In this document: piece by piece, positions 1 through 64,000 of the stretch
Position numbering within the stretch: position 1 is the stretch's first letter
Layout of the letters: each line of letters opens with the position of its first letter
IMG/VR virus record: IMGVR_UViG_3300017991_000051
Coordinates: 1-64,000 of that record
Length of the DNA: 64,000 bases
Reading direction: 5' to 3' (one strand)
DNA from: a virus
Translations under genes and position numbers: made by a program
Notes under the pieces: model-generated
Seen by the model: the letters and a program-made list of their open reading frames with translations, nothing else
Told to the model about the DNA's origin: nothing
The model's database searches: none

Positions 1-199
1 ACTCGTGACCCACCTTTGAAAAGTATTGGTCGATCACTTCCTTCCTGGGCAGATCGGTCGGCATGTCCTCATTGGGAATCTCGCTCTCCCACCACTCCTG
101 AACGTATTCATAGAGTTGGTCGATCAGCCCCCGTTTGGTCCTGGCCGCATACACGTTCTGCCCGTGTCGATGCTCAACCACCGCCATCCACACTTTCAT
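1..199 (-). CDS. hypothetical phage protein, 3' end outside window
   Basis: The frame starts with ATG at 199, six bases after a GGAGG, and stays open to the window edge, so the C-terminus is missing. The visible protein starts MKVWMAVVEHRHGQNVYAAR and is rich in Trp and acidic residues. I have the impression that short proteins of this look are common in phages, but I know no function. It follows the 227-484 gene with a 27-base gap and is probably in the same transcript. Confidence 0.7.
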   Translation of the reverse strand, partial: MKVWMAVVEHRHGQNVYAARTKRGLIDQLYEYVQEWWESEIPNEDMPTDLPRKEVIDQYFSKVGHE

Positions 200-226
200 G
201 CTTCACCTCCAGTGCCCGTCGGCAAA

Positions 227-484
227 TCAGCCGACCAGTTGCTCTACTACCGCCTGCATATCCGCGATAGCGCGGTTGAGAACACGAACCGCTTCGTTGA
301 TCTGTTCTTCGTCCGAAGCGTCCGGATCGAACGTCTCGGCCATCTCAATGATAATGAAATGGGCGAGCGTATCCCCGCCGTCACGGTTGTTGCGTGGACG
401 CTCGTGAGCGGAATCCCAATACTCCAGAAGCTGGGCATACGGATATCCGGCCGCCGCCTTGTTTATCAGTTCGTTCAGTCTCAT
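227..484 (-). CDS. hypothetical protein, 85 aa
   Basis: ATG at 484 follows GAGGTG with four bases between. The protein is acidic and mostly helical, with no Cys, signal peptide or membrane segment and no motif I recognise. A 23-codon ORF with a good GGAGG lies just upstream (about 559-630), and a longer frame there lacks a clear start. I could not decide whether 485-650 encodes anything. Confidence 0.65.
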   Translation of the reverse strand: MRLNELINKAAAGYPYAQLLEYWDSAHERPRNNRDGGDTLAHFIIIEMAETFDPDASDEEQINEAVRVLNRAIADMQAVVEQLVG

Positions 485-651
485 TTTTCACCTCGCTTTC
501 CCTGTCCGCCCCGTAGCCTCGTGCGAGGGCGGATTGCTTGCCGCAGGACATCTTCCGCGGATTCACCTGTAAGCCAGTTGAAGCCGCAGGTCGCGAAGCC
601 ACGTAGAGTACTGTGTATACGGACGTAATTGCATACGTAACCTCCATATAA

Positions 652-694
652 TGAAAAACCAGCCGGGCACGCCCGGGGGCATGCGCGACTGGTT
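652..694 (-). terminator. Rho-independent terminator
   Basis: On the minus strand a CCAG...CTGG stem with an inner GC-rich stem is followed by five Ts. It lies downstream of the 722-1690 gene. Confidence 0.6.
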
Positions 695-721
695 TCGACA
701 TGTTCAATTTTCTCGCAGGTG

Positions 722-1690
722 CTACTGAGTCTGCTCAGGCGCCTCCGGCGGTTTATGCTCGATGACCATCACCTGCATCTCGTATCCATGGAAGCCGAAG
801 GTCAGGCCCCAATTGCGCACATGGCACACCTCGGGACTCCCGTTCTCCTGCTGCACCGCGATGTGGTACACCTTCTCCACATTCGTCGGCGGGTAGATCC
901 TGCTTCCGTACTTGAAACTCGTATCGTAGACGAGGACCACGACGGCCCCCGTCTTTATCACCTCATGGTAGTGGGTGATCCACTGGCCGCCCTCTTGGTC
1001 GGTGATGGCGACTTGTACCTTCGGAGGCGGGCCCTCCGGATCCTTCTCTTCCGGTTGCGGATCAGGCTCCGGCGCTGGTGCTGGTGGTGCCGGCACCTCA
1101 TGCTGCACCTCGAGGATCCCCGGCCGCTCCGGCTGCAACCTGTCGGTTATCGCCCCGACAATTTGGGGTATGATCGCGCCGACGCTCTGATCGATGATAC
1201 CCGGCAAGATTTTGGAACACTGCTGTGCTATTTGGTCCTCCACGGAAACGGTCTCCGGTTCCTCCGCCGGTTCCGGTGCTGCCTCCGCAGCCGTCGGCTG
1301 TGTAGCCTTCGCAGTCTTCGTGGACTTCGCCGTTGAACTGGACTTCTTCGCCATGGCCTTATCTCCTCCCTTCACGGTTTCTTTCGAAAGCTTTTCGTAT
1401 GCGGCCGTCGGATCGTCCGTGCCCACCACGGCATCGACAACAGCCTTGCGATCCCGCATGTCCTCCGCGCGGATGATGATGCCGCCGTCCGGCCGGTCCG
1501 GATCGATGATCATCGGGATCTCGACCTTCTCACCCATCTGTGCGCCGTGCTCGCCTTTATGGCTGGGGATCTTGATTGAGCCTGGAAGGTCGGGGGATAC
1601 GTCGTACCCCTCATGAATCTCGCGCTTGATACCCGTCTGCTTGTTCTCCTCCCAGCGGGTAGAATCCGGCACAGTCTGAATGGGCGCCAT
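722..1690 (-). CDS. hypothetical Pro/Ala-rich protein, 322 aa
   Basis: The chosen ATG at 1690 follows AAGGAGGAG with a five-base spacer. The frame stays open further upstream but without a better ribosome site. Residues 113-150 are a low-complexity Ala/Lys/Thr/Pro stretch, and a second Pro/Glu-rich linker lies near residues 195-225, before a folded-looking C-terminal domain with Gly, Tyr and His. An in-frame GGAGGAGAT followed by ATG at about 1354 could give a second, shorter product starting MAKKSSSTAK. Function unknown. It has its own promoter and terminator. Confidence 0.7.
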   Translation of the reverse strand: MAPIQTVPDSTRWEENKQTGIKREIHEGYDVSPDLPGSIKIPSHKGEHGAQMGEKVEIPMIIDPDRPDGGIIIRAEDMRDRKAVVDAVVGTDDPTAAYEKLSKETVKGGDKAMAKKSSSTAKSTKTAKATQPTAAEAAPEPAEEPETVSVEDQIAQQCSKILPGIIDQSVGAIIPQIVGAITDRLQPERPGILEVQHEVPAPPAPAPEPDPQPEEKDPEGPPPKVQVAITDQEGGQWITHYHEVIKTGAVVVLVYDTSFKYGSRIYPPTNVEKVYHIAVQQENGSPEVCHVRNWGLTFGFHGYEMQVMVIEHKPPEAPEQTQ

Positions 1691-1735
1691 GGGGTCTCCT
1701 CCTTGTATGATGTACGGTTCCATACGCTGGGTGCA

Positions 1736-1764
1736 AGTGTAGTACCCTGTGGGACGGAATGCAA
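1736..1764 (-). promoter_or_regulatory. sigma-70-like promoter
   Basis: The minus strand has TTGCAT, 17 bases, then TACACT, about 45 bases upstream of the start at 1690. A GC hairpin (GGGGGGAGCGCC arm, about 1794-1826) without a T-tract lies further upstream. Confidence 0.5.
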
Positions 1765-1866
1765 CACAAAAATTGCCCGTACCCTCGAATGGAGGGGGGA
1801 GCGCCGTCAGGCGCCTCCCCCCGACACTCTCTATCTTCACACGCACGGCAACGCCGGAAGTGTGTG

Positions 1867-1889
1867 ATACTATCGAAGATAGTATTATA
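1867..1889 (-). promoter_or_regulatory. operator-like palindrome at a -10 box
   Basis: ATACTATC-gaa-GATAGTAT is a perfect 8-bp inverted repeat (1867-1885). A minus-strand TATAAT (1884-1889) overlaps its edge, the layout of a repressor site on a promoter. No good -35 box is visible. Confidence 0.35.
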
Positions 1890-1904
1890 GCGGACTATCC
1901 GTAA

Positions 1905-2408
1905 TCATTTTTGAGAATCGGGACCGCTGTAGCAGAAGAAATCTCGCACTGTGGTAGCCGCCTCCTGCTCATCACGCACGTGTGCGCTGATGCACTTTGC
2001 GTTGAAGGGGTGCCTCGCGTAGAAACCCACCTCCTCGCCGACGATGGCGATGACCGGCATGTTGAAGACGTACTCGCACCAGCATAGCTCATGGATCGTG
2101 CCGATGGGCGGCTTCTCCGGCGTTATCAGCGCCAAGTTTACGACGGTGAGTTGACATCCCTTCATCAGTTGGAAGTCCTTTAGGGGCAGAAGCCCCTGCG
2201 AACGCTGAAGCGCCAACTTCTTGAACTCAGCGCCGTCGCCGTCAGAATCGGATGACAGCCGCTGATTGAAGTTGTTGAGGCATGGATCTACGGTAACGAC
2301 GTCGAGGTCCTTGACCGCCTCGGTAAACCGCATTCGCCACAGGTATGTCTCACGGTTGGCAGAGATATTGCCGGACAGGTAAATGTGAAGTCGCTTATCT
2401 TCGATCAA
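1905..2408 (-). CDS. nucleoside 2-deoxyribosyltransferase-like protein
   Basis: The start is TTG at 2408, seven bases after AAAGGAG; the open frame runs further upstream without a ribosome site. The protein (167 aa) opens with LHIYLSGNIS and ends its core with GTIHELCWCEYVFNMPVIAI. This layout (beta strand with small residues, a Thr-x-x-Glu segment, then a hydrophobic strand) fits the deoxyribosyltransferase/TIR-like nucleotide-handling fold. Such proteins swap bases between deoxynucleosides. The substrate cannot be told, and a catalytically inactive relative is possible. Confidence 0.5.
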   Translation of the reverse strand: MIEDKRLHIYLSGNISANRETYLWRMRFTEAVKDLDVVTVDPCLNNFNQRLSSDSDGDGAEFKKLALQRSQGLLPLKDFQLMKGCQLTVVNLALITPEKPPIGTIHELCWCEYVFNMPVIAIVGEEVGFYARHPFNAKCISAHVRDEQEAATTVRDFFCYSGPDSQK

Positions 2409-2471
2409 ATCGAGTCTCCTTTCGGGCTGATAAACGGGAGGCGGCCACCATTGACCGCCTCCCGGTAACAC

Positions 2472-3308
2472 TCATTTGGCCGCCATCTTAAGCGGTCGTT
2501 CCTTAACTCCCCGCATTTTGTAGCGTTGCCGTCGTAGGCGCATGAGACACTTCCCGAAGGAGTTCTCAACACCACCGGCCTCATAGCGTAGGAGTCCTGG
2601 CAAATAGGGTTTGCAGTCACTAAGCAGTTTAGTGCATGCACTCGTCTTCGCAAACGCGTAGGCGCTACGATGTAGGTTGTTGTACACCTTGACGCAGTTG
2701 CATATCCGTCGGAAGTAGTCCGTCCTAGCACGACAACCCCAAAAGATCTGCCACTCGCGCTTGGTGACCTCACGTATCTTCTGGTAGATGCCATCTTGAA
2801 GGAAGGCTAACGCCGGCCATAGCATGTTGCACGGCACCACGCCGTCGCGGATCTTGCTCTTGGCCCTCGTTGCCTTACTCCGGACGCACCGAATAGCCTT
2901 CACCGGGTCGTAACGCAGATATATGTCACGCCGTACCAACCCGACGGATAGATACTCGTCGGCGGTCAGGGACCATACGCCTTCATAACGTACGCCCCCG
3001 TCCATCTTCGCGACTTCCACCAGCTTATCCATAGACGCATCGCGCTCGACGACCGGGAAGTCGTATACGCATACGCGACCTCGGTACTCACGTGCCACAC
3101 GGCTGTATCCGCTGAGAGTGGGATACCGCGCTTCAAGGATCGCAATCAGTTCCCCCGTTGACTCCACGAACTCGGGGTCCTCGGCGGCAAGGATTTCGTC
3201 CATTTTGTCGGTAATCTTCCACGTCTCAGATGACGTGTAAACAGGGTCGCGTCCTTGGCCCCACAGCTTGGTTTCTTTTCTTACGCGGACAGCTGCACGT
3301 CGCGGCAT
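2472..3308 (-). CDS. hypothetical protein, 278 aa
   Basis: ATG at 3308 follows GGAAGAG. The protein is basic, with Cys scattered in the C-terminal half (NCVKVYNN, TSACTKLL, SDCKPYL), and ends KMAAK, a tail shared with several unrelated proteins here. No family recognised. It lies two bases after the 3311 gene. Confidence 0.65.
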   Translation of the reverse strand: MPRRAAVRVRKETKLWGQGRDPVYTSSETWKITDKMDEILAAEDPEFVESTGELIAILEARYPTLSGYSRVAREYRGRVCVYDFPVVERDASMDKLVEVAKMDGGVRYEGVWSLTADEYLSVGLVRRDIYLRYDPVKAIRCVRSKATRAKSKIRDGVVPCNMLWPALAFLQDGIYQKIREVTKREWQIFWGCRARTDYFRRICNCVKVYNNLHRSAYAFAKTSACTKLLSDCKPYLPGLLRYEAGGVENSFGKCLMRLRRQRYKMRGVKERPLKMAAK

Positions 3309-3310
3309 GG

Positions 3311-3982
3311 TTAGCTCTTCCTGCAGCGTGCCGGAAGCGCCGGCAGCTTGCTGACGGTTACAGTGTTCAACTGTGTCAGAAGGGCCTTGCCCTCCTTCGA
3401 CTTGTTGAGGCTCGCAACGGCCATCTGCGCGCGGGCCCGACGTTCGAGCAGAGCGATCTTGCCCTGTTCCTTGTTGATCGTCGTCAGTACGCGTTTCGCG
3501 CCTATGAGGTCGTCCGTCAGGCGATCCCGCTCCTTCAGCAGCTTCTTCAGCGCTGCGGGCAACGGCTTCTTCACCTTCGACGTGAGGGAGTCGCGGCTGT
3601 AGTAGTTTTCCTTCTGCTTGATGACCACCTCGACCAGTACACGCGCGGAACCTTGTGTAGGCTCGTCGAGACTGCTCGTGACCTCCTTGCTGAGATTCTT
3701 GAACCCAGCCTTGGTCAGCGCGGTCATCGCCGCATCGATCGCCGTCGTCGAATGTTTCTTCGCGACGTCCTGCCCACTCTTGACGATCTTCTGGTTCAGT
3801 TCCTGCAACTCCTCGGACATCGATTTGATAGCCTCGTCGGCTTCCGCCCTCGCGGTCTCGAGATCCGATTCACGCTTCGCGACCGCAATCGCCAACACGT
3901 CTTCTTTGTCGATGCCGACGGAGGTGTAGATTCCCTCCCGCAGTCCCGGTAGTGTTTCCATCGTACCTGCTTCTTCTGTCAT
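3311..3982 (-). CDS. coiled-coil protein, 223 aa
   Basis: Residues 25-75 and 140-200 are rich in Glu/Lys/Leu/Ala heptads typical of coiled coils. The start at 3982 has only a distant GGAG; METLPGL at 3961 is an alternative. No catalytic motif is seen. A structural or scaffolding role would fit, but that is inference. Confidence 0.6.
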   Translation of the reverse strand: MTEEAGTMETLPGLREGIYTSVGIDKEDVLAIAVAKRESDLETARAEADEAIKSMSEELQELNQKIVKSGQDVAKKHSTTAIDAAMTALTKAGFKNLSKEVTSSLDEPTQGSARVLVEVVIKQKENYYSRDSLTSKVKKPLPAALKKLLKERDRLTDDLIGAKRVLTTINKEQGKIALLERRARAQMAVASLNKSKEGKALLTQLNTVTVSKLPALPARCRKS

Positions 3983-4004
3983 GACTGTTCAATGCTCCTA
4001 TGGT

Positions 4005-5048
4005 TTATTTTGCTGCCAAGCGGCCGGCATCACCGTGCACGGGCCACCCGAAGTCGGCACGTCGCCACTTCATTGTATGACCGAGTTTTTCGATCACGTA
4101 CAGCTCCCTCGTGGGCAGACCCTCGTGGGTACGCCACTGTTCCCATAGGTGCGCAAGAAACACCTTCTTCACAATGCGCAGGGCAGCGAAGTAGCACCGG
4201 CCTTTGGGCCAGTCTTCCTTCTTGTCGTACTTCGCCCGCGCCTCATCGTAGACCCGGCGGTAGTGATAACCATCACCCGTCCGGATCAAACTCTCTGCGA
4301 TCTGATGCATGGTCACCTTCAACCGTGCGTTGTAGTGCAGGACTTCCCCTGCCACCGCGCGCTCAGCCGAGCGCCCGAGGGCAACGAGTTTCCCGTCCTT
4401 GATAAGCTGTCCGACGCTGACACCCTCGCCGAAGCGGGGGACGCTGACGAACAGTCGGTTCTTCTCCGTGTGGTAGGTGTACTTCTTACCGCCCTCGTCC
4501 ACGACTTGGGAGTGCATCCACTCGTCGGGCTCGCACGGAGTAACCTTCTTCGCCTTGATGAGGGCCTCTACGGTCTTGCCCCCGAAAGCTTCCTTCTTCG
4601 TGGTGAGGACATCGGAGTCCTGAGTGTACGGGTACTTCGCGTACTTACCATCCTTGTTCTTCTCCGCCTCGCGAGCCCACAACACCGGCGCATAGCCGGA
4701 GAAGCGCCACAACTTGCTGACGGTATCGGAACGGAAGATGTTGATGAGGACATACAGCTTCGCCGCCGAAAAGTAATCGATACCCTTCAGCTCCACGAGA
4801 TCCTCAACGATATGTACACCCTTCACGAGGCCGATCACGTCGCTGCGCAGAGACTTCTCCGTCTCCGCGAACTGCGTGAGGTACTTCTCCAACAGCGCCC
4901 TCTGCGCCGGGTCAGTACTGTCGTCGGCACCCTGCATGATCGCCCTTATCTGACTCTCGAGCCTGCAGCGATCCTTCTGGAACTGCCAGAATGTATCCAG
5001 CAGCGTTCTGGTGATGGCTCGTCCTCTATGCCAGTCCATGAATCCCAT
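4005..5048 (-). CDS. protein with transposase_20 (IS110 C-terminal)-like region
   Basis: The start ATG at 5048 overlaps the stop of the upstream gene (TAATG), with AAGGAGG ten bases away; a longer frame exists but is less likely. Within the 347 aa, the segment LVELKGIDYFSAAKLYVLI, followed by an F-S-G-Y-A-P stretch, resembles the helix-hairpin-helix C-terminal domain of IS110/IS116 transposases. I see no DEDD RuvC-like N-terminal domain, so it is probably a domesticated DNA-binding protein rather than a transposase. The C-terminus is RLAAK. The family call is tentative. Confidence 0.5.
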   Translation of the reverse strand: MGFMDWHRGRAITRTLLDTFWQFQKDRCRLESQIRAIMQGADDSTDPAQRALLEKYLTQFAETEKSLRSDVIGLVKGVHIVEDLVELKGIDYFSAAKLYVLINIFRSDTVSKLWRFSGYAPVLWAREAEKNKDGKYAKYPYTQDSDVLTTKKEAFGGKTVEALIKAKKVTPCEPDEWMHSQVVDEGGKKYTYHTEKNRLFVSVPRFGEGVSVGQLIKDGKLVALGRSAERAVAGEVLHYNARLKVTMHQIAESLIRTGDGYHYRRVYDEARAKYDKKEDWPKGRCYFAALRIVKKVFLAHLWEQWRTHEGLPTRELYVIEKLGHTMKWRRADFGWPVHGDAGRLAAK

Positions 5049-5458
5049 TACTGATCGTCCTCCTTCTCCAACGTGACTGCACGCTTCTCCGGTGGAATTA
5101 CCAGACGCACGTCCCGCAGCCACTGCGGTTTGTAATACCCTTTGAGATGGTTCCACAACTCGACGACGTCGACGATGCTCTTCCCCGTGAACTCAACGTC
5201 CCACGCTGCCTCCCGGTGCGTACCCGACTGTTTGTTGCGTACCTTCCCCCAGCGTAGACGCTGGGCCGACAACTTCCTCCCGATCTTCTTCGAGAAGAGG
5301 TCGAGCGGAGAACAGTACGCGAATGCGATCCGGATCATTCCCTCCGGAATCGCTGGCGTCTCCTCCGACGCCTCCTTCGGTCCGATCGCATAAGCGGCGG
5401 TGATGATGCCGTTGTGCTTCGCCCCGTTCGTTCGTCCGAAATAGTAGTGACCGATCAT
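5048..5458 (-). CDS. hypothetical protein, 136 aa
   Basis: Starts at ATG 5458 (MIGHYYFGRT), with GGAGG ten bases upstream. The frame is open to 5491. Contains many aromatic and basic residues, no motif known to me. Its stop overlaps the start of the next gene, so the two are probably translationally coupled. Confidence 0.6.
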   Translation of the reverse strand: MIGHYYFGRTNGAKHNGIITAAYAIGPKEASEETPAIPEGMIRIAFAYCSPLDLFSKKIGRKLSAQRLRWGKVRNKQSGTHREAAWDVEFTGKSIVDVVELWNHLKGYYKPQWLRDVRLVIPPEKRAVTLEKEDDQ

Positions 5459-5556
5459 TTCCTTTACTCCTCCGGTATCTTGCGTATCCATGTATGACTG
5501 CGGAGACGCTCGAATACCGCTTCCAACGGTTCTGACTGTACGTCAACGGACACTTC

Positions 5557-5703
5557 TCATCCGTCTCCCAACTTGAAATACCGATGCAGGTGGTAGCCAT
5601 GCTCACCCTGCAGTACGACGAAGAGGAGCGACAAGGTGTCCGGTATCTCAACCAGCAACTTGAGGCTCTTCTCCCACTGTTTTCTCAGTTTGCGAAGCGA
5701 CAT
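5557..5703 (-). CDS. small protein, 48 aa
   Basis: ATG at 5703 follows a near-perfect AGGAGGAACT. The product starts MSLRKLRKQWEKSLKLLVEI and is basic with a Leu/Val-rich centre. Function unknown. A GC-rich hairpin ends about 20 bases upstream of the start. Confidence 0.6.
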   Translation of the reverse strand: MSLRKLRKQWEKSLKLLVEIPDTLSLLFVVLQGEHGYHLHRYFKLGDG

Positions 5704-5713
5704 AGTTCCTCCT

Positions 5714-5750
5714 GAAAAGTGAAGGCCCGGCGGGCGTAACCCGCCGAGCC
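5714..5750 (-). terminator. hairpin with T-rich tail upstream of the 48-aa gene
   Basis: The minus strand reads a GGCTCGGCGGG / CCCGCCGGGCC stem with tail TTCACTTTT. It may terminate transcription or cap the 5' end of the next message. Confidence 0.5.
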
Positions 5751-5862
5751 GTTTAGGTCCGCCCAGGCAAGATTCATCTCATTCCCGCGGTTGCCATCGC
5801 GGCTGAGGTCAGTTCATTCTGCGAGGCGGGGAGGCTTTGCCAGACCAACCAGCCCCGATCGT

Positions 5863-5900
5863 AAATAGGCCCGGGAGGTTTAATGTCGCCCGGGTCGACA
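5863..5900 (-). ncRNA. isolated copy of the pseudoknot element
   Basis: The minus strand contains GTCG-A-CCCGGG-CGAC-linker-CCCGGG, the same H-type pseudoknot as the 7.6-8.8 kb array (stem 1 GTCG/CGAC, stem 2 CCCGGG/CCCGGG). Confidence 0.6.
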
Positions 5901-5949
5901 TCTGCGCCTTTACCTACGAATGCCACAACGTAGATATTGTCTGGTAAAT

Positions 5950-5979
5950 AGGGAGCCCAGCGGGCGTGAACCCGCTGGG
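5950..5979 (-). terminator. hairpin after the 5988 gene
   Basis: CCCAGCGGG-ttcacg-CCCGCTGGG followed by CTCCCTATTT on the minus strand. A sister hairpin with nearly the same loop lies at 8846. Confidence 0.5.
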
Positions 5980-5987
5980 GTGAAAAA

Positions 5988-6542
5988 CTACTTGGCTGCT
6001 TTACGTACCAGCCTACGGAACAGCTTGTTTGCCTCTGCACGCACGCCCGCCAGCTCGCTGAGCGTACGATATTTGTTGATGAATGCCCGCAACTCGAGTA
6101 GAGCCTCATCGAGAACGTTGTAGCGTTCAATTGGGTCCGAAAGGCTCTGGCTCTCTGATGCGTACACACGGACCGGTCTTCCCGACCCACCAACCAACCC
6201 TGTATGGATCATCGCGGTTACGCGCCAGCTACGCTCTTCCTCTTCACCGTTCGCACGGATGACTACCTTCGTCACTGCGGCCATGATGTACTTGGCTTGT
6301 GACTCCCAGCACGTCTGTGCAGCTTGATGTATATTCCACGTGAACTCGGCGTGGAGCGGACACTTCGGATCCTTCGCCAACTCGACGACATCCCTCACAG
6401 TGTACTTCTTTTTGTTAGCCAGTTTGTCGATGAACTGACCAATCTTTTGGATATCGCCCTTGACGTGGTAGCCAGATCGCTTACGGTATTCGATACGCGC
6501 CCGGCGCCGCGTAGATTTCTTCGCCTTCTTCTTTGTAGCCAT
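5988..6542 (-). CDS. hypothetical basic protein, 184 aa
   Basis: ATG at 6542 follows AAAGGGATACG. Residues 1-25 are a Lys/Arg-rich tail (MATKKKAKKSTRRRARIEYR), suggesting nucleic-acid contact. The middle holds a Trp/His-rich segment and the protein ends RKAAK. No family recognised. Confidence 0.65.
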   Translation of the reverse strand: MATKKKAKKSTRRRARIEYRKRSGYHVKGDIQKIGQFIDKLANKKKYTVRDVVELAKDPKCPLHAEFTWNIHQAAQTCWESQAKYIMAAVTKVVIRANGEEEERSWRVTAMIHTGLVGGSGRPVRVYASESQSLSDPIERYNVLDEALLELRAFINKYRTLSELAGVRAEANKLFRRLVRKAAK

Positions 6543-6567
6543 CGTATCCCTTTCTCAGCATTGTTGG

Positions 6568-6601
6568 GAGGGGGCCGGCACAATGAGTGCCGACCCCCTC
6601 G
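6568..6601 (-). terminator. GC-rich hairpin without T-tract
   Basis: GAGGGGGTCGGCAC ... GTGCCGGCCCCCTC, an almost perfect 14-bp stem just after the 6611 gene. It lacks a T-run and may be an mRNA-end stabiliser. Confidence 0.45.
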
Positions 6602-6610
6602 GAAATGGAC

Positions 6611-7360
6611 TTACTTCGCAGCCTTCTTCGTCAGCTGTGAAGGCGGCGTGAAGTAATGCAACGGAATCTCACCGTCCTTCTTCACGCGCGCAACCGCGTC
6701 CTTCATCTGCTTCTGGAACAGCTTCTCGTCCGCGGCGCCGGTACCGACATGGAACAGGCCGTACTGGCCAGTACCCGTGCTGGTCTTGCCCTGCGGGCGC
6801 CAGTCGCCGATCCCTACGTGGAAACCAGCGTGCTGGATCAGATTCAACACCTGTTCCTTATTCAGAACATTGGCGTTGAAGTTGATGGTCGCCGTGATCT
6901 TCCACGGCCAAAACTGCGGCCGGTAGCGAAGATCCATGACACCGCTCGCTAAGCGGACGGTATCCTCACGGCATGTACGCACGCCTTCGATATGCACCAA
7001 CGCACCCAGTGGGTCGTCGGCGTCGAACTGGACGAAGCACGCGCCCTTCGTCTGGGCCATGGCTACGCCATCGACGTACCGGCACGCCTCGATCATGCTC
7101 TTCTTGATGCAGATCGCGGGGATGCCGAAGCTGCCATCGGGAAACCAGTAGGTTGCCTGATGGTACTCCCCTTGAACGTCGCGGTCGGATTTGGCCAGTT
7201 TCGGCCAGCCCTGCTGCTTCGACCGAATGGAGTTCTTACTGGTGTCCGTCGGCTGGTTGGTGATGAGTGGAGAGTCACCGTACATGATGTACTCCGCCAT
7301 CTCCCGAACCATCTTCGGGACGTCGATTATTGCTGCTTGTTGTTTTGCTTTCGCTGGCAT
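6611..7360 (-). CDS. phage protein with C-terminal GxGDWRP...G motif
   Basis: Starts ATG 7360 (MPAKAKQQAA), with AAAGG nine bases upstream. The 249-aa protein carries FGIPAICIKKSMIEACRY near residue 90 and, at the end, HVGIGDWRPQ followed by a Gly-rich GQYGLFHV. The same layout (a 'PA..i..' segment, a long beta-rich middle, then a G-rich loop before an aromatic strand) recurs in the 58209 and 58814 genes, so I read the three as paralogues. The G-rich end recalls RAMP/Cas7 proteins, but that is inference. Ends KKAAK. Confidence 0.6.
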   Translation of the reverse strand: MPAKAKQQAAIIDVPKMVREMAEYIMYGDSPLITNQPTDTSKNSIRSKQQGWPKLAKSDRDVQGEYHQATYWFPDGSFGIPAICIKKSMIEACRYVDGVAMAQTKGACFVQFDADDPLGALVHIEGVRTCREDTVRLASGVMDLRYRPQFWPWKITATINFNANVLNKEQVLNLIQHAGFHVGIGDWRPQGKTSTGTGQYGLFHVGTGAADEKLFQKQMKDAVARVKKDGEIPLHYFTPPSQLTKKAAK

Positions 7361-7488
7361 CGATGTACCTTTCGTAGTTGTAGGACCGCACAGAATCACA
7401 ATCGCTCCGCGCTAATCCAATAGTTGTTCGATACACTCGTCAACACCTGTACCCTGTAGCTTTACCTCCTTTCATTGGGTGGGTTGAG

Positions 7489-7520
7489 GGCGGAGGGACC
7501 AGATGTTACGTCCCTCCGCC
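7489..7520 (-). terminator. hairpin in the 7361-7609 non-coding stretch
   Basis: GGCGGAGGGAC ... GGTCCCTCCGCC stem. The rest of 7361-7609 holds no convincing gene. An AAAGGAGG at about 7464-7471 has no ATG after it. Confidence 0.4.
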
Positions 7521-7609
7521 ATACTTACCTGAACGGGCCGGGCCGGACCTTGACTCGGCTAACCTTGCAACTGCATTCCACGCGGCTGACCAGCCTCCAT
7601 AGATAAGTA

Positions 7610-8772
7610 GGCCTGGGGTTTAGCGTCTCCCAGGAAGACACAACCGTCCTCGACGGGCCCCCGCCTGTCCCCTCATCACGGCGGCTAACAGCACCACGTC
7701 AAATCCGTAGCAGAAAATGGATCTGGGGTTTTGCGTCTCCCAGAAGGACAGAACAACACAAGGACTGACGAGGCCATAACTCACCGTCCTCACAGTAGCA
7801 GGCCTTACCCGACCCGACCTTTCCGTATCAGAAAAATAGGCCCGGGTTGTTTAGCGTCGCCTGGGACGACAAAAACTCACCCGACCTTTCCGTCATCAAC
7901 ATGCCGTGACGTTCGCCTACAAACGAGGCCACACCTTATCAAAATGAAATTGGCCTGGGGTTTTGCGTCTCCCAGGAAGACAGCACGAAACTAGCCCGAC
8001 AGTACCCGACACCAACCTAACTTACCCAGCCTCTACACGCGCAGCCGTGTCAAACGAAATAGGCCCGGGGTTTCGCGTCTCCCGGGAAGACAGGTACGTG
8101 GCCAGAACTAACCTCACGCACGACAACAGGCACGACCCGACCTGACCCAACCTGACCTCGTCAAAGAAAATAAGCCTAGGATGTTTAGCGTCGCCTAGGA
8201 CGACATCAACTCAACATACCGTGCCCGGCATGACCAGACTGCGCCGAACCCCGCCAAGCTGCACCAGGTCAAATGAAATAGGCCTGGGGTTTTACGTCTC
8301 CCAGGAAGACAAGTGGACGTACCTTGGCCGGCATTACCAGACCAAACTACGCCGCGGCAAGCCCGACCAAACCTCGTCAAATGAAATAGGCCCGGGGTTT
8401 CGCGTCTCCCGGGAAGACAATGCTCACAGCGCTATAGCATGCCGCAGCTCGCCCGAACAGGCGGCAACAGACCGAACCCAACGGCGCCCCTCCCAGCCGT
8501 GTCATAATAAATAAGCCCAGGGTTTTACGTCTCCTGGGAAGACAAGCTTTACGGACCCAGCCCGAACGTGCCTTACGAACGCTGACTTAACCAGCCTCTG
8601 CAGGCCGCCCCATACCTTAGCAAAGAAAGTAGGCCCGGGATTTAGCGTCTCCTGGGAAGACAGCTCGGGCCGTACCTTGCCGTCATTACCGTACTACACC
8701 ACGACTCAACTAGCCCGACCAAACCTCGTCAAATAAAATAGGCCCGGGATTTAGCGTCGCCCGGGACGACAT
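7610..8772 (-). repeat. array of 11 H-type RNA pseudoknot elements
   Basis: Eleven elements of about 32 bases lie at 7610-7640, 7721-7750, 7838-7871, 7951-7982, 8061-8092, 8172-8205, 8281-8311, 8388-8419, 8513-8544, 8631-8662 and 8740-8772. Reading the minus strand each is GTCK, one base, a 6-base arm, MGAC, a 7-9-base A-rich linker, then the complementary 6-base arm. Stem 1 varies GTCT/AGAC versus GTCG/CGAC, and stem 2 varies CCTGGG/CCCAGG, CCCGGG/CCCGGG, CCTAGG/CCTAGG, TCTGGG/CCCAGA. These paired changes show selection for structure. One-base loop 1, no loop 2 and an A-rich loop 3 is classic H-type pseudoknot geometry, which favours the minus strand, the same strand as the tmRNA upstream. 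The spacers (about 70-100 bases) are unrelated except for a recurrent TATTTCATTTGAC just after the knot. No coding gene is seen. Confidence 0.8.
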
Positions 8773-8845
8773 ACCCGTAACAAACCGAATCTTTCCATAG
8801 GCGAACCTACAGCGACGAACCCAGCCTAACCTAGTCAAATGAAAT

Positions 8846-8875
8846 AAGCCCGGCGGGCGTGAACCTGCCGGGCAG
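8846..8875 (-). terminator. hairpin between tmRNA and pseudoknot array
   Basis: GCCCGGCAGG-ttcac-gCCCGCCGGGC followed by TTATTT on the minus strand, about 85 bases after the tmRNA 3' end. It is a candidate tmRNA terminator. 8876-8960 shows nothing else. Confidence 0.5.
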
Positions 8876-8960
8876 CTAACGAAGAGGCCCGTTCCAGGGT
8901 CGGTCTACCTCGCGTCACGGGCCAACGACACGACGTCCGATTGATTTTTGTACAGAGGAA

Positions 8961-9318
8961 TGGAGCCGCTGGGAGTCGAACCCAGGTCCGTTCGAGAGTC
9001 ACCTAGTGACTCATTCACGTGCGTAGTCGCTGATCTGTATACGGCTCATGCGACAAGCCTCTCACGTCTTTCCGTGATTGCCAGCTCTCCCGCTTTTACA
9101 CCACTGTGTTCGGGTAAGCATCCCACACAGCCGGCGACCCGATGTCGTCGTCAGCACCCGCTATCGGGCGTCACCGGGCTGACGATGGTGGCCTAAGCCG
9201 CCATAGGTAGTGCTTCGTTATCGGCACTTGAATGTTTCCGGATGTTTAACGAGGCCAACCGGAGTCCTCGGCACGCAATCACACAGATCCTTCTCGACGT
9301 CGAATCCATTACGGCCCC
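8961..9318 (-). ncRNA. ssrA: transfer-messenger RNA (tmRNA)
   Basis: The 5' end GGGGCCG pairs with the 3' end CGGCTCC (7-bp acceptor stem, one G-U), followed by A73. CCA is not encoded (TTC follows), so it must be added after transcription. Hallmarks seen: ATGGATTCGACG after the 5' stem, TGCCGAGG and GGTTGGCCTCGTTAAA as in E. coli tmRNA, a T-arm GGGTTCGACTCCC, and a tag reading frame at 9193-9225 in the expected place. The tag reads ADNEALPMAA and stop (TAG). The central part holds several GC stems that could form the usual pseudoknots. tmRNA rescues stalled ribosomes and tags the nascent chain for ClpXP-type proteolysis. Phage-encoded copies are known but uncommon. Confidence 0.93.
9193..9225 (-). 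other. tmRNA tag-peptide reading frame
   Basis: GCC GAT AAC GAA GCA CTA CCT ATG GCG GCT TAG: resume codon GCC, tag ADNEALPMAA. It keeps the terminal Ala-Ala degron, but the residues before it (PM) are not the common YAL. Confidence 0.85.
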
Positions 9319-9327
9319 AAAGCAGAA

Positions 9328-9356
9328 AGTATAACGCGTTAAACGATTACGCGCAA
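9328..9356 (-). promoter_or_regulatory. tmRNA promoter
   Basis: TTGCGC, 17 bases, TATACT; the -10 box ends about nine bases before the mature tmRNA 5' end. Confidence 0.6.
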
Positions 9357-9359
9357 TAC

Positions 9360-9686
9360 CTATTGAGCAGCTTTCTTCACGGCGTCCGCCACCAGGCTCC
9401 GATCGATCATCGCCATCCCGTTCTTGCCCCAGACGATGACCTTCTCCCCGCTCGATACCAAGCTGGCGTCGAACGGCCCGGAGAAGTGATCGAGAGCGCG
9501 CATAAACGCCATATTGAACTCTTTCAACTGCTCTTTCAATTTCTTGATTTTCCGCCGGCGTTGCGTTTCCGTCCCGCCGTTGGTTCCCATGATAGCGTAG
9601 GCTTGACGCAGCGGGTAGCTGGGATAATACCTGCGTGCGTGCGCCACCACCTCAGGCGGCGCGTGCCTCTGTGCTCTGCTCGCCAA
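9360..9686 (-). CDS. hypothetical protein, 108 aa, TTG start
   Basis: The TTG at 9686 lies seven bases after GGAGG, inside the end of the upstream gene (35-base overlap); ATG at 9590 has no ribosome site. The N-terminus is Arg/His-rich, then a Lys-rich helix (RRRKIKKLKEQLKEF) and an HFSGPFD segment; it ends KKAAQ. Function unknown. Confidence 0.55.
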   Translation of the reverse strand: MASRAQRHAPPEVVAHARRYYPSYPLRQAYAIMGTNGGTETQRRRKIKKLKEQLKEFNMAFMRALDHFSGPFDASLVSSGEKVIVWGKNGMAMIDRSLVADAVKKAAQ

Positions 9687-9963
9687 TATCCTTCCTCCTC
9701 TTCCTTCTGTGCTTCCGCCCCCGAAGACGAAGGCTGTTAACGCGCCGTGCCCGCCGAGCATTCTTCCGCCGCTTTTTCTTCTCGCGGGCGCGCTTCGCCT
9801 CCAACGGAGTCCGCGGCTCGAACTTCCGCAGCGTAGGCTTTTTCTTCTCTTCCTTCTTCGGGATGAAACCGTCCTTCTTCTTGGCGTCCGGGCTCCGGAG
9901 AGCCCAGCAGTTTCTGACCTTGTGGGCCAGCTTGTTCAATCCTGCGACAAAGTCACGTATCAT
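9652..9963 (-). CDS. highly basic protein, 103 aa
   Basis: ATG at 9963 follows AAGGAGG with nine bases between. More than a third of the residues are Lys or Arg (KKRRKNARRARRV), so RNA or DNA binding is likely. It ends EARAA. No named family recognised. Confidence 0.6.
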   Translation of the reverse strand: MIRDFVAGLNKLAHKVRNCWALRSPDAKKKDGFIPKKEEKKKPTLRKFEPRTPLEAKRAREKKKRRKNARRARRVNSLRLRGRKHRRKRRKDIGEQSTEARAA

Positions 9964-9992
9964 CTTACAGTACCTCCTTGCTGGTATTGCAG

Positions 9993-10637
9993 TTAACTGA
10001 GATCGTACTCAGTGTTTCCGTATTGCCCCTTCAACATGAAATCGAATGTGGAGAAGGCCACCGGCTGATGAAACGCCGGCATCTCGCAGTAAACGAAGTA
10101 CACGCCCCGCAGCTCGCATAAGCGTGTAGGCAGGACGACGTCCCGCTCTTGCCCGTGCAGCAGCGCATCCTTCATGCGGTCTGCCACAACTTGATACTCG
10201 GTGCCAGCAGAGATATGGGCGTGGGTCTCGCTGTCGCCGCGGTAGTAGGAGAAGTATGGACTGAATGCAGTCGTCAGGTAGTCCACTTTTTTCGAACAGT
10301 GTTTGCACTTTCCAACGTTTGGCCCTCTTTCCCACACGGGTGACGAGCGGTATTCCAACTCGTAACACGCAGGGCAGATCCGCCGGCCAATAGCGGCGTT
10401 CATTTTGTAGCGCACTCGATCGGCCCCGCCGATGCGTAGGCGCCCGTCCTCGTATGTCGCTCCGTACCCAGTCATGAACAACTTGGGTATTCCCTTAGGC
10501 GTGGGTGACGGCGTGACACTCATCACGATCACCTCCAAGTCGTCAACCGGCATCTTCACCACTCCCGGGTTCTGCCGATTGCGTATGCGTAGCACCGCAC
10601 GCGTAGTCAAGTCGCGGTCGCCAACTGTGCTCGTCAT
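9993..10637 (-). CDS. zinc-ribbon protein, 214 aa
   Basis: ATG at 10637 follows GGAGGAGGT. Two Cys pairs (CPAC at about residue 87 and CKHC at about 111) form a zinc-ribbon-like pattern; the rest is unassigned. A strong terminator lies between it and its upstream neighbour, so its promoter should sit in about 10638-10660, where I see no clear boxes. Confidence 0.6.
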   Translation of the reverse strand: MTSTVGDRDLTTRAVLRIRNRQNPGVVKMPVDDLEVIVMSVTPSPTPKGIPKLFMTGYGATYEDGRLRIGGADRVRYKMNAAIGRRICPACYELEYRSSPVWERGPNVGKCKHCSKKVDYLTTAFSPYFSYYRGDSETHAHISAGTEYQVVADRMKDALLHGQERDVVLPTRLCELRGVYFVYCEMPAFHQPVAFSTFDFMLKGQYGNTEYDLS

Positions 10638-10660
10638 ACCTCCTCCTCTTTACCTAATTG

Positions 10661-10733
10661 CTAAAAAAATGGGCACCGGGAAACATTTCCGCGCACCCGC
10701 GGAAAGTATTTCAGGGTGCCCATAGAATTATGC
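10661..10733 (-). terminator. strong Rho-independent terminator
   Basis: GGGCACC...GGTGCCC enclosing a second TTTCCGCG/CGCGGAAA hairpin, followed by ATTTTTTT. A third perfect hairpin (AATTATGCCGTA/TACGGCATAATT) precedes it. It ends transcription after the 10761 gene. Confidence 0.8.
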
Positions 10734-10760
10734 CGTAAAGTACGGCATAATTTAACCAAG

Positions 10761-11459
10761 CTATTTGTCCTTCAGGGACACGCTGTCGACCACCGTCGCC
10801 TCCTGTACGACCTGCGGTGCGGGTGTCGCACGGCGCAGTCGGACCGGCGGGTACTTCCCGATGGGTTCCGTCGCCACCTGATAGCGGTTACCGCTCGGCA
10901 GGAAGAGGGCGATGATCGCCTTCTTGTTACTGTCCTCCGGATCATACTCGTTGCGGTCGACTGCCATCGGGTCGGGTATCACCAACTCCACGCAGTTGAC
11001 CGTCCAGTAGGTCTGTGTCTCCTTCTGACGGATCCGTTGGGAGGTCATGAACTTGACCAGCTGGTCGAAGCCCGCCTTCTCCTTCTCGTCCAGCCACACC
11101 CCCTCCAACACCGCGTTCCACGGGCCGAGGCCGGCGAACACGGGGTTCTTGAAGTTGAGGACGATGCGCGGTCCCTCGTACCGCTTCTTCGTATCCTCCA
11201 GCATGGTCCGGAATTCACCGAGGATGTCGAAGGGTACGCTGCAGCACATGTACACGGGACCGAGGCTAAAGAACCGAAAGTCGGACAAGTCCGACAATCG
11301 CTTCGCCTCGCTCAGCTTCGTGCTCCCCGCAGGGCGTCCTCCGATATCGATCTCGTCGATGACGTGGTCCTTCTCTCCCGTGAACTCGATACACTTGTCA
11401 CCGAACTCAACGAGCCGAAGCCAGTCCTGCATCATGATCTGTTTGTCTGCTTCGTCCAT
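10761..11459 (-). CDS. hypothetical protein, 232 aa
   Basis: ATG at 11459 lies next to the upstream stop. Mixed alpha/beta composition with a disordered C-terminal end (Pro/Val/Ala). No recognised motif. Last gene before the terminator at 10661. Confidence 0.6.
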   Translation of the reverse strand: MDEADKQIMMQDWLRLVEFGDKCIEFTGEKDHVIDEIDIGGRPAGSTKLSEAKRLSDLSDFRFFSLGPVYMCCSVPFDILGEFRTMLEDTKKRYEGPRIVLNFKNPVFAGLGPWNAVLEGVWLDEKEKAGFDQLVKFMTSQRIRQKETQTYWTVNCVELVIPDPMAVDRNEYDPEDSNKKAIIALFLPSGNRYQVATEPIGKYPPVRLRRATPAPQVVQEATVVDSVSLKDK

Positions 11460-11460
11460 A

Positions 11461-12057
11461 TCAGAATCCCATCATAGTTGAGATGCTTACGGCAGCCGCC
11501 GCCCACAACTCGGCGTCGCACTCCGCATCACGTTTCAGGATATCCCTCGCGTTCTGCTGAACGTCGGGGATCCACGTTGCGATCATCTCCGCGGCCGTCA
11601 TAACCCCCTTCGCGCCACTGCACGAGTAGAGATTGATGAGGTTCACAGGCTCTGCCGGAGCGAACTGCGAGTTCCATATCCACCCCGGCGGAACAACGCC
11701 TTGACTTGCGGCGGACCAGCCACACAGGCGGAGGCTGTCCAGCAGTTCGAAACCGAAAACATCGGCATCCGTTTCCTCCCCGATCTTCTCATCGACGAGC
11801 CACTTCATGAGGCCTACTCCGTCCGTCACCTGAGACACGATCGGTGTCTTGCCGGATCCGACGGTGGCAATGCACACTCGGTGCGCGTCGCCTGCAGCTA
11901 CATGCGTCGCCGCCGTCTCCGCCTGCTTCGCCTGCAGTTCGGGCAGTTTAGCTTCGTAAGTCTCCTGCTTCCAGTTCGACGGCTTTTTCGGCGGCCCGAT
12001 GATTTCCTGCCAGTTGTCAGCAGCCTTGAACTCAAAACCCAAAAAGATATCTCTCAC
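11461..12057 (-). CDS. hypothetical protein, 198 aa, GTG start
   Basis: GTG at 12057 follows AGGAGG with a five-base spacer. VGSGKT occurs at residues 66-71, which looks like part of a P-loop, but the full GxxxxGK[ST] pattern and a Walker B are missing, so I do not call an ATPase. The rest is rich in Trp and Ala. Confidence 0.6.
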   Translation of the reverse strand: MRDIFLGFEFKAADNWQEIIGPPKKPSNWKQETYEAKLPELQAKQAETAATHVAAGDAHRVCIATVGSGKTPIVSQVTDGVGLMKWLVDEKIGEETDADVFGFELLDSLRLCGWSAASQGVVPPGWIWNSQFAPAEPVNLINLYSCSGAKGVMTAAEMIATWIPDVQQNARDILKRDAECDAELWAAAAVSISTMMGF

Positions 12058-12091
12058 ATCTTCCTCCTGTCCAGTTATTTGTAGCGGATTG

Positions 12092-12160
12092 GCTGTAAGG
12101 AAAACTACCCCGTTTTCCTTACAGAAATTTAGAAAAACTACCCCGTTTTTCTAACTATGA
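12092..12160 (-). terminator. twin hairpins with identical loops
   Basis: Two successive stems, AGAAAAAC/GTTTTTCT and GTAAGGAAAAC/GTTTTCCTTAC, both close a GGGGTA-type loop. The first contains the stop codon of the 12138 gene. They look like tandem terminators produced by duplication. Confidence 0.5.
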
Positions 12161-12671
12161 AACGCATCTTACTGTAACGTTTCTTCTCCCAACCCTTCCG
12201 GCGAAACGCTTCATACAAAGCTTTCTGGTAGCGGAGGCATGCCGCCTCCGTATTCATGTAGCTGTCCTTCGCCGGGTACAGCTCGACCATGAGGTAACAG
12301 CCGGGTGCTGCTACACGCAGTATCTCGTTGAATATCTGTTTACATTCTTGACCGTCCAAGAACATTAGCACGTAGTTGCAGAGTATAACATCCGCATATC
12401 CTTTTCGAAATGGCAGAGGATCCTTACCCAATACACACGTGATGCACTTATTGGGGGGAGCCATATCCACCGGCTTAACCTCGTGAAACCCCTGATTACG
12501 CATGAATCGCGTGTTACGGCAGTTACCGCAACCGATGTCGATAACATGCGTTTTGTACTTTGGTCTCCCGTCTTCGGTGAATAGTTTTATGTTATCTCGT
12601 AGGTACGGGGTAGGTATGTCCCTCCTGCTACAACGTACGCACCACCGGTCATTCAGATACTTACGGCTCAC
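12138..12671 (-). CDS. class I SAM-dependent methyltransferase
   Basis: GTG at 12671 follows GGGGGAG and overlaps the upstream stop; an in-frame ATG at 12701 lacks a site. The 177-aa protein carries motif I (VIDIGCGNCRN), a downstream acidic VDMAPP and the ILCNYVLMFL post-motif typical of Methyltransf_11 enzymes. An upstream CVRC suggests a small zinc-binding N-terminus. The substrate is unknown. Confidence 0.75.
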   Translation of the reverse strand: MSRKYLNDRWCVRCSRRDIPTPYLRDNIKLFTEDGRPKYKTHVIDIGCGNCRNTRFMRNQGFHEVKPVDMAPPNKCITCVLGKDPLPFRKGYADVILCNYVLMFLDGQECKQIFNEILRVAAPGCYLMVELYPAKDSYMNTEAACLRYQKALYEAFRRKGWEKKRYSKMRFIVRKTG

Positions 12672-13104
12672 TTGTCTCCCCCTCCGGTTTCGTAATCTCA
12701 TCCGCCGTCCGCTGAATCTCCTTCATCTTCCGGCGATTATCCTCCTGATGCTTCTTCGACATTTTGGCGACGAATTTGACGACTTCCTTCTTCAAGTTGT
12801 CTGCCATCGCCACCTCGTCGAAGGGGCGCGGTGTCCCGTCTGGGAGCATCATCGACTGTTGCAGCGTACCGATAACGGCCGTGGCAGCCGCGGAGCTGTA
12901 GCCTTTCATAGTCATGAGGTACTGGTGGGCCCAGCTGTACAGCTGTGACCCGACTATCAGCGTGCCGGCATACTGTTGGACCAGCGGGTCCTTCAGCATA
13001 GCCGCTACCTCAAGTTGCAACTTGTGCAGATCGATTTCGACCGGCGGGGTGTCCCCCGCCGGCTGTCCGTCTGGTCCCAATATCTTAAGGTGTGGCTTAC
13101 CCAT
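12661..13104 (-). CDS. hypothetical protein, 147 aa
   Basis: The start overlaps the upstream stop (TAATG). Helical, with a Met-rich middle and a charged Lys/Glu tail likely to form a coiled coil. Function unknown. Confidence 0.6.
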   Translation of the reverse strand: MGKPHLKILGPDGQPAGDTPPVEIDLHKLQLEVAAMLKDPLVQQYAGTLIVGSQLYSWAHQYLMTMKGYSSAAATAVIGTLQQSMMLPDGTPRPFDEVAMADNLKKEVVKFVAKMSKKHQEDNRRKMKEIQRTADEITKPEGETSEP

Positions 13105-13490
13105 TAGAAGATCCCCAAGAATTTCTTTCGCTTCTTCGGTACTGTAGGCACGTTCGTTACTGCAGGCGCGTTCGTTATCGGCTGGAGGACGGCATGTGCT
13201 CGCAACTGATGGGCACGCGCTACCAGCTCGTTGACCGACGCATTCTTCCTCTGCGCGATCGATTCGTTAATCGCCTGCAGGCCCCAGTACACACCGAGGT
13301 TAAACTGCCCAGGCCCTTCCGTGGCCGTCAGCATGTTCGTGATCACGGTCGTCTGCGCCGCAAAGTCCTCCCGCAACTCCGCATTCCGGATACTGTTCTG
13401 GAATTCGCTGTAGCCAGCCGATACCATGATTGCGATCACCAGCGCAAGCATGACAGTTATCAGATGTCCAACATTCACTTCACTTCTCAT
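13104..13490 (-). CDS. single-pass membrane protein, 128 aa
   Basis: Residues 9-27 (HLITVMLALVIAIMVSAGY) are a convincing N-terminal transmembrane segment, followed by a helical domain and a Lys-rich end (KKRKKF). Size and topology resemble inner-membrane spanins or other small anchored phage proteins, but no lysis neighbours are present. Its start overlaps the RecU stop (ATGA). Confidence 0.6.
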   Translation of the reverse strand: MRSEVNVGHLITVMLALVIAIMVSAGYSEFQNSIRNAELREDFAAQTTVITNMLTATEGPGQFNLGVYWGLQAINESIAQRKNASVNELVARAHQLRAHAVLQPITNAPAVTNVPTVPKKRKKFLGIF

Positions 13491-14038
13491 TTTCTCTCCC
13501 TCGTTAGTTTAAGCAGCGCCTTGTACAAATCCGGGGATTCCTTTCTCCCCGCCGGCGCATTCCACTCCACTTCCATCCCGTACAGTTTAGCCTCCTCGCG
13601 GCTGATCTTCTTCTGCTCCCCCGCGTCGTAGGCCTGCCAGAAGGCATTATCCTCGATGGGAAACAGGGTCGTAAATGGCGGATCCGTCCTCGTCTTGAGA
13701 ATCCGCTCATTAAAATGCAACAAAACGAAACAAATTACGCCGAAGCGCGCCCGCCGCTGCATGTGCTTATACTGGTGCTTGAACGATTTGTGGGTACCCC
13801 CCGACAGATCGTAGCTCGGCTGGCTGGACGCCTTCGCATCGAAGATGAACTGCCGACCTCCCGACAGCACCCCCTCGAAGTCCGGCAGGGACTTGATAGG
13901 CGCCCACTGTCCATCGCGCAATGTCGCCATAACACCGTAACGTCCCATGCAGTATCTGCCTGCCAGCTCGTCGTGCTGACGAGCGCGCCATAGCAGCAGC
14001 TCCTCCAGTTCCTTACCCGTCAACTTCGGTACAATCAT
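13487..14038 (-). CDS. recU: RecU-like Holliday junction resolvase
   Basis: The 183-aa protein has DFEGVLSGGRQFIFDAKAS, the D...(D/E)xK nuclease core of RecU, then HQYKHM and FGVICFVLLHF as in that family. RecU cuts four-way DNA junctions made by RecA-type strand exchange or branched replication. It fits with the RecA and Rad50-like ATPase elsewhere in this window. The call rests on motif order, not an alignment. Confidence 0.7.
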   Translation of the reverse strand: MIVPKLTGKELEELLLWRARQHDELAGRYCMGRYGVMATLRDGQWAPIKSLPDFEGVLSGGRQFIFDAKASSQPSYDLSGGTHKSFKHQYKHMQRRARFGVICFVLLHFNERILKTRTDPPFTTLFPIEDNAFWQAYDAGEQKKISREEAKLYGMEVEWNAPAGRKESPDLYKALLKLTRERK

Positions 14039-14813
14039 ACTTTTGTGTTCTCCACTTTTTAGTTAGTATGTCAGGACGATAGCGTTTAAGGTGCGCTACA
14101 GCAAACGCTGTCAGATCTTTCACGCGCTGCCCTGGCGGATGCTTCTTTGTACGCCGGTCTGGATGTACGCCGTGTCGGCACAGTTCCAAGTTTTCAAGTC
14201 TATTGTCGTCGCGTTTCCCGTTCTTGTGATGTACACATTCATCGGAAAACAAAGAACGTCCCAAGTGTTGCTCCATAACAAGTACGTGCTCGCGCACATA
14301 GCGATATTTATCGCCGCGTTTCCGATCTGGTCGCAGTACGCGTATATACCCCTCTTGGTCTTTTGTACGGCCGCGCCGACCGGTAGTAACATCATCATCC
14401 GTTACACGCAGCTTACGTAGCAACTCCGTGCGTAAGCAGCCGCAACTCTTCGACACCCCGCTCTTCATAGAGGAGCCTAAAACAGACTTTTCAGTACCGC
14501 AATCGCAGCGGCAGATCCATCGCATGCCTCGTTTTGTCGTCGCGGCGCGGTCGCGCCGAAGTACGAGAAGGCGCCCAAAGCGTTTACCTGTAAGATCTAC
14601 AACAGATTTTTTCCTCAATTCAGCGGCCAAGCAACCACAGCTTAAAGTACGTCCTTGGAGTAGGCATGTTCTACTGGTAACGTGCTTTTTACCACAATCG
14701 CAAACACACTCCCAACGATCGTAACATATCCACTTCTTCTTCTCTTTGCAGCGAATGGCCGTAAGTCTACCGAACCGCTGTCCCGTTATGTCGGCCGGAT
14801 ATTTCTTTCTCAT
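14013..14813 (-). CDS. HNH homing endonuclease with two zinc-ribbon repeats
   Basis: Residues 1-70 and 72-135 are two copies of a 'G.RFGRL...W.C.CDCG...SCGCL' repeat. The C-terminal domain has an HNH core (ECVHHKNGKRDDNRLENLEL). The architecture matches free-standing phage homing endonucleases that cut DNA at a target site and spread by repair. Its 3' end overlaps RecU by 26 bases and its 5' end overlaps the exonuclease, so it seems inserted between them without breaking either. Confidence 0.85.
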   Translation of the reverse strand: MRKKYPADITGQRFGRLTAIRCKEKKKWICYDRWECVCDCGKKHVTSRTCLLQGRTLSCGCLAAELRKKSVVDLTGKRFGRLLVLRRDRAATTKRGMRWICRCDCGTEKSVLGSSMKSGVSKSCGCLRTELLRKLRVTDDDVTTGRRGRTKDQEGYIRVLRPDRKRGDKYRYVREHVLVMEQHLGRSLFSDECVHHKNGKRDDNRLENLELCRHGVHPDRRTKKHPPGQRVKDLTAFAVAHLKRYRPDILTKKWRTQKYDCTEVDG

Positions 14814-15636
14814 CGTTACACCCCACTACTTCAGCACCTTGGGCTTCGGCTGCTAGTTCGCCGAAAACCAATTTCGTGATGTAACAATCATATCCTGCGT
14901 CGTGTGCTTGGGCAATGGAAACATTGTACTTTAATTCCATATTCCAATACGGTATGCAAAAACGTTCCAGCGCAAAATACACGCCATAAGCGCGCTCCTC
15001 ACCTACCCTTGCGTAGAACTTCCGACAGGACTCGTTGCCGAGGATCCTGCGCTTCAGTATCGCCGCCTTGATCAGCATACCCGTATCGACTAAACCGTCT
15101 TCAGGAAATCGGAAGTCGATGCCGTACTTCTTACAGTTGATCTCGATGAACGGAAGGTCGAACTTCGCTCCGTTCTGCATGACTATAGGATGGCCACCAT
15201 CAACAAACGTCTGGACGATTTCAGTAATCGTCCGAAGACCTTCCCTCGGATCCACGCCCTGTGACCGGACTTCTCCGATGAATTCGGCCTCTGCTTTTTT
15301 ATACCCCGCATCTTCGCGGTTTACCGGCGCTTTAGGGTTATGCGGTATACCCAAGGCCTTCGCGCGCCGGCGTGAGATTTCGAACGTAGCCTGCCGAAGC
15401 TGGTTCTCCTCCAGCTTCAGATAGAGCGTAGACCCCTTAACGGGGTCACACTGCGGTTCCCCGTGCATGACGGGATAGAGCCCTATCTGCCAAATAAATC
15501 CGTTCGCCGGTTCAACGCCCGTAGTTTCCAAGTCGAGGACGAGGAAACTATCCGGGAGTTTTAGTGAACTATCGTTCATTATCCGGCGCAGGTTGTATTG
15601 CAGAGTCTCCGGATCAGGTTTTCTCAGCTTTTTCAT
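14767..15636 (-). CDS. DnaQ-like 3'-5' exonuclease (DEDDh)
   Basis: ATG at 15636 follows AAGGAG. Exo I VLDLETTG (residues 32-39), Exo II NGAKFDLPFI and Exo III AHDAGYDCYIT supply the four acidic residues and the catalytic His of the DEDDh class. It may act as a stand-alone proofreader or a DNA/RNA trimming nuclease. The polymerase in this window carries its own exonuclease domain, so a different role is likely. Confidence 0.85.
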   Translation of the reverse strand: MKKLRKPDPETLQYNLRRIMNDSSLKLPDSFLVLDLETTGVEPANGFIWQIGLYPVMHGEPQCDPVKGSTLYLKLEENQLRQATFEISRRRAKALGIPHNPKAPVNREDAGYKKAEAEFIGEVRSQGVDPREGLRTITEIVQTFVDGGHPIVMQNGAKFDLPFIEINCKKYGIDFRFPEDGLVDTGMLIKAAILKRRILGNESCRKFYARVGEERAYGVYFALERFCIPYWNMELKYNVSIAQAHDAGYDCYITKLVFGELAAEAQGAEVVGCNDEKEISGRHNGTAVR

Positions 15637-15796
15637 TGGTGTCTCCTTCTACGGGCGGCATGATTCGATCAACAAGCTCATGTACGCGGTCGGACTTGGC
15701 GATCACCGCCCCAGTATATGCCGTACATAAGTTTGCCGGCGGACACGGGTCGTCCTGCAACGCTTTCTCTATTAGTCGTTTCCGGCGCTTACTCAC
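15614..15796 (-). CDS. small protein, 60 aa, GTG start
   Basis: GTG at 15796 lies six bases after GGAGG and overlaps the upstream stop; its own stop overlaps the exonuclease start region. Basic N-terminus, acidic C-terminus. Function unknown. Confidence 0.5.
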   Translation of the reverse strand: MSKRRKRLIEKALQDDPCPPANLCTAYTGAVIAKSDRVHELVDRIMPPVEGDTNEKAEKT

Positions 15797-16217
15797 ACGT
15801 ATCCTCCAGTTTCGCCATCAGCTCCGTTACGCCCAACGGCTTTTCACCCGGATGCAACGCCTCACGTATACTCGTAAAGTAGAGTCCGAACATGGCGCGG
15901 GCCAGCCACTTTCCGAACAGCCCAACTACCCACGGCGGGAAAGTCAGTAAGCCTACACGTTCCATTAATTCCGCAACTGTGTCAGGACTGTTGGGCCCTA
16001 CGCACCCGTTGACAAACTCGCCGAGAGTCTTACCATACTGCGCCATTTGCTGCTTACTAACTTCGTCAAGGTTGTTATAGGCTTTATCGGTCTCCATCGC
16101 CTCCAGCGCTTGCTTGACCACATATGGAAAATTATGGGCCACGTCACGCATCGGATTGACCCATACTCCTCTTACATTAGTTCCCGTCGGATCCGGTGCT
16201 CTCTGCTGCATTGTCAT
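15789..16217 (-). CDS. hypothetical protein, 142 aa
   Basis: ATG at 16217, with a possible second start two codons on. Helical, with a Trp/Phe-rich hydrophobic stretch (FPPWVVGLFGKWLARAMFGL) too amphipathic to call a membrane helix with certainty. Function unknown. Confidence 0.6.
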   Translation of the reverse strand: MTMQQRAPDPTGTNVRGVWVNPMRDVAHNFPYVVKQALEAMETDKAYNNLDEVSKQQMAQYGKTLGEFVNGCVGPNSPDTVAELMERVGLLTFPPWVVGLFGKWLARAMFGLYFTSIREALHPGEKPLGVTELMAKLEDTCE

Positions 16218-16238
16218 CGTCTTCCTGATTTATACAAC

Positions 16239-16505
16239 TTATAAAAAGTTGTAATGGGTGCCTTTATCACCCGTTACTTGTTTATGTGTATTTCCTGCTT
16301 CACAGACGCCAGTTTCACTACTGTTGCCAGCAGCCGGAGCTTTCATCTCCACAGGCTTAACTTCCGAGCAACCCACCCGTAGTATGTTGATTGCAGCGTT
16401 GAAGTCTCTGCCGAGTCTCAAGCCGCATTTTTTTGTCAGAAAAACAGCACACAGTTTCTGACAGGTGTCAGATAATCGCCGACCCCAAATCAATTCCGTA
16501 TTCAT
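16239..16505 (-). pseudogene. tnpB: C-terminal remnant of IS200/IS605-type TnpB
   Basis: CGLRLGRDFNAAINILR is the last RuvC-like catalytic block of TnpB ('D.NAA.NI'), and EVKPVEM followed by SSETGVCEAG is the usual TnpB tail. The N-terminal part, the first two catalytic acids and the zinc ribbon are absent, so this is a fragment. Its stop is followed by an AACGGGTG/CACCCATT hairpin at about 16249-16275, like a right-end/omega-RNA hairpin. The 5' side is fused to the end of the 16468 gene. Confidence 0.75.
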
Positions 16506-16911
16506 CTATGAGATTGCACAGGTCTTCCGCACACCACTCCAGCGCTTCGTCCGCCGTCTTGAAGTCATGGCCGTAGCGCAATTTTCCCGATAGGTGGTCT
16601 CTGTTGTTCACCAAATCCCATAGAACGAGAAAGGCATCCAGCGCCTTTACGAGCCGGTACTCTTCGTGGCGGTCCTCCGCCTTCACCCACATTTCACGCC
16701 CCGGTGTCGGTTCTCTCGCCGGTATAGGCGCCGGCCGGTTATACAGTCTCGATAACTGGTCGTACCAGCGCTCACTAAAGTGACGTGTCCAACAGGAATT
16801 ACATTCCGGTTTATGCTCCTCGCATGTGCCGCCCGTCTGGCAAACGAAACTCCGCATATATTTCAGCTCCTCGAGGAGCTGTTCCATCGTCTTCTTATCA
16901 ATCTGTACCAC
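16468..16911 (-). CDS. Cys-rich hypothetical protein, 147 aa, GTG start
   Basis: GTG at 16911 follows AGGAGG and a run of Gs; upstream in-frame sequence belongs to the previous gene. A Cys cluster (CQTGGTCEEHKPECNSC) near residue 30 suggests a metal site, followed by a helical domain. Its 3' end overlaps the TnpB remnant and may have been altered by that insertion. Confidence 0.55.
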   Translation of the reverse strand: MVQIDKKTMEQLLEELKYMRSFVCQTGGTCEEHKPECNSCWTRHFSERWYDQLSRLYNRPAPIPAREPTPGREMWVKAEDRHEEYRLVKALDAFLVLWDLVNNRDHLSGKLRYGHDFKTADEALEWCAEDLCNLIDEYGIDLGSAII

Positions 16912-16924
16912 TGTTCCCCCCTCC

Positions 16925-17848
16925 TCAGAATTTTGATAGCCACCGCTTTGCCCTGCAGTGGAGACAGTAACCATTTGTCTGTTTCGGATCGTAGTATCCT
17001 TTGTGTCCGCCCGGGCACGGGCTTGGTATGTAGTCGCGCCTGTGTGTCCCCAGCGGGCAACTATCGTATCCCATGTGGCAGAAGTGACACGGCCAGTCCC
17101 CAATCTGGGCACGTACGTCCCCAGAAAGGGGACATACCTTCTTGTAGTCACGCCGTTTGGCAACTCGTGCCTTGTTCCTCTTGTTGAGCGATTCCCGCTC
17201 CATGTACTTTTCCGCATGCAGGTCATGTCCCGGCCTGATCTTCAGTAGAAGGTAGGTACGGACCAGCTCACGTGGATGCAGGATCTGCTGCGATCGCCGC
17301 TTCAGGATACCGATACGGTAAGCGAGCCGGCGGAACGCATTGTTCGTGAAGAACTGCGTAAGCGTCTCATCTGCCGGACCGCCGGAGACGATGTAGAATG
17401 TGACCATGACGCCTCGTATATGCCGGCGTGGTGTCCTGTACTCCTTGACCGAACGCACCATGCCGATGACCCACTCGGGCGTCATCTGGCTTGTCCACGG
17501 GGTTATAGGGGTCCCCGACTTCAGTATGATCACGTTACCCGCCATTCGGGCGATCACATGTTCCGCCAGCTCCGGTGAAAGCACCCGGCCGCCGACCGCG
17601 GCCGTTAGGGTCTCGCGGACGGCGGGGAATGCATTTACTTTATCAAACCGTGCGATCTCATCCGGTATGGGACGGTTGCGGCTCTTATCGAGCGGGCGGC
17701 TCACGGCCTTGGCCGCGGCGTCCAACGTGGCACAATCCATGTCCTCCGCCACAAAGTCGGGGACGAGCACGTCCCCGAACTTACGCCGCCACCGAAGTAC
17801 CTCGTACAGGCTGATGATGGGTATACGTTCTTTCTCTTCTTCAGGCAT
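16925..17848 (-). CDS. hypothetical protein with Cys-rich C-terminus, 307 aa
   Basis: No strong ribosome site before ATG at 17848, so the start is uncertain. The N-terminal two thirds are basic and helical. The last 70 residues carry CHFCHMGYDSC, CPGGH and CLHC, at least two possible zinc knuckles. Function unknown; nucleic-acid binding is a reasonable guess. Confidence 0.6.
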   Translation of the reverse strand: MPEEEKERIPIISLYEVLRWRRKFGDVLVPDFVAEDMDCATLDAAAKAVSRPLDKSRNRPIPDEIARFDKVNAFPAVRETLTAAVGGRVLSPELAEHVIARMAGNVIILKSGTPITPWTSQMTPEWVIGMVRSVKEYRTPRRHIRGVMVTFYIVSGGPADETLTQFFTNNAFRRLAYRIGILKRRSQQILHPRELVRTYLLLKIRPGHDLHAEKYMERESLNKRNKARVAKRRDYKKVCPLSGDVRAQIGDWPCHFCHMGYDSCPLGTHRRDYIPSPCPGGHKGYYDPKQTNGYCLHCRAKRWLSKF

Positions 17849-17862
17849 CGTTCATTTGTTCT

Positions 17863-17952
17863 TCACGGGCAGCATATTGCTATCAATTCACACGAACTCT
17901 TCGGGTAACTCGTCTGCTCTTGGTTCGTAACGACTGGTCGGGTATCACTCAT
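17863..17952 (-). CDS. possible 29-aa peptide
   Basis: ATG at 17952 opens MSDTRPVVTNQEQTSYPKSS. There is no ribosome site, but a palindromic motif shared with 44826 lies nine bases upstream. The rest of 17849-17983 holds nothing else. Confidence 0.25.
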   Translation of the reverse strand: MSDTRPVVTNQEQTSYPKSSCELIAICCP

Positions 17953-17960
17953 GCGTCGAC

Positions 17961-17984
17961 TTTGTAGCAACGATACAAACTCTT
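17961..17984 (-). promoter_or_regulatory. TTTGTA...TACAAA motif, copy 1
   Basis: Inverted repeat TTTGTA-gcaacga-TACAAA followed by CTCTT (plus-strand reading), nearly repeated at 44826-44850. Both copies sit just upstream of an ATG that has no good ribosome site. Confidence 0.3.
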
Positions 17985-18340
17985 CAGGCGACCTGTGATT
18001 TACGTTCCGCCTTCCACCGATCGTAATCATCTTCATCACGGCGATGGCTTTCGTAAGGTATCTGCTCCAAAAAAGTGGCGTCAACGTCCACCAAGCAGAA
18101 GCCATCGTTGGCCTGCCATATAGCGCGTGCCAGCCTGTCGGTGAATTCCTCCTCCGACTCGCCCCCGCAGAGATTATCCTTACCGTTAGCGATCAGCTCC
18201 GGAAGTTCACCGTTTGCGACGGCCTGTGTGAATGTATCTCGGTCGAAGTCCCACTCTGCCGTACACGCCTCGACGATGGCATCTTCCTTGTCTAGATTGT
18301 GTCCCGTCACCTTCACGTACATTTCATAATACCTACTCAT
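17984..18340 (-). CDS. hypothetical acidic protein, 118 aa
   Basis: ATG at 18340 (MSRYYEMYVK) follows GGAGACGAAAG and overlaps the upstream stop. Acidic, no motif known to me. A small regulator or enzyme accessory would fit, but there is no evidence for either. Confidence 0.6.
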   Translation of the reverse strand: MSRYYEMYVKVTGHNLDKEDAIVEACTAEWDFDRDTFTQAVANGELPELIANGKDNLCGGESEEEFTDRLARAIWQANDGFCLVDVDATFLEQIPYESHRRDEDDYDRWKAERKSQVA

Positions 18341-18725
18341 CTTTCGTCTCCACATTCTGCAGATACTTCGGCATGTCGTCGATCTCCGGCGGCAGTATGC
18401 CGCGCTTGACAACCTCCTCGTTGTGGATGATAAACATGATATTACACGCTATCGCTGCGAGGTGATCTTCATCCGTCTTCCCTTGATTCCACCACATGAT
18501 GTGTCGCCTGAGCGACGCATAGCACCGCGAAATCGGTATGCCTTTCTCCCAGTTTCTGTCGGCGTACCGCTTGGCACCGAGCATAAGCCAGTTCCCGAGG
18601 CGCTCCTCGAAGAACGGACTGATAAGGTCAGGGCGGGGCTTATCCTCCGATACGTCCCGAACCGCTCCGGTTTGGAACTGCTGCTCCTTCCCCGACGATT
18701 TCACACGATCAAACTTTTTTCCCAT
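18333..18725 (-). CDS. dATP/dGTP pyrophosphohydrolase-like protein (DUF5664)
   Basis: ATG at 18725 follows GGAGG. The 130-aa protein contains RLGNWLMLGAKRYADRNWEK, then SLRRHIMWWNQGKTDEDH and NIMFIIHNEE, the pattern of the DUF5664 MazG-like family: an all-alpha core with E/D/N metal ligands. Members hydrolyse (d)NTPs to monophosphates; one relative, MazZ, supplies dGMP in phages with 2-aminoadenine DNA. No PurZ or DatZ is seen here, so general nucleotide-pool control is the safer reading. Confidence 0.65.
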   Translation of the reverse strand: MGKKFDRVKSSGKEQQFQTGAVRDVSEDKPRPDLISPFFEERLGNWLMLGAKRYADRNWEKGIPISRCYASLRRHIMWWNQGKTDEDHLAAIACNIMFIIHNEEVVKRGILPPEIDDMPKYLQNVETKDE

Positions 18726-19851
18726 CGTACAGATCCTCCTCCAATATGTTAATGATACGTTCCGCCGCATGCCCGTCCCCATAGGGGTTAACGGCCTTCG
18801 ACATCCTCTCCCGTTCTTCCGGATGCTCCACCAGCAGGTCGAGCATCGCCGCGATCTTCAGGTAGTCGGTACCCACCAGCCGACACGTGCCGGCATCAAC
18901 ACCCTCCGGCCGCTCCGTCTTATCTCGCAGGACGAGAACCGGAACACCCAGTGACGGTGCTTCCTCCTGAACGCCCCCTGAGTCCGTGAGGATGAACAGG
19001 GCGTGTTTCATCGCATGTGCGAAGGTCACGTAGTCCAGCGGCTCTGACAGTATCACGTTCTTGACGCCGTCGAGGATCTCGTACGCCGGCACCTTCACCT
19101 CCGGATTGGGGTGTACTGGATACCAGAACCGTAGATCCTTATGAACTGTTGCAAAATCTGCAACAGCTGAGAATACCTCTCGGATTGGTGTCCCGAACGC
19201 CTCGCGGCGGTGACAGGTCATCAGCACGTAAGGCTGATCCTTCATCTCCACGACGCCCGGCGTATGTATCGTAACCGCCCCCGGCCACTCTGTTGTCGCG
19301 AGGATGTGCTGCAGGGCGTCGATCGATGTGTTACCCACGTTGTGGATAGCCCCCTCATCGACGTGCTCGTCCAGCAGGTTACTCACCGCCGTTATCGTGG
19401 GCGCAAAGTGCCATTTTGTTGCTAACGCCGCAACACGGCGGTTGAACTCCTCCGGCCGCGGCGCGTCCATATCCCATGTACGCAGGCCGGCCTCCACGTG
19501 CCCGAACGGGATCTTCATGTAGAAACATACCATGGCAGCAGCCGTCACCGTCATGGTGTCGCCTTGTGCCAGTACCGCCCTCGGCGGATCGGTTTGGAAG
19601 GCCGCGCGTAGCTTATCGACCGCGGCTCGGAAGAAATCCAGAGTAGTCTGGTTTTCCTCCATCAGGTCGTAGTCGATAGCTGGCTCGATCTGGAAGGCCT
19701 CCAGCGCCTGCTTCAGCAGCTCGTCGTGCTGACCTGTCGAGATCAGCTTGTGGGGAATGTCCCGGTTCATTAGTTGGTGCACAACCGGCGCCATCTTAAT
19801 GGCCTCCGGCCGCGTACCGATTACGATGTGAATCCTTTTCCTTTTGGACAT
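18709..19851 (-). CDS. wecB: UDP-N-acetylglucosamine 2-epimerase (non-hydrolysing)
   Basis: The 380-aa protein shows GTRPEAIKMAPVVHQL at the N-terminus, GDTMTVTAAA, HVEAGLRTWD, PEEFNRR, a CHRREAFG block and LTDSGGVQEEAPSLG. These are the conserved blocks of WecB/MnaA, which converts UDP-GlcNAc to UDP-ManNAc with a GT-B fold. ATG at 19851 follows AGGTAGT. It is the last gene of the glycan cluster and should make a sugar donor for it. Confidence 0.92.
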   Translation of the reverse strand: MSKRKRIHIVIGTRPEAIKMAPVVHQLMNRDIPHKLISTGQHDELLKQALEAFQIEPAIDYDLMEENQTTLDFFRAAVDKLRAAFQTDPPRAVLAQGDTMTVTAAAMVCFYMKIPFGHVEAGLRTWDMDAPRPEEFNRRVAALATKWHFAPTITAVSNLLDEHVDEGAIHNVGNTSIDALQHILATTEWPGAVTIHTPGVVEMKDQPYVLMTCHRREAFGTPIREVFSAVADFATVHKDLRFWYPVHPNPEVKVPAYEILDGVKNVILSEPLDYVTFAHAMKHALFILTDSGGVQEEAPSLGVPVLVLRDKTERPEGVDAGTCRLVGTDYLKIAAMLDLLVEHPEERERMSKAVNPYGDGHAAERIINILEEDLYDGKKV

Positions 19852-20375
19852 ACTACCTGTACCACCCTCCACGTTACCTGCGCGCGCCCAGGTACCTTCG
19901 GCTCCGCCACCTCGTGGATCAACCGGTACCGGAAGTTGCGCTTCAGTACTTTCAGAAATTGTTTGAAATGACGGAAGTCATCTATGAGTAGAATCGTTCC
20001 CTGCCTGACATGCGAACGCAGCAGCGGATACCACTGCGTACGCGTGAGTCCCGCCGGCCCGTCGATGATGACGAGGTCGTAGATGCCTTTCACAAGCTTC
20101 TTAGGGAAGTCCGTCCAGAACACGGTCTGCACCTTCGGGTGGTCGCACACGAATCGCTCGTCGTTCTCGTACGTTACGTACTTGAACCTGATGCCCTTCC
20201 TGTTCAGCATACGCGCCATGACGTACGTCCCCTTACCGGAGCCGAACTCCAGTATCTTGAGGACGCGCCGATAGGTCACATGCGACAGCGCCGTGTACAC
20301 CTGTTCGGGGTTTAGACTCCACCTGCCAGGGAAATTCTCGCAGTCCTTCTCTGTTATCCTCAACTCCATATGCAT
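19821..20375 (-). CDS. SAM-dependent methyltransferase
   Basis: ATG at 20375 follows GAGGAAGAG. LKILEFGSGKGTYVMAR is motif I, VTYEND the acidic ribose-binding turn, and YDLVIIDGPAG motif IV/Asp block, as in class I enzymes that modify sugars or small molecules. Within the glycan cluster it likely O-methylates a sugar; this is context only. Confidence 0.75.
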   Translation of the reverse strand: MHMELRITEKDCENFPGRWSLNPEQVYTALSHVTYRRVLKILEFGSGKGTYVMARMLNRKGIRFKYVTYENDERFVCDHPKVQTVFWTDFPKKLVKGIYDLVIIDGPAGLTRTQWYPLLRSHVRQGTILLIDDFRHFKQFLKVLKRNFRYRLIHEVAEPKVPGRAQVTWRVVQVVCPKGKGFTS

Positions 20376-21025
20376 ACCCTCTTCCTCGTCGGTCGTGTCT
20401 TGATATGGTAGCCACGGGTCGGATGCCCGTGTATCTTCATATCCAGCACGGATCCAATATCCAACACGATCTGCTTGCGGGGCGCCCGCGTCCAATAGTC
20501 ATGAATGAGCCGGCACTTCAACGGACCGGCCGCGATCAAGATCGTCTTCCTTACCTTGAATAACTCGCGCAGTAACGCGTCATGGTCGTACGGGTTCTCA
20601 ATAGCGTTCTTCGGTACGCGGATGTCGCCCTTCCGGCACGACACCAGTACGTACTCCGATCGGTCAAGCGCCTTGAACTTCTGCATGAAACGTACCCAGT
20701 TCGCGTTCACAAACAGGTTGGCGTACGTGAGCCGCCGGCGTGGAACGTTCACGTGCTTCAAGTACCACTGGTGTGCCTTCTTATCACAACAGGGACACGA
20801 GATCCCGATGAATAGACCGGGGAGATTCGCCGCAATCGCGCGGTCCACGCCCTTCGCTATCTCGGAGTCGGAGCCGTCATACTTCCACTCGCCACAGGTC
20901 ACGATCGGCCGTCGGTCGCAGAACGCGCGCTCCCCGTCCCCAAAGCGTATGAACGCGTACGGCTTCCCCCTGAAATAGATCTGCTCCAGATCACTGCGAA
21001 AATCCTGTGTGAATCGGATAGGCAT
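20360..21025 (-). CDS. glycosyltransferase, GT-D fold (DUF1792-like)
   Basis: ATG at 21025 follows GAGGAGG. FIRFGDGERAF near residue 27 matches the 'RFGDGE' nucleotide-sugar/metal motif of DUF1792-type GT-D enzymes, and a GISCPCCDKKAHQWY loop follows. GT-D transferases elongate O-linked glycans on bacterial surface proteins. Acceptor and sugar unknown. Confidence 0.65.
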   Translation of the reverse strand: MPIRFTQDFRSDLEQIYFRGKPYAFIRFGDGERAFCDRRPIVTCGEWKYDGSDSEIAKGVDRAIAANLPGLFIGISCPCCDKKAHQWYLKHVNVPRRRLTYANLFVNANWVRFMQKFKALDRSEYVLVSCRKGDIRVPKNAIENPYDHDALLRELFKVRKTILIAAGPLKCRLIHDYWTRAPRKQIVLDIGSVLDMKIHGHPTRGYHIKTRPTRKRVCIWS

Positions 21026-21636
21026 TATTTCCTCCTCAGCTCCCAGTTGGGTCCGTGTCCTACGCGCCTGTATGCTGGGAACTCCTTCATGCACCGGCGC
21101 ACCGCTTCCTTCACGCCACCGCGGGACCAGTCGTCACCGACTATAGCCGCCTTCGGGAAATACTTCAGCGCCGCGGAGATGTCCGCATAGGCGCCCTCAT
21201 AATCGTGTGCGGCGTCGATGTATAGCAGGTCCGGCTCGAATCCCATGTCGTGTATGATCGACAGCGCTGTCGTCGAGTCTTCACGCATGGCCACCAATCG
21301 ATGTCGGTAGTTCCAGCAGTTGACAACGAACGTTTCGTACAGGACGGGCAACACATCTCGCCATTTATCCTCGTCTTGGTGTTCGTCCGACCCCCGCCAA
21401 TGATCTACGGAGATGCCCATGGAGTTGGGCGCACTGTCGAGCATCCAGCGCATGGAAGCCCCCAGCCAGCTACCCAGCTCCACGACCAGTCGAGTACCGG
21501 TTGTCAGATGTTTCTGTAATGACTTACGATCGGCCCGGTTGAAGAAGCCGTGGTCATTCGGCGCCACGGCCGGCTTCTCCCTCGGCCACGGGTAGGACCT
21601 TGTCAGTTCGTCCAGTTTGTTTCTCAAGCCAGCCAT
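21025..21636 (-). CDS. SAM-dependent methyltransferase (Methyltransf_24-like)
   Basis: Motif I LVVELGSWLGASMRW, acidic VDHWRG, and DLLYIDAAHDYEGAYADI with VGDDW are the pattern of Methyltransf_24 enzymes, often found in polysaccharide loci. ATG at 21636 is ten bases after GGAGG; overlaps the GT17-like gene stop. Confidence 0.8.
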   Translation of the reverse strand: MAGLRNKLDELTRSYPWPREKPAVAPNDHGFFNRADRKSLQKHLTTGTRLVVELGSWLGASMRWMLDSAPNSMGISVDHWRGSDEHQDEDKWRDVLPVLYETFVVNCWNYRHRLVAMREDSTTALSIIHDMGFEPDLLYIDAAHDYEGAYADISAALKYFPKAAIVGDDWSRGGVKEAVRRCMKEFPAYRRVGHGPNWELRRK

Positions 21637-22433
21637 CGTTTCCACTCCTCCGTATTATCCAGTATTGCCGTCGGGTAGGTATCATCCACGGGCACCTTCT
21701 TCCACATGACGCCCTTGCCGCGCATCAGCACGTCGTGACCCTTCCGGATACATTCAATAATGTGTTTACGATTGGTGAAACGCGGCCGGTTGTAATGCTT
21801 GGCCGCAATGGACTGCAGCTTCTTCACGATCGCGCTCGGCGACATGAGGTAGCTGAAGTGGTGGCCGTTCGTGCGTATGACTTCCAGTTTCAGATCCTTC
21901 CTCGCGCCCTCACGCCACTTGCTCGACCACTCCCGACGCAGGTCATCGAAGGTGAGGCCGCTGGTCCGCAGGTACCGTCCGGTGACGGCGAAGCTGCTGT
22001 GCCACTGTGACCAATAACCCACCCCTGTGTAGTTGATTTTGTAACAATGGTTGTGTTGTCGGATGTGCACGTAACCTACCTTACTCGCACGATCGACAAT
22101 ACGCGGAATGTCCTGCCGGCGATGTACCTCGTCGAGATCCGACCAGATGATGACGTCGTCGTCCTTGAACCGGCGCATCAGCGCGTTGCGTTGCTCTCTC
22201 GCGTTCTTCCACGTGTTCACGGTGCTGATCTTCTTGAAGTGATGAAACACGGCCTCGACCTTCGGGATATTCAGGTACTGCTCCCGCGTCGGCAACCGCA
22301 GTGCGCGGGGCGTGCCGGAGAAGGTATAATCGCCCTCCACGATCAGCATCTTGTCCACGACGTCCAGCTCCTCCGCGAGCCGGAGGTCCAGCATCTGCCA
22401 CTCGTTCCTGAACTGGGTGCAACTGTAGATCAT
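21624..22433 (-). CDS. glycosyltransferase family 17-like (N-acetylglucosaminyltransferase)
   Basis: ATG at 22433 overlaps the previous stop (ATGA). ELDVVDKMLIVEGDYTFSG, then REQRNALMRRF and IIWSDLDEV (a DxD-type metal site) are the conserved order of GT17. Known members add beta-1,4-GlcNAc. 269 aa, close to the bacterial and viral members I know. Confidence 0.8.
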   Translation of the reverse strand: MIYSCTQFRNEWQMLDLRLAEELDVVDKMLIVEGDYTFSGTPRALRLPTREQYLNIPKVEAVFHHFKKISTVNTWKNAREQRNALMRRFKDDDVIIWSDLDEVHRRQDIPRIVDRASKVGYVHIRQHNHCYKINYTGVGYWSQWHSSFAVTGRYLRTSGLTFDDLRREWSSKWREGARKDLKLEVIRTNGHHFSYLMSPSAIVKKLQSIAAKHYNRPRFTNRKHIIECIRKGHDVLMRGKGVMWKKVPVDDTYPTAILDNTEEWKRWLA

Positions 22434-22990
22434 TTCCGCCAACTGTCCCTGTCGTATCCGTACTTACTGAAATCGTTATGCGCCCAGCGGTATACCATGT
22501 CCGCTATCTTCCGCGTGTACAGCTTACGCCAGTCATCCTTCCCCAACCCCGCATTGAGTCGGGGGAGACGGACGCCCTTGGCGAATGGGAGGACCCTGAA
22601 AGCACGTGGCAGTTCCTCGAACCGCAGTAGATGATCCACGTGTACCGGACGTAGGAACCGTGCCTGCGTGATCTCCTTGAACAGTCGCGGCCTGGCGTTC
22701 GGATTGGTGAACCATCGCACATACCGCTCGAACGACCACTTGGATGCCCACGGGTACAACGCCGCCGTGTCATGCCGGCGCCGGTACATGTAGTAGGACG
22801 CCGCCCTCGAGTACGGGTTCCGGACGCAAGCCACCACCGGATATTTCTGGTAGCGCTTCGGAATCTCGTTCGAGTGCTGCTTCTTCTTCGTATAGTTCTT
22901 CGAGCAGCGCATAAACGCCTTGTGCATGCTCGTCGACGCCGTACGCGGTACAGCCACGAACACGAACCGCTTGTCATGCGATATCAACAT
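22430..22990 (-). CDS. sulfotransferase family protein, copy 1
   Basis: FVFVAVPRTASTSMHKAF at residue 9 is the 5'-phosphosulfate loop, and VACVRNPYSRAASYY the 3'-phosphate-binding block of PAPS-dependent sulfotransferases (Sulfotransfer_2-like). 186 aa. Closely similar in layout to the 23620 gene (same RNPYSR and ALYPW blocks), so the two are paralogues. Would move sulfate from PAPS to a glycan hydroxyl. Confidence 0.8.
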   Translation of the reverse strand: MLISHDKRFVFVAVPRTASTSMHKAFMRCSKNYTKKKQHSNEIPKRYQKYPVVACVRNPYSRAASYYMYRRRHDTAALYPWASKWSFERYVRWFTNPNARPRLFKEITQARFLRPVHVDHLLRFEELPRAFRVLPFAKGVRLPRLNAGLGKDDWRKLYTRKIADMVYRWAHNDFSKYGYDRDSWRK

Positions 22991-22993
22991 CGT

Positions 22994-23623
22994 CTATCCC
23001 CTGTAGCCGTATTGTTGTACCAACGCGTTGAACTGTGCCCGCACCCGCGGGTTGACAATGTCCGACTGCTTCAGCGTCTTGTGCCGTCCCCGTGTATTCG
23101 TCGTCCGCGATATACCAGTTATCGACTTCGCCCCCAACAGCCTTGTCAGATCCGCAAGCGTCGACTCAACGGGGTATACAATACGTCCGCGCTTACCGCA
23201 AGCTTGTTCGATACGGCGTGTCCACGTCACTATCCAGTACGCGATCGCCGTCACCTCGTTCTGATAGAGGAGGATGTCCGGCAGATGTTCACGGATGAAA
23301 CGCGCGTACGGGCTCGAACTGCGCGGGTTAAGCACGTGCCTGAAGAAATGGATGGATCGATATGACGACAGTACGTCGATAGGATGGCGCGTAGCATGGA
23401 TGACGACCGCCTCCGGAAACTTGCCCAGGAAGGGGACGGCCATCCAACTGGCATCCGCGCTCAGCCACGGATATCGTTTGAGGCGCGCCGGTATGTTCTT
23501 CATACCCCCGGGCGTGAAGATCCGCTCGTGGCCGCAGGCTATACCGGCATTCGTCATCAACTTGGACATGTAGCCCGTGCCGCACCTGCCAGTCCCGGTA
23601 ACAATGTACTTCAGTGCCCTCAT
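22994..23623 (-). CDS. sulfotransferase-like protein, second type
   Basis: ATG at 23623 follows GGAGG. YIVTGTGRCGTGYMSKLM is a P-loop-like 5'-PSB motif and VIHATRHPIDVLSSYRS the 3'-PB block. It differs in sequence from its two neighbours, so it may act on another acceptor. 209 aa. Confidence 0.75.
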   Translation of the reverse strand: MRALKYIVTGTGRCGTGYMSKLMTNAGIACGHERIFTPGGMKNIPARLKRYPWLSADASWMAVPFLGKFPEAVVIHATRHPIDVLSSYRSIHFFRHVLNPRSSSPYARFIREHLPDILLYQNEVTAIAYWIVTWTRRIEQACGKRGRIVYPVESTLADLTRLLGAKSITGISRTTNTRGRHKTLKQSDIVNPRVRAQFNALVQQYGYRG

Positions 23624-24192
23624 CGCCGCCTCCAGCTCCGTAGGCCGTAACCGTACAGTTTGAAATCCTGCGCCGCCCACTCCGCGACCCGGCGCGCGAT
23701 AGCCGCCGTGTAGAATGGTTGCCACGGCTTTGATTTCAGGCAAGCGTTCCGGTTCGGTAGACTAACGCCCGTCTTCTTCACGATGGGAATCTTGTAGAAC
23801 GCATCAGGGAGATCCTCGAAGCGTAACAGCATATCCACACGCACGCTATGCAGGTGTGTCGACACCGGCTTGTCGTGGAAGTCGTGTGGAGGGATCTCCC
23901 GCGAAGTACTCCATCGGATGTATTTCGCAAAACCCCAGTCTTTCACCCACGGGTAGAGCGCGTTGGCCGGCTTCGTATGCCGGTACAGATAATGGGACAC
24001 CTCCCGAGAATAGGGGTTGCGCGTGAAGGCGATCGTGAAGAACTTGCGGTACTGCTGCGGGATCTTCATATCGTGTTTGCCGGTGTAGATCGCACCGGGC
24101 CCAGCTACGCTCCGGAGGGCCACGTACATAGACGTAGTCCCCGTCCTCGGTATACCGAGGAATACGAACTTGTGCTTTGGTGATATCAGCAT
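23620..24192 (-). CDS. sulfotransferase family protein, copy 2
   Basis: ATG at 24192 follows GAGG. FVFLGIPRTGTTSMYVAL and FTRNPYSREVSHYLY are the two PAPS-binding blocks. Paralogue of the 22430 gene. 190 aa. Confidence 0.8.
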   Translation of the reverse strand: MLISPKHKFVFLGIPRTGTTSMYVALRSVAGPGAIYTGKHDMKIPQQYRKFFTIAFTRNPYSREVSHYLYRHTKPANALYPWVKDWGFAKYIRWSTSREIPPHDFHDKPVSTHLHSVRVDMLLRFEDLPDAFYKIPIVKKTGVSLPNRNACLKSKPWQPFYTAAIARRVAEWAAQDFKLYGYGLRSWRRR

Positions 24193-24194
24193 CG

Positions 24195-24785
24195 TTACTT
24201 CCTCAACACGCAACAGAATACCATCCGGCGTGTCGATGACTGCACCTGCTTGGCATGTGCCGCCGGCTCCACGAGTATGTCCGCCGGCCGCGACCAGCGT
24301 ACCCTGCCGGCGAAGGAAAAGATAGAGTGTGCTACTGCGTTACGCCACGCCGGTAACCGGATGGTTGGGACGTCCAGTGTCACGATCACCCACCCCGTCC
24401 GCTTCAGTACCCGGTCGAACTCCGCCAAGGCTCCCTGCAGATCCTTCATATGCTCGAGGACGCTGATGCACACGATCTTATCGACGCTCTCCGTCTCGAT
24501 CGGCATGTCGGTGAGGGACGCCTGAACCAGCTCCAAGTTCGGATGCTTGTGCTTCAACGACAGCAAGCGCATATCGGTATCAACGGCATAGACCCTCCGT
24601 GCGTGTTCGGCCAGCCAGTACTTGAAGAAGTGGGTGATGCCGCAGCCGGCGTCGACCACGACGTCGTTCATCCTGATGAACTTCGCTGCCCACGGATACT
24701 CGTATCGACGTGACCACCATTCATCAGGAATATTGTAGCCGCCCAAGCTCTTTTGACAGCCGGACTTCGTAGCAAAGCCGTTCAT
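24195..24785 (-). CDS. SAM-dependent methyltransferase (Methyltransf_11-like)
   Basis: ATG at 24785 follows GGAGGAGGG. VVVDAGCGITHFF is motif I, YAVDTDM the acidic turn, and VDKIVCISVLEHM the typical 'S.LEH' block. 196 aa. Probably methylates a sugar or lipid carrier of the cluster. Confidence 0.8.
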   Translation of the reverse strand: MNGFATKSGCQKSLGGYNIPDEWWSRRYEYPWAAKFIRMNDVVVDAGCGITHFFKYWLAEHARRVYAVDTDMRLLSLKHKHPNLELVQASLTDMPIETESVDKIVCISVLEHMKDLQGALAEFDRVLKRTGWVIVTLDVPTIRLPAWRNAVAHSIFSFAGRVRWSRPADILVEPAAHAKQVQSSTRRMVFCCVLRK

Positions 24786-24797
24786 ATGGCCCTCCTC

Positions 24798-25550
24798 CTA
24801 TATGTTCACCAGCGTGGGCATCCTCAATGCTTTCGCCGCTGCACGCAGCGACATGGACCGCGTAACCTTCCGTCGGTCCCGCAGCATACGCACGTTGTTG
24901 GCGATGTTGAACGCGTGGACGATGATCACCCACCCGGGCGGCTCCGCCACTTGGACCTTCGGGTACTTCCGTGCGATGGCTATGTGCGTCCCGCCGTAGT
25001 ACACGGTATTCACCGTCTTGGCCGGTTCCACGAGGCTGATGAACATGCTTGCATTGTGCTTCAGTTCGTACACAAGGCGGGTTGCGGTGTTCACGCCGAA
25101 GCCGTGCTTGAAGTTGATGACGCGGCGCTTCCCATCCTTTAGGGTCCCGCAGCGTATCGCCCTCCGTTTGGTGATCGCAACGAACGATGGGTGCAGTCCG
25201 TCGTCGCTATCCAAGCGGCTGGTCACAATGATCGTCTGCTTGTGTTTCCTCGCACGTATCCAGTTACGGAAGGCAATGGACGGGTAGACGCCGAAGGGAA
25301 CCGGCACCAGCACCATGTTCTTGTAGGCCGCTGCCATCTTCCTCAATGCTCGACGCTGGCGTATGGGCGTCTTGTCGTAGATACCCACCAACCATGTAAA
25401 GTTCTGGTCCGTCTGGTGCTTCACGGACGGTAAGGTGACATTCCGGAACACGGCCATGCGGTGCCGACACCACGCCGGGGTCTGCCGCTTGATGTGCGCC
25501 TGTCGGTACACGCAGTTGTACCGCGTGAGTATGTAATGTTTTACCGGCAT
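24798..25550 (-). CDS. putative rhamnosyltransferase-like glycosyltransferase
   Basis: The segment VTLPSVKHQTDQNFTWLVGI followed by SRLDSDDGLHPSFV matches the order of the 'putative rhamnosyl transferase' family (a GT-A-like enzyme with a DSDD metal site). 250 aa. Its start overlaps the end of the GT2 gene. Confidence 0.7.
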   Translation of the reverse strand: MPVKHYILTRYNCVYRQAHIKRQTPAWCRHRMAVFRNVTLPSVKHQTDQNFTWLVGIYDKTPIRQRRALRKMAAAYKNMVLVPVPFGVYPSIAFRNWIRARKHKQTIIVTSRLDSDDGLHPSFVAITKRRAIRCGTLKDGKRRVINFKHGFGVNTATRLVYELKHNASMFISLVEPAKTVNTVYYGGTHIAIARKYPKVQVAEPPGWVIIVHAFNIANNVRMLRDRRKVTRSMSLRAAAKALRMPTLVNI

Positions 25551-26254
25551 GTCGGCAGCCTCCCCACGTGTTTCATGTACCGCCTGTACTTCACATTATC
25601 GATCGCCTTCGGATGCTTGAAATTCCTGTCGCCGACGTGGTCGATGATAGCCGGCGGATAACACCAGCCGACCTTCCAACCCTTGATCCTCTTCTGGTAG
25701 TCGCCCCACCCGAACAGTTTGTTGCGTCCGCGCATCCGCTTCGGCCCGAACACCTCCCGGCGGGCGAGGAACCTGCCGCCTACGAACTTGGCGGGGAAGT
25801 AACCCATGCCATTACGCTTCACGGCGGTACGGCCCTTCGGATCCAGTATGCTGTGCCCCAAGCCCGGTGATTGTGCTCCTACGACACCCAGCTTCGGACA
25901 CGTAGTCAGCGCATTGAGCATCTTACCGAGCCAGCCGTGTGTGAAAATACTATCGTTGTCGATCTTCCCGATAAAGGGTGCGCCCGTAGTGAGCGTAAAC
26001 CTGAAATCCTCAAAACCACCGACAACTCCGGCGTTCCGCTTCCGCACCTTCAGCTTGGTCACGACATCCGGGTTACGTACCATGAAGGATCGGATACGGT
26101 CGACGGCGCCATCCGCCGATGCGTTGTCGAGGATAACGAAGTTCACATGACTCCAGTCTATCCCCGCCGGCGTATGGAGAAGCGACTCCAACGTCATCAT
26201 CGTATACTCCCACCGGTTGTAGGAGAGCATTACTAAGTCTATCAGGTGCTTCAT
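25541..26254 (-). CDS. family 2 glycosyltransferase
   Basis: LVMLSYNRWEYTMMTLESLL at the N-terminus, ILDNASADG (first Asp block), FIGKIDNDSIFT (DxD) and a C-terminal GWGDYQKRIKG are GT2 hallmarks. ATG at 26254 follows GAGGCGTCG. 237 aa. Confidence 0.85.
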   Translation of the reverse strand: MKHLIDLVMLSYNRWEYTMMTLESLLHTPAGIDWSHVNFVILDNASADGAVDRIRSFMVRNPDVVTKLKVRKRNAGVVGGFEDFRFTLTTGAPFIGKIDNDSIFTHGWLGKMLNALTTCPKLGVVGAQSPGLGHSILDPKGRTAVKRNGMGYFPAKFVGGRFLARREVFGPKRMRGRNKLFGWGDYQKRIKGWKVGWCYPPAIIDHVGDRNFKHPKAIDNVKYRRYMKHVGRLPTCR

Positions 26255-26298
26255 CGACGCCTCTTCAATCGACGCAACTGCGCCGCGCGGTTACCGCC

Positions 26299-27036
26299 TC
26301 ATTTCTTACCCTTCCGCATGGCCAACGTCTTCCACCCGGATTTGATGTACTGGCCGTGCATCACCGTCTTCTTCGCTACCTCTCCCTTCACACGCCATAA
26401 CGAATGTTCATCGCGGCCGATCGTACCCCCGTAGAGTGACCCCCACATGCGTTTACAGTTAGGAGGGTGGGGTGGTACGTATGTACCGAGCCGTAGATGC
26501 TTCTGCAGCGCCACGCTGAAATGGTAGTCCTCGCCGAACGTGGGTCCGCCCTGTCGTGGCTCCAGCGCATAGTAGCGTAGCCAGTCACGGCGGAAGAACC
26601 AGCTGTGACCGACGAGATCGACCTCTTCCACCTTCGTATTCGGATTCCGCCAGCCGAAGCGGACGTAGGGTGTTCGTCGCGAACACTTGAATCGGAGACC
26701 GATGGTACCGAGCAACCCCTTATGCGTCCGCATCGTCTTCATGCAGTTCTCCAACCACATAACGCCGGGGATCGTATCGTCGTCGAAGACGCAGATGAAT
26801 TCCGACTTCATCTCCATCCCCGCGAGGAACCGAGGCCATACCCCCATATTCGGTTTGGCATAGATGTGCCGAACACCCTTCAGCAACGCCGGATCCAGTG
26901 AAACCTCCGGCTTCGCCGCATTCTGCCACAACATTATTTCCGTTGGTTTGATAGTCTGCGAACGAAGCGCTTCCAACTGCATCGGTATCGAGTCAGGGCG
27001 TTTGTACAACGTCAGTATGCAACCGATATGAGGCAT
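26299..27036 (-). CDS. GT-A glycosyltransferase
   Basis: CILTLYKRPDSIPMQLEALR, then WQNAA and FICVFDDDTIPG (DxD) fit a GT2-like enzyme; GGPTFGEDYHFSVALQKH resembles the acceptor-side 'ED' block. 245 aa. ATG at 27036 overlaps the upstream stop. Confidence 0.8.
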   Translation of the reverse strand: MPHIGCILTLYKRPDSIPMQLEALRSQTIKPTEIMLWQNAAKPEVSLDPALLKGVRHIYAKPNMGVWPRFLAGMEMKSEFICVFDDDTIPGVMWLENCMKTMRTHKGLLGTIGLRFKCSRRTPYVRFGWRNPNTKVEEVDLVGHSWFFRRDWLRYYALEPRQGGPTFGEDYHFSVALQKHLRLGTYVPPHPPNCKRMWGSLYGGTIGRDEHSLWRVKGEVAKKTVMHGQYIKSGWKTLAMRKGKK

Positions 27037-27041
27037 ATGGC

Positions 27042-27965
27042 TTACTCTCCCATTGTCCGCCATGCAGCGGTATTGCTGTACTTATATCCTCTCCGCATAG
27101 CCATCAGCCTGCGGTTGATCTTGGTCGCCTGCGGCGTAAAAATCGTGCTGTTGTCTCCCGTATGATCGACAAGGCTCGGCATGTGCACCTTCACACCCAT
27201 CGGCGGCTCCATGTGGTTACGGAATGTATCACCCACCACGTAATCCAGCGCGCGCACCGAATCGTGTTCTATGAACCGTTTGTTCTTCAATAGCTTATCG
27301 AGGGATTCGCGCGGGAAGCAGAGCGCGAGCGCGCCCCACAAACTCGTCGTCTTCCCGTAGAACCGTGCCTCCGTCCACCCGTACCCTGTAGCGGCCGGAG
27401 ATACCATAGCCGGACTCGTATAGGGTGAGAGGACGCCCAGCCTGTAACGGGGGATGCCGACACCCCTGTCGCAGCAGTTGAGCGTATGGGCCATGATCTC
27501 CTGCCCGGCCGTACACCATGAGATGTCGTCCTGCATGATCATGATCCACTCCGCTACGGTATTCGACAGCATCCACGTTGCACAACGTTTCCAGTTAGGG
27601 AAACAGCCGGTGATAGTCTTCTGCCGGAAGATCATCAGCTTGGGATCGCCACGAAGTAGCCGCTTGTCGGATACGGATCCGGCTTCGGTGAATATGTGGA
27701 CCGCCTGCTTGAAACCGGCCGCGCGCAGGCTGATTAGGGACGAATGTATCGTCGGATGTCCTGGCCGGTCCGCGGTGATCATCGCCAAGGCCAAACTCGG
27801 CGGCTTGTTCGGCGCCGAACACTGAAAGGTTGGTAGCTCGGTCATGCCCGTGCTCGACAGCACGGGCGGTCCGCTACGCTTCGACTGCTTGTGCTGCGCG
27901 CGTATGTGTACCAGCTTCTTCCTTAACTGTTTCGCTATATCGGGACGGCCTGTTCGTTTGATCAT
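27042..27965 (-). CDS. putative glycosyltransferase, 307 aa
   Basis: ATG at 27965 follows AGGTGCATACC. LALAMITADRPG begins the fold and WIMIMQDDISWC is a plausible metal-binding DD site; CFPRESLDKLL and HTGDNSTIF follow. The order suits a GT-A enzyme of an unassigned family. Context supports this. Confidence 0.6.
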   Translation of the reverse strand: MIKRTGRPDIAKQLRKKLVHIRAQHKQSKRSGPPVLSSTGMTELPTFQCSAPNKPPSLALAMITADRPGHPTIHSSLISLRAAGFKQAVHIFTEAGSVSDKRLLRGDPKLMIFRQKTITGCFPNWKRCATWMLSNTVAEWIMIMQDDISWCTAGQEIMAHTLNCCDRGVGIPRYRLGVLSPYTSPAMVSPAATGYGWTEARFYGKTTSLWGALALCFPRESLDKLLKNKRFIEHDSVRALDYVVGDTFRNHMEPPMGVKVHMPSLVDHTGDNSTIFTPQATKINRRLMAMRRGYKYSNTAAWRTMGE

Positions 27966-28675
27966 GGTATGCACCTGTAATTCAGCGGCGAACGCCGGTC
28001 CTTGCGCGGCATCGACGGTAGCTTGGGTCCAAATGAATGTGAGACGAAGCCTTTCCCCTCCACGCCGGTCAGCCAATGCTTCTGCGCCAACACGAGGGGG
28101 AGTACTCCCGTTTTGAAAATTGCTCTGATTAGCGCCGTCTGATCCTTACCGCCGAACACCTTCCACTCCGCGTACCACGCGTCGAACAGCTTCCGGACCT
28201 GCTTGTCGTCGCGTCGGAAGAAGATCAGGCCGCTCGCATACTGCGGCGCCCACCGCATACCGCCCAGCGCCTTGATCGTGTACTGCCGGTCGGACGCGCC
28301 GGCGTGCGCTACGGTCCCTATCGATGGGTGATGGTGTGCGTGCGTCAACGCAATAGGTACGTGGTCCAGCATCCTGAACTGTGCAGACAGCTCCTTGTTC
28401 ACCCAGCCATCGGCATCCAGCAGCAGCGTGTACTCCCACGGCGTGTACTTGTACAGCTGGGTCTTGTACGCCCGGACCATATTCGTCGGCGCGTTGACGT
28501 ACTTCAGGCGAATCTTGTTCCGCTTGCAAAACTTCGACGCCATGTCATCCTTCCGGTTGGTAATAACCAGTGCCGGCGTCTTCGGGGCGTGACGTACCTT
28601 TGACTTCAGGGCCGCTATCGTACAGTCCGCGTAGTTCTTCCCGAACGACAGATAGACTATGCCAAACGGCTTCAC
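27962..28675 (-). CDS. nucleotide-diphospho-sugar transferase (GT8-like)
   Basis: The GTG at 28675 overlaps the upstream stop (GTGA) with GGAGG ten bases away; ATG at 28684 is only one base from the same GGAGG. YTLLLDADGWV carries the DxD metal site and ASGLIFFRRDD the acceptor-side block. 237 aa. First gene of the glycan cluster in transcription order. Confidence 0.7.
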   Translation of the reverse strand: MKPFGIVYLSFGKNYADCTIAALKSKVRHAPKTPALVITNRKDDMASKFCKRNKIRLKYVNAPTNMVRAYKTQLYKYTPWEYTLLLDADGWVNKELSAQFRMLDHVPIALTHAHHHPSIGTVAHAGASDRQYTIKALGGMRWAPQYASGLIFFRRDDKQVRKLFDAWYAEWKVFGGKDQTALIRAIFKTGVLPLVLAQKHWLTGVEGKGFVSHSFGPKLPSMPRKDRRSPLNYRCIP

Positions 28676-29088
28676 GATACACATACCTCCCGCCTCTTAT
28701 CCGCAGCAATCTGTCGTACACGGCTACGACGATTCGACTTCCTCGGCGTAGCATGCTTCCGTTTGACTGCTTTCATTACCTCCTCCTCGTGTTTATACTG
28801 TAATTTGAATTTGTGAATCAAGCTGTTTCCGTTGGTTTCCGCGTGGATGAACGTATCCGATTCGAACAGCAGGTTCAACAACTCGACAAAACCCAAGAGC
28901 GGTCGCTCGTAGAATGAACGGTGCGACAACATCTCCGGATTCGTGCGCTTAATCCGGCCGCAATCTACCCGTAGTGCGGCCAGCTTGGTAATCGCTTCGG
29001 GATCCTGCTCAACCAGCTGGTTGAGACGTTGTAGGACGTCGCATATCGTCAACGCCTTTTTCTTAGACTTTCTCCGGCAAGAAGCCAT
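28672..29088 (-). CDS. hypothetical basic protein, 138 aa
   Basis: Helical, with a Lys/Arg-rich tail (RKSNRRSRVRQ). ATG at 29088. No motif recognised; it precedes the glycan genes and is translationally coupled to them. Confidence 0.6.
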   Translation of the reverse strand: MASCRRKSKKKALTICDVLQRLNQLVEQDPEAITKLAALRVDCGRIKRTNPEMLSHRSFYERPLLGFVELLNLLFESDTFIHAETNGNSLIHKFKLQYKHEEEVMKAVKRKHATPRKSNRRSRVRQIAADKRREVCVS

Positions 29089-29102
29089 GTATAAGTCGCC
29101 CC

Positions 29103-29594
29103 TTACATAATGGTGCGTTCGGTGATCTTCGCTTTCGGCCAGTCAAAACGACCACCCGCCAAGATATCCATCAACTCTCCCCCGTGTACCATGGCAAGCT
29201 TCGATGTCTTGTACAGGGCTGGCCCCATCTTGATGTCATCAGCCGTCGTAACCAGTAGGATTATCCGACGCTTCGCATCATCCGGCGATAGAATCAGACG
29301 TGCAGCCCACCCCTGCATCTTGTAGTCATTACGGAACTCATCGACGGCTAGGCGTACCTTCGGGCGACGAAGGTTGGGATTGTCGGTACGAACTGCTTGT
29401 AACATCTGGCCCAATGCGTAGACCTTGTCCGGCATGAGCTGAATGTTCTTCGTCAGTTCCAATGTATCCCCCTCCTTGGTCATCGGCAACAAACGGTATG
29501 GACCTGCCTCGATCAGTGCAGTAAATCCAATCTCTCCGCCCATTTGAAACTGGATTGGACTTATGCCGATCTCGTAAGATGCCTCCGGCGGCAT
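29103..29594 (-). CDS. hypothetical protein, 163 aa
   Basis: ATG at 29594 follows GGAGAATAGC; an upstream GTG at 29624 has no ribosome site. Beta-rich look with EIGISPIQFQMGGEIGFTAL and KMQGWAARLILSPDDAKRRI. No family recognised. Confidence 0.6.
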   Translation of the reverse strand: MPPEASYEIGISPIQFQMGGEIGFTALIEAGPYRLLPMTKEGDTLELTKNIQLMPDKVYALGQMLQAVRTDNPNLRRPKVRLAVDEFRNDYKMQGWAARLILSPDDAKRRIILLVTTADDIKMGPALYKTSKLAMVHGGELMDILAGGRFDWPKAKITERTIM

Positions 29595-29663
29595 GCTATT
29601 CTCCAACTTTCGATTCGACGTCACGGTATACTACGCCCCCTTGCGTACTTCATGCAAGCCTTT

Positions 29664-30230
29664 TCAATCAATTTTTATATCCCCTTTTTTGGCCATATGT
29701 GTGTAAACCGCCGCTACCCATATTAGGAACTGTTCAAGCGGTGTATCATTCTTAGCCTTGTTGCATCTCTTACAGCACGGGACGCAGTTCTTCTCGGTAT
29801 ACCCAACCGACGAATCAACTCGATCTATTCCACTGTAGGTAAAACCTTGTCTGTGATTTTTCGTTATCTTAACGTTAGACGGCGGTGAGTTGCAGTAGTG
29901 GCACGACAGAGCGATGATTCGGCGTACTGCCGATACCGACAAAGCCCACCGCAAGCCGCGGCGCTTAGCGTGCCGCCTATAGCCCAGTATAATCTGATTG
30001 ATTACACCCGCGTTGTTCGGTAATCGTCGCTTTTGCGCAGATCGCTGCACGCGGCAGCCGCAGCTCTTAGTGTTACCGGCGGTAATAAGCGAACCTTGTA
30101 TCACCTTTGTATTTCCGCAAATGCACCTACACAGTAAGAATCGTCGACTTCTGTGATCGCGATGATGAACCTCCAATATGAGAAGATCATGCATGCGATC
30201 GCCGGGCTGTAGTATCTTCCTTTTTTTCAT
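29664..30230 (-). CDS. HNH homing endonuclease
   Basis: N-terminal zinc-ribbon-like segment (CRCICGNTK ... TKSCGCRV) followed by an HNH domain: CHYCNSPPSN, GIDRVDSSVGYTEKNCVPCC and CNKAKND. Same general type as the 14013 protein but with one ribbon and a different HNH subtype. 188 aa, free-standing. Confidence 0.85.
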   Translation of the reverse strand: MKKRKILQPGDRMHDLLILEVHHRDHRSRRFLLCRCICGNTKVIQGSLITAGNTKSCGCRVQRSAQKRRLPNNAGVINQIILGYRRHAKRRGLRWALSVSAVRRIIALSCHYCNSPPSNVKITKNHRQGFTYSGIDRVDSSVGYTEKNCVPCCKRCNKAKNDTPLEQFLIWVAAVYTHMAKKGDIKID

Positions 30231-30274
30231 GATTCCCCATTATCGGGGTAGTTCGGCCGTATGTCAATACATGT

Positions 30275-30952
30275 CTATCCCCAAGTTTTTGCCATTGCTT
30301 TCGCTATTCCAAGGTAGGTGCGGCTGCGTATCTTCCACCGGTCTTTAGATGGACCGAGCTTGTTCGCTCCGCATGGCGACTGATTCGCCCACCGCGGGTT
30401 TCCGTGGTCCGCCGTGTAGTGTGTCGGCGAATATCGTTTGCCCTTCTTGTCTCTATAATCGGAGCCGTCCGGATTCGTATACCACAGCGGCTCCATAATC
30501 TTCGTCGGCTTGAGCTTCGGAAGATTTTTCAACCACAGGCAGGTCTTTTTGCTTTCCGGATGCCCAAACTGATATGGCTGGATAATCTGGTCCGGTTTTC
30601 GCCACACGGTGGACATGATACCCACCGGATTCTCCACGCATATCATTGGTACTGGCGCATTCGCCAGCTCCATGAAGAAATCGATACCGGCCTGTTGCCG
30701 CCCGTCCTTCCGCTTCTCCGGGAACCATCTAGCCCCACTCACCGCCAAATGTGTACAGGGCGGAAAAGCAATCATCAGGTCCCAGCCGAACTTGTTCTTT
30801 TTTCTGTACAGCAAATCGAGGACATCGCCCTGTATATGCCACTTCGGATCGCCCTCACATGGTTCGATATCGCAACTCCACGCGTCGTGTCCACGCTTGC
30901 GGAATGCGTCCCTCACCCGGGCTGAAAACTCACACGCTATCAATACTTTCAC
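30275..30952 (-). CDS. DNA cytosine-5 methyltransferase-like protein
   Basis: GTG at 30952 follows GGGGG. VLIACEFSARVRDAFRKRG replaces the classic F.G.G block, LMIAFPPCTHLAVSG has the Pro-Cys catalytic pair, and VENPVGIM is the ENV-like block. 225 aa, shorter than bacterial Dcm enzymes and lacking a clear target-recognition domain, as in many compact phage copies. Could protect phage DNA against restriction. Confidence 0.75.
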   Translation of the reverse strand: MKVLIACEFSARVRDAFRKRGHDAWSCDIEPCEGDPKWHIQGDVLDLLYRKKNKFGWDLMIAFPPCTHLAVSGARWFPEKRKDGRQQAGIDFFMELANAPVPMICVENPVGIMSTVWRKPDQIIQPYQFGHPESKKTCLWLKNLPKLKPTKIMEPLWYTNPDGSDYRDKKGKRYSPTHYTADHGNPRWANQSPCGANKLGPSKDRWKIRSRTYLGIAKAMAKTWG

Positions 30953-30971
30953 GTTTCCCCCATACATATAT

Positions 30972-31003
30972 GTACGGCGGCGGGAATGTAACCCGCCGCC
31001 ATA
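30972..31003 (-). terminator. hairpin after the DUF932-like gene
   Basis: GGCGGCGGG-ttacatt-CCCGCCGCC on the minus strand, eight bases past the 31012 stop; no T-run. Confidence 0.5.
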
Positions 31004-31011
31004 CATTTCGA

Positions 31012-32073
31012 TTAGGCCGCAGCTATCGCAGACCAGTCGCGCGGGGCAAGTTCAATGATCTTGCCGCCTGCCCGCTCCAACTCCGTCGCCCGGTCGTAGT
31101 CTTCAATGTCCTGTGATACCGACGTAATGGCGTTGGCGAGACCCCAGCGGGTCAAGTCGCCACCCTCCGCCAGTCGCTTGAGGACGCTGTCGCCCTCCGC
31201 TTCCGTCAGGTCCATTGTCTTCGACGTACGCTCAACGACCTTCGGAATGTCGTCGGACTCAATCCGGTCATCCGCAGCCGACCGCAGTTCCTCAAGGACC
31301 TTGTTGAAGAAGTCCTCCTTCAGAAACGCTTGGGCCAAGTCACGAGCCTGCATGAACACAGCCTTGTCCGACTGTAATTTTGTAGCATCGCTGAACAATT
31401 CCCACGCGTCGCCGGCACCGTTACGGTGCTTGCTGCCCGCGTGGACCTGTCGCATCTGATGATCCTGCCGGATCATACCGTTGAGACATACGAGCCTGTA
31501 GATGAGCGGCTGTACGCTCAGCGCCCCGGATCCGACCTCGCTGTTGGAGATCACGACCCCAGCCTGCACCACGTCGCCCTTCTTGACCTCGCCCTGTACC
31601 TTCGGGCTGATCGCCTTGAGGTAGAGCCGGCGTTCAGTCAGCTCACAGCTCGCGATGTTGAGACCAGTCTGCTCCAACGAGGGATAGACCGCCTCCATCA
31701 GGTCCACGTTGTCCAGCGGACGGTAACGGTCGGACAGAAACGCGCGTGCGTTGCCATCCATCGTACGGATCATCCTCGTCGCCGGCTGCTCCTCGAACCA
31801 GTGATTCACGTTCCGCACGAGGAGTTCCGGCGCCTGCGTACGCATCCTGTCGTAGTACGGCTTCGGAATCTTCGTGTGCTGGCCGATCTGCCCATGACAG
31901 AGGTCCGTCACGTCGAAGATGCTGTCGTTCTCCGACAGCGCCATCGTCATCTTGATGCCGCTATCGTTAGTGGTCAACAACGCCTTACGCGTATCGGCCA
32001 TGTAGTCGTGCTTCGTCTGCGCCTGCTGCATGAGCAACGCAGCCAATGATTGCAATGTCTGCCCCGTCTTCAT
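31012..32073 (-). CDS. DUF932-like phage/plasmid protein
   Basis: 353 aa. The order TKIPKPYYDRMRTQAPELL, RAFLSDRYRPLDNVDLMEAV, GVVISNSEVGSGALSVQPLI, then RLVCLNGMI is the pattern of the DUF932 family, common on phages and plasmids and often near recombination genes. Biochemical role not established. ATG at 32073 follows GGAGAAAATACAGA. Confidence 0.8.
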   Translation of the reverse strand: MKTGQTLQSLAALLMQQAQTKHDYMADTRKALLTTNDSGIKMTMALSENDSIFDVTDLCHGQIGQHTKIPKPYYDRMRTQAPELLVRNVNHWFEEQPATRMIRTMDGNARAFLSDRYRPLDNVDLMEAVYPSLEQTGLNIASCELTERRLYLKAISPKVQGEVKKGDVVQAGVVISNSEVGSGALSVQPLIYRLVCLNGMIRQDHQMRQVHAGSKHRNGAGDAWELFSDATKLQSDKAVFMQARDLAQAFLKEDFFNKVLEELRSAADDRIESDDIPKVVERTSKTMDLTEAEGDSVLKRLAEGGDLTRWGLANAITSVSQDIEDYDRATELERAGGKIIELAPRDWSAIAAA

Positions 32074-32360
32074 TCTGTATTTTCTCCTGCTTCGTCAAAC
32101 AACTCACCGTCGGGATCGAAGTCCCGGTAGATGCCCCCGTTCTCGGGGACGTTCTCGTCACCGTGTATGGCGATAAACCACGTACCTTCATCGTCGTCGA
32201 ACGCGACGGTACCCAACGTGCCGCCGAAGTATTCGGTCACCACGTCGGCTAGGTCCTCGAGGAAGTGCTTGTACGTGTCAGCCTCATCTATCTCACCGTG
32301 ATCCGTGATCGCGCGCGAGAGTATAGTCAACAGCTCAATGTCCGTTAGTATCTTTGCCAT
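32070..32360 (-). CDS. hypothetical acidic protein, 96 aa
   Basis: Strongly acidic, ending DEAGENTE; the stop overlaps the DUF932-like start (ATGA). The ribosome site at ATG 32360 is weak. DNA-mimic or simple accessory roles are possible but unsupported. Confidence 0.55.
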   Translation of the reverse strand: MAKILTDIELLTILSRAITDHGEIDEADTYKHFLEDLADVVTEYFGGTLGTVAFDDDEGTWFIAIHGDENVPENGGIYRDFDPDGELFDEAGENTE

Positions 32361-32365
32361 AAGTA

Positions 32366-32397
32366 GCGGGGAGCCGGCGTTAACCGGCTCCCCACGC
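32366..32397 (-). terminator. GC hairpin after the 32402 gene
   Basis: GGGGAGCCGG-ttaacg-CCGGCTCCCC, a perfect 10-bp stem without T-run. Confidence 0.5.
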
Positions 32398-32401
32398 CCC
32401 T

Positions 32402-33256
32402 TTAGCGCGCAGCCATACGCTTGTTCTCGTAGGCTTGGATCGCAATCTTGATAGCGTGTAATCTTATCGTTAGATCATGTTGCTGCTGCCGCAACGCCTC
32501 CAGCATACCGCCAGCATCTTCTTCGACCACCGGTTGCGCCGTCGACTGCGATTCTTTTTTCGTCGCGGACGGCTTAGCCGCAGTGGCTTTATCGCGCTCA
32601 GCGCGCCGCGCGGCCGCGCGTTTCTTTTTCTCGTCCGCTAGTTCCGCATTGGTCTTGATTTTTTGCGTTCTGCGGTAAACGCCGGCCCATTCGCGGTATA
32701 TTCCGTTAAACCGATACAGCCATTTCGAACATAGTTCTTCATCGACCGACATGAACTCGTAGTATTCGTCGGTGAACTGTTTCTCGGTTACTTCCCCAGC
32801 ATTGACGCACGCGACCAGTTGTGTAATGTCAACAGCCGAGATGCTCTGCATGGTTTTTGTGTGTACCGGAACAATCCACCTATGTTTGAGGAATTCCGTC
32901 GCCTTAAACCAGCCTGCATCATGGACCTCAGCTGTCAGTTTTTGGACTATGATGGAGTACATAGGGTTTCCAGCTTCCCAGCCGGCCGCCGGCTCATCAC
33001 TACGCTGGCGAACTCGCGCCATCGTTTCCTCAGCCCACTCCGGTTTGAAGTCCATAAGGATTATCTCAGGATCGTCCCGCAGCTCGGGACAAAGATCTAA
33101 TTTCGTTGCCAACATGTAGCGCTTTCCGTCCAGCATTTTGCTAACATGACTGTTCGCATGCGCCCACGTTAGCGCACAAAACACAGCTGCGGCATCCTTA
33201 ATACCGGCCGTCGATACGCTGTATGGTACTTCTCTCTTCTTCTTTTTTCCCGCCAT
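32402..33256 (-). CDS. hypothetical protein with coiled-coil tail, 284 aa
   Basis: ATG at 33256 follows GGGAGGGATAACAA. The N-terminal 190 residues are mixed alpha/beta, then a Lys/Ala/Glu-rich linker and a helical C-terminus ending KRMAAR. No family recognised. Confidence 0.6.
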   Translation of the reverse strand: MAGKKKKREVPYSVSTAGIKDAAAVFCALTWAHANSHVSKMLDGKRYMLATKLDLCPELRDDPEIILMDFKPEWAEETMARVRQRSDEPAAGWEAGNPMYSIIVQKLTAEVHDAGWFKATEFLKHRWIVPVHTKTMQSISAVDITQLVACVNAGEVTEKQFTDEYYEFMSVDEELCSKWLYRFNGIYREWAGVYRRTQKIKTNAELADEKKKRAAARRAERDKATAAKPSATKKESQSTAQPVVEEDAGGMLEALRQQQHDLTIRLHAIKIAIQAYENKRMAAR

Positions 33257-33271
33257 TTGTTATCCCTCCCT

Positions 33272-34762
33272 TTACTTTGCAGCCCTCCGCAGCATCGCCT
33301 TCTTGACGAACAGCTCAGGCTCAAATTTCTTATACAGTTTGGGTTCGGATGCCAACAGCGCAGTATGCTCGTTAACCAAACGCTCGAACTCCTTATCGTA
33401 AACCCCGTCATGACCGGTACCCATACAGTGGGCTAACTCGTGGAGAACGATCGATGTCAGCTTTGACACCGGCTGCTCCAGTGCTGCCTTCTTAAGCAGC
33501 TTGACATTGAACGTTATGGACTGGCCGTGGCTGTAGAACGCCATAGTCGTGAACGAGTTCCACGTCGCGTATATGACCACAACGTTCTTCTCGTAGAACC
33601 GACGGCAGAGGAACTGCACGTACTTGCGCAGATGATCCCTCGCCGGGCTATCCTTCACCTCCCGGAAACCCTCCGGCAGCCCCGTTTTCTCCAGCTCGTC
33701 CCGGTCTCGGCAGAACCTCTCCTTCGTGGTCGCGATGCCTCCCGCACGCAGCTTGTGGTTCACGCCGGAACCGAAGGTGCGGGATGATACTATGGTAGCA
33801 CCCGACCGCGCCGCCTCCTGATCCGAGTCCGGATCGTGCGATTGGATAACCGCATTGTCACCGAACTGCTGGTGGAACATGTTGGCCGCCGTCTCCGGAT
33901 CCATCCGGTCATCCTCCATCGCCATCCGGACATGGGACTGGCCCAAATCTCCCGGTTTCATCCTGTCGTGGAGCGCCATCAGCATCTCCGCGTAGATGTC
34001 CTGTAGGAAGGACTGCGGTACCAACGTACGGTCCTGCGACAGCGGAACCTTCTGCTGTACATCGACATCGAACGTACCGCCTATAGTACAGACGGGGATC
34101 CCCATCTCACACAGGTGAGCCTTTTCCTGCCGCTTGTGGTAGAACCAGACCTTAGTGCGCCGGGATGTCTTCGTCATCATCTGTTGGCCTTTGACGGTCT
34201 TAACGTACTCGGTAGACAGCCGTGTGGAAATCTCCTTCAACGGCTTCACGTACTTTAGACGCTCGCCGTTGAGGGTGTATTTGATACCCTTCGGAACGTA
34301 CAGCGCGCAAAGGAATGCGAGCGCTTGATTCAGCTCCTTGTCGGACCAGCGCGGCAACGTTACGATCACCTTGGAGCCTTTGTCCGTCCCGTCCTTGGCG
34401 GCGTGACGGCCGCTCGCATTGAACATGATCGTACCCGTGGTGGTTCGTACCGAGGCAGATATCGCGCGCGCGATTACGAGCTTTTCTCCTAGGTTGTAGC
34501 GCCCCCGAACTGTTGGGTCGCTGCGCTTCTCGGTCGAGCCGAACAACGTATACGCGTCACGTATGTTTTTGAACCCGTCCGGATTGTCGTCCTCGACGAT
34601 CACCTTCGTAGTCTTTGCGTCCTGCTTGATCGTCACCGCACACAGCTTGCCGGCGGTATCCCAGCAGTTCTGTACGAGTTCCGACACCATCCGCTCGGGC
34701 GGAAAGTTCGCGAACATCTCCTTCAGCCCGTCTTTATCCACATCGAACCAACTCTTACTCAT
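33272..34762 (-). CDS. GHKL ATPase fused to a metzincin-like metallopeptidase segment
   Basis: Residues 24-110 carry the GHKL (Hsp90/MutL/histidine-kinase) ATP site: SELVQNCWDTA (N-box), VEDDNPDGF (G1) and GRYNLGEKLVIARA (lid). Near residue 440, LHELAHCMGTGH fits HExxHxxGxxH, the zinc site of metzincins. I know no well-described protein with this combination. The ATPase may gate the peptidase, or remodel a target before cutting. 496 aa, ends RRAAK. ATG at 34762 overlaps the upstream stop. Confidence 0.75.
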   Translation of the reverse strand: MSKSWFDVDKDGLKEMFANFPPERMVSELVQNCWDTAGKLCAVTIKQDAKTTKVIVEDDNPDGFKNIRDAYTLFGSTEKRSDPTVRGRYNLGEKLVIARAISASVRTTTGTIMFNASGRHAAKDGTDKGSKVIVTLPRWSDKELNQALAFLCALYVPKGIKYTLNGERLKYVKPLKEISTRLSTEYVKTVKGQQMMTKTSRRTKVWFYHKRQEKAHLCEMGIPVCTIGGTFDVDVQQKVPLSQDRTLVPQSFLQDIYAEMLMALHDRMKPGDLGQSHVRMAMEDDRMDPETAANMFHQQFGDNAVIQSHDPDSDQEAARSGATIVSSRTFGSGVNHKLRAGGIATTKERFCRDRDELEKTGLPEGFREVKDSPARDHLRKYVQFLCRRFYEKNVVVIYATWNSFTTMAFYSHGQSITFNVKLLKKAALEQPVSKLTSIVLHELAHCMGTGHDGVYDKEFERLVNEHTALLASEPKLYKKFEPELFVKKAMLRRAAK

Positions 34763-35195
34763 CCTCCACGTCCTCCTGCAGGAATTCCGGTATGTCGTCC
34801 GGACACGTGTCCGGCGCGTCCACTACGTCCAACCAAGTATGCAGCTCGTCGTACTTCACCGCATTCATCAAATCCTCGTACATACACTGTTTGGCATGTT
34901 CCACCATCTCCTTGTTGTCGAGGTCGACCACGTAGTCGAGGTTCAAAACCACGCGACCCATTCGGCAGTCTGTGTGCGCTTTAGCTTCCTCGCGCGCCGG
35001 GTCATAGAAGTCGAGCCGGCCGGTGTTTATATCCTCGCATAGTGCGTCGACAGCCTCGTCCGATAACGGGGCCATACACTCCTCGTCCGGAGGCGTGCTG
35101 ACAAAGTGCTCCATGCACGCGAAGTCGATCTCGCCGGCATGTTCTTGGCAGTACCTGAGCGCTGCCAGTAAGTGCGCAACTGTTCTATCGTCCAT
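34755..35195 (-). CDS. hypothetical acidic protein, 146 aa
   Basis: Very acidic (ends EFLQEDVEDE), several Cys. Overlaps the GHKL gene start, so the two may work together. No motif recognised. Confidence 0.6.
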   Translation of the reverse strand: MDDRTVAHLLAALRYCQEHAGEIDFACMEHFVSTPPDEECMAPLSDEAVDALCEDINTGRLDFYDPAREEAKAHTDCRMGRVVLNLDYVVDLDNKEMVEHAKQCMYEDLMNAVKYDELHTWLDVVDAPDTCPDDIPEFLQEDVEDE

Positions 35196-35204
35196 ACAGC
35201 CTCC

Positions 35205-35402
35205 TCATTTAACAACGTGGCACGCTTCCATGTACCACTCTGCAGGTTCGCTGGGATCCGGTTCGGGGATATCACCGATACTCACGGTCAGCTTGTCCTT
35301 GTCTATTTCCGACTTATCAATGCCGATATCCCTTACCTGACCACAACAGCTACAGGATAGTCGGATAAACTGACGATTCGGATCTATTATCAGTTCAAGC
35401 AT
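35205..35402 (-). CDS. small protein with CSCC motif, 65 aa
   Basis: ATG at 35402 follows AAGGGG and overlaps the upstream stop. The CSCC at about residue 19 could be half of a metal site. Function unknown. Confidence 0.55.
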   Translation of the reverse strand: MLELIIDPNRQFIRLSCSCCGQVRDIGIDKSEIDKDKLTVSIGDIPEPDPSEPAEWYMEACHVVK

Positions 35403-36060
35403 CGTCCATCCCCTTATGTTGAGCAAATGCGTGCATTAGCTCCGCCACCTCCGGAATAGCTTCCGCGTCATTTGGTGGATACTTTTCCAGCAGCGCCAGT
35501 GCTTGCTTAACTATATCGAGCATTTCACGCGTTGATTGCTGAAGCTTTCCGACCTGATTCATCAAGTCTTCTGCTATGGTGCTGGCCTTCCGACCTGTCT
35601 CGATATACTTCGCTACATCGTTCAGCAACGCACCCTCCGGCCATTCCAGCCCGTATTTCTTAAATATGCCGATCACTGCAGCAGTATCCCGCGCCTTCTC
35701 CTCACAGTTACTTTCGCTGTATATCGCGTCCAGCCACGGCTCCGCAGCATCCACCATCGCGTTGTTGATGTCGGAGTAGTCAGGGTGATAGAGCCAATAA
35801 TGGCCACCCATCTCGACCGACACACAGCCGCGGCGACGGTCAAACTGACTAAAGAACTTCCGCTTATCCTGCGGACGTACGAAATAGGTATCATAAAAGC
35901 CCAACCTGTTATAATGAGCTATGAAGGACGCATGCTGAATAAGGTGATTATAAAGCGCCTTCTTGAAGTGATCCAACTTGCACCCGTGTTTGAGGAAGGT
36001 CTTCCACTGCCGGAGTACCGTCTCCTTCTCCTTCGCTGTCATAAATTGAACATCTTTCAT
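35395..36060 (-). CDS. hypothetical protein, 221 aa
   Basis: ATG at 36060 is six bases after GGAG and overlaps the upstream stop. Aromatic-rich N-terminal half (HYWLYHPDYSD), helical C-terminal half. No family recognised. Confidence 0.6.
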   Translation of the reverse strand: MKDVQFMTAKEKETVLRQWKTFLKHGCKLDHFKKALYNHLIQHASFIAHYNRLGFYDTYFVRPQDKRKFFSQFDRRRGCVSVEMGGHYWLYHPDYSDINNAMVDAAEPWLDAIYSESNCEEKARDTAAVIGIFKKYGLEWPEGALLNDVAKYIETGRKASTIAEDLMNQVGKLQQSTREMLDIVKQALALLEKYPPNDAEAIPEVAELMHAFAQHKGMDDA

Positions 36061-36674
36061 CACTCACTCCTTCTCTCCCATATTGCGTTTTTGACCATAT
36101 CGATCACAGATTGACGATCTAATTCCGGATGATCGTCTTCGTCACACAACCACGACAGTACATGCTGTAATGCTGTATTCATAACCTCAGCACGCAGTAT
36201 CAGCCCGTCAACGCGCGCATACGACCGCGAAGAGTTTTCGAAATCGCAACGAACGCCATCGTCTAAATCTTTCTCACGCTCCATAGCATCGAGTTGATCG
36301 CGCGCTAGTTGCAACACGCACTCGATATCGTCGTCGCGGCGAGCCATAGGTATATCGTAGCGGTCGGACCATTCGCGAAGTACGTCCTCGCTACCACTAC
36401 CGATGTCTTCCCACTTCCTGATAGCTTTACGAACATAATCGTAACCGTCCGATGTCAGCGGATTATCAAGAAAACATTGACAATAATCACAGTGTTGCGG
36501 ACAGTCCGCCTCGCCTCCGCCGTCCGAGTAAGGACCCTTCGGGAAATCATCGGAATCGAATGTGGCCTCATCGTCCGGATTCTCCGGAGCCTCACCGTTA
36601 TCTGTAAGATCCTTCCGGACCTCGTCACCGCACTGCTCGCACAGCAACGCCGCTTGGTATAGATATACGTTCAT
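36060..36674 (-). CDS. hypothetical protein with Cys pairs, 204 aa
   Basis: ATG at 36674 (or 36677) follows AAGGAG. CEQCGDEV and CPQHCDYCQC near residues 13-67 form a likely zinc site around an acidic loop. Function unknown. Confidence 0.6.
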   Translation of the reverse strand: MNVYLYQAALLCEQCGDEVRKDLTDNGEAPENPDDEATFDSDDFPKGPYSDGGGEADCPQHCDYCQCFLDNPLTSDGYDYVRKAIRKWEDIGSGSEDVLREWSDRYDIPMARRDDDIECVLQLARDQLDAMEREKDLDDGVRCDFENSSRSYARVDGLILRAEVMNTALQHVLSWLCDEDDHPELDRQSVIDMVKNAIWERRSE

Positions 36675-36684
36675 CATCGCTCCT

Positions 36685-36903
36685 TTATGTTCGTTTCCAA
36701 AACCGCGTCGCGTTTTTCCAGCGTACGCGTTCGCGTTCCGTACCTGGCGCCTGGTCGTACCCCACTACCTTGCGCCCGCAAACTGGACAACACTGCTGGT
36801 CGTCCGTTATCGCCGCCCCGCAACATTGCGTGAACATCGTACTGTTTGTTCCCTGTGGCATTAGCGGCACTATATCAACGATAACATCTTCGTTATAGTG
36901 CAT
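36685..36903 (-). CDS. small zinc-ribbon protein, 72 aa
   Basis: ATG at 36903 follows GAGGAGG. CCGAAITDDQQCCPVCGR is a treble-Cys ribbon. The ribosome site lies inside the end of the 36906 gene. Confidence 0.6.
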   Translation of the reverse strand: MHYNEDVIVDIVPLMPQGTNSTMFTQCCGAAITDDQQCCPVCGRKVVGYDQAPGTERERVRWKNATRFWKRT

Positions 36904-36905
36904 GA

Positions 36906-37082
36906 TTACCTCCTCAGCTGTATCGCTGCTATAAACACAGTCGCAAACAATGCCCAGAAGAGCATCATCCCTATCGCATATTTTATTGCGTCACCATTAG
37001 TGGGACAGATATCCTGCGACGTACCGCGTTCCGGCCTGTTCACGCGTTCAGCGTTCCACCATTTTCTAAACCGATTTATCAC
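36906..37082 (-). CDS. small membrane protein, 58 aa, GTG start
   Basis: GTG at 37082 follows AAGGAGG with a five-base spacer. Basic N-terminus, then one transmembrane segment (IKYAIGMMLFWALFATVFIA) and a short basic tail. First gene after the cassette array in the minus-strand transcript; its ribosome site abuts attC site A. Topology suggests N-in. Confidence 0.65.
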   Translation of the reverse strand: MINRFRKWWNAERVNRPERGTSQDICPTNGDAIKYAIGMMLFWALFATVFIAAIQLRR

Positions 37083-37095
37083 TACTTCCTCCTTT

Positions 37096-37148
37096 CAACG
37101 CGAAGCTGAAGGCGACGCGGTAGATCGCGCGCCTTAGCTCAATCGTTG
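37096..37148 (+). other. attC site A (53-base family)
   Basis: Most divergent of the main family (CAACGCGAAG left end, AATCGTTG right end); loop TAGAT. It is the array boundary next to ordinary phage genes. Confidence 0.8.
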
Positions 37149-37358
37149 GAACTCTTGATGAATCTCAAAAGCGTAAATAGTTTTCAGTACGGCTATCACT
37201 GCCTCAATATGTGGCTTGGCCACAAACTTCGGTGTGCATACTTTTCCGTCTGGGCTATGCTTCCATTCGTCGGGGCTCTCGGCCCACGCTTCCAGCTGGC
37301 CGTCATCCAGCGTCTTGAAATGAAACTGCCAATCGTGTCGAGGTAAAACCGATAACAT
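37134..37358 (-). CDS. cassette protein, 74 aa
   Basis: ATG at 37358 lies eight bases from GGAGG. The stop lies inside attC A. Starts MLSVLPRHDWQFHFKTLDDG; no family known. It shares a 13-base divergent start region with the 37372 gene. Confidence 0.6.
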   Translation of the reverse strand: MLSVLPRHDWQFHFKTLDDGQLEAWAESPDEWKHSPDGKVCTPKFVAKPHIEAVIAVLKTIYAFEIHQEFQRLS

Positions 37359-37371
37359 AGGAGAATCCTCC
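37359..37371. promoter_or_regulatory. shared divergent ribosome-binding palindrome
   Basis: AGGAGAATCCTCC separates two divergent ATGs. AGGAG serves the plus gene and, on the other strand, GGAGG serves the minus gene, each with an eight-base spacer. Confidence 0.6.
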
Positions 37372-37605
37372 ATGGCTCAGGTTATGAATGAACATTGCAT
37401 GCGTTTTGCTGGGCAGCTCCATACCGTTAGTCAGACATGGGACGAATACCAGCTAACCGTAACGATCAGTCCACCATCTAAGCCACTGGCGAAACGATTG
37501 TCACAGTTGTTGACACCGACGAACCAGCTAATGCTGATTTTCAACGAAGGTGCTTGGGAGTTCCAACAAGGAGCTGAAGGCGACGCGGTAAACCGCGCGC
37601 CTTAG
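37372..37605 (+). CDS. cassette protein, 77 aa
   Basis: Plus-strand gene in the classic cassette direction, ending inside attC B (last residues EGDAVNRAP are attC-encoded). Starts MAQVMNEHCMRFAGQLHTVS. No family known. Confidence 0.6.
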   Translation: MAQVMNEHCMRFAGQLHTVSQTWDEYQLTVTISPPSKPLAKRLSQLLTPTNQLMLIFNEGAWEFQQGAEGDAVNRAP

Positions 37606-37616
37606 CTCAACCGTTG
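37564..37616 (+). other. attC site B (53-base family)
   Basis: CAACAAGGAGCTGAAGGCG arm, loop TAAAC, right end CAACCGTTG. Confidence 0.9.
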
Positions 37617-37627
37617 AAAGGTAAACA

Positions 37628-37918
37628 TTATGGAACTTGAACAGTGTTGTCAGAATCCGGCGTGTCCGGACAAAGGTGCCCCGCTACACACTTATACCAC
37701 GGAGCTAATGGCTCACGAGGATCCAGCTCTACCCACGTCTGACACAATAGCGGATACGGACCGCCCGACTTCTCACACAGAGTGTAGCCCAACTTTTCTA
37801 CTTCTTGTCTGCTCAGCTTGCGGTCTGACACGAATGTTTCATCATGAGACACAACTGCAATCGTCCGCCCGTCATCGTCCAGAACGGGGGTCACTTTTGT
37901 AACTTGTGCTGCAAACAT
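37628..37918 (-). CDS. cassette protein, 96 aa
   Basis: ATG at 37918 follows AAGGAGG with five bases between. Starts MFAAQVTKVTPVLDDDGRTI; a Cys pair (CVAGHLC) lies near the end. Lies opposite the 37630 frame. Function unknown. Confidence 0.6.
   Translation of the reverse strand: MFAAQVTKVTPVLDDDGRTIAVVSHDETFVSDRKLSRQEVEKLGYTLCEKSGGPYPLLCQTWVELDPREPLAPWYKCVAGHLCPDTPDSDNTVQVP
37630..37902 (+). CDS. possible cassette protein opposite the 37628 gene, 90 aa
   Basis: ATG 16 bases after the attC B crossover with AAAGG at eight bases. CCQNPACPDKG ... CSACG could be a zinc ribbon. Fully overlaps the minus gene; I prefer the minus one but cannot exclude both. Confidence 0.4.
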   Translation: MELEQCCQNPACPDKGAPLHTYTTELMAHEDPALPTSDTIADTDRPTSHTECSPTFLLLVCSACGLTRMFHHETQLQSSARHRPERGSLL

Positions 37919-37931
37919 TATAACCTCCTTT

Positions 37932-37984
37932 CAACAAGGAGCTGAAGGCGACGCGGTTGCCCGCGCGCCTTAGCTCAACCGTTG
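37932..37984 (+). other. attC site C (53-base family)
   Basis: Loop TTGCC; otherwise identical to B. Confidence 0.9.
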
Positions 37985-38097
37985 TCTGCATTGAACTGGC
38001 GCTGTACTGGCTGCGCCATGATGATGTGCTGTGCTGCGTGAATCGCGCGGCGAAATTCGGTAGTTTCGTCGGAATGCACCGAGTTAAGTCGCACAAA

Positions 38098-38226
38098 CTA
38101 GTTCCATGCGTCTGCCAGTCTGCTCACGACCGAATTTTCGGCGGCAGACAACAAAGAGGTGGACGGCGACACGGAAACCGCGCCGACCTCCTCTGTTGCT
38201 TCGTTGCGTTGTTCAGCGGTTTCCAT
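38098..38226 (-). CDS. cassette peptide, 42 aa, start inside attC D
   Basis: ATG at 38226 lies eight bases after GGAGG, and both are part of the attC D stem. Starts METAEQRNEATEEVGAVSV; acidic. A further 35-codon GTG frame runs from 38076 toward site C without ribosome site. Function unknown. Confidence 0.5.
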   Translation of the reverse strand: METAEQRNEATEEVGAVSVSPSTSLLSAAENSVVSRLADAWN

Positions 38227-38247
38227 GCGCGTCACCTCCAGCGTTGG
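38149..38247 (+). other. attC site D (about 99 bases)
   Basis: AACAAAGAGGTGgACG pairs with CGTCACCTCCAGCGTT (lower-case base unpaired), and GGAAACCGC pairs with GCGGTTTCC further in. Confidence 0.7.
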
Positions 38248-38266
38248 CAATGAAAGGAATACAGAG

Positions 38267-38455
38267 ATGAAGTACGTTGTTTATCTTGTCGGCCTACCAG
38301 TTGAAAACGGTATAGAAATCCGAAGTGATGAGGATTTACTAACTCTGTTTCGACAGGACGCCGACCCAAATCGTATTATCTCCGTCTCCCGTTATAAACC
38401 AAACGACACACTACTCCGCGTGTCGTCTATCGCGCTTCTCTCCAAGAAAGATTGA
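38267..38455 (+). CDS. cassette protein, 62 aa
   Basis: ATG at 38267 follows AAAGGA at eight bases, 23 bases after the attC D crossover, the usual cassette layout. Starts MKYVVYLVGLPVENGIEIRS. Its end overlaps the minus 38411 gene by 45 bases. Function unknown. Confidence 0.55.
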   Translation: MKYVVYLVGLPVENGIEIRSDEDLLTLFRQDADPNRIISVSRYKPNDTLLRVSSIALLSKKD

Positions 38456-38584
38456 CGCGGCACGCTCAGCCGCGTTCGCAAGAGTAACTACGCGATCGAA
38501 AAACACCTTGTCCGGTTCTGCCGGATCTTTTTTACTGAGTTCACACTGAAGCACAATATTGAATCGTTCCTGCTTATAGTTCAT
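38411..38584 (-). CDS. cassette protein, 57 aa
   Basis: AGGAGG five bases before ATG at 38584; the start overlaps the previous stop (ATGA). Starts MNYKQERFNIVLQCELSKKD. Function unknown. Confidence 0.6.
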   Translation of the reverse strand: MNYKQERFNIVLQCELSKKDPAEPDKVFFDRVVTLANAAERAASIFLGEKRDRRHAE

Positions 38585-38865
38585 TTTAACCTCCTAATGA
38601 AATTGCCAACAACGCACTGCACGCTATCGGCGTAGGACGCCGAAGCGTGAGTGCAAACGTTCTGCTTTAGGGTTTCCAGCGCCACCAATGCTTCGTCAAT
38701 GTCGCGGATGTTCTCTTGCTCGGCGTCGTCACCGTCAAGGAAGCGTGCCATGTATGCTCTGGCTTTCCACGATTTCCGTGTGTCACGCAGCACCCGCTCG
38801 ATTGTGTGCAAAGCAGAACAATCGGATGGACAACTACCTTCATTCGCCGCGCTTCGCTTTCTCAT
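38581..38865 (-). CDS. cassette protein reading through attC E, 94 aa
   Basis: ATG at 38865 lies within attC F and the frame runs through all of attC E before stopping in the next cassette, so residues of about 69-87 are attC-encoded. Helical centre with many Asp/Glu; five Cys. The ribosome site is weak (AAAGGA, 13 bases). Confidence 0.5.
   Translation of the reverse strand: MRKRSAANEGSCPSDCSALHTIERVLRDTRKSWKARAYMARFLDGDDAEQENIRDIDEALVALETLKQNVCTHASASYADSVQCVVGNFIRRLK
38607..38661 (+). other. attC site E
   Basis: AACAACGCACTGCACGCTATCGGCG pairs with CGCCGAAGCGTGAGTGCAAACGTT; five-base loop. (Arms given as 38608-38632 and 38638-38661.). Confidence 0.75.
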
Positions 38866-38892
38866 TTCGGAGTGTCATCCTTTCCGTTAGAC
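38816..38892 (+). other. attC site F
   Basis: AACAATCGGATGGACA pairs imperfectly with TGTCATCCTTTCCGTT; right end GTTAGAC is a perfect GTTRRRY. Confidence 0.6.
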
Positions 38893-38898
38893 AGCAAC

Positions 38899-39144
38899 TC
38901 AGCGTGCAACGCCGCGAAGCTGCATGAACTTCTTTCCGATGCTTTCCACAACGCACTTAGCCTCTGCACCTTCCTCGTTGCGGACGTAGACCGTCTCACC
39001 GTTGCGGAAGATCGGCCACAACCTCTCATCTTGTAGGCTGTTGCGCTTCGGGCCTTCCATGCGGTCGAGGATCTCATCCCTCATGGACTTCAGGGTGGCC
39101 ACATCTTCCGCCGTCTCAAACGTTCCTGTATCTGGTCTTTGCAT
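38899..39144 (-). CDS. cassette protein, 81 aa
   Basis: AAAGGAC before ATG at 39144. Starts MQRPDTGTFETAEDVATLKS, with a beta-rich end (GETVYVRNEEGAEAKCVVES). Function unknown. Confidence 0.6.
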   Translation of the reverse strand: MQRPDTGTFETAEDVATLKSMRDEILDRMEGPKRNSLQDERLWPIFRNGETVYVRNEEGAEAKCVVESIGKKFMQLRGVAR

Positions 39145-39163
39145 GTCTGTCCTTTCTGTTGCT

Positions 39164-39220
39164 GTCTAACAACTCACTTGAACCGACGCCTAAAGGCGCG
39201 GCTCACTTCGGGCGTTAGAT
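39164..39220 (+). other. attC site G
   Basis: Canonical ends GTCTAAC and GTTAGAT, 57 bases, CGACGCC/GGCGCGG inner arms with one unpaired A. Confidence 0.85.
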
Positions 39221-39469
39221 TGCCCTTGTGTTCCAGTTGTCCAACGCCTTTTCAAGCGTTTCTCCTGTTGTCTGCGGAGTCACAGGGCATTCCTCGTTGT
39301 CACAGCCCACAAAGTGTTTGGTCGGTGCGCCTCCGTGCCACGGCTCAATGTCTGGCAACATGCCGCAGAATGGGCAATCTAACAAAGCACTGGACTGTAC
39401 TTCTGAAAGCCGCACGTCCGACTTGCCTGAGTGTGATTCAAACACATAGCATCCATTCTCATTTATCAT
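39215..39469 (-). CDS. restriction-alleviation (Lar)-like zinc protein
   Basis: AAAGGA six bases before ATG at 39469. LLDCPFCGMLPD, then CDNEECPV and a final ALDNWNTRAI are the Lar family pattern (CPxCG, second Cys pair, W-N-x-R end). Lar of the Rac prophage lowers type I restriction. 84 aa. An anti-restriction gene is a sensible cassette cargo for a phage. Confidence 0.7.
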   Translation of the reverse strand: MINENGCYVFESHSGKSDVRLSEVQSSALLDCPFCGMLPDIEPWHGGAPTKHFVGCDNEECPVTPQTTGETLEKALDNWNTRAI

Positions 39470-39519
39470 CGTTGTTCCTTTCCCCGGCTTTCAGAAGCCA
39501 GTCAGTTTATGCGTTGGGT
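39377..39519 (+). other. attC site H (143 bases)
   Basis: Ends ATCTAAC and GTTGGGT. CTTCTGAAAGCCG and CGGCTTTCAGAAG are perfect inner arms around a long loop. The 5' part of the Lar-like gene lies in the loop. Confidence 0.75.
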
Positions 39520-39522
39520 TGC

Positions 39523-39714
39523 TCAGTCCTGTCCCTGTCCATGTGACGGCCCCTGTACGAGCCGGTACATCTCCGGCGGAAGGCTGAAGTTTAGAAACTG
39601 ATCGCAGTCCTTCCAACCGTCTTCCCTCAACGCTTGCAGTTTGGTATCCGTCATTCCCCATGCAATCATCAGCTTGCCCATTTCGACTGCCTGTTCTCTT
39701 GTGTAGCCTTTCAT
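39523..39714 (-). CDS. cassette protein, 63 aa
   Basis: AAAGGAG before ATG at 39714. Starts MKGYTREQAVEMGKLMIAWG; helical with an unstructured tail. Function unknown. Confidence 0.6.
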   Translation of the reverse strand: MKGYTREQAVEMGKLMIAWGMTDTKLQALREDGWKDCDQFLNFSLPPEMYRLVQGPSHGQGQD

Positions 39715-39736
39715 CGTCCTTCTCCTTTCGTTCGCA

Positions 39737-39794
39737 ACCCAACAACCCCGTGCACCCGACTCGCTAAGGCTCGCGGGTAACGGCGGCGTTAGAT
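39737..39794 (+). other. attC site I
   Basis: Ends ACCCAAC and GTTAGAT; inner ACCCGACTCGC region pairs with GCGGGT. Confidence 0.8.
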
Positions 39795-40043
39795 TTCCAG
39801 CCTTAGCAACTCAACAACTTTACGGTCCTGTTCGTTTCCTGTCTCAATCGTCAAACGGCCTTCCTCGAACGCCCTTCGCACGAATGGTCCCAACAAGCCG
39901 ACTTGATCCCCGTACACTTTCATCTTGTCATAGATGTAACCGATACTGTTGCCCATGTAGGTCTGGTTTGCCAACGAATGTTGTAGGTGCTCGATTTCAT
40001 CCTTCAACTCATTCAGATCGTCCAACTCAACCTCAACCTTCAT
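39789..40043 (-). CDS. cassette coiled-coil protein, 84 aa
   Basis: AAGGAGG five bases before ATG at 40043. Starts MKVEVELDDLNELKDEIEHL, a clear heptad helix, then a Gly/Tyr-rich middle. Function unknown. Confidence 0.65.
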   Translation of the reverse strand: MKVEVELDDLNELKDEIEHLQHSLANQTYMGNSIGYIYDKMKVYGDQVGLLGPFVRRAFEEGRLTIETGNEQDRKVVELLRLEI

Positions 40044-40067
40044 ACCTGCCTCCTTTTGCGGCTGGAA

Positions 40068-40127
40068 ATCTAACAACTGCGTGGACGTTATCGGCTACCC
40101 GCCGAAACGTCACGCGACGCGTTGGAC
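40068..40127 (+). other. attC site J
   Basis: Ends ATCTAAC and GTTGGAC, both perfect; GCGTGGACG/CGTCACGC and CGGC/GCCG arms. Confidence 0.85.
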
Positions 40128-40306
40128 ATATTGACTGCCGCGTGCGCAACGGGCTTGCCGCAGATCACGCATTTCCCGGCGCTGTCCGGCCTGACTTTGT
40201 GCTTGCCGCCCATGTAGCAAGCGCCATAATACAACCCGCACCACTTACGATGCTTGGCCCAGTCGAACACCATGAGTCCGCATCTCGGGCACTTGTCACA
40301 CGTCAC
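40088..40306 (-). CDS. cassette zinc-finger protein, 72 aa, GTG start
   Basis: GTG at 40306 is seven bases after AAGGAG. CDKCPRCGLMVFDWAKHRKW and CVICGKPVAH give two Cys/His clusters. The last 13 residues come from attC J. Nucleic-acid binding likely. Confidence 0.6.
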   Translation of the reverse strand: MTCDKCPRCGLMVFDWAKHRKWCGLYYGACYMGGKHKVRPDSAGKCVICGKPVAHAAVNMSNASRDVSAGSR

Positions 40307-40322
40307 GTTGGTTCTCCTTCCT

Positions 40323-40469
40323 GCCCAACAACTCACTTGAACCGACGCCTATCGGGCGTATCATCCTCGCCTCGCTTTCTCGCACCGCTTGCACAGGCGA
40401 CGGTTCGGTGGGGGGTGGGTGGTTTCGTGCCAGCCAGCCCATTCGTGCCAAACAGTTAAGCAGTTGGTT
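40323..40469 (+). other. attC site K (tentative)
   Basis: Left end GCCCAAC and arm AACTCACTTGAACCGACGCC match site G; the right end is unclear (GTTGGTT at 40463 is my best guess). Confidence 0.4.
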
Positions 40470-40561
40470 ATCCCCCAATGCTCGCGCTCGGTGACGTGAA
40501 ACCTGTGGCGGATTACATGGTACACCCTGCCTCGGGCGGTGTGGGCGTAGCGGGGGGTCAT
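40361..40561 (-). CDS. cassette protein with CxxC end, 66 aa
   Basis: The start (40561) overlaps the previous stop (ATGA), so translation is coupled. Starts MTPRYAHTARGRVYHVIRHR, His/Trp-rich, with LCKRCEKARRG at the end. Function unknown. Confidence 0.55.
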   Translation of the reverse strand: MTPRYAHTARGRVYHVIRHRFHVTEREHWGITNCLTVWHEWAGWHETTHPPPNRRLCKRCEKARRG

Positions 40562-40761
40562 AATGCACCATCCTCGTCGGGCCGCTGGTGGTCGCTGGCA
40601 AGACGCCCCAAGCGCACCCGCACGTCGGGGTGCAGAAGGTTGTTGCCATCCAGCCAACACTCAAACTCATGTAGGATGCCGTTGACGCCAACAGTCACGA
40701 GGCACTCCTGAATGTTCTCTACGCGCTGGTCTAGGAATGTTCCGAATAATGATGGTCCCAT
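40558..40761 (-). CDS. cassette protein, 67 aa
   Basis: AAGGAGG five bases before ATG at 40761; the frame extends upstream without another site. Starts MGPSLFGTFLDQRVENIQEC. Two-gene cassette with the 40361 gene. Confidence 0.6.
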   Translation of the reverse strand: MGPSLFGTFLDQRVENIQECLVTVGVNGILHEFECWLDGNNLLHPDVRVRLGRLASDHQRPDEDGAL

Positions 40762-40821
40762 TTTGCCCTCCTTTGTCGTGCCTTCCTCATATCGCCTTCC
40801 GGCAAATCTGCTCGCCACGGG

Positions 40822-40871
40822 GTCCAATATCCTGTTATCAGGCAAAATCGCCTGTCAATCAGTGGTTGGGC
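40822..40871 (+). other. attC site L (tentative, 50 bases)
   Basis: Right end GTTGGGC is perfect; left end GTCCAAT has T instead of the final C. ATCAGGC/GCCTGTC arms. Confidence 0.5.
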
Positions 40872-41065
40872 GTATCACTTTCACCGCCTCCCACGAAATG
40901 CGGAATGGTACACCCCGCAAACATCGCCGCCTTTTGCAGAAAGTCCTGCCGACCCTCGGCGGTGTCATCGGGAGGCCACACAAACTTCTCGATGATTTCC
41001 TTGGCCCGCGTCAGTTCCTCGTTCAACTCCGTGATCTTGATCGCTCGTCTGTCTGCCTTGTTCAT
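40859..41065 (-). CDS. cassette protein, 68 aa
   Basis: GAGGAGG four bases before ATG at 41065. Starts MNKADRRAIKITELNEELTR, helical; ends with a Gly-rich tail. Function unknown. Confidence 0.6.
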   Translation of the reverse strand: MNKADRRAIKITELNEELTRAKEIIEKFVWPPDDTAEGRQDFLQKAAMFAGCTIPHFVGGGESDTPNH

Positions 41066-41076
41066 CGGTCCTCCTC

Positions 41077-41134
41077 GCCCAACCAAGGGCTGCAATCTAC
41101 CTCGCTATTCGCTCGGAGCTTGAGCCCCGGCGTT
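41077..41134 (+). other. attC site M
   Basis: Left end GCCCAAC; GGGCTGCAA pairs with TTGAGCCCC; right end CGTT without RRRY. Confidence 0.55.
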
Positions 41135-41365
41135 CTGCGCCATTCGTTTCTTGGCCTCATTCTCAAGCTCAAGCCGTCGTATTTCATTTTCAACCTTCAT
41201 TTCCCAATCAAGCTCTTGCAGATTGTGGGCCTTAATCCATGAATCTACTCGCCGCTTCTTGATCCACTCCGTATAGCGCAGAACAAGGCGCTGGACACTA
41301 CGGCTTGCCCGCAGTTTCCAAACCCGACCCATTCTGCACAGCCATTGCCACAGATTCTCGTGCAT
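41105..41365 (-). CDS. cassette basic helical protein, 86 aa
   Basis: AAGGAGG four bases before ATG at 41365. N-terminus Trp/Arg-rich, then a Lys/Glu heptad helix (VENEIRRLELENEAKKRMAQ). Function unknown. Confidence 0.6.
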   Translation of the reverse strand: MHENLWQWLCRMGRVWKLRASRSVQRLVLRYTEWIKKRRVDSWIKAHNLQELDWEMKVENEIRRLELENEAKKRMAQNAGAQAPSE

Positions 41366-41410
41366 CACGCCTCCTTGTTGTCGGCAAGCCGAGTGTCAGC
41401 TTGCACGTTG
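41282..41410 (+). other. attC site N (129 bases)
   Basis: AACAAGGCGCTGGACACT and CGGCTTGCC pair with GGCAAGCCG and AGTGTCAGCTTGCACGTT. Confidence 0.7.
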
Positions 41411-41424
41411 GAGTAACCAAAACA

Positions 41425-41667
41425 ATGAATAATGAAAATACCTTATGGGAGCAACTTGATGATGCTCTGAAGCGTATCGAGCAACTTGAGCACCAAGTAG
41501 CTACGATCCGGAGGAAGACTAGCGCGAGCATCAATGGGTACGCCCGCGTTCTCCACAAGATCGCCGCCCACTTGGGTCTCAGCCGGTGTTTCACATTTTG
41601 CAGCACGATCGATGTCGGCGATGCTGACAGAGTCGTTATGCGGCATATTACACCTCCTTTAGATTAA
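41425..41667 (+). CDS. cassette coiled-coil protein, 80 aa (paralogue of 42898)
   Basis: Starts MNNENTLWEQLDDALKRIEQ 18 bases after the attC N crossover. Nearly identical to the 42898 gene over its first 38 residues; most base differences there fall at plus-strand third codon positions, so this frame has been under selection. Helical. Function unknown. Confidence 0.65.
   Translation: MNNENTLWEQLDDALKRIEQLEHQVATIRRKTSASINGYARVLHKIAAHLGLSRCFTFCSTIDVGDADRVVMRHITPPLD
41443..41646 (-). CDS. antisense cassette protein, 67 aa
   Basis: AAAGGAGGTG just before ATG at 41646, one of the best ribosome sites in the array, but the frame lies wholly inside the plus gene. Ends LVLKLLDTLQSIIKLLP as does the 42916 frame. 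Confidence 0.4.
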   Translation of the reverse strand: MPHNDSVSIADIDRAAKCETPAETQVGGDLVENAGVPIDARASLPPDRSYLVLKLLDTLQSIIKLLP

Positions 41668-41674
41668 AAAACTC

Positions 41675-41727
41675 CAACAAGGAGCTGAAGGCGACGCGGT
41701 TGCCCGCGCGCCTTAGCTCAACCGTTG
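41675..41727 (+). other. attC site O (53-base family)
   Basis: Loop TTGCC; identical to C. Confidence 0.9.
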
Positions 41728-41736
41728 GAAACCGAT

Positions 41737-41964
41737 ATGAAAAAACAAAACACAAAAGCATTGCTCGACCGCCTAGACGAACTTATCGATCAGTTGCCAA
41801 CCGATGAACAACGCCAGTTCCATGTTCACGCGCTGTGGAATTTGTTGTCTCTGCATGCCATTGCTGATGTGCAACGTAAACTTGCTCTAATGTCAGGCTT
41901 GTTCGGTCTCCTTGGCGTGCTTCTCGGCGCGGCTCTAACATACATAATACAACGGTACAAATGA
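41737..41964 (+). CDS. cassette membrane protein, 75 aa
   Basis: Starts MKKQNTKALLDRLDELIDQL; a helical soluble part then a C-terminal membrane segment (LMSGLFGLLGVLLGAALTYI). Tail-anchored topology likely. The attC end GTTGGAAACC acts as a poor ribosome site. Confidence 0.6.
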   Translation: MKKQNTKALLDRLDELIDQLPTDEQRQFHVHALWNLLSLHAIADVQRKLALMSGLFGLLGVLLGAALTYIIQRYK

Positions 41965-42016
41965 CCAAGCCGGTAACAATACCAATACAGCCACCGATAA
42001 TTCCATGGGATATCAT
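41783..42016 (-). CDS. antisense cassette membrane protein, 77 aa
   Basis: GGAGG five bases before ATG at 42016; MISHGIIGGCIGIVTGLVIC begins with a membrane segment, of which 18 residues lie outside the plus gene. The rest overlaps it. Confidence 0.4.
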   Translation of the reverse strand: MISHGIIGGCIGIVTGLVICTVVLCMLEPRREARQGDRTSLTLEQVYVAHQQWHAETTNSTAREHGTGVVHRLATDR

Positions 42017-42038
42017 AAACACCTCCTCTAATTGTTTC

Positions 42039-42091
42039 CAACAAGGAGCTGAAGGCGACGCGGTAGATCGCGCGCCTTAGCTCAACCGTTG
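42039..42091 (+). other. attC site P (53-base family)
   Basis: Loop TAGAT. Confidence 0.9.
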
Positions 42092-42097
42092 TGAAAT

Positions 42098-42316
42098 ATG
42101 ATTATTCAAGTACCTAACTCATTACGTCGTCGGTTTGTTGCGGGCTGCCGAACGCTCGGGCTCGATCCGAGTCTAAGCGTTGATCTATCGAAAGATCAGT
42201 TGCCCGAGTATCATGTACAGACAGAGACCCCGGAACAGCGGGCGGGTTTGCATCGTCTCTGCGCAGCCTTATCGCTCTCGCAAGAACAACTGCCGCCGCA
42301 TGCCGAAGAGACGTGA
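42098..42316 (+). CDS. cassette protein, 72 aa
   Basis: ATG ten bases after the crossover, no clear ribosome site. Starts MIIQVPNSLRRRFVAGCRTL; HRLCAALSLS near the end recalls QQLCAAQGVR in the 43545 protein, so the two may be distant paralogues. Confidence 0.5.
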   Translation: MIIQVPNSLRRRFVAGCRTLGLDPSLSVDLSKDQLPEYHVQTETPEQRAGLHRLCAALSLSQEQLPPHAEET

Positions 42317-42461
42317 GTAGAAATATGTCGTCAGGTTCAACGTATTTGCGAAGCTCGGGTTTTATCTCAAGCACACCCATGTCAAAATATGCGTACTCTC
42401 CGTCTTTGTTTATCAATGAGCCCGGTACTCTATCGTTCAAAAATTCCAATATATCGATCAT
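42114..42461 (-). CDS. cassette protein, 115 aa
   Basis: GGAGG five bases before ATG at 42461. Starts MIDILEFLNDRVPGSLINKD; the first 48 residues are outside the plus gene and look like a normal globular protein. The remainder overlaps it. Confidence 0.55.
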   Translation of the reverse strand: MIDILEFLNDRVPGSLINKDGEYAYFDMGVLEIKPELRKYVEPDDIFLLTSLRHAAAVVLARAIRLRRDDANPPAVPGSLSVHDTRATDLSIDQRLDSDRARAFGSPQQTDDVMS

Positions 42462-42476
42462 GTATACCTCCATTCA

Positions 42477-42531
42477 CAACAAACGGCTGGAGCTTACCGG
42501 CTAAGGCGCCGGAAGCTCAGCCGCATCGTTG
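42477..42531 (+). other. attC site Q (second family)
   Basis: AACAAACGGCTGGAGCTTaCCGGC pairs with GCCGGAAGCTCAGCCGCATCGTT (arms at 42478-42501 and 42508-42530). Confidence 0.85.
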
Positions 42532-42809
42532 GACTTAAGATAGGAACACAGTTCATGAACGAAGTTATTCAACAGATCAAGGAGCACTTCGCCGCTGGGG
42601 CCTCCTCCGTGACTCTCGTCTACTCCGACCGCACTGTGTTCATACACGCTCTTCCGCGGAATCCGAGTCCGGAGCAGACCTACGCCTATCGCGCGTTCTG
42701 TTCTCGAATCGAAAAAGATCTCGATACTCTCCATGTTATTGACGTCCGGCAAGGAGTTTGGCTCCGCCAGTACGACACCGTTTCCGGAAAATTCAGTCTT
42801 GTCCGCCAT
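42501..42809 (-). CDS. antisense cassette protein, 102 aa
   Basis: AGGAGG eight bases before ATG at 42809. Starts MADKTEFSGNGVVLAEPNSL; the stop lies in attC Q. Completely covers the plus gene. Confidence 0.45.
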   Translation of the reverse strand: MADKTEFSGNGVVLAEPNSLPDVNNMESIEIFFDSRTERAIGVGLLRTRIPRKSVYEHSAVGVDESHGGGPSGEVLLDLLNNFVHELCSYLKSNDAAELPAP

Positions 42810-42815
42810 GATTAA
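42555..42815 (+). CDS. cassette protein, 86 aa
   Basis: AGGA nine bases before ATG. Starts MNEVIQQIKEHFAAGASSVT; C-rich third codon positions like other genes here. Function unknown. Confidence 0.55.
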   Translation: MNEVIQQIKEHFAAGASSVTLVYSDRTVFIHALPRNPSPEQTYAYRAFCSRIEKDLDTLHVIDVRQGVWLRQYDTVSGKFSLVRHD

Positions 42816-42830
42816 AACCTCCTGATTGTC

Positions 42831-42883
42831 CAACAAGGAGCTGAAGGCGACGCGGTAAACCGCGCGCCTTAGCTCAACCGTTG
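42831..42883 (+). other. attC site R (53-base family)
   Basis: Loop TAAAC; identical to B. Confidence 0.9.
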
Positions 42884-42897
42884 GAGTAACCAAAACA

Positions 42898-43143
42898 ATG
42901 AATAATGAAAATACCTTATGGGAGCAACTTGATGATGCTCTGAAGCGTATCGAGCAGCTTGAGCACCAGGTTGAAACGATCCGAAGAGAGACCAATACGG
43001 TCATTAACGGATACGCCCGCGTGCTCCACCACATCACCACCCTTCTTAAAATCAGGGATGACGTTGTGCTTTGCGACACTACCGACGTCGGTAGTGAGAA
43101 CGTGATCATGCGTCGTGCCCATAATAAACCTCCACTAGATTAA
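42898..43143 (+). CDS. cassette coiled-coil protein, 81 aa (paralogue of 41425)
   Basis: Starts MNNENTLWEQLDDALKRIEQ and ends KPPLD like its partner (TPPLD). Between the copies CAA/CAG, GTA/GTT, CGG/CGA, AGG/AGA, ACT/ACC, ATC/ATT and AAT/AAC are silent changes in this frame. Confidence 0.65.
   Translation: MNNENTLWEQLDDALKRIEQLEHQVETIRRETNTVINGYARVLHHITTLLKIRDDVVLCDTTDVGSENVIMRRAHNKPPLD
42916..43122 (-). CDS. antisense cassette protein, 68 aa
   Basis: GGAGG six bases before ATG at 43122. Ends LVLKLLDTLQSIIKLLP. Wholly inside the plus gene. Confidence 0.4.
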   Translation of the reverse strand: MGTTHDHVLTTDVGSVAKHNVIPDFKKGGDVVEHAGVSVNDRIGLSSDRFNLVLKLLDTLQSIIKLLP

Positions 43144-43152
43144 AGAAGACTC

Positions 43153-43204
43153 CAACAAGGAGCTGAAGGCGACGCGGTAGACCGCGCGCCTTAGCTCAAC
43201 CGTT
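43153..43204 (+). other. attC site S (53-base family)
   Basis: Loop TAGAC; right end CCGTTC. Confidence 0.9.
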
Positions 43205-43225
43205 CGCAAATAGAAAGGAAACGTA

Positions 43226-43480
43226 ATGACTCCAGACCAGCAAGCCGATCTTGAAGGACGTCTCCTCATGCTGGAAGCGCTCGTTCAGATGTTTCTGGTG
43301 GAACATCTTCGCCGAGCGCCTGATATCGTATCGGATGCGGGAGCGCTGACCACCGACTGCCTGAAGTCGTTTGCTTCTGCGCCCCCTCCAGTTTCTGAGC
43401 GAGCTGCCGCAAGATTGCGGCAACTGCTTGACGCAAGTATCGCATGCGCATCTGTACTTCCTCCTTTTCCTTTGTATTGA
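43226..43480 (+). CDS. cassette protein, 84 aa
   Basis: AAAGGA seven bases before ATG. Starts MTPDQQADLEGRLLMLEALV; helical. Function unknown. Confidence 0.55.
   Translation: MTPDQQADLEGRLLMLEALVQMFLVEHLRRAPDIVSDAGALTTDCLKSFASAPPPVSERAAARLRQLLDASIACASVLPPFPLY
43266..43451 (-). CDS. antisense cassette protein, 61 aa
   Basis: AAGGAGG eight bases before ATG at 43451. Starts MRMRYLRQAVAAILRQLAQK, basic amphipathic helix. Inside the plus gene. Confidence 0.4.
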   Translation of the reverse strand: MRMRYLRQAVAAILRQLAQKLEGAQKQTTSGSRWSALPHPIRYQALGEDVPPETSERALPA

Positions 43481-43487
43481 TGTTGCG

Positions 43488-43539
43488 AACAAGGAGCTGA
43501 AGGCGACGCGGTTGCCCGCGCGCCTTAGCTCAACCGTTG
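43488..43539 (+). other. attC site T (53-base family)
   Basis: Loop TTGCC; left base G instead of C. Confidence 0.9.
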
Positions 43540-43542
43540 GCA

Positions 43543-43896
43543 TTATGATTGTAGATCTATCCAATCTTCCTCAATCCACGCTTGTCGCGCTAACGCAAGC
43601 CAGTCGCGAGTGCGGATTGACCGTTTCGAGTTCAGCTCCGGTATCTCCACTGGGCCCGACCAGCCTACGGATATATCTTGATCGGACTGAACTTCCGATG
43701 TTACAGCAGCTTTGCGCCGCACAAGGCGTTCGGCTAAATCCTTGGCCACATCTGCCAGACGCTTTGCAAGCCACTTAGTATCCTCAAGCTCCAACGGCTG
43801 ATACGCCGCACGGACCGCCATCGCCCCAAAAACGATGCAGCGGTCATCAACAACTACGTCGATTAGCGGATGAAGAACATCTGTAACCTCTATCAT
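43543..43896 (-). CDS. cassette protein, 117 aa
   Basis: AAGGAG before ATG at 43896. Starts MIEVTDVLHPLIDVVVDDRC; about 40 residues are outside the plus gene. A helical stretch (KWLAKRLADVAKDLAERLVR) follows. Function unknown. Confidence 0.6.
   Translation of the reverse strand: MIEVTDVLHPLIDVVVDDRCIVFGAMAVRAAYQPLELEDTKWLAKRLADVAKDLAERLVRRKAAVTSEVQSDQDISVGWSGPVEIPELNSKRSIRTRDWLALARQAWIEEDWIDLQS
43545..43778 (+). CDS. cassette protein, 77 aa
   Basis: ATG nine bases after the crossover. Starts MIVDLSNLPQSTLVALTQAS. Opposite the 43543 gene. Possible distant paralogue of the 42098 protein. Confidence 0.5.
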   Translation: MIVDLSNLPQSTLVALTQASRECGLTVSSSAPVSPLGPTSLRIYLDRTELPMLQQLCAAQGVRLNPWPHLPDALQAT

Positions 43897-43916
43897 GATA
43901 TTGACTCCTTACATGC

Positions 43917-43970
43917 CAACAATCGGCTGGAGCTTACCGGCTATGGCGCCGGAAGCTCAGCCGCAACGTT
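43917..43970 (+). other. attC site U (second family, array edge)
   Basis: Same sequence as Q except for a few bases (AATCGG, TATGG, CAACGTT). Right boundary of the array. Confidence 0.85.
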
Positions 43971-44130
43971 ACGCAGGCCAACACTTGAACCCAGCAGGAA
44001 GGCGCCGTACGCCTTCCCACTCTCGGGCCCACTTCCTCGCGCCCGCCTCGTCAACGGGCTCCTCGAACTCGACAGGCCCCAGCGCATACGCGTCACGGGG
44101 AAACTTTACATACCATCTCTTCGCTATCAT
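43969..44130 (-). CDS. small protein at array edge, 53 aa
   Basis: ATG at 44130 with GAGG seven bases upstream; the stop TAA overlaps the GTT of attC U. Starts MIAKRWYVKFPRDAYALGPV. It contains a GGAAGGCG/CGCCTTCC hairpin. Function unknown. Confidence 0.6.
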   Translation of the reverse strand: MIAKRWYVKFPRDAYALGPVEFEEPVDEAGARKWAREWEGVRRLPAGFKCWPA

Positions 44131-44134
44131 GACC

Positions 44135-44812
44135 TTACCTCACTACAAATCCTGTTGTGTCCCTTCGTGCATCCCCCTTCGCGCTCAATCCCACCACCGC
44201 CGGCGATGGATCGAGAAAGCGTAGATCACTGTCGTCACCCGTGAGTACGGGGTAACCCCAGTGGGTTTGCGGAATCTTCTCGAATATGACTGCTACGTTG
44301 TGCCCGGCCGCGAGGGTGCGCTTGCACGCCGCCTCGTTACATATGCCCCGACTGAGCAACAGGTAGTAGTTAGGACGCTTCACCGTCCGCACCCGCCTCG
44401 ATGAACGGGTGTAGTCGTAGAACTGGACCGATGGAAACCGCGCCATGATATTGCCGAACTCCGGCGAATACCACGGGATATCGCTCGTGCCATTCAGACG
44501 CACGGCCGGGCCCATACCCTGCCGGTACGCTTTCCTGACGAGCGCAGCGATATCGTCGCACAGCTGATCGATGAATCCCCCACGATCATCGAACAACCAG
44601 CGCGTCTTCCTGATCCTCGATTCCTTTACGCTATCAAACTGTCCTCGACCTGCCGTGTACAGGCAAGCCCTGCGACAGCCTCTGTCCGCGAATGGGCAGA
44701 CGTTATACTTTCGTCCTGCGTTTGTTGCCGACGCTAAGTGAAGAATTCCCGTGAGCCACCCCTTCTTCTCACCCTTCCGGGTCTTAGCGTTCGACGTCGT
44801 CAGTAATCTCAT
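44135..44812 (-). CDS. phage gp88-like protein
   Basis: 225 aa. MRLLTTSNAKTRKGEKKGWL, CPFADRGCRRACLYTAGRG, SRIRKTRW, VRLNGTSDIPW and DYTRSSRR in this order fit the phage 'gene product 88' family. Its Cys cluster suggests a metal site. Role not established. ATG at 44812 has only GGGA upstream; the 44826 motif precedes it. Confidence 0.7.
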   Translation of the reverse strand: MRLLTTSNAKTRKGEKKGWLTGILHLASATNAGRKYNVCPFADRGCRRACLYTAGRGQFDSVKESRIRKTRWLFDDRGGFIDQLCDDIAALVRKAYRQGMGPAVRLNGTSDIPWYSPEFGNIMARFPSVQFYDYTRSSRRVRTVKRPNYYLLLSRGICNEAACKRTLAAGHNVAVIFEKIPQTHWGYPVLTGDDSDLRFLDPSPAVVGLSAKGDARRDTTGFVVR

Positions 44813-44825
44813 TGTGTGTCCCAAT

Positions 44826-44850
44826 TTTGTATTACGATACAAACTCTTTA
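44826..44850 (-). promoter_or_regulatory. TTTGTA...TACAAA motif, copy 2
   Basis: TTTGTAT-TACG-ATACAAA followed by CTCTT (plus-strand reading); see 17961. Confidence 0.35.
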
Positions 44851-45099
44851 TCAGAGTAAACCTAGTTCATCGACCAGCTCACCGAACGTGGGAGCCGGCT
44901 CGTCCAACGCTTCTTCGACGGCTTCCTTGCCGCCCTCTATCTGCTCCGGAGCATAAACGTCCCATGTCTCCACGTGGACGCCTCCCATCTCCGTTCGTTC
45001 TTTGCGGCAGAATACGCGACCGTCCGCCGTCCATCTCAGGGGCGTCACGGACACATTACCTTTCGCAAGCGTCACCTTCGGATCGTCGTCAGTGTACAT
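44851..45099 (-). CDS. hypothetical protein, 82 aa
   Basis: GGGGG before ATG at 45099. Beta-rich N-terminus with CRKERTEMGG, acidic helical C-terminus. Function unknown. Confidence 0.6.
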   Translation of the reverse strand: MYTDDDPKVTLAKGNVSVTPLRWTADGRVFCRKERTEMGGVHVETWDVYAPEQIEGGKEAVEEALDEPAPTFGELVDELGLL

Positions 45100-45112
45100 T
45101 ACGCGCCCCCAT

Positions 45113-45154
45113 AAAGAAAACGCCCAGCGAGTCCCCCCGCTGGGCGTCGTTAAC
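45113..45154 (-). terminator. Rho-independent terminator
   Basis: ACGCCCAGCG-loop-CGCTGGGCGT followed by TTTCTTT. It separates the replication genes from the cassette array, so the array should have its own upstream promoter or rely on read-through. Confidence 0.85.
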
Positions 45155-45174
45155 TGCTATCATGGTCGCGGCTA

Positions 45175-45939
45175 CTACCGCTTCTTGCCCTTCTTGGGCT
45201 TCGGCGGTTTGACAACCTCCGCTACGCGCTCGAACGCTTCCTTCGCAAGGTCCCGCTGCGTGTTCCACGTGCCGACGAGAGACTCGAACGCGCTGTTACC
45301 GGCGTCGAAATGCTCGTACGCCCGCTTCATCCGGTCCGGATCATCGCCGTAGCAGATGGTCTCAACATACCTGCCGATGGCCTTCAGCTTCTGCTCGAAC
45401 AGCAGAATAAGGTTCTCCGAGTTCTTCACCACGCGGACGGCCTGCGACATGTTCTTCGCATCCTGATCCACCTCCGCGGGCTTCCCGGATCCCAGCCGCT
45501 TGGCCAACGCGTCCTTGACATCGAACGCCGCCGGCTTCTGCATGCTCTTGACCGCCTCCTCGAGGATGGCATTGCGCACCTCGGGCGTGACGTTCTTGCT
45601 GCATAGCAACAGCGCCTTACGAAGCGACAGCGTCGCCTCCTGCGCCATCTGCAGCTGCTTCTCCGTGAAGTTCTTCTTGATCGACTGCGCGTCGTACAGG
45701 GATTCCTTACCGAGCCGGATCTTGCCGGCCTCGAACAGGTCCTGCGAGAACTTCTCCACGCTCTGCTTGCCGTACTTGTCGTGCTGGGACGTCAGCTCCT
45801 CGACCTTCGCACCCAGGTTCCAATAGAACTCGAGCGACCGGCTGTAGAACTGGCGGGCCATTACCACCGTCTCACCAACCAACTGTTTGTAGTTGACCGA
45901 CGGAGACTGATTCCTTCTCTTCGCTACTGCTTTACTCAT
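45175..45939 (-). CDS. hypothetical helical protein, 254 aa
   Basis: ATG at 45939 follows GAGGAGAGG. Residues 16-110 (VVMARQFYSRSLEFYWNLGA, then KYGKQSVEKF) loosely resemble the DUF1016/YhcG N-terminal domain, a helical DNA-binding module; a Lys-rich tail (PPKPKKGKKR) ends it. Tentative. Confidence 0.55.
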   Translation of the reverse strand: MSKAVAKRRNQSPSVNYKQLVGETVVMARQFYSRSLEFYWNLGAKVEELTSQHDKYGKQSVEKFSQDLFEAGKIRLGKESLYDAQSIKKNFTEKQLQMAQEATLSLRKALLLCSKNVTPEVRNAILEEAVKSMQKPAAFDVKDALAKRLGSGKPAEVDQDAKNMSQAVRVVKNSENLILLFEQKLKAIGRYVETICYGDDPDRMKRAYEHFDAGNSAFESLVGTWNTQRDLAKEAFERVAEVVKPPKPKKGKKR

Positions 45940-45952
45940 GTGTTCCTCTCCT

Positions 45953-46408
45953 CTAGTCCAACGGCCGCGCCTGCAACACGTGATTTTTACGTGTGCGCAT
46001 GTCGCGGAACAAGCCGCCGAATACGTTGACCATCTTGATTCTCGCCTCAATGTTGAGCAGGCTATGTGCCGTACGTCGCGATTCCAGCGACATGCCGGAG
46101 GCGTCAGCTTCCATCAGGATGCGCCGTTCCTCCGGGCTGAGTCCGTCCTGCAAGACGTTCTCGATGTCCTTCGAGCACATCACGCCCAATACCGTCTTGA
46201 GATTCATCACCAACCGAATGACGGGTGATGCGTTAGCCAATTTCTTGAATAGCCCATACGTGGGCTGTGAAAGCCGCCGTTCCAACACCTCCGCCAACAA
46301 TCTCTCCAGACGGGGTGCAGTGGTCGCAATCTGTTCCAACCGCTCTATCGGCTGTTGCATACCCAGGTCGGGCTTAGGCTTGGAAAAACCTTTACCTTTG
46401 CTGCCCAT
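45953..46408 (-). CDS. hypothetical protein, 151 aa
   Basis: AAGGAGG before ATG at 46408. Basic N-terminal tail and helical body. No motif recognised; lies with RecA-linked genes. Confidence 0.6.
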   Translation of the reverse strand: MGSKGKGFSKPKPDLGMQQPIERLEQIATTAPRLERLLAEVLERRLSQPTYGLFKKLANASPVIRLVMNLKTVLGVMCSKDIENVLQDGLSPEERRILMEADASGMSLESRRTAHSLLNIEARIKMVNVFGGLFRDMRTRKNHVLQARPLD

Positions 46409-46934
46409 AACATACCTCCTTGCTCAGCCTCCAATCGAATGCACGCTTCAGCATCGCAACGAACCCGGTTAGCGGGTCTACTACGTACTCGTCTCCCGGC
46501 AACTCCACGCGCCAGTACGGCTCCTCCTTACACAGGTATGCTTCCGTACAGTTGTGGATTACCATCTCCGGCATACCGTCGCCAACGCTGGCGAAGATAA
46601 CGCCGACCAGTCCGTCGGGATAGCTGTCTCGCGCCTCCTCCATCTCGGTGTAGATCCGGCTCTTCTCCGGTTTCTTCATCAGCGCCGTGAACGGAACCTT
46701 CTTCGCGGACTTGTACGATGCGAGCCGAACCGGAAAGTTCGGGCAAGCTTGCACGAACCACGCGAGTCCGAACTCGTCACCAACGAGCTTCTGCAGTCGG
46801 GACGCAAGTCCCGCTTCCTCCTCCAGGCCGCGGAGCAGTATGAGCAGAGCCTTCTGATCAAACCGCTCCTGCTTCTGCCTGAAGTCGCTCTTCTTCTGCA
46901 GGCCGAGGAATGTCTCCATCTCCGGATCATGCAT
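46392..46934 (-). CDS. hypothetical protein, 180 aa
   Basis: Overlaps the RecA stop. Helical N-terminus then beta-rich region with PEMVIHNCTEAYL and WRVELPGDEYVVDPLTG. No family recognised. Confidence 0.6.
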   Translation of the reverse strand: MHDPEMETFLGLQKKSDFRQKQERFDQKALLILLRGLEEEAGLASRLQKLVGDEFGLAWFVQACPNFPVRLASYKSAKKVPFTALMKKPEKSRIYTEMEEARDSYPDGLVGVIFASVGDGMPEMVIHNCTEAYLCKEEPYWRVELPGDEYVVDPLTGFVAMLKRAFDWRLSKEVCYGQQR

Positions 46935-48126
46935 CCTTAGTCGGCTCCATAGTCCCGTTGAATACGGGGTGTTGCTGGATGTGCAGTGCGTCCTCTATCG
47001 CCGGACGCAGCTCGTGCCCCTCAATAAGCTCGCCGAATTCGGCGGCCTTGAGCGGACTATCCTTCTTGATGCCCAGCGTATCGGACCAGAACACGGCACC
47101 GACAACCTGCTTCTGCGTCGTGTTGATGTCGAGGATATCCGTCAGGTATCGCGCGTTGGCGGACAGTACCATCGCCGTCGCCGACGACCAGTCCCACCAC
47201 GATATCTGCTTGTTGTCCTCGAACTTCCAGCAGAACGTCACCGGCAGCTTCTTCTCTACGTCCGAGCCCATCGATGACTTACGAACGCTCAACGTCAAGC
47301 TCTTCGCTTGCAGGGAAGTTCTACTGTACGTCACTGACTTACCCATGGCGGTTACGCCGCCCTTCTTGAACTGGATATCCAGTGTCGCGTAGAAGTCGGG
47401 CGCCTTACCGCCAGCGCGACCCATCCCCTGGCCGCCTATCTTCGGCTTCTCGTGATGCGACATATGCAACGTGATCGGCCAGCCCAGCAGGGTGTTGGGA
47501 AACGACTTCATGAACTGGCTGATGAGGATTGGTGCGTCTGAAAAAGTCCTTCCTTCCGCTTCCCCCTCCGACCTGATGTGCTCCAAACCTTCGGCGCTGC
47601 CGGATCCCAGCATGGAATCGACGGCCCAGAAGATCGGAAACGACGGCTTCTTCCCCATCTTGTCCACCAGTTCGTTCAGTTTCTCATACTGCTTGTTCAG
47701 CAGCCGTTGCCACTCGTTGATCGTCGTCGCGTTCAGAATGAGCAGCCGGCGATGCTTCGGATCGTTCTCGTCGAAAAACTCCGGCGGGATGATCGATCGC
47801 ATCAGCGATCCACTCGTCTTGTACTCGGTATCGATCAGGCAGGCGAAGCCGCCAGCCTCCAGATACCACGAGATCAGCTCGAAAATGAAACTGGACTTCT
47901 GCGTTCCAAACGCGCCCCCCGATTGCGTCACGCGCGCAAGCGGCCAGCCGTTCGACTCGATAAGCCACCGCAGTGCCAGTGGTTTGATCGGCAGTACCAC
48001 CTGCCGTTTTTCGTGTTCCGCTGCCACGTAGCAGCGCTCCGTACCGAACTCGCTCTCCGCCACGGCCAGCGCCGCGTCCACGAAGTCGTCGATATCCAAT
48101 GCTACTTTTTTCTTGGCTGCTGCCAT
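46927..48126 (-). CDS. recA: RecA-family recombinase
   Basis: ATG at 48126 follows GGAGG. SGGAFGTQKSS is the Walker A position, FPIFWAVDSML Walker B, and GGKAPDFYATLDIQF the L2/C-terminal block of RecA ('GG.A..FYAS...'). The Gly before the Walker Lys is Gln here. 399 aa. It should coat single-stranded DNA and pair homologous strands, working with RecU and the SbcC-like protein. Confidence 0.8.
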   Translation of the reverse strand: MAAAKKKVALDIDDFVDAALAVAESEFGTERCYVAAEHEKRQVVLPIKPLALRWLIESNGWPLARVTQSGGAFGTQKSSFIFELISWYLEAGGFACLIDTEYKTSGSLMRSIIPPEFFDENDPKHRRLLILNATTINEWQRLLNKQYEKLNELVDKMGKKPSFPIFWAVDSMLGSGSAEGLEHIRSEGEAEGRTFSDAPILISQFMKSFPNTLLGWPITLHMSHHEKPKIGGQGMGRAGGKAPDFYATLDIQFKKGGVTAMGKSVTYSRTSLQAKSLTLSVRKSSMGSDVEKKLPVTFCWKFEDNKQISWWDWSSATAMVLSANARYLTDILDINTTQKQVVGAVFWSDTLGIKKDSPLKAAEFGELIEGHELRPAIEDALHIQQHPVFNGTMEPTKDA

Positions 48127-48159
48127 CTTATTTACCTCCAACCTGTGCAAAATATGCAC

Positions 48160-48183
48160 AGGACCGGCCCGAAGGCCGGTCCC
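48160..48183 (-). terminator. hairpin between 48209 gene and recA
   Basis: GGACCGGCC-ttcg-GGCCGGTCC then a TGTGCATATTTTGCACA hairpin on the minus strand. Confidence 0.45.
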
Positions 48184-48208
48184 ATGCGGTTATAGTCACT
48201 TGAACTGA

Positions 48209-49582
48209 CTATTGTGCTGCAGGTGTCCCTCCACGCAGCTGGCTCAGCTTCTCCATGGCCCCCTGCACGTCAGCGTCGTTGTTCGTCGCTGCCGCCGCGG
48301 GTTGTGCTGCTGCCGGTGCCTGCGCGGGTGCCCCGCCACCTGCTGCATGCAAGTCATCCGGCCTGATGTCGCGAGCGAAGCCGTTGTCGGCTGGCTCCGA
48401 GCCTTCAGGTGCCGGAGTGTTCGTATTGTCCCAATCGACAACCGCCGCACCGTCCGCTGCTGGCTGTGCGCCCTGCGCGGCTGGGGGTGGTACTGTCTGT
48501 GCCGGTTCGTCCGGCGACTGCGGGCCTGCGGCAGCCGCTTCAGGGCCACCCATAACCTGCACAGTCGCGTTCCCCTTCACGAAGTCCGGGAGGTACGCCG
48601 CGTAAGGACGCAGACACTGCAGAAGCAGCGCCGGCAGATCCTCATAGGCGCGAACGATCATGTCCACCATCTCCTTCTCGGAGAGGAATCGGATCGTCTT
48701 CTCCCATGGCGTGAACACCTGGCTTTCCACGGCGAACCGCAGTCTACCATCCGGCAGTCTCGGGAGTGGCAACGGCTGCCTGAGTTCGCACGCATAGCGC
48801 GCCAACGTCTGCTGTGACCGCTGCTGTTGGCCATTCCCCTTACCGGCATTACCCCAGTCGACGTTCTCGTTCGACGTCTCAGTGCCGGCATTGGCGTTGT
48901 AGAAAGATAGTATCCGGCCGGAATCAGCCCCGAGGATGTCGCCGCACACGAAGCGCTTATTGAAATCATCCGGGCTGCCGTTGTAACCTTCAACTTCCTT
49001 ATTCAGTGACTCCTCGAGCGCGATACACGCGGACTCGCTGAGCATCATGAGTGTCGGCAACTGCGGCCGAGTATAGTAGTCGTACGTCCCGTGTTTGAGC
49101 AGGACCGCCTGCACGAGGCCAAACGCCTTCAACTTCTTGGGAAGTGCAGGCCCTCGGTTCTGTGCTCCTTCGAGCAGGATATGCTTCAGCCGTCCGGTGG
49201 AGTCGTTCCACGCCGCCTTCTTCGCGCCGTCGATGAACTCGGTTACCGGTGTCGGATGAATATCCGTGTCCAGCGCATCGCCCGGACTGTCCGGATCTCC
49301 ATACGCGGGAATGAACGTCAGTGTACGCGCGGTACCGCCTTGGAAGATCGGTACGCGTACGATCCATGGACCGAAGTTGTTCTCTTCCGGGCCAAAGCGC
49401 CACGGAAGGAAGTCCTTCCCGTCCTCCGTGAGGGGACCGACCGGTCGGAAGTGGGTTTCCAACTTTACGTTCTTATCCCACTTCAGTTTCCAGATCGATC
49501 CTCGGTATTCCGAGGTTGTTACCAACATGCCCCGGGTACTTCTCTTCGTGTATGCCTGCGATGCGTCCTTATACGATTTCAT
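48209..49582 (-). CDS. replication-associated protein, possible ssDNA-binding protein
   Basis: GGAGG before ATG at 49582. 457 aa. The N-terminal 310 residues are beta-rich with aromatic and basic residues (GSIWKLKWDKNVKLE); residues 330-430 are a Pro/Ala/Gln low-complexity linker. It lies between polymerase and recA. An SSB role is inferred from position and layout only. Confidence 0.5.
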   Translation of the reverse strand: MKSYKDASQAYTKRSTRGMLVTTSEYRGSIWKLKWDKNVKLETHFRPVGPLTEDGKDFLPWRFGPEENNFGPWIVRVPIFQGGTARTLTFIPAYGDPDSPGDALDTDIHPTPVTEFIDGAKKAAWNDSTGRLKHILLEGAQNRGPALPKKLKAFGLVQAVLLKHGTYDYYTRPQLPTLMMLSESACIALEESLNKEVEGYNGSPDDFNKRFVCGDILGADSGRILSFYNANAGTETSNENVDWGNAGKGNGQQQRSQQTLARYACELRQPLPLPRLPDGRLRFAVESQVFTPWEKTIRFLSEKEMVDMIVRAYEDLPALLLQCLRPYAAYLPDFVKGNATVQVMGGPEAAAAGPQSPDEPAQTVPPPAAQGAQPAADGAAVVDWDNTNTPAPEGSEPADNGFARDIRPDDLHAAGGGAPAQAPAAAQPAAAATNNDADVQGAMEKLSQLRGGTPAAQ

Positions 49583-49602
49583 CTTTTCCTCCGTTTTTTC
49601 AG

Positions 49603-52599
49603 TTACGCCGCATTCTTCAGTTCCAGTTTCGCTTCCTCGATTGCATCTTTCAGCTTCATCTTCTCACTCCAGCGTCGCATGACTTCAGTGTCAATATTGA
49701 TATGCAGTTTCGTATTCGGAATCCGCACGGATTTGGTCATGCATAACGGCAGGACCTCGTTGAGTACTTGATCCACCTCATCCAGTGGAGTATCCAAGAA
49801 GATCGCGTCGTGCACTGGGAGCACGATCTTGAACTTCATTCCCGCCTGTGCCCTGTACAGGAATACATTGTACAATGCCACGCTAAGCGCGTCGGCTACC
49901 GTCCCCTGAATAGGCATGTTCTGTGCCTGTCTCTCCTGCGACTTCAGCGTCCCGCTATCCTTCGTAGGATAGAAGTAGCGACGCCGGCCGTAGGCGTTTT
50001 CCACATAGCCCGGGTCGATTACTGCCGCATGACAGTCGGTCACGTAGTCCCGGACCTTTGGAAACTTCTCGAAGAAGTTGTTGATCAACATCTGCATCTT
50101 CGCCGAGTCGGCTTCGACGCCCTCGGTCATCGCCTGCCGGACCAGAGCGTTAGCTCCCCGCCCGTACGCGATTCCGAAGTTCACGTTCTTCGCCATCACC
50201 CGCTGCTTGGGATGCAGTTTCTTCACCTCGTTCGGCGCACAGCCCAGATTGAAGGCTGTAACCGCCATCTCCGAGTGCAGGTCCCGCGAGCTGTCGCTCA
50301 TCACCGCGATCATGTCCGGATCCCCGGACAGATGGGCCAGTACCTGCAACTCAGCCTGAACGTAATCCGCCTCGATCAGGATATGCCCCGGCGATGCCTG
50401 TAGGCAGCTCCGAAGCGAATAGTACCCCGGGTTAAGCAGACCGAGATCCTTAAGTTCCTGTACCTGCATACCACCCCACCCATGGGTGTCCAGCAGCTTC
50501 GGGAGGTTGGTGCTGAAAATCTGTATCAGCTCCGCCTCCTGCTTCTTCGGCAGGTTCTGCAGGTTGGGCTCCGATGACTTGTACCGGCCGGTGTCAGTCA
50601 GCTGGCTGACGCTCGTGCGGATACGTTTGTCGTGATCCACCTCGTACACCAGTCCGCCGTTCCATTCCAGCTCCCCCGTCTCCTTCGACGGTTCCGGCGG
50701 TCGCAGGAAGTTCTTGATGATCTGATCGACGAATCTCAGCTTCTGCAGCTTCTCCGCCAGCGGGTGCTCCGCCCCGTAGATCTGCAGCACCTCCGCGTCC
50801 GTAGACGGGAACACGAGGTTCTTATCGATGTCCTCGATGGGGACGCGGCCCCAGTCACGCGACGGCTTCTCCGTCGTCTTGATCGGATACAGCGAGAGCG
50901 TCATCGCCCCCTCCGGACGCTTGGGCTCCTTACCGAATGTACGGCTGAACAGGAACTCCCGCACGTTGTCGACCGATCGGAAGTTGAACAACGGCCACTT
51001 GATCTCCGTCTGGAAGTCGCTGACCATCGCATCGCGCTGGCGAACGAACAACTCCGTCAACCGCTTCATACGATCGCTGTCGCTGTAGACACCCACAGTC
51101 TCCACCTCATGGAGGGGAATGCCGCAAGGCTGCACCACGTACTGATACAGGTCCCACAGCGTACGTACTTGGACGCCGGGCAACAGCTCATACGGGTGTG
51201 TAACCGCTTGGGCCTGCAACTGCTCCTTGAGATGGTCCCAGCAACGCATTACCACATCGGTATCGGCAGGCGCATACACTGGGTTCAGCAGCTCATCGGG
51301 CACGAAGGCGAAACCATGCTTCCGCATCTTCCGCTTGCCGCTGTCGCTCTTCTTGGTCTTTGACTGCGACGTGTAACCGTTCTCCGACAGCCACTGTTTG
51401 ACCGGGAGGTCGTAACGTCCCATATCAGTAAAGCGTACTGCCAAGTTCTCCAACGCGTGCCCCTCCGCCGCCGGATGGCGCATATGGTACATCAGCATCG
51501 TATCCACGCCGTTCTTAAAGAACTGATCGCTGCAATCGATACCATACCGCTTCAACCACTTCAAGTCTCCGCGGAAGTTGTGGCCGCCTATCTGCACGTC
51601 GGGCAGACACATGATCCGCTTCAACTGCTCAACAGCCGCCTTCTCCTCGCAACACGTATCCGGATCGTACAGCAGGCCGCAGCGCCGGAGGATCACGCAG
51701 TAGGATCTGTGTGACGCCGGCGAGAACTGAATAGTCCTCAGCTTTCCCTTCAGATAATCCGCGCCGTTGAGACCGCCCCACTCGCAGTCTACGCCCAGCC
51801 GTTTCGGCTGATCGGGGTGTGCTTCCCACTCCGCGAGAATGCCGTCGACCACCTCCGTCAGTCTCCAAACGGACGTGATCTCCTCGTAATTGACCGGCGC
51901 CGCCTCCGGCACCGTGCCGTCCCCCCTCACAAGGCCCACGAATGTACGGAAGTCGCGCTCAAAGCCTGGGCGTAACTCCGGTGACTTCAGCACCGCTGCC
52001 GGGTGCGTGGTCACGAGCACGCGCGCTCCATTGTATGTCAGGTTGGTCGCGCCGCGGAACTTCTTGAGGGAAGAACCCTTCCCCATCACGGCCTTTACCG
52101 CGTCCGCGCCCAGCAGGAGTATGAACTCCGGCTCGAGCAACGCCAACTCCGCATCCAACAGGGGCTTGCACTCCTTCAGCCACGCGGCCTTCAACGTCTT
52201 GGCACCGTACGGCGGCATGAACCGAACCACGTTCGTTGTATACCAGTCGTCGTATTCGACGTTCAGGCTGCTCAGCACCTCACGTATCAGCTCCCCACTG
52301 GGGCCGACGAATAGCTCACGCTTTGATTGCTCTTCGCGCCACGGCATCTTCCCGATGATAACCACTTTTGAAGGCTTCTTCAGGTCGGGCCCGCGCCTGC
52401 CGCCCAGCGTATTGCCGGGGAGGAACGTGACGTTGGTCGTGTTCCCCATCTTGTCCGTCGTCGGCAAATCGACTGCATTGTACAGCATCTTGCACGTAAA
52501 GGTCTCGATATCGACGCCCGCCAACTCAGCGCCGGCGGTAACCAATGGACCGTATCTTATCCCCGCCTCCGGCGCTTCGTCTTTTTTCTTCTTAGCCAT
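49603..52599 (-). CDS. polA: UDG-family A DNA polymerase fusion
   Basis: 998 aa. Residues 75-225 resemble a family 4 uracil-DNA glycosylase: VVIIGKMPWREEQSKRELFV, YTTNVVRFMPP, ILLLGADAV, THPAAVL. Residues 265-440 are a 3'-5' exonuclease (VDCEWGG, GGHNFRGDLKWL). The polymerase part has motif A LIEADYVQAELQVLA, motif B RVMAKNVNFGIAYGRG and motif C LPVHDAIFL. Motif C has Ala where Pol I usually has Glu (HDE). As I recall, some SPO1-like phage polymerases carry a similar N-terminal domain; whether it cuts uracil is unknown. Confidence 0.9.
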   Translation of the reverse strand: MAKKKKDEAPEAGIRYGPLVTAGAELAGVDIETFTCKMLYNAVDLPTTDKMGNTTNVTFLPGNTLGGRRGPDLKKPSKVVIIGKMPWREEQSKRELFVGPSGELIREVLSSLNVEYDDWYTTNVVRFMPPYGAKTLKAAWLKECKPLLDAELALLEPEFILLLGADAVKAVMGKGSSLKKFRGATNLTYNGARVLVTTHPAAVLKSPELRPGFERDFRTFVGLVRGDGTVPEAAPVNYEEITSVWRLTEVVDGILAEWEAHPDQPKRLGVDCEWGGLNGADYLKGKLRTIQFSPASHRSYCVILRRCGLLYDPDTCCEEKAAVEQLKRIMCLPDVQIGGHNFRGDLKWLKRYGIDCSDQFFKNGVDTMLMYHMRHPAAEGHALENLAVRFTDMGRYDLPVKQWLSENGYTSQSKTKKSDSGKRKMRKHGFAFVPDELLNPVYAPADTDVVMRCWDHLKEQLQAQAVTHPYELLPGVQVRTLWDLYQYVVQPCGIPLHEVETVGVYSDSDRMKRLTELFVRQRDAMVSDFQTEIKWPLFNFRSVDNVREFLFSRTFGKEPKRPEGAMTLSLYPIKTTEKPSRDWGRVPIEDIDKNLVFPSTDAEVLQIYGAEHPLAEKLQKLRFVDQIIKNFLRPPEPSKETGELEWNGGLVYEVDHDKRIRTSVSQLTDTGRYKSSEPNLQNLPKKQEAELIQIFSTNLPKLLDTHGWGGMQVQELKDLGLLNPGYYSLRSCLQASPGHILIEADYVQAELQVLAHLSGDPDMIAVMSDSSRDLHSEMAVTAFNLGCAPNEVKKLHPKQRVMAKNVNFGIAYGRGANALVRQAMTEGVEADSAKMQMLINNFFEKFPKVRDYVTDCHAAVIDPGYVENAYGRRRYFYPTKDSGTLKSQERQAQNMPIQGTVADALSVALYNVFLYRAQAGMKFKIVLPVHDAIFLDTPLDEVDQVLNEVLPLCMTKSVRIPNTKLHINIDTEVMRRWSEKMKLKDAIEEAKLELKNAA

Positions 52600-52600
52600 G

Positions 52601-52942
52601 TTATCCTCGTATGAATTTGCTCGTTTCTATCCACATGTGAATAGCTTTCTTTCGTGACGGCTGCAGGCTCGCATGATTCGGGCCCATCCAGCCGCACTTC
52701 GGACAGCGGACCTGCCACCAGCCGGTCCATGGCCCCTTCGCCACCTCCTCCACGATCGGTTCGGTACGACACAGCTTGCATCGTCCCGGCTCCTCATCGG
52801 GTACCTCCGGAGGACGTCTACGTGACTTCGCATTGCATCCGGGGCACCGTTCGAACTGCTTAACGCTCTCGTATATGTAACCCTTCTTGCACGCGAGACA
52901 GCGTATATAGATGTCACCGTAGTGCTCGTACCACTTAGGCAT
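52601..52942 (-). CDS. zinc-ribbon protein with Lar-like C-terminus, 113 aa
   Basis: GGAGG eight bases before ATG at 52942. Two ribbons: CLACKKGYIYE with CPGCNAKS, and CKLC with WWQVRCPKCGWMGPN followed by AIHMWIE, the order of Lar proteins. A second possible anti-restriction protein, or a replication zinc protein between primase and polymerase. Confidence 0.55.
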   Translation of the reverse strand: MPKWYEHYGDIYIRCLACKKGYIYESVKQFERCPGCNAKSRRRPPEVPDEEPGRCKLCRTEPIVEEVAKGPWTGWWQVRCPKCGWMGPNHASLQPSRKKAIHMWIETSKFIRG

Positions 52943-54008
52943 TCTGACCACCTCCTCGCAACAGCGCGGTAAGCATCTCCCACAGGGTGTCAGACGGCAT
53001 ATCGCCGACGTCCTTGCCCTTCGGAAGAGGCAGTACGCAATACCGTTTCCAGCTGCGCAACCACTCCGCGAGATCGTTGGTCTCCGCCGTCGCATCCGGA
53101 TCCAGTGCCAGTACAGCCGTACCGCCCTTCGATCCCCAATGCTCGTACAGTAGTTGGCGTTGCGTATGCGACGCCGCCTTCCCGAACAGGGCCACTCCAT
53201 ACTCCGGACCGACCCGTATCGCATCCAGCGGACCCTCGCAGACGACCACCAGCTCCGGATGGTTCCGCGCGCGGTAGCCGTTGTACAGTGTCTGCGACTT
53301 ACGCGTTCCCGGCACAGTGAAGTACTTCGCCGCATCCTTCGGCGACTTCGCCGTCAGGTCGCGCAGGTCCATCCAGCGGGCCTGCCCTCCCATGAGCACG
53401 ACCTCACCCGTGTCGTCCACATCGTACAGCGGGAAGAACAGCCGATTGTCGGGCGGCAGGACGAGACTGAAGTCGCACCATGACACACCCCACTGGCTAC
53501 CCAGCTCCCCTATGTCGAACCGCCGGACGTCGCGCATGTAGCGCACCGCCGCGTGCTGTTCCGGGAGCTTGTCTATCCGTATGAAGTTACCTTCCACGGC
53601 CGGCCGCTGGTTCGGATCGAAATCAGTATCCGCTTCCGCGGCCTTGATCGCACGTTCCGGCGGTGCCGTATACCCGGCAACGATATTCTTCAGCTTCGTT
53701 CGGAAACCTTCTTCGTGCTGCTCACAATGCTCATTGTAGCAGACGACGAGGTGATCCAGGGAAACCCCGCTGAGATGCGTGCCCCACCGGTGGTTGACCC
53801 ACAGACGGAACCGCGCATCCCCGCAGAACGGACAGGAGACGCGATAGTACTCGCCGGCGCCGCCGGGAGCGACCTCAACGCGCTTCCTGTTCTGATAGGC
53901 GAGATCCTGCACTACGCGTGCGCGTAGGGGCGCTCCCTGATTCGAGACCCTCACGTCGCCGAACACGTTGAGGAGGGCCGTATACAGTGAAATGTTCAGT
54001 ACCTTCAT
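52935..54008 (-). CDS. DNA primase (zinc and Toprim domains)
   Basis: 357 aa. VSCPFCGDARFRLWVN with CYNEHCEQH is a CHC2-type zinc site; LVVVCEGPLDAIR and AVLALDPDAT are the Toprim Glu and DxD blocks. Makes RNA primers. Overlaps the helicase stop, so the pair is coupled. Confidence 0.88.
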   Translation of the reverse strand: MKVLNISLYTALLNVFGDVRVSNQGAPLRARVVQDLAYQNRKRVEVAPGGAGEYYRVSCPFCGDARFRLWVNHRWGTHLSGVSLDHLVVCYNEHCEQHEEGFRTKLKNIVAGYTAPPERAIKAAEADTDFDPNQRPAVEGNFIRIDKLPEQHAAVRYMRDVRRFDIGELGSQWGVSWCDFSLVLPPDNRLFFPLYDVDDTGEVVLMGGQARWMDLRDLTAKSPKDAAKYFTVPGTRKSQTLYNGYRARNHPELVVVCEGPLDAIRVGPEYGVALFGKAASHTQRQLLYEHWGSKGGTAVLALDPDATAETNDLAEWLRSWKRYCVLPLPKGKDVGDMPSDTLWEMLTALLRGGGQNA

Positions 54009-55486
54009 CTTACGTCGTCATCCGTTATCGCCAGTCTGCGCCGCTTCTTCTTCTCGTCGTGCTTTGCTACCGACTCCAGATTACGGCTGGCTTCCTCACT
54101 GGAGCGACGGATGAACATACCGCCCGTGAACTCAAACATGTTCTCCGCCCAATTAAACTGCCAATACTCCGGATCCAGCTCAACGATAAGCGCCTGCTCG
54201 TCATCCTCGCGCGCTTTCGGTGACGCCAGCCAGCAACGCCGGTTGTGGTCCTGCGTGCCCAGCTGTACGCAAAAGTGAAGATTGTTATCGAACGACCGGT
54301 CCTCCGCCGCATCGCCCTTCTTCGGACGCCGGCTCGGAGACGCGGACTTCACCTCACTCCGGACCTGATGGAGGATGAATACGCAGCAGTTCATCTGGCT
54401 GGTCTGCGCCATCTCCCGGAGCTGCTCGATAAACAACTGCATGAAGATGCGCCGATTGTTAATGTCCTCGTTATGTGCGAGGATCCAACTGTCAACCATA
54501 GCTAGGAGCTGATCGATGATAACCACATCGATATGCTCGCCGCGGTCGTGATAGTACTTCAGCTGACTACGTAGCTCCTGCACGCCGCCAGACCCGGTGC
54601 CGTGGATGACATCCTTCTTCATATCGCAAGCTTTGATACGATGGCCGTATGCCCCCAACGCTTCCGCCAACTGCACACGATACGACTCAGGCAAGCCGTT
54701 CACGTCCTTGATGTTCTTCATCGCGTTGCGTGGGATATCCCCCGCGTAACCGTACAACTTGTTGGTCACCTGCGGGATCAGCTCAGTCTCGTAGGAGAAG
54801 AAGCCCGCGTACCGGCCATGACGCGCCACGTCGATCGTAATCGCGCTGCCCAGCGTGGTCTTCCCCCCGCCCGTAGGTCCGAGGATTCCATACACTTCGC
54901 CGGCGGATGTTCCGCCGCCCAGCAACTTATCTATACACTCCACGTGTGTGGGTACGCGCTCGGTATTCTTGAACGTGATCCCCGTGGGTGTGAACATATC
55001 GTCTAGGATCTGCGCGGTCGCCACCCGTGTTGATGCGTGTGTCGTCCGCAACGTTTCCAACTGCTTTTCGAAGTCACTACCGGCGGCTGAAAGCATAAGA
55101 CCTTGTGCCGCGGGCCTAACTCTACGCTCGTCCAGAAACTCCTGTGCGTACTTGATCATCTTCGTCGGGACGAACAGCTCATCCGGAAATGAGTATATGC
55201 CGTTGATGTCAAGGTACAGGCTCTGCACCTCACTATCCATCATCGCCCCCGGCGCGTTGTGCAGCCGCTGACGCACGTGCATCTCGAGATACTCTCTCGG
55301 TATCGTCTTGTTCTCTGACGCATACCACTCGTGCGAGATGGCCCACAACATACGGTAGCCCTGCTCGCCGGCACGGTGGAAGTCGTCAGGCTTCAGAATG
55401 TCCTGAAGCTTCTGTATCACCGGCGCACACCGTATCAGGTGCGCGACGAACAGTAACGTAAACTTAGGGTCATCAACTATCGCCAC
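54005..55486 (-). CDS. DnaB-like replicative helicase
   Basis: GTG at 55486 follows GGAGG. 493 aa with an N-terminal helical domain, then ILGPTGGGKTTLGSAI (Walker A), FFSYETEL, VVIIDQLLAMV (Walker B) and CCVFILHQVRSE (sensor), the order of DnaB helicases. Works with the adjacent primase. Confidence 0.88.
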   Translation of the reverse strand: MAIVDDPKFTLLFVAHLIRCAPVIQKLQDILKPDDFHRAGEQGYRMLWAISHEWYASENKTIPREYLEMHVRQRLHNAPGAMMDSEVQSLYLDINGIYSFPDELFVPTKMIKYAQEFLDERRVRPAAQGLMLSAAGSDFEKQLETLRTTHASTRVATAQILDDMFTPTGITFKNTERVPTHVECIDKLLGGGTSAGEVYGILGPTGGGKTTLGSAITIDVARHGRYAGFFSYETELIPQVTNKLYGYAGDIPRNAMKNIKDVNGLPESYRVQLAEALGAYGHRIKACDMKKDVIHGTGSGGVQELRSQLKYYHDRGEHIDVVIIDQLLAMVDSWILAHNEDINNRRIFMQLFIEQLREMAQTSQMNCCVFILHQVRSEVKSASPSRRPKKGDAAEDRSFDNNLHFCVQLGTQDHNRRCWLASPKAREDDEQALIVELDPEYWQFNWAENMFEFTGGMFIRRSSEEASRNLESVAKHDEKKKRRRLAITDDDVR

Positions 55487-56072
55487 GACTGAACACCTCC
55501 GGGTACGCCGATGTGTATACTTGACGATGCATCGGACGCTTGTACAATTCCATGGCCGGCTTCTCGAACCGGTCGACTATCTCCTGGAGCCCTGCCTTCT
55601 TCGCCGTGCACCAGATGAACAGTGAGCTGAATCCAGCCTTGGGATCCAGTAGGATCTTCGACAGCGGGATGTCGAGCGCCAGCTCGTCATGTATACGACG
55701 CAAGCTGCGTTGAATATCGCCCTCGATCTCATCCTTCTGTTTGGGGTTGTTGACGCGGCGGTGGTAGATACTGAGCGCGCTCTGACCAACAAGGCAGTTC
55801 CAACGCACGTGCGCGCCGTACTCCTCCGCAACCGCCAACACGAACATCTCCGGGTCGATATCGTTCTCGATCACCATCATAGCGACCTCGCGCCAGCTCA
55901 TCCTGCGTGTGCCGGCGCTCATTCGATACCCGGGCGTTATCGCCCTCCGAACGCCTATGAATGTGTTGCGGATGATTTCCACAACCTCATCCAGTTGATC
56001 CGGCACCATCTGGTGCCGAATCAGCCAGTCGTCCATAGTGGCCTGCTGCTTCAAGCGCTTCCTCGTATCCAA
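55473..56072 (-). CDS. hypothetical protein, 199 aa, TTG start
   Basis: TTG at 56072 is five bases after GGAGG. Helical; position just before the helicase suggests a loader or accessory role, but no AAA+ motif is present. Confidence 0.55.
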   Translation of the reverse strand: MDTRKRLKQQATMDDWLIRHQMVPDQLDEVVEIIRNTFIGVRRAITPGYRMSAGTRRMSWREVAMMVIENDIDPEMFVLAVAEEYGAHVRWNCLVGQSALSIYHRRVNNPKQKDEIEGDIQRSLRRIHDELALDIPLSKILLDPKAGFSSLFIWCTAKKAGLQEIVDRFEKPAMELYKRPMHRQVYTSAYPEVFSRGDS

Positions 56073-56084
56073 CAGCTCCTCCTG

Positions 56085-56747
56085 TTATCGGCAATATTCG
56101 TCGTACAGGTATATCCTGTCCAATGACATTTCCTGGTAGTTGGCACTGAGCGTCTTCGGCATAGCCGCTAATATCTGCGGCACGCGATAGGGTTCGCTGC
56201 CGGCCTTGTACCATTTTCGACGAATGCCCACCCACGTGTAGAAATAGACGTACGCGTTTGCATACTGCGCGTACTCTCCAGTATCCAGCGGGAGCGAGAA
56301 GCGTTTGATGTTCTCCAGTGTACGCCGTTCGCAATCCCACTCACATGCCTGCGTCCGCTTGATGATCTTCAGAAGCTTCTTCCGTGAGAATTTCTTCCCA
56401 CCCAACCAATCGAACAGCAGCCCGGAAGAGTCCTCGCCGCCCACGTAACCCTCACGCCACAACGGCGCATTGAAGCGCCACTGCTCGAAGTGCGAGTACT
56501 CATGGACGAGGACCTTCAACCACAATGACATCCGATGGTTGGTAGCCACCGCCAGTGTATGGGGCGGCTCAGTATCGAAAAAGCCGTTGATGCGCTCACC
56601 CTCACAAGCTACTGTCTTTGTGGGGGTCAGCTGCAGCGTAACGCCTGCTTGCTTCGTTTCGTTGTACACGTGTAGCAGGAACTGCTTCACGTCCATATCA
56701 CGAACGCGTGACCACTTCCAGCCACGTATCTTCGGATACTTCCTCAT
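56085..56747 (-). CDS. zincin metallopeptidase-like protein
   Basis: 220 aa with LKVLVHEYSHFEQW (HExxH) near residue 82 and several acidic residues after it that could be the third ligand. Resembles phage-encoded SprT-like/IrrE-like zincins only in this motif. Start overlaps the SF2 helicase stop. Confidence 0.65.
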   Translation of the reverse strand: MRKYPKIRGWKWSRVRDMDVKQFLLHVYNETKQAGVTLQLTPTKTVACEGERINGFFDTEPPHTLAVATNHRMSLWLKVLVHEYSHFEQWRFNAPLWREGYVGGEDSSGLLFDWLGGKKFSRKKLLKIIKRTQACEWDCERRTLENIKRFSLPLDTGEYAQYANAYVYFYTWVGIRRKWYKAGSEPYRVPQILAAMPKTLSANYQEMSLDRIYLYDEYCR

Positions 56748-58204
56748 AAATCAGCCCCTTTCACGATTTCCCACTTGTTCTTCCTGTACGTTGTCATTCG
56801 TCGCTTGGCGCGACTATTGGCCCACGTATCCCACTGGTCGATCGAATCGATCAGCAAACCGAACTCCTTGTCGTCGTGCAGCCTGCTGTTGCGTCCGCCC
56901 CACTGCGTGGCCGTAATAGGACTCGGCTCGCCGGACATGTTCGCCACGACGTCTAGGTGAACGAAGTCAACGCCCTCGCCCCAGCATCCGGTGGCGATGA
57001 CGCTCCGCAGCCTGCCATCCTCGAAGTCCTTGAGCATATTGTCGCGTTGCGCGGTCGTCAGCGGCTTGAAACCGTCCGGTAACAGGCCCTGCGCGCGCAG
57101 CGCAGACTGCCTGCCCTTGTCCATGCCGGCGTATACGACCTCGAAACCCGGCAGGTGTCGAGCCATCCGGAACGCGTGCTCCGTAGTCTCCGTCAGAACC
57201 AGTGTCTGCGGGTTCTTGATCCCGCACTTCTCCGGCCATGTGAGGAGAGCATTCGCGAATCGCGAATTGCGAACCTCGTTGCGCCAGTAGCACCAACGCT
57301 TTTTCGCCGGCTTGGTCTTCCGATCGCAGCTACGGATACGACAGCAGCCGGACGGCATATCCACCATCGCTACCTTGATCTTCGCGATCAGGCCGTGCTC
57401 TGCCGCCTCCTCGTACGGGATCCGGTAGATTATCGGACCGAGTAACACCTCCATCGACAGGTCCGCCCCGTCCGAACGGCCTTTGGGCGTCGCCGTCATC
57501 CCGAATATCTTGACGGGATTCCGGATACGCGCGATGTCGCCGGATATCCTCGGCGCGGCCACCCTGTGACATTCGTCAATCAGGAGGATGTCGCACTGCT
57601 CGGGATTGGCGTGCATGATACTCTGGTAGGTACTGAGCGTAACGCGCCGCGGATCCTTCTGTCCGCCGCCGACACGTCCCACCTGTGTCGTAATGTTCAG
57701 CATACGTCGGTAGGTCCCGCGCAGTAGCGCCGTGGACGGCGAGGCCATGATGATATTCGCCTTCGGATACAACGCCGCGAGCGCCAGCATGATGAACGTC
57801 TTTCCGTACGCCGTCGGCGCTACGATCACGCCGCTCCCCTTCCCGATCAGATGGGCGAGAATCTCGTCCTGCTTCAGTCGGAACTGTAGCTCCGGCATGC
57901 ACATCTTCAGATGCTCGTAATCCGGCTCCAGATTACGCTCCGATCGTAGATCCTCGTACACGCATGGCACCTTGTAGCGCTTGAATGTATCAATGACGAG
58001 CTGCAACGCGCCCTGCGTGGTGTAAAGCTTGTTCCCATCCACGCGGTACAGGTCACGTTTACGAATGAGCATACTGCGATCGGCAGCATGTGGGTCGTAG
58101 TTCATGTACCGATGGTTGTAGCTGAGTACAGGATCCAGCAGGTCCTGCATGGCGGGAATGATTTCCAAGACGTTGCCCGAGCGCCTGATCCTTACTGGCT
58201 CCAT
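56744..58204 (-). CDS. SF2 DNA helicase (UvsW-like)
   Basis: 486 aa. QDEILAHLIGKGSGVIVAPT (Q region), AYGKTFIM (motif I), LLIDECHR (DECH, motif II), FGMTATPKG (III), VIATGCWGEGVDFVHLDVV (V) and QWGGRNSR (VI). The N-terminal region before motif I resembles the UvsW layout. Likely acts at branched DNA during recombination or origin use. Confidence 0.88.
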   Translation of the reverse strand: MEPVRIRRSGNVLEIIPAMQDLLDPVLSYNHRYMNYDPHAADRSMLIRKRDLYRVDGNKLYTTQGALQLVIDTFKRYKVPCVYEDLRSERNLEPDYEHLKMCMPELQFRLKQDEILAHLIGKGSGVIVAPTAYGKTFIMLALAALYPKANIIMASPSTALLRGTYRRMLNITTQVGRVGGGQKDPRRVTLSTYQSIMHANPEQCDILLIDECHRVAAPRISGDIARIRNPVKIFGMTATPKGRSDGADLSMEVLLGPIIYRIPYEEAAEHGLIAKIKVAMVDMPSGCCRIRSCDRKTKPAKKRWCYWRNEVRNSRFANALLTWPEKCGIKNPQTLVLTETTEHAFRMARHLPGFEVVYAGMDKGRQSALRAQGLLPDGFKPLTTAQRDNMLKDFEDGRLRSVIATGCWGEGVDFVHLDVVANMSGEPSPITATQWGGRNSRLHDDKEFGLLIDSIDQWDTWANSRAKRRMTTYRKNKWEIVKGADL

Positions 58205-58208
58205 GTGG

Positions 58209-58685
58209 TTACGACTCCTCCTGTGCCGGATGGTCGGCTTTCGCAAACGGTGCGGGCTGTGTCAAGGCCGAAACCTCAAACCGTCCGTACCCGTCCTGCC
58301 AGCCGTAGGGGGAAATACCCCTATACTCCCCGGCCAAATTGATGATGGTCCTGAATTCATTCGGCGGCAGACCGTTGGGCAGCATCGCCCTGATCACGAT
58401 TTCGTCGCCCGTCATAAATGCTTCATGCTCCGTCCACCTGTTCGCCGCGTAGAAGCGTTTGAACCGCTGGACGTGCCCCTCGATACGCGAGTTCATACGC
58501 ACCTGTCGCACCAGCTTCTGATGCTTGCCGAACGCCTTGGCCCCGTACACGAGGATTCTCCGCCACCAACTGGCCATGAATATGACGGCGCCGCTTCCAT
58601 CACGCTCGAACCGATCGTAGTCCGGCCGGCGGATGCCGCCGAGGCAGGGAGTTATGAATTTGATCTTGACTGCAACTTCTTTCAT
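58209..58685 (-). CDS. paralogue of the 6611 and 58814 proteins, 158 aa
   Basis: Starts MKEVAVKIKFITPCLGGIRR, carries VIFMASWWRRILVYGAKAFG and ends with a Gly-rich block (GISPYGWQDGYGRFEV). Two neighbours and 6611 share this order. The Gly-rich end recalls RAMP proteins; function unknown. Confidence 0.55.
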   Translation of the reverse strand: MKEVAVKIKFITPCLGGIRRPDYDRFERDGSGAVIFMASWWRRILVYGAKAFGKHQKLVRQVRMNSRIEGHVQRFKRFYAANRWTEHEAFMTGDEIVIRAMLPNGLPPNEFRTIINLAGEYRGISPYGWQDGYGRFEVSALTQPAPFAKADHPAQEES

Positions 58686-58813
58686 TGTCGTCTTTCTCCC
58701 TCGCGGGTGTGTGGACGGCGTGGCATGACGCCCCACCGTCCCCCCGCATCGCGTAGCTGCGCCTCGCCGTGCCGGGCCTAGCCCCGCCTGGCTATGCAGC
58801 GTTTATTCAAAAA

Positions 58814-59380
58814 TCACGACCAGCGTGTTACATGAAACTTGCCGAACACGCCCCGGTACGTACCGAGGCCGATCAGCGCGCCCCCCTGCTCGAACAACCA
58901 CTTAACCTCGTGTTCATCGATATCCTTCGACTCCAACATGGTCAGGTTGAACTCGAGCGCCCACGGCAGATTCACTACCGGCCGTGGTTTCGGGTTCGGT
59001 ATTCCATGCTTCAGCCGCGGCGTCGCCCGACTTAGCACGATCCCGTTCTTGTCGAATCCCTTAAACACTATACGCTTGCCCTTCCGTGTCAAGGGGATAA
59101 GAAACGGGTCGATGGTAACGACGCCCCGCAGCTTCGTAGCCTTCCGCTTGTACTGCTTTTCCGGGTACAGCAGTTTCGCTGCACTCGTCGTATGCTCTGC
59201 GCATATGAAGCTCATGATGTTCAATGCCGGTATCACCAAACTCTTCCCGTCCGCATCAAAATAGAATTTCTTGTCAGGCGGGAGTTGTACAGCGTTGTCC
59301 CCGCTGTAGGGATCGAACATGATGTCGACAAAGCCCTCGAGCTTCACTCGTCGCGTAATCACTTTCACCGGTGTCGGCAT
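58814..59380 (-). CDS. paralogue of the 6611 and 58209 proteins, 188 aa
   Basis: ATG at 59380 is nine bases after GGAGG. LVIPALNIMSFICAEHT, then ALIGLGTYRGVFGKFHVTRW at the end. Same layout as the other two. 58737-58813 holds no gene. Confidence 0.6.
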   Translation of the reverse strand: MPTPVKVITRRVKLEGFVDIMFDPYSGDNAVQLPPDKKFYFDADGKSLVIPALNIMSFICAEHTTSAAKLLYPEKQYKRKATKLRGVVTIDPFLIPLTRKGKRIVFKGFDKNGIVLSRATPRLKHGIPNPKPRPVVNLPWALEFNLTMLESKDIDEHEVKWLFEQGGALIGLGTYRGVFGKFHVTRWS

Positions 59381-59489
59381 CGTCTTTCTCCTCCTCACGA
59401 CTATGCATCTGCTCCAAGCGTCTACTCAACGACGCAGCGATTGATAAGCCGCGTCGTTTCGTTGCACGTTTCTGTTGCTTACACTTCAC
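59274..59489 (-). CDS. possible small basic protein, 71 aa, GTG start
   Basis: GAGGGGG seven bases before GTG 59489; starts MKCKQQKRATKRRGLSIAAS. Its last third overlaps the 58814 gene in another frame. Uncertain. Confidence 0.3.
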   Translation of the reverse strand: MKCKQQKRATKRRGLSIAASLSRRLEQMHSREEEKDDADTGESDYATSEARGLCRHHVRSLQRGQRCTTPA

Positions 59490-59491
59490 GA

Positions 59492-59755
59492 CTATGCCCC
59501 CTCGTCGGGCGGCGCTTTCAACTCCCCTTTGTTGATCGCGTCACGGAGCACCTTCTTGATGTCGGTGCCCTCCGGATCGTTGTACCACGTCGATAGATCA
59601 CGTACGTCGAACGCCTCGTCCTCCCCATGCCACGGTAGCAGGCAGTACCAGAACTCGCGAGGACCCTGATCCACATCGTCGTTCTTATACGAATGGTATA
59701 TCGTTACGCCTTTATGAGTTAGAAACTCGTACGCGTCAACCCACATCATCGGCAT
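59492..59755 (-). CDS. hypothetical protein, 87 aa
   Basis: ATG at 59755 overlaps the upstream stop (TGATG), with GGGGG seven bases away. Starts MPMMWVDAYEFLTHKGVTIY; acidic and aromatic. Function unknown. Confidence 0.6.
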   Translation of the reverse strand: MPMMWVDAYEFLTHKGVTIYHSYKNDDVDQGPREFWYCLLPWHGEDEAFDVRDLSTWYNDPEGTDIKKVLRDAINKGELKAPPDEGA

Positions 59756-60129
59756 CAGATCACCCCCTGCTCTTCCAGTTCCGCGGCGATGACGCTCTCG
59801 TGCTCCAAGATGTAGGCTTCGAGCGCCGGCCACTCCTCATGCAGCCAATCCTTGCCCAGGAGCCAGTCGAGATACGATGCAGGGACATCCCTCATCTTCG
59901 TACCCTTGTGCTTGCCGAACGGCATGGTATCGTCGTCCGTCAGAGGCGTTACGACCTCCTCCTGCTCCAATCGCTCGGAGACGTTGATGTACTCCACCAC
60001 CGCCGGCCAGTCACTGGTCCACTCCTGCTTCATAAACCAGCGCAGGTACTGCGTAGGGACCTCCCCCATGGGGACGCCCTTGTGTTTCCCGAACGGCATC
60101 GGGTCCGCCGCTGTCAATATGTCCGACAT
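59755..60129 (-). CDS. tandem DUF3820-like protein
   Basis: Two copies of a module: MPFGKHKGVPMGEVPTQYLR and MPFGKHKGTKMRDVPASYLD, each followed by a W-x-x-x-x-x-W helix. The PFGK.KG pattern is that of DUF3820, a small domain also found attached to exonucleases. 124 aa; a DNA-end or protein-binding role is possible. Confidence 0.65.
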   Translation of the reverse strand: MSDILTAADPMPFGKHKGVPMGEVPTQYLRWFMKQEWTSDWPAVVEYINVSERLEQEEVVTPLTDDDTMPFGKHKGTKMRDVPASYLDWLLGKDWLHEEWPALEAYILEHESVIAAELEEQGVI

Positions 60130-60146
60130 CTTCAACTCCTGTTATA

Positions 60147-60218
60147 TGGTGGGCGGGGATGGATTCACACCACCGACCTCCGGGTTGTAGCCCGGCGCTC
60201 TTACTGAGCTACCCGCCC
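60147..60218 (-). tRNA. tRNA-like gene with reduced loops, CCA encoded
   Basis: Acceptor GGGCGGG/CCCGCCC plus ACCA, D-stem GCTC/GAGC, anticodon stem CCGGG/CCCGG, T-stem GGTGG/CCATC. Odd points: D-loop only AGTAA (no G18G19), anticodon loop six bases (CTACAA, seven expected), T-loop TGTGAAT instead of TTCRANN. Restoring one T would give a tRNA-Val(TAC). The isotype is therefore undecided; it may be decayed or a deliberate tRNA mimic. Confidence 0.7.
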
Positions 60219-60224
60219 GTAATA

Positions 60225-60515
60225 TTACTTCACATGCTCACAGAAACCCTTTTCGTTCGGGGCTCCCCATTTACGCGTCTTGTTGATCTCGTGCTTTTTC
60301 CGAGCCTCCTCGTACAGATCGTAACCGCATTTGTGGGCATGATGCAGTAACAGCAGGAGACAGTCTGCGCCTTCTTCGGGCGCATTCGATTCCAACAACT
60401 CGTCAACCTCGGTCTTAAGATGTTCGACGATGCCCGCCTTCGTTGACTGCGGAAAGGTCTTCTCAGCCCACTCTCCTTTGTCCCTCTGAAAATCTGCTGG
60501 TGACATACCATCCAT
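60225..60515 (-). CDS. MazG-like dATP/dGTP pyrophosphohydrolase (DUF550)
   Basis: GGAG six bases before ATG at 60515. WAEKTFPQSTKAGIVEHLKT, then EVDELL, EEGADCLLLLLHHA and INKTRKWGAPNEKG are the DUF550/MazG-like order with E..E...D metal ligands. 96 aa. It may partner the DUF5664-like protein at 18333. Confidence 0.75.
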   Translation of the reverse strand: MDGMSPADFQRDKGEWAEKTFPQSTKAGIVEHLKTEVDELLESNAPEEGADCLLLLLHHAHKCGYDLYEEARKKHEINKTRKWGAPNEKGFCEHVK

Positions 60516-60531
60516 GTGTAGCTCCCTGACG

Positions 60532-60560
60532 TTGGGGCGGCACGATAGCGTACCGCCCCA
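60532..60560 (-). terminator. hairpin after the SbcC-like gene
   Basis: TTGGGGCGG ... CCGCCCCAA perfect 9-bp stem, no T-run. Confidence 0.5.
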
Positions 60561-60565
60561 ACCGT

Positions 60566-62731
60566 TTAACTCAGTTCAATAAGCGTCTCGAAACAGGGTT
60601 TCATCTCCTTGTGGTGCGTGACCACAATCGTCTGCACCCCCGACTCACGGCTCACCTGATGGATCTGTTCTATCAGTTCCCCCATGTACGCCACGTTGTC
60701 GTCGTCCATAGACGCCGTTGGCTCGTCGAGTACGAGCAGCCCCATATCCTTCGCGAACAGTTCGTTGATCGCGAAACGGATTGCGACGGAGAGCACACAA
60801 CGCTGTCCACCGCTAAGCCGTCCTGCGCTGTTCGCCGCATACCCGTTGGGGAATATGCACTGCAGGTCCATATCGCGGGCGATACGCACCGCGAATGGGT
60901 TGCCGAACATGTCCAGGAACTTGTTACACAGTCTGTCCAGCTCACCGATGTAGGAGAACAGGACCTCCTGCGGAAGCCTGTCGCGGTGTAGGGTATCCCT
61001 CACCGTATTCAGTAGTTCCCTGTACTCGCGGACTGCTGTCGCCTGCTCCGCGAGCTTCGCCGTACGCTCCTCGTCGGCTGTCAGTCGCTGGATCTCCTCA
61101 CTCTTTGCCTTGAGCTGTCCACCGGCCGTCGCCTTGTCGATCGTGAGCTGGGTATGCTGAGTTTTCTCCGCTTCAGCAGCCTTTGCAGCTTCAACAGCTG
61201 GCATTGTCGCCACAACTTGTGCAAGCGACTCGCACTGCTCCTGGAGGGCCGTGACCCGCGCTTCCGAGGCCGCTTGGGAGGAACGTAGCGAACCGGAATC
61301 ATCTTCCAGGTTCCTAATCTCCGATAGTAACGCATCGTATTCTCCCAGCTTGAGCCGTAGCTCATTACCACGTTTGGGGTCCGGCGCCGGCACCTCCGGC
61401 AGCCCCGCCAACGTCTCGTTCAATGACTTCAGACGCTTCGTCGCCTGATCCACCCATGCCAAATGCTTAGCCGTCTCGGACTTGAATGACTGTTCCGCCT
61501 GCTGCAACCTCGCGATCTTGCCATTGAGGTCATCCAGCTGCGGCGCCATCGTCGCCAGTCGTGCTGTACAATCCTGCTTCTCCGTCTCCGGGTCGTCGAA
61601 CTGCTTCCCGCACGTCGGGCACACGCCGCCCTGTTGCAGAACGCTCAGCACCTTACGCAGGGCCGTCACGTCCGCTGACAGAGTATCGCGCTGTGCCTGC
61701 AACGCCGGCAACTCCGACCACGGCTTACCGCAGTCATCGGGCGCTCCCGCGGAATCGATTTCCGACAGCAACTCCTTCAGTTCCGCGTCCGTCTTCTGCC
61801 TCGTGGCGTAAACGTTCTGGTTCTGATCCATCGTCGCCAGCTCAGCTTTCGCCGCCTCGGCTTCCGGTTTCAACGCCTTCTCGGTGTCTAACATCTTAGA
61901 CAGTGCCGTGTCCGTAGTCGCCAACCGCCCAGTCAGCTCCTGTACAGCAGCCTCCCGTTCCGCCAGCTCCGTCGTCAGCGGTACGAGCTTCTTCTCCGCC
62001 TCCTGCGCGTCCGCGTACGTGGCCAGCAGCTTAAGCGCCGCCTCCACATCTATCTTCGCGCGCGCGGCTTCGATCGTCTCGTACTCGCCCTGCAGGATGT
62101 CCCAACCGTCCTTCAACTCCTTGAGCTGCTGACGCATCTCATCCAGTCGGACGGCAACAGCGATCTCCGGAAACCTGTTCATTTCCTGCTGTAGCAGTAC
62201 GCGCAGAGGCTCCGCGCGCTCGACGCCAGGGATCAGGGCCAGAAAGCTCTTCATCCTGTCCGCCTTCTGCTGGAACAGTAATTGTGACAGTTTATCCTGC
62301 GATATGAAGATGTGATCTTCGATGATGCGCGGCGTTAACCCCGTAAGGTCGTCCAAAGCCGCCGTCACCTTCTTGACGCCCGTAATGGGCTTATCCTCCC
62401 CGATCGTGAGCTTGGCCGTCGAGCGGCCGGTCTCCCGGTTCATCGGGTCCCCCTCCACGCGCTTGGCCGTGAAGGTACGTGACACTTCGCCTACCACGTC
62501 GCCCTGCGCAAACGCGCAGGCGACGACGGTCTTATCCGCTTCGAAGTTGATGTTCTCATCGATAGTGTCCTGCGCCATCTTCCCCGTCAGCGCAGTAAAC
62601 GCACCATGCAACGCATTGGACTTTCCAACACCGTTGTTGCCAACGATCCCGTTGGTACCCGGCGAGAAGTCGATCCGTCGCTTCCGGTGCTGACACCAGT
62701 CAGTCAGTTCCAGCCAGTTCAGCCTGAACAT
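60566..62731 (-). CDS. SbcC/Rad50-like recombination ATPase
   Basis: 721 aa. GIVGNNGVGKSNALHGAF (Walker A), long coiled coils with a CPTCGKQF zinc hook near residue 375, GRLSGGQRCVLSVAIRFA (signature) and GLLVLDEPTASMDDDN (Walker B). Equivalent to T4 gp46. The expected nuclease partner (SbcD/gp47) is not in this window and is probably upstream. Confidence 0.9.
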   Translation of the reverse strand: MFRLNWLELTDWCQHRKRRIDFSPGTNGIVGNNGVGKSNALHGAFTALTGKMAQDTIDENINFEADKTVVACAFAQGDVVGEVSRTFTAKRVEGDPMNRETGRSTAKLTIGEDKPITGVKKVTAALDDLTGLTPRIIEDHIFISQDKLSQLLFQQKADRMKSFLALIPGVERAEPLRVLLQQEMNRFPEIAVAVRLDEMRQQLKELKDGWDILQGEYETIEAARAKIDVEAALKLLATYADAQEAEKKLVPLTTELAEREAAVQELTGRLATTDTALSKMLDTEKALKPEAEAAKAELATMDQNQNVYATRQKTDAELKELLSEIDSAGAPDDCGKPWSELPALQAQRDTLSADVTALRKVLSVLQQGGVCPTCGKQFDDPETEKQDCTARLATMAPQLDDLNGKIARLQQAEQSFKSETAKHLAWVDQATKRLKSLNETLAGLPEVPAPDPKRGNELRLKLGEYDALLSEIRNLEDDSGSLRSSQAASEARVTALQEQCESLAQVVATMPAVEAAKAAEAEKTQHTQLTIDKATAGGQLKAKSEEIQRLTADEERTAKLAEQATAVREYRELLNTVRDTLHRDRLPQEVLFSYIGELDRLCNKFLDMFGNPFAVRIARDMDLQCIFPNGYAANSAGRLSGGQRCVLSVAIRFAINELFAKDMGLLVLDEPTASMDDDNVAYMGELIEQIHQVSRESGVQTIVVTHHKEMKPCFETLIELS

Positions 62732-63243
62732 TACTTCTCCTTAGATTTTGTAGCGTTGCTACCCGATTCAGCGAGTTCCAGTTCCATATCCTGTATGGTC
62801 TGCGACACCCAGCTGCCGGTATTGACATATTTCGAATCATTCTTCGTGACCACGACGGCGCCCCCGCCATACGCATCGACACGCGGCTTCGAGCAGGTAT
62901 TCGCCCACTCGAACCCGATAGCGATCGACAGGTCGAACTTCTTCAACGTCGCCTGTATCAACTCGACGCAAACATCGATGTTCGCACACTCGTCGTGATG
63001 GAACCACAACTCCGTCGGACTCTCACGTTCGACTTCGATTCCGTTCCACCATGAAACATTCGCTTGACGCTCTTTCAAGACCGCCGCAAACTCATCGTCT
63101 TCCAACTCACCGTCGGCAACCAACTGAGCGATATCGGTATCATCTTCGATACCATCACCCGCAGCGCGAAGTGCCTCCAGCCAATCACAGGCTTCTTCCG
63201 GCAGCTCCACGATGAAACTCGTCTCCGTATAGTAGTCAGCCAT
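62731..63243 (-). CDS. hypothetical acidic phage protein, 170 aa
   Basis: Starts MADYYTETSFIVELPEEACD; C-terminal part has YGGGAVVVTKN and TGSWV. Highly acidic N-terminal half. Its start overlaps the next stop. Function unknown. Confidence 0.6.
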   Translation of the reverse strand: MADYYTETSFIVELPEEACDWLEALRAAGDGIEDDTDIAQLVADGELEDDEFAAVLKERQANVSWWNGIEVERESPTELWFHHDECANIDVCVELIQATLKKFDLSIAIGFEWANTCSKPRVDAYGGGAVVVTKNDSKYVNTGSWVSQTIQDMELELAESGSNATKSKEK

Positions 63244-64000
63244 TATTGCGCCTTACAGAAGTTCTCTAGAGTCGGGGACATGTCCTCGTTTCGGTTGGTG
63301 ATGATGTACGGAACGTTCAGGTTCTTGCAGAACGTGAAGCGGTCCATGACCTGCTGATCGTTCGCGCCCTTATCCTCCGCGACCATCAACGCCATCCCGT
63401 GACCCAACTCACCGCGGATCCGATTCGAATCGAATCGCTGGTGGCAAATCAGGTCACAGTACTGCCGATGTGATACAGACGATCGAACCGGATGCAGGTA
63501 CACTGGTGCCTTCGTACGGCCGCGCGTAGCATTGGCCAGAGCAACACCGGTGTTGACGCCAGCGCTTCCGCCCTCGTCATACTCGGAGAGGGGGCAGAAC
63601 ATGACGCTGTATCGCTTCAACAGCTTCACCGTCCGCAGGTAGTCCTCCTCCAGCAAACCATGCGTATACTTTCCGAGGACGCCCTGATCGACGAACGTAT
63701 TCGCGACCACGACGCTGATGCCGGCACGGTTCGCACAAATCACGCGGTCCTCAACCTCTTCCCAGTACTTGTCGTTCCGTTTCAGAGTATTGTTGTCCTT
63801 GTACGGTGCGCCGCTACCGTTCGCTACGTACAGCGGTTTGCCCAGTCCTGGACTTCCGTACGCGACGTACAACGTGATCTTACGCTTCTTATCCTTGGCC
63901 ACCAACTTCTCAAAGTCAGAAAACCTGTTCGGCTGTACCGGCCAGTCGATCGACTTACCGAGGGGGAACCAGCGTTCACCACCACGCTCCCACTTGTCAC
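63243..64000 (-). CDS. hypothetical protein, 5' end outside window
   Basis: The frame is open from the window edge (DKWERGGERWFPLGKSIDWP) to 63243, so GTG 63905 is probably internal. GVALANATRGRTKAPVYLHP and PYIITNRNEDMS look like a Rossmann-type nucleotide or sugar-handling fold, without a firm family. Confidence 0.6.
   Translation of the reverse strand, partial: DKWERGGERWFPLGKSIDWPVQPNRFSDFEKLVAKDKKRKITLYVAYGSPGLGKPLYVANGSGAPYKDNNTLKRNDKYWEEVEDRVICANRAGISVVVANTFVDQGVLGKYTHGLLEEDYLRTVKLLKRYSVMFCPLSEYDEGGSAGVNTGVALANATRGRTKAPVYLHPVRSSVSHRQYCDLICHQRFDSNRIRGELGHGMALMVAEDKGANDQQVMDRFTFCKNLNVPYIITNRNEDMSPTLENFCKAQ

What the first reader, a model, noticed from the sequence alone, without database searches (positions are those of the whole stretch)
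7610..8772. Array of 11 covarying H-type RNA pseudoknots downstream of a tmRNA
Eleven short elements (plus one at 5863) keep two interlocking stems while the bases change in pairs: stem 1 GTCT/AGAC or GTCG/CGAC, stem 2 CCTGGG, CCCGGG, CCTAGG, TCTGGG each with its complement. Minus-strand geometry (loop 1 one base, loop 2 none, loop 3 A-rich 7-9 bases) is that of a stable pseudoknot. I know no described phage RNA like it. Roles could be RNA-end protection, protein sponge, tandem terminator or a multi-site decoy.
Basis: partly seen in the sequence, partly recalled or inferred. Interest (0 to 1): 0.9.

Follow-up and report, generated by a model that had tools for sequence, protein, structure and literature searches.

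The report
Phage guide-RNA array with pseudoknot tails
The repeated RNA knots are the fixed 3' ends of about a dozen guide RNAs of a VIPR system, a recently reported virus-borne relative of CRISPR, carried by a large, poorly known phage next to the gene for the protein that should use them.

Summary
In detail: 12 elements, all on the minus strand, keep two interlocking stems with paired base changes (97.7% of cells paired; 0 of 500 shuffles match). But the array is not a sponge, decoy or string of terminators. The stretches between the knots are 5-base tandem repeats (GGY/NN) on the same strand (summed over 11 guides 7.94, best of 1000 shuffles 6.27). The next gene downstream (6611-7360) is a Vipr protein: homologous to PDB 36pp 'SUSP1 Vipr' (profile E 1.3e-11) and folding like Cas7/Csm3 RAMPs. 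In 76 of 80 IMG/VR relatives of this protein the same tracts lie nearby, 389 of 390 on the vipr strand; 0 of 119 controls. So each unit is a ~100-nt vrRNA: leader, guide, pseudoknot tail. VIPR is known from one 2026 preprint. New here: SUSP1-like pseudoknot tails in a different Vipr clade whose other arrays are punctuated by a 4-base unit GGCA, a looser GGY scaffold, comparative support for the tail fold, and a TIGR-Tas gene beside it. Targets were sought and not found; transcription is untested.

The parts
8958..9318 (-). tmRNA (neighbour upstream of the array)
   Evidence: ARAGORN; Rfam RF00023 131.5 bits
8848..8873 (-). plain hairpin between tmRNA and the array, probable tmRNA terminator; followed by the same TTATTTCATTTGAC leader that precedes the guides
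8772..8836 (-). guide g1 (GGY/NN tract)
   Evidence: 0.744 in best phase, 0 of 1000 shuffles as high
8743..8771 (-). pseudoknot tail e1
8663..8727 (-). guide g2, one 4-nt unit
8634..8662 (-). pseudoknot tail e2 (one A.C mismatch in stem 2)
8545..8609 (-). guide g3, two 4-nt units
8516..8544 (-). pseudoknot tail e3
8420..8498 (-). guide g4
8391..8419 (-). pseudoknot tail e4
8312..8376 (-). guide g5
   Evidence: 0.861, 0 of 1000 shuffles
8283..8311 (-). pseudoknot tail e5
8206..8270 (-). guide g6, one of the cleanest tracts
   Evidence: 0.846, 0 of 1000 shuffles
8175..8205 (-). pseudoknot tail e6 (loop 3 two bases longer)
8093..8157 (-). guide g7
8064..8092 (-). pseudoknot tail e7
7983..8047 (-). 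guide g8
7954..7982 (-). pseudoknot tail e8
7872..7936 (-). guide g9 (weak, 36 of 1000 shuffles as high)
7841..7871 (-). pseudoknot tail e9 (A.C mismatch in stem 2)
7751..7815 (-). guide g10
7722..7750 (-). pseudoknot tail e10 (C.A mismatch in stem 1)
7641..7705 (-). guide g11
7612..7640 (-). pseudoknot tail e11
7525..7584 (-). probable further guide tract after e11, 28 of 36 GGY letters, without a pseudoknot tail
   Evidence: scan
7489..7520 (-). 12-bp hairpin closing the array
6611..7360 (-). vipr gene, RAMP protein of 249 aa
   Evidence: phmmer to 36pp_D E 4.9e-6; profile A6 E 1.3e-11; fold
5988..6542 (-). vap-like gene, 184 aa
   Evidence: BLASTP E 2e-7 to Saal gp52, also next to vipr; tblastn 22 of 88 VIPR loci, 0 of 119 controls
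5870..5900 (-). pseudoknot tail e12 downstream of vap; its upstream 52 nt is not a GGY/NN tract, probably a decayed vrRNA
   Evidence: 0.367; 984 of 1000 shuffles as high
4005..5156 (-). TIGR-Tas type gene, a neighbour and not shown to be part of the system
   Evidence: NF052498 132.4 bits, cutoff 100; TasH chain E 3.4e-6

Best explanation
It is the vrRNA array of a VIPR system. Each ~110-nt unit is one guide RNA: a short conserved leader (about TTATTTCATTTGAC), a tract of GGY/NN pentamers, and an H-type pseudoknot as fixed 3' tail. The Vipr protein from the gene just downstream should coat the tract as a RAMP filament, hold each GGY, and present the NN pairs to double-stranded DNA with one target base skipped per pair, repressing a competitor's genes; the tail caps the complex and probably protects or ends the RNA. 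Shown here: the repeats, the paired changes, the Vipr homology and fold, the association of this protein family with GGY/NN tracts. Inferred from PMC13142463: loading, 1-nt skip targeting, repression. Not known: the targets and the host.
For: 5-nt phase in the intervals: summed best-phase score 7.94 for 11 guides, highest of 1000 shuffles 6.27; in the scan of the seven pieces of the record 8 of the 9 windows reaching 27/36 lie in the array. Letter use over 155 units: G 0.72, G 0.72, Y 0.90, then two flat positions. Vipr: SUSP1 Vipr chain 36pp_D; model pLDDT 86.6; the Foldseek rows shown (50, of 59 at E 0.001 or less) are class 1 CRISPR effector chains; Z 10.1 to 9g9g_I over 148 residues. 76 of 80 relatives carry GGY/NN tracts at 26/30 or better, 389 of 390 on the vipr strand, 0 of 119 control loci. 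Eight of eight loci looked at singly (Saal, Pipp, ODay, Cy-LDV1, Trine, LESphi2, SUSP1, L005) have them. vap relative in 22 of 88 VIPR loci, 0 of 119 controls. SUSP1 tail GTAGT-T-AGTCTCA-GCTAC-ATTAAAA-TGAGACT has the same plan as TGTCT-T-CCCGGG-AGACG-CGAAAC-CCCGGG.
Against: The GGY scaffold is looser than in relatives (0.72/0.72/0.90 against 0.93/0.87/0.92); guides g9 and g10 are weak (36 and 15 of 1000 shuffles). The lone element at 5870 has no guide in front. The tail model matches none of 87 VIPR loci, and a geometric detector finds such tails after 2 of 533 tract ends in relatives, 5 of 533 in shuffles; it found the plan in only 2 of SUSP1's 4 tails and 10 of the window's 12. No target found: none of 11 guides above its null in the phage itself; g6 core hits extend by chance only; 120 hits for a g4 core, best flank 6 of 12. 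No transcript data.
Confidence: 0.93

Rival explanations
1. An array of bare structural RNAs that titrate a protein or protect RNA ends; the intervals are spacers without meaning.
For: The knots are the best conserved part, covary and have the geometry of stable H-type pseudoknots.
Against: Intervals have a strong 5-nt phase with two flat positions and a Vipr gene follows.
Confidence: 0.03
2. Tandem terminators of the phage's own RNA polymerase: stem 2 plus a T-rich tail.
For: Stem 2 is GC-rich and followed by CCTATTT; the tmRNA hairpin at 8848 has the same T-rich sequence after it.
Against: That sequence also occurs after a hairpin that is no pseudoknot, so it reads better as the leader of the next guide; eleven terminators in a row have no obvious purpose. 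Termination at each tail as part of the vrRNA remains possible.
Confidence: 0.03
3. Type III toxin-antitoxin RNA (ToxI-like tandem pseudoknots), kept or mimicked by the phage.
For: Tandem pseudoknots on one strand.
Against: Unit 106-125 nt and interrupted by GGY/NN tracts; no Pfam family in ten neighbouring proteins; the neighbour is a Vipr.
Confidence: 0.005
4. The guide array of the TIGR-Tas gene at 4005-5156 rather than of Vipr.
For: A Tas protein is encoded 2.5 kb away; some Tas clades use stem-loop arrays (PMC12045711, passages read).
Against: TIGR units are about 36 nt with two ~9-nt spacers; here the phase is 5 nt and the array adjoins vipr.
Confidence: 0.01

Closest known systems
VIPR of Escherichia phage SUSP1 (type II in PMC13142463)
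   Same: RAMP protein, ~100-nt units with GGY/NN tract and pseudoknot 3' tail of the same plan (5-bp stem 1, 1-nt loop 1, no loop 2, A-rich loop 3 of 6-8) in two of its four tails
   Different: Tail sequence unrelated; Vipr only 21% identical; vap not alike (BLASTP E 0.51); 11-12 guides instead of 4; looser GGY; some 4-nt units, none in SUSP1
VIPR-like loci of mycobacteriophage Saal, Gordonia phages Pipp and ODay and IMG/VR contigs L165, L166
   Same: Nearest Vipr proteins in the tree are L165, L166 and Saal; vap-like neighbour in several; GGY/NN tracts
   Different: Arrays of this group are largely continuous and punctuated by GGCA about every 8-13 units, without these tails
Class 1 CRISPR Cas7/Csm3
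   Same: Fold
   Different: No CRISPR repeats and no cas family among the neighbours scanned; the guide carries a 5-nt code
TIGR-Tas
   Same: Tas gene next door
   Different: Array architecture

Membership tests
VIPR | Vipr protein, an ancestral RAMP | tested here: met
   36pp_D E 4.9e-6 single, 1.3e-11 profile over positions 24-209; RAMP fold Z 10.1
VIPR | vrRNA of 9-16 GGY/NN pentamers | tested here: met
   relaxed consensus, 8 units of 4 nt
VIPR | Invariant 3' tail, pseudoknot in the SUSP1 clade | tested here: met
VIPR | Minimal locus vipr plus vap, phage-borne | tested here: met
   virus record; vap identity rests on homology to neighbours of other vipr genes
VIPR | ~100-nt vrRNAs expressed and bound to Vipr | not testable with these tools
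   No RNA data
VIPR | Targets follow the 1-nt skip rule | tested here: inconclusive
   No target found, few places searched
VIPR type II | Vipr phylogeny and vap1 of the SUSP1 type | tested here: inconclusive
   My tree of 52 puts it with L165, L166 and Saal, far from SUSP1; vap1 not alike; the preprint's type definitions in its supplement were not read
TIGR array | Dual repeats, 36-nt units | tested here: not met
   Units 106-125 nt with 5-nt phase; no tandem array of that period in the TRF list of the window
Type III toxin-antitoxin RNA | Uninterrupted ~36-nt pseudoknot repeats beside a ToxN-type toxin (recalled) | tested here: not met
   Spacing; no Pfam match in ten neighbours
Any Rfam family | Match to a curated model | tested here: not met
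   Gathering threshold: only tmRNA and a tRNA in the window; at E 10 over 5400-9000 no row falls on the knots except a 14.9-bit tmRNA_permuted hit at 8800-8989 upstream of them

The most novel reading that the evidence does not exclude
A separate VIPR architecture: in a Vipr clade whose other arrays are a long GGY/NN ribbon cut by GGCA marks, this phage has guides that are individually capped by pseudoknots like those of the remote SUSP1 clade (ancestral tail kept, or gained anew), with a looser scaffold and in-guide 4-nt units that would drop one NN base and so alter the skip rule locally.
Probability: 0.35. Interest if true: 0.72.

Novelty: new variant of a known kind. Interest (0 to 1): 0.62.

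Why it matters
VIPR rests on one preprint with few tested loci and a tail structure inferred there from folding. This locus gives paired base changes for the tail, an 11-12 guide array with single-unit resolution, and a Vipr from another clade with the SUSP1 tail plan, so it can separate what the tail does from what the tract does. Together with 80 relatives it shows that the GGY/NN tract is a reliable mark of the protein family. Two RNA-guided systems side by side (VIPR and TIGR-Tas) in one phage is unexpected.

Tried and rejected
Rfam, INPHARED blastn and Pfam gave nothing for the array or its neighbours. Knot pattern in IMG/VR: 3 single hits, taken as chance. Close relatives of the DNA polymerase and RNA polymerase subunit in IMG/VR: none. 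First model of Vipr from two sequences was useless (pLDDT 39.5). Targets: g4 and g6 cores in IMG/VR, 11 guides in the phage, six guides in the loci held: none; the other nine guides were not searched in IMG/VR for lack of scans. tRNA-like spacers, attC sites, CRISPR repeats and ribozymes were considered on reading and dropped once the 5-nt phase was seen. Papers: PMC13142463 main text read whole in four parts, its supplement not read; PMC12045711 passages only. Searches 'Vipr/phage/pseudoknot', 'vrRNA/VIPR/Vipr protein', 'Viral Interference Programmable Repeat' and 'phage/tandem/pseudoknot/noncoding RNA/tmRNA' showed no other paper on VIPR in this library.

Full report
WHAT WAS CLAIMED AND WHETHER IT IS THERE. 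They are there. Aligned, the copies read T-GTC[T/G]-T-CCYRGG-[A/C]GAC-G-YNAAAY(NN)-CCYRGG with few exceptions. On this alignment 97.7% of 132 cells pair, four pairs change on both sides in 12 cells, no shuffle of 500 reaches the pairing or covariation values, and every slid register falls to 55.3% or less. Stem 1 takes one more pair, U.G in 11 copies and U-A in the lone copy. Three copies carry one mismatch. The copies are paralogues in one genome, so the covariation is real but not independent of duplication.

WHAT LIES BETWEEN. The intervals were the clue. Read on the same strand they run GGT.GC AGC.TT GGC.GG GGT.TC GGC.GC AGT.CT GGT.CA and so on. Scored for GGY every five bases, the 11 intervals sum to 7.94 in their best phase; the highest of 1000 dinucleotide shuffles is 6.27. 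Singly, 5 of 11 exceed all 1000 shuffles, and the weakest is matched by 36 of 1000. Eight of the nine windows scoring 27/36 or more in the whole record, searched as seven pieces, lie in this array. Over 155 units the first three positions are G 0.72, G 0.72, Y 0.90 and the last two are flat. The stretch before the lone element at 5870 does not show the phase.

THE PROTEIN. The first gene after the array (6611-7360) matches PDB chain 36pp_D, 'SUSP1 Vipr protein', at E 4.9e-6. With a 45-sequence profile of its relatives the match covers nearly the whole chain at E 1.3e-11. A model from that alignment (pLDDT 86.6, pTM 0.81) is placed by Foldseek on class 1 CRISPR backbone proteins, and by VIA-align at Z 10.1 over 148 residues, 3.8 A. 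PMC13142463 describes VIPR: a RAMP protein plus ~100-nt vrRNAs of 9-16 GGY/NN pentamers and a 3' tail with a pseudoknot in the SUSP1 clade, which find double-stranded DNA through the NN pairs with one base skipped (main text read).

TESTS OF THAT READING. SUSP1 itself, fetched as control, gives four tracts of 30-35 of 36 GGY letters, one before and three after the two protein genes, where the preprint places its four vrRNAs, and two of its four tails fold by the same plan as here. Six further phage loci found with this Vipr, and contig L005, all have tracts. A search of IMG/VR found 156 relatives of which 80 were kept; 76 of 80 have tracts at 26/30 or better, 389 of 390 on the vipr strand, against 0 of 119 unrelated loci. 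The gene after vipr (5988-6542) is related to the gene after vipr in mycobacteriophage Saal (E 2e-7) and to a gene in 22 of 88 VIPR loci, 0 of 119 controls, so it is taken as the accessory gene (vap). It does not resemble SUSP1's second gene.

ANATOMY. On the minus strand the order is tmRNA, a plain hairpin, eleven units of leader + guide + pseudoknot, a probable further guide closed by a hairpin (7525-7584, 7489-7520), vipr, vap, a lone tail (5870-5900), and a Tas gene.

WHERE IT DIFFERS. In a tree of 52 proteins this Vipr sits deep among the Saal, L165 and L166 group and far from SUSP1. In 129 distinct arrays of that group, 4-nt units number 562 against ten of 6 nt; 471 of the 562 are GGCA, and successive ones are mostly 8-13 units apart: a punctuation mark between guides, as I read it. 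This phage has instead separate guides capped by pseudoknots, which the tail model finds in none of 87 VIPR loci and a geometric detector in 2 of 533 tract ends against 5 in shuffles. Its scaffold is looser, and its eight odd steps are all 4 nt, none 6 nt, where shuffled sequence gives both.

WHAT IS NOT SHOWN. No transcript, no binding, no target. The phage does not carry detectable targets of its own guides under the 1-nt skip rule. Two of 11 guides were tried against IMG/VR without a convincing hit. The host is unknown: no DNA match in INPHARED.

VERDICT. A real feature, explained: the vrRNA array of a VIPR system, in a variant form. The identity is strongly supported by sequence and fold; loading and targeting are carried over from the preprint.

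Noticed in passing
window 4005-5156 (-): A TIGR-Tas RNA-guided protein gene (NF052498, 132 bits) beside the VIPR locus; only copy in the record; no TIGR-like tandem array in the TRF list of the window.
   Followed up: partly
L165-L244: GGY/NN arrays of this Vipr clade are punctuated by a 4-nt unit, mostly GGCA followed by GGC, about every 8-13 pentamers; 562 units of 4 nt against 10 of 6 nt. The words tetranucleotide and four-nucleotide are absent from the preprint's main text.
   Followed up: partly
L173:3691-6576: A contig of 114 kb with 21 GGY/NN tracts in a nearly continuous array of about 2.9 kb after vipr.
   Followed up: no
L022:13789-15660 (-), record 137789-139660: A multi-subunit RNA polymerase subunit gene, about 28% identical to one of Salmonella phage Arash: the phage seems to bring its own transcription machinery.
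   Followed up: partly
window 5724-5750, 5956-5979, 8848-8873 (-): Three intergenic hairpins sharing the core GG(G)TT(C)ACGCCC with different but self-complementary outer stems.
   Followed up: partly
window 36865-38715: About 1.85 kb without any ORF of 100 aa or more in six frames.
   Followed up: no
window 8961-9318 (-): Phage tmRNA with predicted tag ADNEALPMAA; eight tRNA genes lie in L023.
   Followed up: no

Follow-up and report, generated by a model that had tools for sequence, protein, structure and literature searches.

Between positions 37,093 and 43,974 of the window (the 64,000-nucleotide stretch analysed here, which is part of IMG/VR record IMGVR_UViG_3300017991_000051) there lies what is, judging from sequence analysis, very probably a bona fide integrase-less cassette array (CALIN), carried by a large phage and composed mostly of cassettes whose genes are reversed relative to their attC sites. 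Phage attC arrays are already known, and it is the reversed orientation that appears to be new. The whole record comprises 169,252 bases with 95-base terminal repeats and is a complete bacterial virus, a large phage; a search of it for the terminase family phrog_2 gave no match, and its virion genes were therefore judged too divergent to classify.

Layout of the array and identity of the attC sites

The array contains 20 attC sites (19 intact and one broken), all on the + strand and together bounding 19 cassettes. A first-pass annotation had proposed an integron-type cassette array within a phage operon at this place, and this is now confirmed both by covariance models and by the matching of cassette ends described below. 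Its site positions agree with ours, while its count of about 21 becomes 20 including one remnant. Eight sites (type 1) had been described as a single sequence varying only in a 5-base loop (TAGAT, TAAAC, TTGCC, TAGAC), which is true of seven of them, the leftmost differing also in a few stem and spacer bases; the two sites assigned to a second type were borne out, and the remaining sites are diverse. The intact sites measure 57–143 bases.

Two covariance models were used, of which the second (R2) is independent and was trained only on attC sites of class 1 integrons. The first (R1) found 18 sites in 169 kb, its next-best match (E 0.32) being the antisense of one of them; as controls, it recovered class 1 attC sites, and in phage TJE1 it found three sites that agree with the three published there. 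R2, run on the whole record, found nine sites in the window (E 7e-12 to 3e-7) with no further match up to E 5, and with its speed filters off it also found those at 40068, 42473, 43914 and 39737 (E 3e-4 to 0.04), while on 223 kb of other phage contigs it gave no matches. Searches of Rfam at both thresholds gave no match to the array sites, but Rfam holds no attC family and missed proven class 1 attC sites as well.

Three of the type-1 sites stand at the left, namely a1 at 37093..37151, which forms the left edge of the array (R1 62.4 bits, R2 33.7 bits), a2 at 37561..37619 (71.9 and 43.5 bits) and a3 at 37929..37987 (57.2 and 37.3 bits). The other five lie towards the right: a14 at 41672..41730 (R2 46.9 bits), a15 at 42036..42094 (R2 34.9 bits), a17 at 42828..42886 (R2 44.1 bits), a18 at 43150..43208 (R2 33.9 bits) and a19 at 43484..43542 (R2 43.4 bits). 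They are interspersed with the two type-2 sites, a16 at 42474..42534 (R1 66.7 bits) and a20 at 43914..43974 (R1 62.9 bits), the latter forming the right edge. Of the more diverse sites, R1 scored a5 at 38604..38665 (58.1 bits), a9 at 39737..39794 (51.1 bits), a10 at 40068..40127 (52.2 bits) and a12 at 41077..41138 (56.1 bits), together with three that were outside the training set: a4 at 38146..38249 (104 bases, 34.9 bits), a6 at 38813..38892 (80 bases, 24.0 bits) and a13 at 41278..41413 (136 bases, 26.4 bits). The site a7 at 39164..39220 is class-1-like (R2 47.7 bits, E 7e-12). The covariance models missed a8 (39377..39519, 143 bases), which is identified by its R and L boxes and by the 12-base end match of its cassette. 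Finally, a11 at 40323..40360 is a broken remnant that retains a 5' half like that of a7 and has lost its 3' arm, as recognised from its sequence (repeat family D5).

The sites show the R''-L''-L'-R' hairpin with its AAC/GTT boxes, and their 5' arm contains unpaired bases, as in class 1 architecture. Model scores lie far above background, which was the check that the first-pass annotation had proposed. On these sequence and model grounds the sites are genuine integron-type attC sites.

Cassettes as recombination units

When the end of each cassette was compared with its own start the mean match was 9.2 bases, as against 3.8 bases with the neighbouring box; none of 20,000 permutations was as good, and the chance rate of an end match of at least 6 bases is 2%. 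As this own-end matching goes beyond that with neighbours, the cassettes were evidently joined at G/TT. At the array edges, the R'' box of a1 has no partner upstream and the R' box of a20 has none downstream, and no attI was recognised at either edge. Breakpoints at GTT, which had been suggested as a further test, were found among viral contigs that are otherwise different or unrelated and have single cassettes in common. The window's own cassettes gave no matches in other sequences, including when the array was compared by BLAST with phages and plasmids. As the searches turned up no close relative, cassette gain or loss was not observed for this particular phage; distant relatives (recognised by DNA polymerase and flanking proteins at 29–46% identity) carry neither attC sites nor a conserved empty site.

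These data bear on the idea that the repeats are intercistronic hairpins (for mRNA processing, as terminators or as 5' stabilisers) that merely resemble attC sites and do not recombine. The sites do fold well, and in transcripts they would stand directly upstream of the ribosome-binding sites of minus-strand genes, as such hairpins might. However, this reading leaves the matching of own starts and ends at G/TT unexplained, as well as the matches to a model built from class 1 attC sites and the shared cassettes that break at GTT, and attC sites of phage PH101 are reported to recombine with IntI1 in an assay (PMC9892861); it is accordingly regarded as very improbable.

Polarity of the cassette genes

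In 13 of the 19 cassettes the attC end bears a strong Shine–Dalgarno (SD) sequence and a start codon, directed away from the site, as against 0/19 at the opposite end; the random expectation is 4%, giving P 2e-14. Canonical polarity, in which the gene ends at the attC site and runs along its top strand, was not borne out, the right-half cassettes being ambiguous.

In the left half the cassette genes have phage-like codons and phage signals, and all those listed here lie on the - strand. The gene at 37628..37918 has an SD (GGAGG) adjoining a3, and those at 38411..38584 (AGGAGG), 39523..39714 (AGGAG), 39789..40043 (AGGAGG) and 40859..41065 (GGAGG) are likewise reversed, as is that at 38899..39144, noted for its phage-like codon use. 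In several cases the start lies within the attC site itself: this is so for the ORFs at 38098..38226 (within a4, where the L' box provides the GGAGG) and 38581..38865 (within a6), and for the genes at 39215..39469 (within a8) and 41105..41368 (within a13). A reversed gene at 40088..40306, with a GTG start and an AGGAG, encodes a weakly zinc-ribbon-like product, and a further gene (40558..40761, GGAGG) occupies the fused stretch beyond the broken a11. The only cassette gene in the window with a named family is that at 39215..39469, whose product resembles the restriction alleviation protein Lar (PF14354, E 5.5e-6, just below the Pfam cut-off; phrog_599, E 3.2e-7). Outside the array, a - strand gene at 36906..37082 (GTG start) lies just beyond the left edge with its GGAGG abutting a1, and a phage gene of the GP88 family (44135..44812, -; PF17338, E 6e-46) flanks the right.

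In the right half the reversed ORFs, also on the - strand, are overlapped by + ORFs of comparable length: 41443..41646 (AGGAGG) by 41425-41667, where the coding strand is ambiguous; 41783..42016 (GGAGG) by 41737-41964; 42114..42461 (GGAGG) by 42098-42316; 42501..42809 (AGGAGG) by 42555-42815; 42916..43122 (GGAGG), a paralogue of 41443-41646, by 42898-43143; 43266..43451 (AGGAGG) by 43226-43480; and 43543..43896 (AGGAG) by 43545-43778. For the + ORF paralogues at 41425 and 42898 (cassettes c13 and c17), which form a single pair, substitutions fall mainly at third codon positions of the + frame, and in the minus frame the substitution count is not coding-like. Given these overlaps and this third-position bias, some right-half cassettes may be canonical or hold two genes.

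Much the same question arises for viral arrays elsewhere. Calling orientation there by the longest ORF failed because antisense ORFs remain open, and family matches decided the matter for those arrays: the reversed ORFs (n=80) matched 15 Pfam and 74 PHROGs families, the forward ORFs (n=84) none. In these other viral arrays, 83 of 123 cassettes have a strong SD with a start codon at the attC end and 7 at the opposite end, while in bacterial arrays the corresponding figures are 2 and 26 of 44 cassettes (viral versus bacterial, Fisher P 1.5e-17); by contig, 34 viral contigs are reversed, one is canonical and nine are uncalled, bearing in mind that IMG/VR contigs may include host DNA.

One might suppose that the right-hand type-1 and type-2 cassettes are two-faced, with a canonical + gene for use in bacterial integrons overlapping a minus gene for use in the phage. 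Their ORFs of 60–119 aa are open from both ends, the attC end carries a strong SD, and the third-position bias in the one pair would fit. Against this, a strong SD is found at 0/19 of the + ends, and forward ORFs in other viral arrays match no family, implying that codon bias alone can keep antisense ORFs open; the proposal is considered unlikely. As a separate observation, the first-pass annotation had overlooked that most genes point away from attC, opposite to those of bacterial cassettes.

Integrase supply and origin of the type-1 sites

Searches of the whole record with PF00589, TIGR02249 and phrog_1 detected no tyrosine recombinase, so that the earlier suggestion of an integrase elsewhere on the phage is not supported, and we infer that one would be supplied in trans, by the host or a co-infecting element. 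With 20 attC sites and no integrase, the array falls within the definition of a CALIN (at least two such sites), and it does not qualify as a complete integron, no intI gene having been found in the record.

In MAGs from several phyla, sites of type 1 turn up singly and scattered, and near-identical ones are present in bacterial MAGs, including one contig that also bears intI. A uniform type-1 array was found in none of 1,175 sampled genomes (about 390 per phylum, the three phyla being those to which the Desulfobacteraceae, Kiritimatiellales and Planctomycetota MAGs belong), so the proposal that the uniform sites derive from a sedentary array gains no support from this sample. An exact 21-mer of the site was absent from the viral contigs searched, while matches to an 18-mer in genomes were largely due to chance, apart from eight real attC sites.

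The near-identical bacterial sites, one of them beside intI on the same contig, could suggest that the phage took up a canonical bacterial integron stretch through illegitimate or homologous recombination and that this stretch survives only as a passive fossil, which would also suit the failure to find an integrase in the record, the broken attC site and the two genes fused beyond it. Yet the polarity is opposite to that of bacterial cassettes, the left-half genes have phage-like codons and signals, the sole named gene is a phage-type Lar, structure and ends are kept in 19 of the 20 sites, and the same pattern recurs in 34 viral contigs. Such a fossil is therefore rather unlikely, if marginally less so than two-faced cassettes.

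A possible mechanism and its significance

In the preferred reading, that of a reversed phage cassette array, the gene of each such cassette would begin at the attC end, the ribosome-binding site lying directly behind attC or within it, and would read along the phage operon, so that phage transcripts could drive its translation. An integron integrase supplied in trans would excise and insert cassettes via the folded bottom strand, and the cargo would be accessory phage genes, for instance for anti-restriction or DNA modification. The direction of a gene with respect to its own attC site cannot be changed by site-specific recombination. Reversed cassettes must therefore arise with attC already joined upstream of their gene, and this would imply a phage cassette pool largely apart from the bacterial one. 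More speculatively, the recombinogenic strand might, through reversal, coincide with the coding strand of the phage; were transcription and replication co-directional this would be the lagging-strand template, where folding could be easier.

We lean, with rather modest confidence, towards the broader view that phages keep their own pool of inverted cassettes (attC before the gene, with counter-defence and DNA-modification cargo), swapped between unrelated phages by integrases borrowed in trans, and with the operon coding strand as the recombinogenic strand. Research on integrons has yet to settle how gene cassettes are born and whether phages have any role in this. Since systematic reversal is seen in phage arrays and is absent from the bacterial arrays sampled, phage cassettes would seem not to be simply bacterial ones in transit; it points instead to a second route of cassette making, and to the trading of accessory genes among phages via integrases that the phages do not bear. 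Of the phages concerned, PH101 and TJE1 exist as isolates.

Comparison with known systems

The closest precedents are the CALINs of the virulent phages TJE1, PH101/H101, P12002L and MW202573 reported by Qi et al. in 2023 (PMC9892861), which as described there share with the present array the clustering of attC sites without an integrase, and which include methyltransferase cargo. They differ in size, with two to three sites per phage where R1 found any, as against 20 in the window. In our analysis H101 (PH101) and MW202573 share the reversed polarity of the window and TJE1 is canonical; the portions of Qi et al. drawn upon here (PMC9892861) describe array direction, and in them reversal relative to attC is not described.

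The sedentary chromosomal integrons of Vibrio type are similar in having many cassettes, near-identical attC sites and small, mostly unknown genes, whereas neither intI nor attI was recognised here, the genes of the array mostly point away from attC and its attC sites form two populations. With class 1 mobile integrons it shares the attC architecture, including two extrahelical bases and the G/TT crossover box; unlike in them, no Pc, attI, intI or resistance genes were found in it, and its genes are reversed. The integrons of Treponema (PMC3607928) are also a case of atypical orientation within an integron, but there it is the integrase gene that is flipped relative to the array, while here it is the cassette genes that are flipped relative to their attC sites.

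Sites and models

As read from the sequence, the region 37,093-43,974 contains 20 attC sites (a1-a20, numbered from left to right) in a single orientation, 19 of them intact and one, a11 at 40,323, lacking its 3' arm. The first-pass annotation had described an integron-type array of about 21 sites, of which the type stands and the count becomes 20. A covariance model trained on the window sites together with bacterial MAG sites (R1) matches 18 of the window sites and no other place in 169 kb; it also recovers attC sites where expected in class 1 integron plasmids, and in phage TJE1 it matches three, the number given in the published account (PMC9892861). As the fair test of the sites, run in the reverse direction, a second model (R2) was trained on class 1 integron attC sites only, and this matches nine window sites (E 7e-12 to 3e-7), with no further place in the record up to E 5 and no match in other viral contigs totalling 223 kb.

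The near-uniform type-1 attC recurs with little change, over 43-51 bases at 93-98%, in MAGs labelled Deltaproteobacteria, Desulfobacteraceae, Syntrophobacterales, Kiritimatiellales, Akkermansiaceae, Planctomycetota and WOR-3, the Kiritimatiellales MAG having it on one contig with intI; none of 1,175 sampled genomes held an array of this type. These labels may be wrong, since arrays bin badly.

The phage genome

The record (G000, 169,252 bases, of which the window is G000:1-64000) has an identical stretch of 95 bases at each end, suggesting that the genome is complete and was assembled as a circle. Its phage replication genes encode a family A DNA polymerase, a DnaB-like helicase, an SbcC-like nuclease and a ligase, and a GP88 gene adjoins the array; the virion genes are too divergent for family searches to have given a nameable match. 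A complete tmRNA gene (8958-9318, minus strand; tag ADNEALPMAA) and a tRNA of uncertain anticodon (60147-60218) are present, as is a transposase-like gene (4005-5156, minus strand; phrog_4285, E 3.7e-29). A 623-aa protein at L004:13789-15660 (minus strand) shows similarity to RNA polymerase Rpb1 domain 5 (E 1.6e-17), which suggests a multi-subunit RNA polymerase encoded by the phage.

An integrase elsewhere on the phage had been envisaged earlier, but PF00589, the integron integrase model and phrog_1 found no match in the whole record, nor did tblastn with two IntI proteins; because of this, an integrase would presumably act in trans.

Cassettes as mobile units

In an integron the R'' box is complementary to the start of the cassette it belongs to and not to the neighbouring box, because crossover falls at G^TT, so that the two ends belong together. 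Over the 19 cassettes the mean own-end match is 9.2 bases, as against 3.8 for the adjacent match, and the observed own-end sum was reached in 0 of 20,000 permutations (by chance, 2% of pairs match over at least 6 bases); the partner box is absent at both the left and the right edge of the array. Read within one genome, this own-end matching shows past recombination at G^TT.

Breakpoints at GTT, proposed earlier as a mark of cassette exchange, were sought in other viral genomes and duly found: single cassettes are common to otherwise unrelated viral contigs at about 76-96% identity, most clearly in the pairs L127/L159, L147/L179 and L147/L157, where similarity ends at GTT. In L179 the cassette shared with L147 starts directly after non-attC sequence (near position 763, minus-strand coordinates), and with a left neighbour that is not attC it may have been inserted into phage DNA at a secondary G^TT site. 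The window's own cassettes had no match elsewhere, hence no gain or loss was seen for this array.

Behind the broken a11, two genes form one fused block with no site between them (40345-40865). Two other cassettes (41406-41569 and 42879-43042) share about 100 near-identical bases at their start, beyond which identity is only some 60-65%, as might be seen after conversion or exchange of one end.

Gene polarity

In bacterial cassettes the gene ends at the attC (canonical, or forward, polarity), whereas in the window it more often starts at the attC end and reads away from it (reversed). A strong Shine-Dalgarno sequence with a start codon lies on the minus strand at most 60 bases from the attC end in 13 of 19 cassettes, against 0 of 19 at the opposite end and 4% of random 60-mers. 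In several other cassettes, at a4 (38146-38249), a6 (38813-38892), a8 (39377-39519) and a13 (41278-41413), the start falls inside the long attC, and the minus gene next to the site has both its ribosome-binding site and its start codon in the central region of that attC. The flanking phage genes run in the same minus direction as the reversed cassette genes, among which is a Lar-like gene. In the right half of the array, cassettes may be canonical or two-gene, since plus-strand ORFs overlap the reversed ones there and one paralogous pair favours the plus frame.

Further array-bearing viral contigs were found with two attC patterns. The start signal is at the attC end in 83 of 123 viral cassettes and at the other end in seven, compared with two and 26 of 44 bacterial cassettes (P 1.5e-17); counted per contig, reversed polarity holds in 34 and canonical polarity in one, with nine uncalled. 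A reversed majority is absent in L152, L180 and L199, the viral contigs in which intI gave a long match. The one clear canonical majority, in L144 (four cassettes, the longest ORF forward in all), is a useful contrast on why bacterial polarity persists in some phages. Family searches provide the decisive control: 80 reversed ORFs of the viral arrays matched 15 Pfam and 74 PHROGs families, including DNA methyltransferases, Mom, gp49/66, dATP/dGTP pyrophosphohydrolase and RNase H, whereas 84 forward ORFs of the same arrays matched zero.

Proposed mechanism and comparison with known phages

Taking the sites, units, breakpoints, missing integrase and polarity as established, it may be proposed that an integrase supplied in trans moves the cassettes via the folded bottom strand, and that the reversed genes would be expressed by phage transcription. 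Since recombination is unable to invert a gene relative to the attC it belongs to, such cassettes must have been formed in the reversed state, which argues for a phage pool of cassettes. One might speculate that the polarity arises because the recombinogenic strand is the coding strand, which would be the lagging-strand template provided that transcription and replication are co-directional; when the Vibrio cholerae array was inverted, placing the recombinogenic strand on the lagging template, excision rose strongly (PMC11023631).

Clusters of attC sites without an integrase (CALINs) are, as such, already known in phages (PMC9892861), and their reversal could have been mentioned earlier in the literature, preprints lying outside the search. 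Among published phages, H101/PH101 (attC plus, genes minus) and MW202573 (attC minus, genes plus; sites weak) are reversed as in the window, while TJE1, unlike the window, is canonical.
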